A DNA stretch of 11,268 nt. Source: Chitinophagaceae bacterium. GTDB lineage: Bacteria > Bacteroidota > Bacteroidia > Chitinophagales > Chitinophagaceae. The position numbers and the translations under genes were made by a program. The notes under the pieces are model-generated. The model was not told the origin of the DNA, searched no databases, and saw nothing but the letters and a program-made list of their open reading frames with translations. The stretch is from NCBI GenBank assembly GCA_947378615.1, contig CANCKV010000047.1, forward strand, positions 1 through 11,268, given 5' to 3'. This document shows, piece by piece, positions 1 to 11,268 of this stretch; position 1 is the stretch's first letter; every line of letters begins with the position of its first letter.

Positions 1-2450
1 TGTACTATTACTATATTACTTTCTTGATTTACCTCTATTTCTTCGCCATCTTCATTCAGGAAAGCCGTGTCATCATTGCAAATAAATGTGCCTTGCAATT
101 CCTCTTTTGAATTATAAATACCCCAAACTAATTTAGTGGCATAGATAAACATGACAGGGTTATTTAAAAAGAATTGCTGCCATTGTGAGAAACTCCACTT
201 TCCTTGAATGATTAGATAATATTCTAAACGTGGGGATTGCGACTTGACAATCTCCCTTATTTCTTTTGAAATCGTTTTAAATTCATCTTTTAAGGAAGTG
301 CTTGCCTTTGCAGGAATTGATTTAAGCTGCTTATTGTCTTCATCAAAGAAGGCAATCTTAAATTTACTATCGATGAATGCCCTAAATTCCTCTCCATCTA
401 CTTCAAAGCTTTTGAATAAACCATCAAAACCAAAATCAGGTACTATCTTATCTCCTAATTCGTGTGTTGTAATCCCTAGTTCCTCAGCAGCGGTAATCAA
501 TGCTTTTAATGCAGCCGCACCCACATTTGCTTTTTTATTTCGATACTTTCTACTATACCATTCCACCCATCTCAATGCTTTATCACTGCCATTTAGTGCC
601 AATGCCTCCACACCATATTCAGCCATTTTGTGGCGATTATACTCTATCCAACTATTCGTGGTCGTTCTTATTTTATCTACAATTTCATTTCCTCCGAGTT
701 GTGTAGCCAACGCCATTAAGTATTTATGCTCGGGTTTAGTATCTTTTTCCCTAAAAATTTTCAGCAGAAATAATGCAAAGGGAGTTGCTTTTTCCTTATC
801 TATTTTATTCAAGATAAACTTAGCTTCTATATCTGAATTGATTCCTTTTGCACGGGTTGCCCTGTAAAAAAGGAAACGGATAGTCTCATGATTCAAAAGG
901 CTGCCATCTTGAAAGTAAATAGCAGGCAACAAAGATTCTTCTAGCCAAGGTTCAATAGGCTTTTCAAGTTTACTCCTTTTCTTTGCTGCTTCAATCATTG
1001 CTGTGAGGAAATCACTATTCGCTTCTTTTGGCAAAGCATCCCTTACTGATTGTAGTAGAATATCCCTTGCATTATCATTCACTTCTTTATTCAATACGTT
1101 CATGATAGCTTCTGTCGCCTTTGTACTATCAGAGAAACTTAAGATAATAGCTGCAATCTGTCGAATATCTGAATGCTTACTATCCAATAATTTGATGGCT
1201 TTGTTTTCAGACTCTTCGTCATTTTCTGCAATAACTTTGGCAACTAATTCCCTTAAAGGCTTCGATTTGTGATTTATTAACGACCAAATAATTGGCAAAT
1301 ATTCTTTAGGCGTAAAACTCTTTTTCATTAATTCAATCACCGATTGATAATATCTCGCTCCTCCTACAGGTGCAGTTGTTTTGATGGCATAAGCAAAATA
1401 AGGAAGTAAGTCTTCTCCTTTGAGAAAAGATGGTATGATAGTTAATATATCAGTGTTCATGAATACATTTTCATCCATCCACTCGGATAACGTAAGAATC
1501 GCCTGTTCTTTTTTGTAAGTAAGCAGGAAGAAAAATGAATAAGCACTCATTTTGAGATTACCAATAGGAATGAGGCTTTTTGGTTGTTTGTAATAAACAT
1601 TTTCCCAGGTTTCTTTTGGAGTATGAATCCTGTAAAAATCAAGATATTGTTTAGAAATTTGTGATACCAAATCACTAAAGAAACCATTTTCTGTATCGTA
1701 CAAACTTATTGCCAACCTAAATTTCATTATCAATGTAGCAATATTGGGATTCTGTTGATTGGTTAGAATTTCTAAAATCGGATTTAAATATTTACCATCT
1801 TGATAGACTTTAAAAAGCAATAATGGGAAATTATAATCTTTACAAATTCCTTCTTGTATATAATGGAGTAAAAACTCGGGTTTAGCTAGTTCAATAAGTT
1901 TAAAATAAAAAGCACTCCAAATATAATTTGAAGGTAAAATTAGTTTATTAGCTAATTTGATATAATTGAGTAAGTAATGATTTATTAATCCTTCTGTAAT
2001 AGGATTGTTTAGACTTTCATTTGAATTTTTAAAATGAAATCCAAAAACTAGTTGAATGAATATTTCATCTTCATTTAAACCTAGGCTTTTATAAAGTAAT
2101 AAAGCTGCATTTAGCACTTCTTGTGTTTCTTTCTCTTTAATTGATTTTATTATCCAATTATTTAGTGATTCCCTCATATAGGGATAGACCAATGGATGAA
2201 AAATAATATCAAAAACCAATTTATCTTTGGGAGATAACTCATCTATATTTCCCAACAAATCAACAATCCTAACTAACTGTATAATATTATAAGCACTCTG
2301 AAGTCCATTGAGAGAATTAGATTTACCAGTTAAATAATCAATTATAACACTGTAGTTTGGGTGATTTCTCATCTCTTCGTTACCCAATATTTGTTGTATA
2401 CGAGTTGTTGTTGCAATTGCCTTTTCTATTTCCTCAATTGTAAATGCCAT
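1..2450 (-). CDS. DUF4132 (MolR/YehI-like) protein, 3' end cut by window
   Basis: An open frame starts at the ATG complementary to 2448-2450 and stays open for 816 codons to the left edge, so the C-terminus is missing. It begins M-A-F-T-I-E-E-I-E-K. Residues about 1-430 are Leu/Ile-rich helices without a clear motif. Residues about 430-560 look like HEAT/ARM-type repeats (K-S-K-P-L-R-E-L-V-A-K-V, then H-S-D-I-R-Q-I-A-A-I-I). From about 620 come the DUF4132 signatures: R-W-V-E-W-Y with K-A-N-V-G-A-A-A-L-K-A-L, then E-L-G-D-K-I-V-P-D-F-G-F-D near 665-676, L-K-S-I-P near 700, and N-N-P-V-M-F-I-Y-A-T-K-L-V-W near 760-773. DUF4132 includes E. coli YehI and MolR, whose biochemical role is not settled. 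The start lies 23 bp after the VWA stop, so the two are probably co-transcribed. The family call is firm; a scaffold role is inference. Confidence 0.9.
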   Translation of the reverse strand, partial: MAFTIEEIEKAIATTTRIQQILGNEEMRNHPNYSVIIDYLTGKSNSLNGLQSAYNIIQLVRIVDLLGNIDELSPKDKLVFDIIFHPLVYPYMRESLNNWIIKSIKEKETQEVLNAALLLYKSLGLNEDEIFIQLVFGFHFKNSNESLNNPITEGLINHYLLNYIKLANKLILPSNYIWSAFYFKLIELAKPEFLLHYIQEGICKDYNFPLLLFKVYQDGKYLNPILEILTNQQNPNIATLIMKFRLAISLYDTENGFFSDLVSQISKQYLDFYRIHTPKETWENVYYKQPKSLIPIGNLKMSAYSFFFLLTYKKEQAILTLSEWMDENVFMNTDILTIIPSFLKGEDLLPYFAYAIKTTAPVGGARYYQSVIELMKKSFTPKEYLPIIWSLINHKSKPLRELVAKVIAENDEESENKAIKLLDSKHSDIRQIAAIILSFSDSTKATEAIMNVLNKEVNDNARDILLQSVRDALPKEANSDFLTAMIEAAKKRSKLEKPIEPWLEESLLPAIYFQDGSLLNHETIRFLFYRATRAKGINSDIEAKFILNKIDKEKATPFALFLLKIFREKDTKPEHKYLMALATQLGGNEIVDKIRTTTNSWIEYNRHKMAEYGVEALALNGSDKALRWVEWYSRKYRNKKANVGAAALKALITAAEELGITTHELGDKIVPDFGFDGLFKSFEVDGEEFRAFIDSKFKIAFFDEDNKQLKSIPAKASTSLKDEFKTISKEIREIVKSQSPRLEYYLIIQGKWSFSQWQQFFLNNPVMFIYATKLVWGIYNSKEELQGTFICNDDTAFLNEDGEEIEVNQESNIVIV

Positions 2451-2473
2451 GATGCAATATTTTTATTTATACC

Positions 2474-3634
2474 TTATTTTCTCAAAATCAAATCTTCCTT
2501 TGCTGCCCAAATACTGATGTCCTGTTTGCTTAGTGCATGTGCCATTAAATCAGGGAATTTATCGGGTGTACAAGCAAATACGGGGATACCTAAACCCGCT
2601 AGAAATTGTGCATTATTATGGTCGTACGAAGGTGCACCATCATCATTCAATGCCAACAACACTATCACCTGTACTCCTGCAGCAGTTAGTTCTACGGCTC
2701 GTTTTCGCATCTCATTTTGATTGCCTCCTTCATATAAATCTGTAATCAACACCAATACCGTGTCAAGTGGTCTAGTAATGATTTGTTTGCAATAGGTCAG
2801 GGCAGAATTGATATCGGTACCACCACCAAGTTGCACACCAAATAAAAGTTCTACAGGGTCGTCGAGTTCTTCTGTTAGGTCGGCTACAGCAGTATCAAAC
2901 ACAATCATCCTGGTTTTAATGGCAGGAATAGATGCCATCACCGCACCGAAAATGCCTGAATAAACAACAGAGGTTCCCATTGAACCGCTTTGGTCTAAAC
3001 ATAAAACAACGTCCTTTAACGAGGAACGTCTTCTGCCATAGCCAATCTTAATTTCGGGAATGATGGTTTTATATTCGGGTTGATAATGCTTTAGATTCTT
3101 GAGGATAGTACTATGCCAATTGATTTCATTATGACGTGGTCTCCTATTTCTAACACTCCTATTCAAACTTCCTGATATAGCCTGTTGCATAGGTTGAGAC
3201 AGCTTTCTCATCAATTCATCCACTACCTTTCTAACCACTTTCCTTGCCGTATCCTTTGTCTTATCGGGAATGACTCGACTTAACGTCATCAATGTAGCCA
3301 CCAAATGAACATCTGCCTCTACGTTTTCGAGCATCTCTTTTTCAAACAACATTTGGGTGAGATTCAGCCTTTCCAAGGCATCACGCTGCATAACCTGTAC
3401 TACTGAACTAGGGAAAAATGAGCGAATATCTCCCAACCAACGGTTTACATTCGGAGAAGAAGGACCCAAACCTCCCTCTTTACCACTTCCTGTACCGCCA
3501 CCACCATTGCTATCATACAAAGCAGAAAGTGTATTATCCATTGCCAAATCCTGACCAGAAAGATTAATTCCTGTTCCATCATGTTGATGACCACCGAGTA
3601 TTAGCCGCCATTTTCGCAATTGTTCTTCATTCAT
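2474..3634 (-). CDS. VWA domain protein (YehP-like), MoxR partner
   Basis: The product is 386 residues. The N-terminus is polar with a Gly-rich linker (about 43-58), followed by a helical region (about 70-180) and a basic stretch (R-N-R-R-P-R-H, about 162-168). The VWA domain begins near 205 and has a complete MIDAS: D214-Q-S216-G-S218, T273 in G-G-T-D, and D299 in L-I-T-D-L. It should therefore bind a divalent metal and a partner acidic residue, as CoxE/CobT-type VWA proteins do. There is no signal peptide or membrane segment, so it is probably cytosolic. MoxR ATPases usually work with a VWA protein, and one is encoded in this cluster two genes upstream. Length and architecture match E. coli YehP as I recall it. 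The gene follows a 394-bp spacer containing the 21-bp array and is followed after 23 bp by the DUF4132 gene. The leader before the ATG is A/T-rich. Confidence 0.92.
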   Translation of the reverse strand: MNEEQLRKWRLILGGHQHDGTGINLSGQDLAMDNTLSALYDSNGGGGTGSGKEGGLGPSSPNVNRWLGDIRSFFPSSVVQVMQRDALERLNLTQMLFEKEMLENVEADVHLVATLMTLSRVIPDKTKDTARKVVRKVVDELMRKLSQPMQQAISGSLNRSVRNRRPRHNEINWHSTILKNLKHYQPEYKTIIPEIKIGYGRRRSSLKDVVLCLDQSGSMGTSVVYSGIFGAVMASIPAIKTRMIVFDTAVADLTEELDDPVELLFGVQLGGGTDINSALTYCKQIITRPLDTVLVLITDLYEGGNQNEMRKRAVELTAAGVQVIVLLALNDDGAPSYDHNNAQFLAGLGIPVFACTPDKFPDLMAHALSKQDISIWAAKEDLILRK

Positions 3635-3792
3635 TTTTTATATTGATTAATAAATTAAATGATTTTTTGATAGATAAAATTTTCCAAATGGAACACAATG
3701 TTTTTCACAATCTTAATAATTATTTTAAACATTAGCTCCTATTATTTTTACTGAAAACAAGACAAATCAGTGAATCACGCTAGTTTTAGTCA
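3635..3792. other. AT-rich leader of the VWA gene
   Basis: This non-coding segment lies between the VWA start and the 21-bp array. It is strongly A/T-rich. I see no ORF, no convincing TAnnTTTG promoter element on the minus strand, and no strong hairpin followed by a T-run. With the array it forms the 394-bp gap between the DUF5682 and VWA genes. Whether the VWA gene has its own promoter here cannot be decided from the sequence. Confidence 0.5.
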
Positions 3793-4023
3793 ATTTCGTC
3801 GTACGGTGTTTTCAAATCGTCGTACCTTGAATTGAAATCGTCGTACGGTGAAATGAAATCTGCATACGGTAATTTGAAATCGTCGTACGGAGAAATGAAA
3901 TCGTCGTAAGGAGAAATGAAATCTGCATAAGGAGATTTGAAATCGTCGTACGGTAATTTGAAATCGTCGTAAGGAGAATTGAAATCTGCCTACGGTAATT
4001 TGAAATCGTCGTACGGTGATTTC
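3793..4023. repeat. 21-bp tandem palindromic repeat array, 11 units
   Basis: Eleven uninterrupted 21-bp units run from 3793 to 4023, starting at 3793, 3814, 3835, 3856, 3877, 3898, 3919, 3940, 3961, 3982 and 4003. The best unit is AAATCGTCGTACGGTGATTT plus one base. It is an imperfect palindrome centred on CGTACG, with AAATC/GATTT arms and two G-T wobbles between. Units 4, 7 and 10 carry TCTGC(A/C) in place of TCGTCG, which gives a 63-bp higher-order period. Units 6, 7 and 9 have TAAGG instead of TACGG. The array begins 5 bp after the DUF5682 stop. I recall a related intergenic repeat in Bacteroidota with the fully symmetric form AAATCGCCGTACGGCGATTT, but have not verified this. It is not a CRISPR array: there are no spacers. 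Confidence 0.95.
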
Positions 4024-4028
4024 AAATT

Positions 4029-6266
4029 TTAATACCCCAATAACTCCATCACCACAGGTATTCCCAACTTGCCTCTTTCCCTGTCAAAACTATTTTCTTC
4101 AACTCTTGCTAGCGGATTTACCTTATCGCCATTCTTCACCTTTTCGCCCAATTTCCGTCTTTCTACACTTGTAAATTTGCTGAAAGTCCTTCGCAATAAT
4201 GGCAGTGCTTCTATAAAATTCTCTTCCTTTAATTGACATACCCAATTATTAACCATCTGCCACAGGTTTTCATCTATCAATAATAAAGTACCACTACTTC
4301 GTAAAAACCCTTCCAACCAAGCCGCTACTTCTGCCACAGGCAATGAACGACTCAAATTGCTGAAGAACAAATTATCCAAGTCTGCTTCAGGAAGGTTTTT
4401 TGCATCAAAGAGTTGTCGAGTAGCAAAGCCCCTCATCATCGGTGCTGCATTCGTCAGATAGGCAACCTTTATCAGGCAATCAGTCCATTGCTTGGTATAA
4501 TCCTCTTCTTGTAAAGTTTTAATGCTATGACTGATACTAATACAATCTTCTGTCAACGTAGTGGCCGTTTCTTCATTTATTCCACAACACGCTGCAGGCA
4601 ATCCAATGCAAACCCTTGTTATGATACTCTCAGCTATCTGTCGCACCATTTCTGCATCGGTGTTTCGTACATTCCCGTACCGCATGATTTCGATGAGACC
4701 AGGCAATATGCCTACCAACTGTATCACATCATTTGTGGCTGCTGCAACATCGAGAATCCGTACTGCAATCGCTTTTGCAGCACCAGACAAATCGGCTGGA
4801 ATGACATCTTTTAGCATTTCGGCTATTGGCTTCAAGGCAGTTTCCTGATTACACTTTTGAATCAACCACGCATTACTTGCCTCCTCTAGCGTATTACCCC
4901 AAACACCCTTCTCAATTATATGGACTACAAAAGAGGGATTCCATTGCAATCGCCATTGTTCCTTGAATGTCCCCTTTCCATTGACAACAGTTTTACTCCC
5001 CCATTCGATACCCATTAGCAATAACCTATGTAAGAAAATACTTCTTTCCAAGTCTCCTTCTTTTCGTAGGTCTAGTGCATAATCCTTCCAATCGGCAGTG
5101 GCAGGGAGTCTTAAACGCTTTTGATATTTTTCAATATCCATCTGTAGGGGCGGTTTTGGAATATCTTCAGGTACAGTACCAATCCTATTACTGACAATTA
5201 ATTCCGACTTAATCAGGGCAAGTAATATTGATTCGCCATTACAAAGAACACTTAGAGTAGCCTCGTTCAATTCTTCTAAACCGACTTTGGAAAGGTGGCG
5301 TAACGATGAAAGAGATTCTGCCAAACGGACTGCTTCAATGACATGTGCAACAGAAGTATCCATTTGATTTTTTCTAAATAGATGTGCCACTTTAGTCATC
5401 CATAAAGTGCCATCATCAGCAGGATTTTTCCAAACATGGTCATACCATCCTGGAGATTCTATGCCCGCACCATAGCCACTAAACATACTTAAACGACTGT
5501 AAGTCCAAGGTATCCAAGTAGTTTCTATCTTTACTTTTGGTAAGTTTTTAAGCAATTCATTGTCTTCTTTCGCTTTAGGCATATTCGTCAATGCGGGTAC
5601 ATGCCAAGCACCACAGATGACTGCAATATTTTGAAACATTTCTTTTTCTGCCTGCCGAATCGTCTTCCGCATTGATGCCTCTCGAAGTTGTTCCCTATAA
5701 TCTGTTGTTGATGGATTTGATTCCCTTAGTGCCTGCATTGCTTCAGAGATAGCCGTAAATACCTCTTCATTATTTTGACGATGCTCAAACATGGATTCCC
5801 ACCATCGTTCTTCACTTGTAAATCCTGCTGCATCGGCAAGGTGTTGCAAGGGATTTCGATGAAATTGGAGCGTGGTTTCATTTACTTCAGCACTATTGTC
5901 TTCAATGACTGTTGAATCATTTTCTGATTCTTTATTTTTCGCACTCTCTATCGCAAACCAATGAGTCAAGGGCAAATCCATGAAACGTACATGAATATTG
6001 ACTCTTTTAGCATATTGTATAGCCTGCCATTCGGGCGAGAATTCTGCAAAAGGATAGTAAACAGATTGTTGAATATTATCGGTTTGATAGGCAAGAATAG
6101 CAACGGGTGGAACTAATGCAGGATGATTGGCATATTGCAAAAGACCATCTGCTTCTGTAGGACCTTCCACCAAAACAATATCGGGTTGTAGGTTTTCCAA
6201 GAATGCTTTTACATTCTTGGCAGAACCCGGTCCGTGATGCCGAATACCTAATATATGAATAGCCAT
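4029..6266 (-). CDS. DUF5682 family protein with TraB/TIKI/EreA-like N-terminal motifs
   Basis: The product is 745 residues. The N-terminus H-I-L-G-I-R-H-H-G-P-G-S is followed by a helix and P-D-I-V-L-V-E-G-P (28-36). A second motif, A-V-I-C-G-A-W-H-V-P-A-L (H222), lies near 215-226, just after R-E-A-S-M-R (195-200). Two G-x-x-H motifs (H10, H222), E34 and the upstream Arg resemble the metal- or catalytic-site pattern of the TraB/TIKI/EreA/ChaN superfamily. I infer an enzyme of that fold; substrate and reaction are unknown. Residues about 105-132 form an acidic linker (inserted or disordered). The remainder, from about 290, is mainly helical. It ends M-E-L-L-G-Y. No signal peptide or membrane span is seen. 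From memory it corresponds to E. coli YehM. It is set off by repeat-rich spacers on both sides (509 bp upstream, 394 bp downstream), so it may have separate expression control. Confidence 0.9.
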   Translation of the reverse strand: MAIHILGIRHHGPGSAKNVKAFLENLQPDIVLVEGPTEADGLLQYANHPALVPPVAILAYQTDNIQQSVYYPFAEFSPEWQAIQYAKRVNIHVRFMDLPLTHWFAIESAKNKESENDSTVIEDNSAEVNETTLQFHRNPLQHLADAAGFTSEERWWESMFEHRQNNEEVFTAISEAMQALRESNPSTTDYREQLREASMRKTIRQAEKEMFQNIAVICGAWHVPALTNMPKAKEDNELLKNLPKVKIETTWIPWTYSRLSMFSGYGAGIESPGWYDHVWKNPADDGTLWMTKVAHLFRKNQMDTSVAHVIEAVRLAESLSSLRHLSKVGLEELNEATLSVLCNGESILLALIKSELIVSNRIGTVPEDIPKPPLQMDIEKYQKRLRLPATADWKDYALDLRKEGDLERSIFLHRLLLMGIEWGSKTVVNGKGTFKEQWRLQWNPSFVVHIIEKGVWGNTLEEASNAWLIQKCNQETALKPIAEMLKDVIPADLSGAAKAIAVRILDVAAATNDVIQLVGILPGLIEIMRYGNVRNTDAEMVRQIAESIITRVCIGLPAACCGINEETATTLTEDCISISHSIKTLQEEDYTKQWTDCLIKVAYLTNAAPMMRGFATRQLFDAKNLPEADLDNLFFSNLSRSLPVAEVAAWLEGFLRSSGTLLLIDENLWQMVNNWVCQLKEENFIEALPLLRRTFSKFTSVERRKLGEKVKNGDKVNPLARVEENSFDRERGKLGIPVVMELLGY

Positions 6267-6775
6267 ATTTGAATGCGATTATTTTTTTATTTCTCTAACA
6301 CTACTAAGAAAACAGACTCAACTCCTTTAACTCAAGTTCAATTATTTTTTCTTCCTTTCTTCTATTCTTCCTTTTTCTTTGCGCTTCTTTGCTTCTTTGT
6401 ATCTACTATATAACTTCTATTCAGAAAAGCGTTCTAATGCTACGAAGTAGCATTCCTCTGTGACCTACTTTTCAATAAAACATAGAAAAATGCTATGTCT
6501 TTTCTATGTGGCTATATGCCTATGTGGTAGCCTACTTTATAACTTCTTATCAAAAAGTCGTTTCCAATGCTACGAAGTAGGATTGCTATGTGAACTTCTT
6601 TTCAATTAAACACAAAAAAAACTATGTCTTTTCTATGTGGCTCTATGCCATGTGGTAGCCTTTTTTCTTTTCTAAAAGTTATTTAACCAGAAACATGAAT
6701 CCCTTTATTTCTCACTTTGTGTTGAAAAAAAACTTTGAATCTTTTCCTTTTTTGATTATTTCTCAATATGCATTA
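6267..6775. other. 509-bp repeat-rich spacer between MoxR and DUF5682 genes
   Basis: This gap holds no credible ORF. From the DUF5682 side it contains an A/T-rich leader (6267-6340), a polypyrimidine tract on the plus strand with repeated CTTTG(C) words (about 6340-6400, including CTTTGCGCTTCTTTGC), two ~129-bp direct repeats (6403-6660), and an A/T-rich tail to the MoxR stop. The CTTTGCG-type words resemble intergenic repeats common in Bacteroidota and other bacteria; that comparison is from memory. No convincing TAnnTTTG promoter element was found on the minus strand. On the minus strand this would be the 5' leader of DUF5682 if the genes are co-transcribed. Confidence 0.6.
6403..6660. repeat. 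Two ~129-bp direct repeats with internal hairpin
   Basis: Copy 1 is about 6403-6531 and copy 2 about 6532-6660; offsets between matching words are 128-130 bp. Shared words include TATAACTTCT, AATGCTACGAAGTAG, TTTTCAAT(A/T)AAACA, CTATGTCTTTTCTATGTGGCT and TGTGGTAGCC. Each copy holds a hairpin. In copy 1 it is perfect, AATGCTAC-GAA-GTAGCATT (6436-6454). In copy 2 (6566-6584) one base change puts a mismatch in the stem. Further short dyads are ACATAG/CTATGT (6480-6498, copy 1) and GGC-TATAT-GCC (6510-6520). The copies are diverged, so the duplication is not recent. No transposase or terminal inverted repeat is visible. Confidence 0.85.
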
Positions 6776-7855
6776 TTAATTCAAATCCCTTGACGCCCTG
6801 TAAATATCTTTCCAGTCGTCCCTTGTCTTAATCACCGTTTCCAAGTACTCTTGCCAAACAATCTTATCCTGAACAGGGTCTTTTAAAACGGCACCGAGAA
6901 TGCCCGCAGCCAAATCTGCCGCCTTCAATTGTCCATCTCCAAAATAACCTGCCATTGCCAAACCATTGTTGACAACAGAGATAGCCTCAGCCGTACTAAG
7001 CGTTCCTGTAGGCACTTTTAATTTGGTTTTCCCATCAGTAGTTACCCCATTTCTCAATTCACGGAAGATGGTGACTATTCGTCTAATCTCCTGCAAAGCA
7101 GGCTTTTCAACAGGCAGTTCCATTATCTTTTCATAACTAGCCACTCGACGCTGAACAATATCTATTTCTTCCTCCATACTATCAGGAACGGGAAGAATAA
7201 CGGTATTGAATCGACGTTTCAAGGCACTTGACAATTCATTTACGCCCTTATCCCGATTATTTGCAGTGGCAATGATATTAAACCCTCTTATTGCCTGCAC
7301 CTCCGTATTTAACTCAGGAACAGGCAATGATTTCTCGGAAAGAATGGTAATCAAGGTATCTTGTACATCTGCACCAATACGGGTCAGTTCTTCAATACGT
7401 ACTATTTTGCCGTCTTTCATCCCCCTGATAACAGGTGTTTCCACTAAGGCAGATTCGCTCGGCCCTTCTGATAATAGCTTGGCATAATTCCAACCATATC
7501 GAATAGATTCTTCACTAGTTCCAGCCGTGCCTTGAATAATCAAGGTACTATCTCCACTAATTGCAGCAGCCAAATGTTCACTCACCCAACTTTTTGCAGT
7601 ACCCGGAAGTCCATATAGCAGCAAAGCCCTATCGGTAGTAAGAGTGGCAACGGCTATTTCCATCAACCTTCTACTGCCAATATATTTCGGTGTTATCTCG
7701 AAACCATTTTTCAGTTTTCCCCCAATCAAATATGTGACCACTGACTGCGGAGTCAACTTCCAATTAGTAGGACGTTTTCCCGTTTCCGACTTTTTCAACT
7801 CCTCTAATTCCTCTGCAAATAACTCTTCCGCATGACTCCTTAAAATGTTTGACAT
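6776..7855 (-). CDS. MoxR-type AAA+ ATPase, YehL subfamily
   Basis: The product is 359 residues. The N-terminal helix is charged (E-E-L-F-A-E-E-L-E-E-L-K-K). Walker A is G-L-P-G-T-A-K-S (82-89, K88); the Ala before Lys is normal for MoxR proteins. Walker B is K-I-V-R-I-E-E-L (150-157), with E155-E156 where D-E is usual. Sensor 1 is A-T-A-N-N-R-D (196-202) and the arginine-finger region is L-K-R-R-F (212-216). In the lid, S-T-A-E-A (287-291) sits where many MoxR proteins have S-P-R-A, so a sensor-2 Arg is not evident. MoxR ATPases act as hexameric chaperone-like machines with VWA partners; YehL is one recognised subfamily. The partner is probably the VWA protein at 2474-3634. The gene follows DUF5691 after 104 bp and is followed by a 509-bp spacer. 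Cytosolic; clients unknown. Confidence 0.95.
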   Translation of the reverse strand: MSNILRSHAEELFAEELEELKKSETGKRPTNWKLTPQSVVTYLIGGKLKNGFEITPKYIGSRRLMEIAVATLTTDRALLLYGLPGTAKSWVSEHLAAAISGDSTLIIQGTAGTSEESIRYGWNYAKLLSEGPSESALVETPVIRGMKDGKIVRIEELTRIGADVQDTLITILSEKSLPVPELNTEVQAIRGFNIIATANNRDKGVNELSSALKRRFNTVILPVPDSMEEEIDIVQRRVASYEKIMELPVEKPALQEIRRIVTIFRELRNGVTTDGKTKLKVPTGTLSTAEAISVVNNGLAMAGYFGDGQLKAADLAAGILGAVLKDPVQDKIVWQEYLETVIKTRDDWKDIYRASRDLN

Positions 7856-7907
7856 ATCTCTTGTTTTAATTTATTAATTCCTTTACTTTTTACTTAAAAA
7901 ATATAAC

Positions 7908-7935
7908 GTAAAACCTACAACGTATAACCTACAAC
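7908..7935. repeat. 14-bp direct repeat, two units
   Basis: Two adjacent 14-bp units, GTAAAACCTACAAC (7908-7921) and GTATAACCTACAAC (7922-7935), differ at one base. They lie between the DUF5691 stop and the MoxR start and run into a CTCATCACTC-type simple repeat. On the minus strand they read GTTGTAGGTT(A/T)TAC. No promoter or terminator function can be assigned. Confidence 0.8.
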
Positions 7936-7965
7936 TCCTCACTCATCACTCATAGTTCATCACTC
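7936..7965. repeat. GAGTGATGA-type simple repeat at the DUF5691 3' end
   Basis: On the minus strand this reads GAGTGATGA, then CTATGA, then GTGATGAGTGAGG. The first GAGTGATGA spans the DUF5691 stop codon (GAG TGA TGA). The same GAGTGATGA--TATGA pattern occurs at 11087-11102, at the stop of the upstream gene. Such words are, from memory, common between genes in Bacteroidota. The origin of the element is unknown. Confidence 0.7.
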
Positions 7966-9444
7966 TCCAAAAGCTTGTTTAACCTGTTGTTTTAATACTA
8001 ATAATTTATTGATATAGGCAACTGTAATTGCCCAACTATTCTTAGCATATTCTTCCGATGGCATACAACTTTCCAATATGCCCGATGCCTGAACGGGTAT
8101 CAATTGAATATGTTGATTATAAAAACTACGATTGTATTGATAAGGATTCTTTGCAGTAAAGGCAAATATTTTCTTTGTCAATACAAGGCTCCACTCTTGC
8201 TGTTCTTTAATGACTAAGTTCATCAACGGAACCGACTCCTTTTCAAAATACTTTAAAATGTATTTTTCCTTCAATTCAGTGGGTAACAATGGAATCAGGA
8301 CTAAATAAGTCTTTTCCTCCCTATCCATAAAATGAATTGCCCAATTGTTTGCTTTAAACTTTTTAATAGCCAAAGAAAGTGACTCAATGAAAACCTTTCC
8401 CTTATCCGACTTATCAAGAAAATCAATGATTTCCTTTGCAGATAATTGAAGGTGTTCTTCCCAAAAAGAGGGAGGCACTTGTGCAATCAATTGTTGCAAG
8501 ATATAATCTTCATCAGAAATGTTCTTTTGTGGGCTTAACTTTTCAATTCCCGACTTAAATATTTCTTCCTCAATATTTGAAATCAGGTTGAAATGAAGTA
8601 CCGTTTTTGAAGAAAGTCCAAACAGGGCCTTTTCTTTCTTTAAAATGACCGATTCCCTCAAGATTTCTTTATACTTTTTGATGATAGTTGATTCAGGAAT
8701 TAGCTTTAACAATCGCAAGGCCTCATCCTTTACTTTTGAGCTTTTATCTTTAGATAAAGTCTCCAACCATTCTGCATCATCAACTGATAAGTTCGTTTCA
8801 AGCACTTCCAAAAAAGCCTGCTTGGTAGCCGCATTTTCCTGTTGCCATGTCTGTTGAATCCATTCTCTAGCTTTTGAAAACTCTTTAGTCCTTACATTCT
8901 CAAGCACATTTTTTCTTTGTTCAAACGTTCCCGTTAGCCAAAGTTCATCATCTAAAATACTAACTGCAAAAAGCCATTCACTATTAAATTTACTCAGCCA
9001 TCTACCTCTTTTTCCTCCGCAGGTTTCTACCAAATTGCGTAATTGCTTTTGTTGAATAGCCTTGTCAAAAAGGGTAGGTAACCATTCGGGATGAACCAAT
9101 AGATTTCGGTTTGCACATTCCAATAGCCAGATTTTTAGTAAAGGATTGCTATCCTCAAATAAGATATCCTTTAAGACCTGCTTTGCAAAATCGCTACAAT
9201 ATAAAAGGGTTTCTTCTTCTGCAATCGTATTTTCTATTTCCTTATTCAAAGCGGTTACTCCTGCCTGCCTATAATTAAATACCAAACTTGCAGATTGTAA
9301 GAATTTCTCTTCGTTTTCAATTGTTTCATTCGAGTGAATGGTTGAGAATGCAGTGTTTAATTCAGTTTCAAAGTCAGTAAGTTCAAGTGGTTTCTTTGCT
9401 GTACCTATCAAAGCTGTTTGTACTATTTTGTTCAATTGCTCCAT
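7960..9444 (-). CDS. DUF5691 helical-repeat protein
   Basis: The product is 494 residues. The N-terminal I-V-Q-T-A-L-I-G-T (7-15) is typical of DUF5691 proteins. A second recognisable block is G-K-R-G-R-W-L (144-150) followed by N-S-E-W (154-157). The region about 205-255 looks like a HEAT-type unit: W-L-E-T-L-S-K-D-K-S-S-K-V-K-D-E-A-L, then L-L-K-L-I-P-E-S. The rest is alternating amphipathic helices with no catalytic motif, signal peptide or membrane span, so a scaffold or adaptor role is the best inference. The start is 5 bp after the SWIM stop, which indicates tight co-expression. The ATG has an A/T-rich leader. The last codons (Q-A-F-G-E) end at GAG TGA TGA inside a simple repeat. The family call is good; a molecular function is not known to me. 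Confidence 0.88.
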   Translation of the reverse strand: MEQLNKIVQTALIGTAKKPLELTDFETELNTAFSTIHSNETIENEEKFLQSASLVFNYRQAGVTALNKEIENTIAEEETLLYCSDFAKQVLKDILFEDSNPLLKIWLLECANRNLLVHPEWLPTLFDKAIQQKQLRNLVETCGGKRGRWLSKFNSEWLFAVSILDDELWLTGTFEQRKNVLENVRTKEFSKAREWIQQTWQQENAATKQAFLEVLETNLSVDDAEWLETLSKDKSSKVKDEALRLLKLIPESTIIKKYKEILRESVILKKEKALFGLSSKTVLHFNLISNIEEEIFKSGIEKLSPQKNISDEDYILQQLIAQVPPSFWEEHLQLSAKEIIDFLDKSDKGKVFIESLSLAIKKFKANNWAIHFMDREEKTYLVLIPLLPTELKEKYILKYFEKESVPLMNLVIKEQQEWSLVLTKKIFAFTAKNPYQYNRSFYNQHIQLIPVQASGILESCMPSEEYAKNSWAITVAYINKLLVLKQQVKQAFGE

Positions 9445-9449
9445 TTTGG

Positions 9450-10751
9450 CTAAATATTTATATATTGGTTATTAATCCATACTCCAAACGGTTCAAATTC
9501 ATTTTCCTTTCCAATCACTGCCATATTAAGTGGTTTTCCACCGCTTAAAGAAAGTAATTTATATAGGTTAGTAAACCCTTCTGTAAGCAGTACCGAATGA
9601 TTGTTTTGGTCTTTTAGCCACCATTTATTGTTGTAATTAATAGGTGTAATCTGCTCAATAATAAACGGTCTTATTCCACTAAATGGTAGTTTGGTAGTAA
9701 TAGAAGTTTCCATCAATGCAATTTCATTCCATGAAGAAAGACCTGCTATCGTTTGTGATAAATCAGCATTGATTTGTTTCTTAATGATTGCCCGAAGAGG
9801 AGATACGGAAGGGAAAAATACCAATTCTGCCTCAATGCATGCACCTGTAGAAAGGGAGAAGGCAATCCCTTGACCTCTAACACTAAACTGTAAAACCAAC
9901 GCATAACGTTTAGTTTTTGTGCCATAAAGCCAATTTCTCTCAGTGGTTATCGCATCTTCTTCTTGTACTTGTTTACCCAAAACCAACCAATTATCAATGA
10001 TACCATTCAGTTCTTTCAGTTCATCTTGACTTTGTGTAAACCCAATACTACTACGAATGTCTTCGAGTAAAAGAGGATTCAGCTTTTCCTTATTTTTATA
10101 ACCGGCAATTACAAGATAAATTCTACATAATTGATTCATAAACAGACTTTGCCAGCCTTCCTTATAAAAGTTGATGCGGCCTAATTCCTTAAGCATATTT
10201 GCAAGCCCAGGTGCTTTTGCATCAATCATTCTTTTTGATAGGTTATCAAAAACCGCAGTGCCATTTTCGGGGATAGAGATGATGCCGTTACGAACCAAAT
10301 CCTTCATCCAAAGCAGTAAGTCCTCAATGCCATCTTCCACTAATTGTTCGCGTGCTTTTTGACGTTTTGCCTGTGCAACTTCATCAACAGGTTTATCCTT
10401 TTGTTCTGCCTTCTTCTCGGCTCTTTCGGTTCTTTTTTCCAACCAATCCGCTACCCATTGTGGAGGGGTGGTATCTGTAAAACTATTAGAATGCTTAGTG
10501 TGAAAAAGAAGTAAACCCAAGCCATGTTTGCAAGGAAACTTTCTGCTAGGGCAGGAACATTTAAAAGAAAGGGAAGATAAGTCAATCTGTGTTTGATAAG
10601 GTTTACTACCACTGCCTTGACATTCGCCCCAAATAGCCATTTCATTAATGCCTTTGCTAACCCATTTAGACAGGGTCGACAAATCCTTGCCTGCTTTCTT
10701 AGAGGGTTCGTCGGGGGCAAGCGCCAATATTTGATCTTCAGATAATTGCAA
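9450..10751 (-). CDS. SWIM zinc-finger protein (YehQ-like)
   Basis: The product is 433 residues. The N-terminal block L-S-E-D-Q-I-L-A-L-A-P-D-E-P-S is typical of this SWIM family. The motif W-G-E-C-Q-G-S-G-S-K-P-Y (41-52) leads into the SWIM finger C65-S-C67-(x6)-C74-K-H76, the expected CxCx(n)CxH zinc ligands. SWIM domains bind DNA or proteins. A highly charged Lys/Glu/Arg helix, likely coiled coil, follows at about 104-140; the C-terminal half has no motif I recognise. The chosen start is TTG at 10751: an in-frame TGA lies five codons upstream, and the next in-frame ATG (residue 38) would remove the conserved N-terminus. The gene leads the cluster, with an operator/promoter-like region about 240 bp upstream, and is followed after 5 bp by DUF5691. 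It may be the nucleic-acid-contacting subunit of the module (inference). Confidence 0.92.
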   Translation of the reverse strand: MQLSEDQILALAPDEPSKKAGKDLSTLSKWVSKGINEMAIWGECQGSGSKPYQTQIDLSSLSFKCSCPSRKFPCKHGLGLLLFHTKHSNSFTDTTPPQWVADWLEKRTERAEKKAEQKDKPVDEVAQAKRQKAREQLVEDGIEDLLLWMKDLVRNGIISIPENGTAVFDNLSKRMIDAKAPGLANMLKELGRINFYKEGWQSLFMNQLCRIYLVIAGYKNKEKLNPLLLEDIRSSIGFTQSQDELKELNGIIDNWLVLGKQVQEEDAITTERNWLYGTKTKRYALVLQFSVRGQGIAFSLSTGACIEAELVFFPSVSPLRAIIKKQINADLSQTIAGLSSWNEIALMETSITTKLPFSGIRPFIIEQITPINYNNKWWLKDQNNHSVLLTEGFTNLYKLLSLSGGKPLNMAVIGKENEFEPFGVWINNQYINI

Positions 10752-10990
10752 GAGAAATATTTTTCACGAAGTTATTATTATGAGGCATTCGAAACTAAGT
10801 GGGAACCGAAAAGTTTGAAAAAAAACAAAATAAGTTCAAATTGTTACGAATCTGTAGGATTTAACAGAAGAATCACGAGATATGAGCAAAGAATCATTAT
10901 GATATTTTTATCTACTAAGCCCCCAAAATGACAATTGAATATCCCTAGAAATACTAATCTTTTAGAGGTTCTTCCATTGTTCTTTTTATC
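10752..10990. other. Leader between candidate promoter and SWIM start
   Basis: This stretch has no credible ORF on either strand. The short plus-strand frame overlapping the SWIM start shows no family features. On the minus strand it would be a 5' leader of about 240 nt for the SWIM transcript. It includes a T-rich run (complement of about 10818-10829) with a weak TTATTTTG near-match to the -7 consensus, which could be a second promoter nearer the gene. No riboswitch-like fold was recognised by eye. Confidence 0.45.
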
Positions 10991-11057
10991 ATAATCACCA
11001 AATATAGTACATAATTGGTGATTATGTTCACCAAAAAATATGTATAATTGGTGATTA
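10991..11057. promoter_or_regulatory. Paired inverted-repeat operator, CACCAA-N13-TTGGTG twice
   Basis: Four half-sites alternate in orientation: CACCAA at 10996-11001, TTGGTG at 11015-11020, CACCAA at 11029-11034 and TTGGTG at 11048-11053. Both pairs have a 13-bp spacer and recur with a 33-bp period, about three helical turns. The first dyad extends to an 11-bp perfect arm (ATAATCACCAA / TTGGTGATTAT). The arrangement suggests two dimers of a helix-turn-helix regulator bound side by side. It lies between the upstream gene's stop and the SWIM gene, so it probably controls the module. The regulator is not in this window. Confidence 0.7.
10999..11006 (-). promoter_or_regulatory. Candidate -7 element TATATTTG of the SWIM-led operon
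   Basis: The minus strand reads TATATTTG, an exact match to the Bacteroidota -7 consensus TAnnTTTG. A TTTG within TTTTTTGG lies about 25 bp upstream, longer than the usual ~19-20 bp spacing to the -33 element, so the match is imperfect. The element overlaps the first CACCAA half-site, so a bound regulator would block it. It would give a leader of about 240 nt. Confidence 0.45.
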
Positions 11058-11086
11058 GGGTGTTTTTTAATACAATTTTTAATAAA

Positions 11087-11102
11087 TCATAACTCATCAC
11101 TC
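11087..11102. repeat. GAGTGATGA-type simple repeat at the upstream gene's stop
   Basis: On the minus strand this reads GAGTGATGA-GT-TATGA and contains the stop of the gene entering from the right (GAG TGA TGA). It matches the sequence at the DUF5691 stop (7951-7965) at 14 of 16 positions. Confidence 0.6.
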
Positions 11103-11268
11103 TTGCACAGGCGGCCTACACTTCATCCTGTCTTTTCTTCTGCCTACTTGTGGCGCACCACCGAGTTTGGTATCTGTATTAGGAGAGAAGTTTTTATTCA
11201 ATAAAAGCTTGTAGCACATCGTTAGTTCAAAACCTCCCCTTAATTGTGAAGCCGTCTTTAATTGACTC
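11097..11268 (-). CDS. C-terminal fragment of an unidentified protein, possibly outer-membrane barrel
   Basis: A frame open from the right edge runs 56 codons to TGA at 11097-11099, reading S-Q-L-K-T-A-S-Q-L-R-G-G-F-E-L-T-M-C-Y-K at its start and ending K-C-R-P-P-V-Q-E. The segment G-G-F-E-L-T-M-C-Y-K-L-L-L could be a final amphipathic beta strand. The overall look, with a Pro/Lys/Arg-rich tail after it, loosely recalls the C-termini of PorP/SprF-type type IX secretion membrane proteins. That identity is a weak guess: the start and most of the gene lie outside the window. The other two minus-strand frames are interrupted early, which favours this one. It is separated from the SWIM gene by 345 bp containing the operator, so it is probably a separate transcription unit. 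Confidence 0.55.
   Translation of the reverse strand, partial: SQLKTASQLRGGFELTMCYKLLLNKNFSPNTDTKLGGAPQVGRRKDRMKCRPPVQE

Follow-up and report, generated by a model that had tools for sequence, protein, structure and literature searches.

A conserved MoxR/VWA gene set with a possible TraB/TIKI-type hydrolase, from Chitinophagaceae to the E. coli yeh cluster

On what does a MoxR AAA+ ATPase with a VWA partner act when both are encoded among SWIM, DUF5691, DUF5682 and DUF4132 genes? The question is raised by an 11,268-nucleotide stretch of DNA from a Chitinophagaceae bacterium (hereafter the window), which is the whole of contig C47 from a genome bin that is 68% complete. Among the papers listed in a literature search, none described what the partners of YehL, an E. 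coli MoxR protein, do, and the matches to yeh names were mostly a surname. The reading preferred here, to which we give roughly one chance in two, is that five of the genes encode a single ATP-driven machine in which a YehL-type MoxR/VWA pair remodels or gates a TraB-fold hydrolase, while the other two proteins serve as adaptors.

A sequence-only reading had placed six genes on a single strand and assigned domains to their products, and the minus-strand open reading frames and a Pfam scan bear out both statements. From the upstream end, the minus strand encodes a SWIM protein of 433 aa with a TTG start (9450–10751), a DUF5691 protein of 494 aa (7960–9444; PF18944, 297 bits), a YehL-type MoxR AAA+ ATPase of 359 aa (6776–7855; PF07728, AAA_5, 122 bits), a DUF5682 protein of 745 aa that is homologous to E. 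coli YehM (4029–6266; PF18934, 871 bits), a VWA_CoxE protein of 386 aa that is homologous to E. coli YehP (2474–3634; PF05762, 161 bits), and a DUF4132/HEAT protein of which 816 aa are seen (3–2450; PF13569, 64 bits). The last gene is cut by the contig end, before which it has no stop codon; its PF13569 match spans only profile positions 2–110 of 179, and HEAT_2 falls just below its cut-off. The coordinates also agree with the two tight junctions described previously, of 5 bp (9445–9449) and 23 bp (2451–2473), whereas the remaining three, absent from that description, are loose (104, 509, and 394 bp). Tandem repeat makes up about half of each of the 509-bp and 394-bp junctions, and a promoter and terminator scan gave results at shuffle level.

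The arrangement was followed in the best 80 of 545 confirmed loci from relatives, a sample that leans to closer relatives. After 22 of the 80 with less than 5.5 kb upstream or less than 2 kb downstream of the DUF5682 gene had been set aside, 58 well-flanked loci remained. The order SWIM-DUF5691-MoxR-DUF5682-VWA is kept in 51 of these 58, across six phyla, and thus reflects more than chance; both MoxR and VWA are encoded in 56 of the 58. Within the core, median junctions range from −4 to 15 bp when starts are taken from the longest frames. It had been proposed that DUF5682, DUF5691, and DUF4132 genes all travel with YehL-type MoxR genes. The first two regularly do; for the third the proposal fails in part, since DUF4132 adjoins the core in only 10 of the 58 well-flanked loci (12 of all 80) and is missing from the other 48. 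The gene set is a five-gene core with an optional DUF4132 gene. Clustering of the neighbours brought up further partner genes in at most 9 of the best 80 of 545 loci.

It is highly improbable, in our estimation, that the five proteins are mere neighbours, held together by shared regulation or inheritance rather than by work in one machine. DUF5682 does stand alone in 2 of the 58 well-flanked loci from the best 80 of 545, as such an account would allow. However, it has to contend with an order kept across six phyla and with junctions that are short or overlapping. Moreover, in three genomes all five core genes are present yet scattered, so that linkage alone is insufficient to explain their co-retention, and one locus (L073) encodes SWIM and DUF5691 in a single fusion protein.

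A comparison that covered only the two E. coli MoxR proteins upholds the assignment of the ATPase to the YehL type: it is 40% identical to YehL across 365 columns, as opposed to 21% to RavA across 180. The MoxR tree, from which the second ATPase of the same genome was left out, is mostly unresolved, with long branches flagged. YehL is a named MoxR subfamily (PMC3893208). The Walker A motif G-L-P-G-T-A-K-S (7589–7612, minus strand) has G82, P84, G85, T86, A87, and K88 invariant in the 12 rows of alignment A6, in which the acidic Walker B-like pair E155-E156 and the sensor and arginine motifs are also invariant. The product of the adjoining VWA gene, which had been proposed as the partner of the ATPase, indeed keeps the MIDAS motif DxSxS (D214 to S218; 2981–2995, minus strand), invariant in 12 of 12 rows. 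E. coli RavA-ViaA likewise combines a MoxR ATPase with a VWA partner; by annotation, however, the ravA-viaA locus is without partner genes of the kind found in the window.

A closer parallel is found in the E. coli yeh genes, which had been named as a matching set. The cluster is real: yehI-yehK-yehL-yehM-yehP-yehQ likewise brings together DUF4132, MoxR, DUF5682, VWA_CoxE, and SWIM genes. In addition to the 40% for MoxR, identity between the window and E. coli proteins is 24% for DUF5682 (760 columns), 32% for VWA (370 columns), and 27% over 248 columns between the DUF4132 protein and the yehI product. The match is nonetheless incomplete, because DUF5691 was not found in E. coli, included as a control row, and the SWIM gene yehQ follows the VWA gene instead of preceding the core, with the DUF4132 gene yehI in first place. 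Outside the finger, no relation of YehQ to the model of the SWIM protein was detected. The E. coli set yehI-L-M-P-Q is a divergent cousin of the window set that is without DUF5691.

The AF2 model of the 745 residues of DUF5682 (pLDDT 88.3) suggests an N-terminal domain of TraB/TIKI type (residues 1–262; 5481–6266, minus strand) followed by a mostly helical C-terminal part (4029–5480, minus strand), with matches to helical-repeat proteins at residues of about 415–714. A whole-protein Foldseek search is dominated by helical-repeat proteins, and the N-terminal assignment is therefore based on VIA-align and BFVD together with the motifs and a comparison of profiles. A TraB protein ranks first in the BFVD structure search, and a TraB chain comes first, at Z 10.0, when PDB hits are re-aligned with VIA-align, where it ties with rows matching the helical C-terminus; both are single-domain matches inside the whole model. 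Seven residues (H10, H11, E34, R195, E196, G219, and H222) are invariant in the 72 rows compared; the A2 alignment itself comprises 67 of 76 full-length DUF5682 loci, drawn from the best 80 of 545, plus the window. Of the seven, H10/H11, E34, G219, and H222 align to TraB H34, E58, G228, and H231. The layout is that of TraB/TIKI proteins, in which a His follows strand 1, a Glu follows strand 2, and a Gly-x-x-His comes late. The profiles give weaker support: the match between DUF5682 and TraB is collinear and lies above all 60 decoys, but its probability is low, at 15 to 28% (68% in one direction).

PF01963 (TraB) was not reported on DUF5682 at E 0.1 in the Pfam scan, the DUF5682 sequence had no match in the PDB at E 1, a profile search gave just three matches, all at chance level, and a gumN-type TraB set matched the DUF5682 profile over 26 columns only. 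YbaP, when searched against the PDB, also found no TraB chain (best E 0.53). On the model and motifs, the N-terminus of DUF5682, and of E. coli YehM, looks like a TraB/TIKI hydrolase fold with its motif set. It has in common with the TraB/PrgY/gumN and TIKI superfamily (PF01963) the fold and the order of His, Glu, Arg-Glu/Asp, and Gly-x-x-His motifs; unlike those proteins, it continues into a large helical C-terminal part and is linked with an AAA+/VWA pair. Because of this predicted domain, which the sequence-only reading missed, DUF5682 is more likely to be the set's enzyme than to be its passive client.

The same domain might instead bind a cofactor and cut nothing, as ChaN is a haem-binding member of the TraB/TIKI superfamily. 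MoxR and VWA would then serve in the insertion of a metal or of haem, or in enzyme maturation, in the manner of CoxD-CoxE or NorQ. VWA_CoxE is the best Pfam match of the VWA protein, the ATPase has NorQ among its sequence matches in the PDB, and DUF5682 H10, H11, C218, and H222 could, as far as sequence tells, be metal ligands. Upstream of the core in six of the best 80 of 545 loci, five from Chitinophaga and L055, are genes that we take to be SUF-like, for iron-sulphur assembly. The MoxR roles reported thus far are mostly in maturation (PMC3893208). However, the SUF-like neighbours are limited to these few loci, mostly of one genus, and with the commonest other neighbour cluster at 9 of the best 80 of 545 loci, no client enzyme is recognised beside the core. 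We regard a maturation chaperone as somewhat unlikely.

The remaining two core proteins would be the adaptors of the proposed machine. The SWIM protein consists of a SWIM finger, a helical part, and a C-terminal tandem OB-like half, and resembles ZSWIM8. Its Pfam SWIM domain scores 22.3 bits (cut-off 19.6), and the zinc-finger residues C65-x-C67 and C74-x-H76 (10524–10559, minus strand) are invariant in the 49 rows of alignment A3 (48 of 63 SWIM loci from the best 80 of 545, plus the window). The C-terminal half (residues 244–428; 9468–10022, minus strand), not described previously, is tentatively read as tandem OB folds, possibly arranged as in RPA-like single-strand-binding proteins, and is net acidic (mean −4.7 over the 49 rows). 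The DUF5691 protein possibly consists of HEAT-like helical repeats, with HEAT_2 matches only below the cut-off in the Pfam scan. That target recognition is the task of SWIM has been suggested but is not established: two cyanobacteria (probably related) retain the remainder of the SWIM protein and all four of the other genes, yet a SWIM finger was not found with the gene.

An OB-like half could also, on the model, bind nucleic acid, which would suit a phage-defence or conflict system of MoxR-VWA type in which DUF5682 would be the effector and SWIM/DUF5691 the sensor; the net acidic charge of that half speaks against this. The spread of the set is patchy (hits above the cut-off in 3 of 118 genomes and in 9 of 194), and PMC7159879 describes MoxR-vWA ternary conflict systems (bpMoxR, VMAP, iSTAND) that, like the window, are built around MoxR and a vWA protein, the latter CoxE-like. 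Set against that description, the ATPase of the window scores 21.7 bits with the bpMoxR profile, below the cut-off of 27, and its partners DUF5682, DUF5691, and SWIM are constant: the swapped effectors of the conflict type were not seen, the same five genes recurring in 51 of the 58 well-flanked loci from the best 80 of 545. Nor does the scattered placement of the genes in three genomes resemble a mobile cassette. PADLOC gave no convincing model for the six window proteins (best E 4.3e-4 for MoxR and 0.0037 for DUF4132; the remaining four proteins had no match at E 0.1). Among flanking ORFs from 40 of the best 80 of 545 loci, the 75 nearest matched 102 models at E ≤ 1e-10 versus 31 for the 71 far ones. 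These figures count models and not distinct members, and dozens of models can be hit by a single kinase or reverse transcriptase, so that they agree with an enrichment as well as with none; among the matches listed, no family in either set had hits from two or more flanking members. A defence role is considered unlikely.

In the preferred reading, that of an ATP-driven machine, the VWA protein would be the adaptor through which the MoxR ring acts on DUF5682. ATP would be spent on opening, assembling, or releasing the TraB-type active site of DUF5682, a putative hydrolase for which peptidase or esterase activity is the likeliest. The SWIM/DUF5691 pair may select or position the target, or sense a trigger; DUF4132 would be an optional extra; and the setting, at a guess, would be intracellular stress. 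A bolder version, which we hold tentatively and would rather bet against, envisages a new ATP-gated cytoplasmic hydrolase: the YehL-type MoxR/VWA motor would control DUF5682 as a TraB/TIKI-fold peptidase, SWIM-OB/DUF5691 adaptors would choose the targets, and E. coli K-12 would retain a reduced form as yehL-M-P-Q.

If this holds, a MoxR/VWA pair would, to our knowledge, be linked with a TIKI-type hydrolase for the first time. The probable TraB/TIKI domain in DUF5682/YehM supplies the YehL branch with a candidate enzyme and points to the residues that mutation should target. Thus, the E. coli yeh genes, which are annotated as putative or uncharacterised, become a question that a laboratory strain can answer directly.

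The module described in the sequence-only reading is real, and broader than was claimed there; the tight junctions of 5 bp and 23 bp are likewise correct as stated. The window spans an entire contig (11,268 bp, from a genome bin that is 68% complete); on its minus strand, six genes follow one another in the order SWIM, DUF5691, MoxR, DUF5682, VWA, and DUF4132, the last of which is incomplete because the contig stops within it. Among named organisms, the nearest relatives of the DUF5682 protein belong to Chitinophagaceae. The two largest intergenic gaps are each about half tandem repeat: eleven copies of a 21-bp unit, beginning right after the DUF5682 stop codon, between DUF5682 and VWA (3796-4027), and two copies of a 129-bp unit between MoxR and DUF5682 (6403-6661). 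Counterparts of these two junctions in relatives measure at most 50 bp in 64 of 70 and 52 of 73 loci (longest-frame starts). A second, weak SWIM-finger match (21.4 bits) lies elsewhere in the same genome, inside a 544-aa frame (G000:C8:13658-13756).

Scanning the DUF5682 alignment against GTDB species contigs yielded at least 545 confirmed relatives, and among the best 80 of these, which were retained, the neighbours included MoxR in 73, VWA in 73, DUF5691 in 70, SWIM in 66, and DUF4132 in 12. For 58 of the 80 loci, the available sequence reached 5.5 kb or more on the upstream side of DUF5682 and 2 kb or more on the downstream side; 51 of the 58 carry SWIM-DUF5691-MoxR-DUF5682-VWA in this order on a single strand, with DUF4132 also present in ten of the 51 (in two, between DUF5682 and VWA). 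SWIM, or SWIM together with DUF5691, is missing in four of the 58, and no partner gene was found within the stretch examined in two (L043 and L062). In another, from Planctomycetota, SWIM and DUF5691 are fused in a single frame (L073:5634-8615) encoding a 994-aa chain, in which the SWIM model covers residues 5-449 and DUF5691 residues 484-990, with Pfam concordant. The phyla showing the core order among the 58, judged by record titles, are Bacteroidota, Cyanobacteriota, Pseudomonadota, Chloroflexota, Planctomycetota, and Verrucomicrobiota; it also occurs in an Acidobacteriota locus outside the 58 (L053), and an Armatimonadota locus (L070) has MoxR-DUF5682-VWA only. Five mutually syntenic loci (L021, L023, L026, L029, and L033) have a large opposite-strand neighbour directly beyond the VWA gene (approx. 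1555 aa in L029), which we take to be helicase-like.

In 118 Bacteroidota genomes, DUF5682 and DUF5691 exceeded the cut-off in the same three, the window's own among them, and a fourth DUF5691 match fell below it. Among 194 genomes from the same phylum as one cyanobacterial carrier of the set, DUF5682 exceeded the cut-off in nine and DUF5691 in eight, all eight shared; one further DUF5682 genome and eight further DUF5691 genomes had below-cut-off matches only. Three genomes (G127, G185, and G037) retain all five core genes at five separate places, which argues for a common function beyond mere linkage. G127 and G185, being alike in layout, are probably related. In these two cyanobacteria, the SWIM-protein match begins downstream of the finger (L116:3244-4203 and L117:3043-4002), and the surrounding 7 kb yielded no finger motif. 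A divergent cyanobacterial set (L114:3302-11445) comprises VWA, MoxR, a 952-aa DUF5682 protein retaining the motif residues, an unknown 464-aa protein, and a small ORF that looks SWIM-like by eye and has no Pfam match.

E. coli K-12 has the order yehI (DUF4132), yehK, yehL, yehM (DUF5682), yehP (VWA_CoxE), and yehQ (SWIM), and DUF5691 was absent from this control genome in the DUF5691 survey. The yehH pseudogene region adjoining yehI (L003:2411-5267) matches the DUF4132 model. The window MoxR shares 40% identity with YehL over 365 columns vs. 21% with RavA over 180; the YehL subfamily is named in PMC3893208. Neither DUF5682 nor DUF5691 was found by name in a search of 5.39 million PMC papers. 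In D. radiodurans, depletion of DdrO upregulates a DUF4132 gene, according to PMC8533742; this hints at a DNA-damage connection, but solely for DUF4132, the optional member of the set.

MoxR and VWA might alternatively serve as a chaperone for cofactor insertion or enzyme maturation. A hint in this direction comes from six loci (L016, L018, L020, L024, and L036 from Chitinophaga, and L055 from Flectobacillus), all with DUF4132, in which putative SUF-like iron-sulphur assembly genes lie upstream of SWIM.

In an alignment of 12 MoxR sequences, Walker A, a Walker B-like acidic Glu-Glu pair, and the sensor and arginine motifs are invariant; in 12 aligned VWA sequences, the same holds for the MIDAS DxSxS and a later Asp, and the MIDAS Thr is retained in 11 of the 12. 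The best reading is that MoxR and VWA would form an ATP-driven machine acting on a predicted TraB-fold hydrolase, with SWIM and DUF5691 as a putative adaptor pair.
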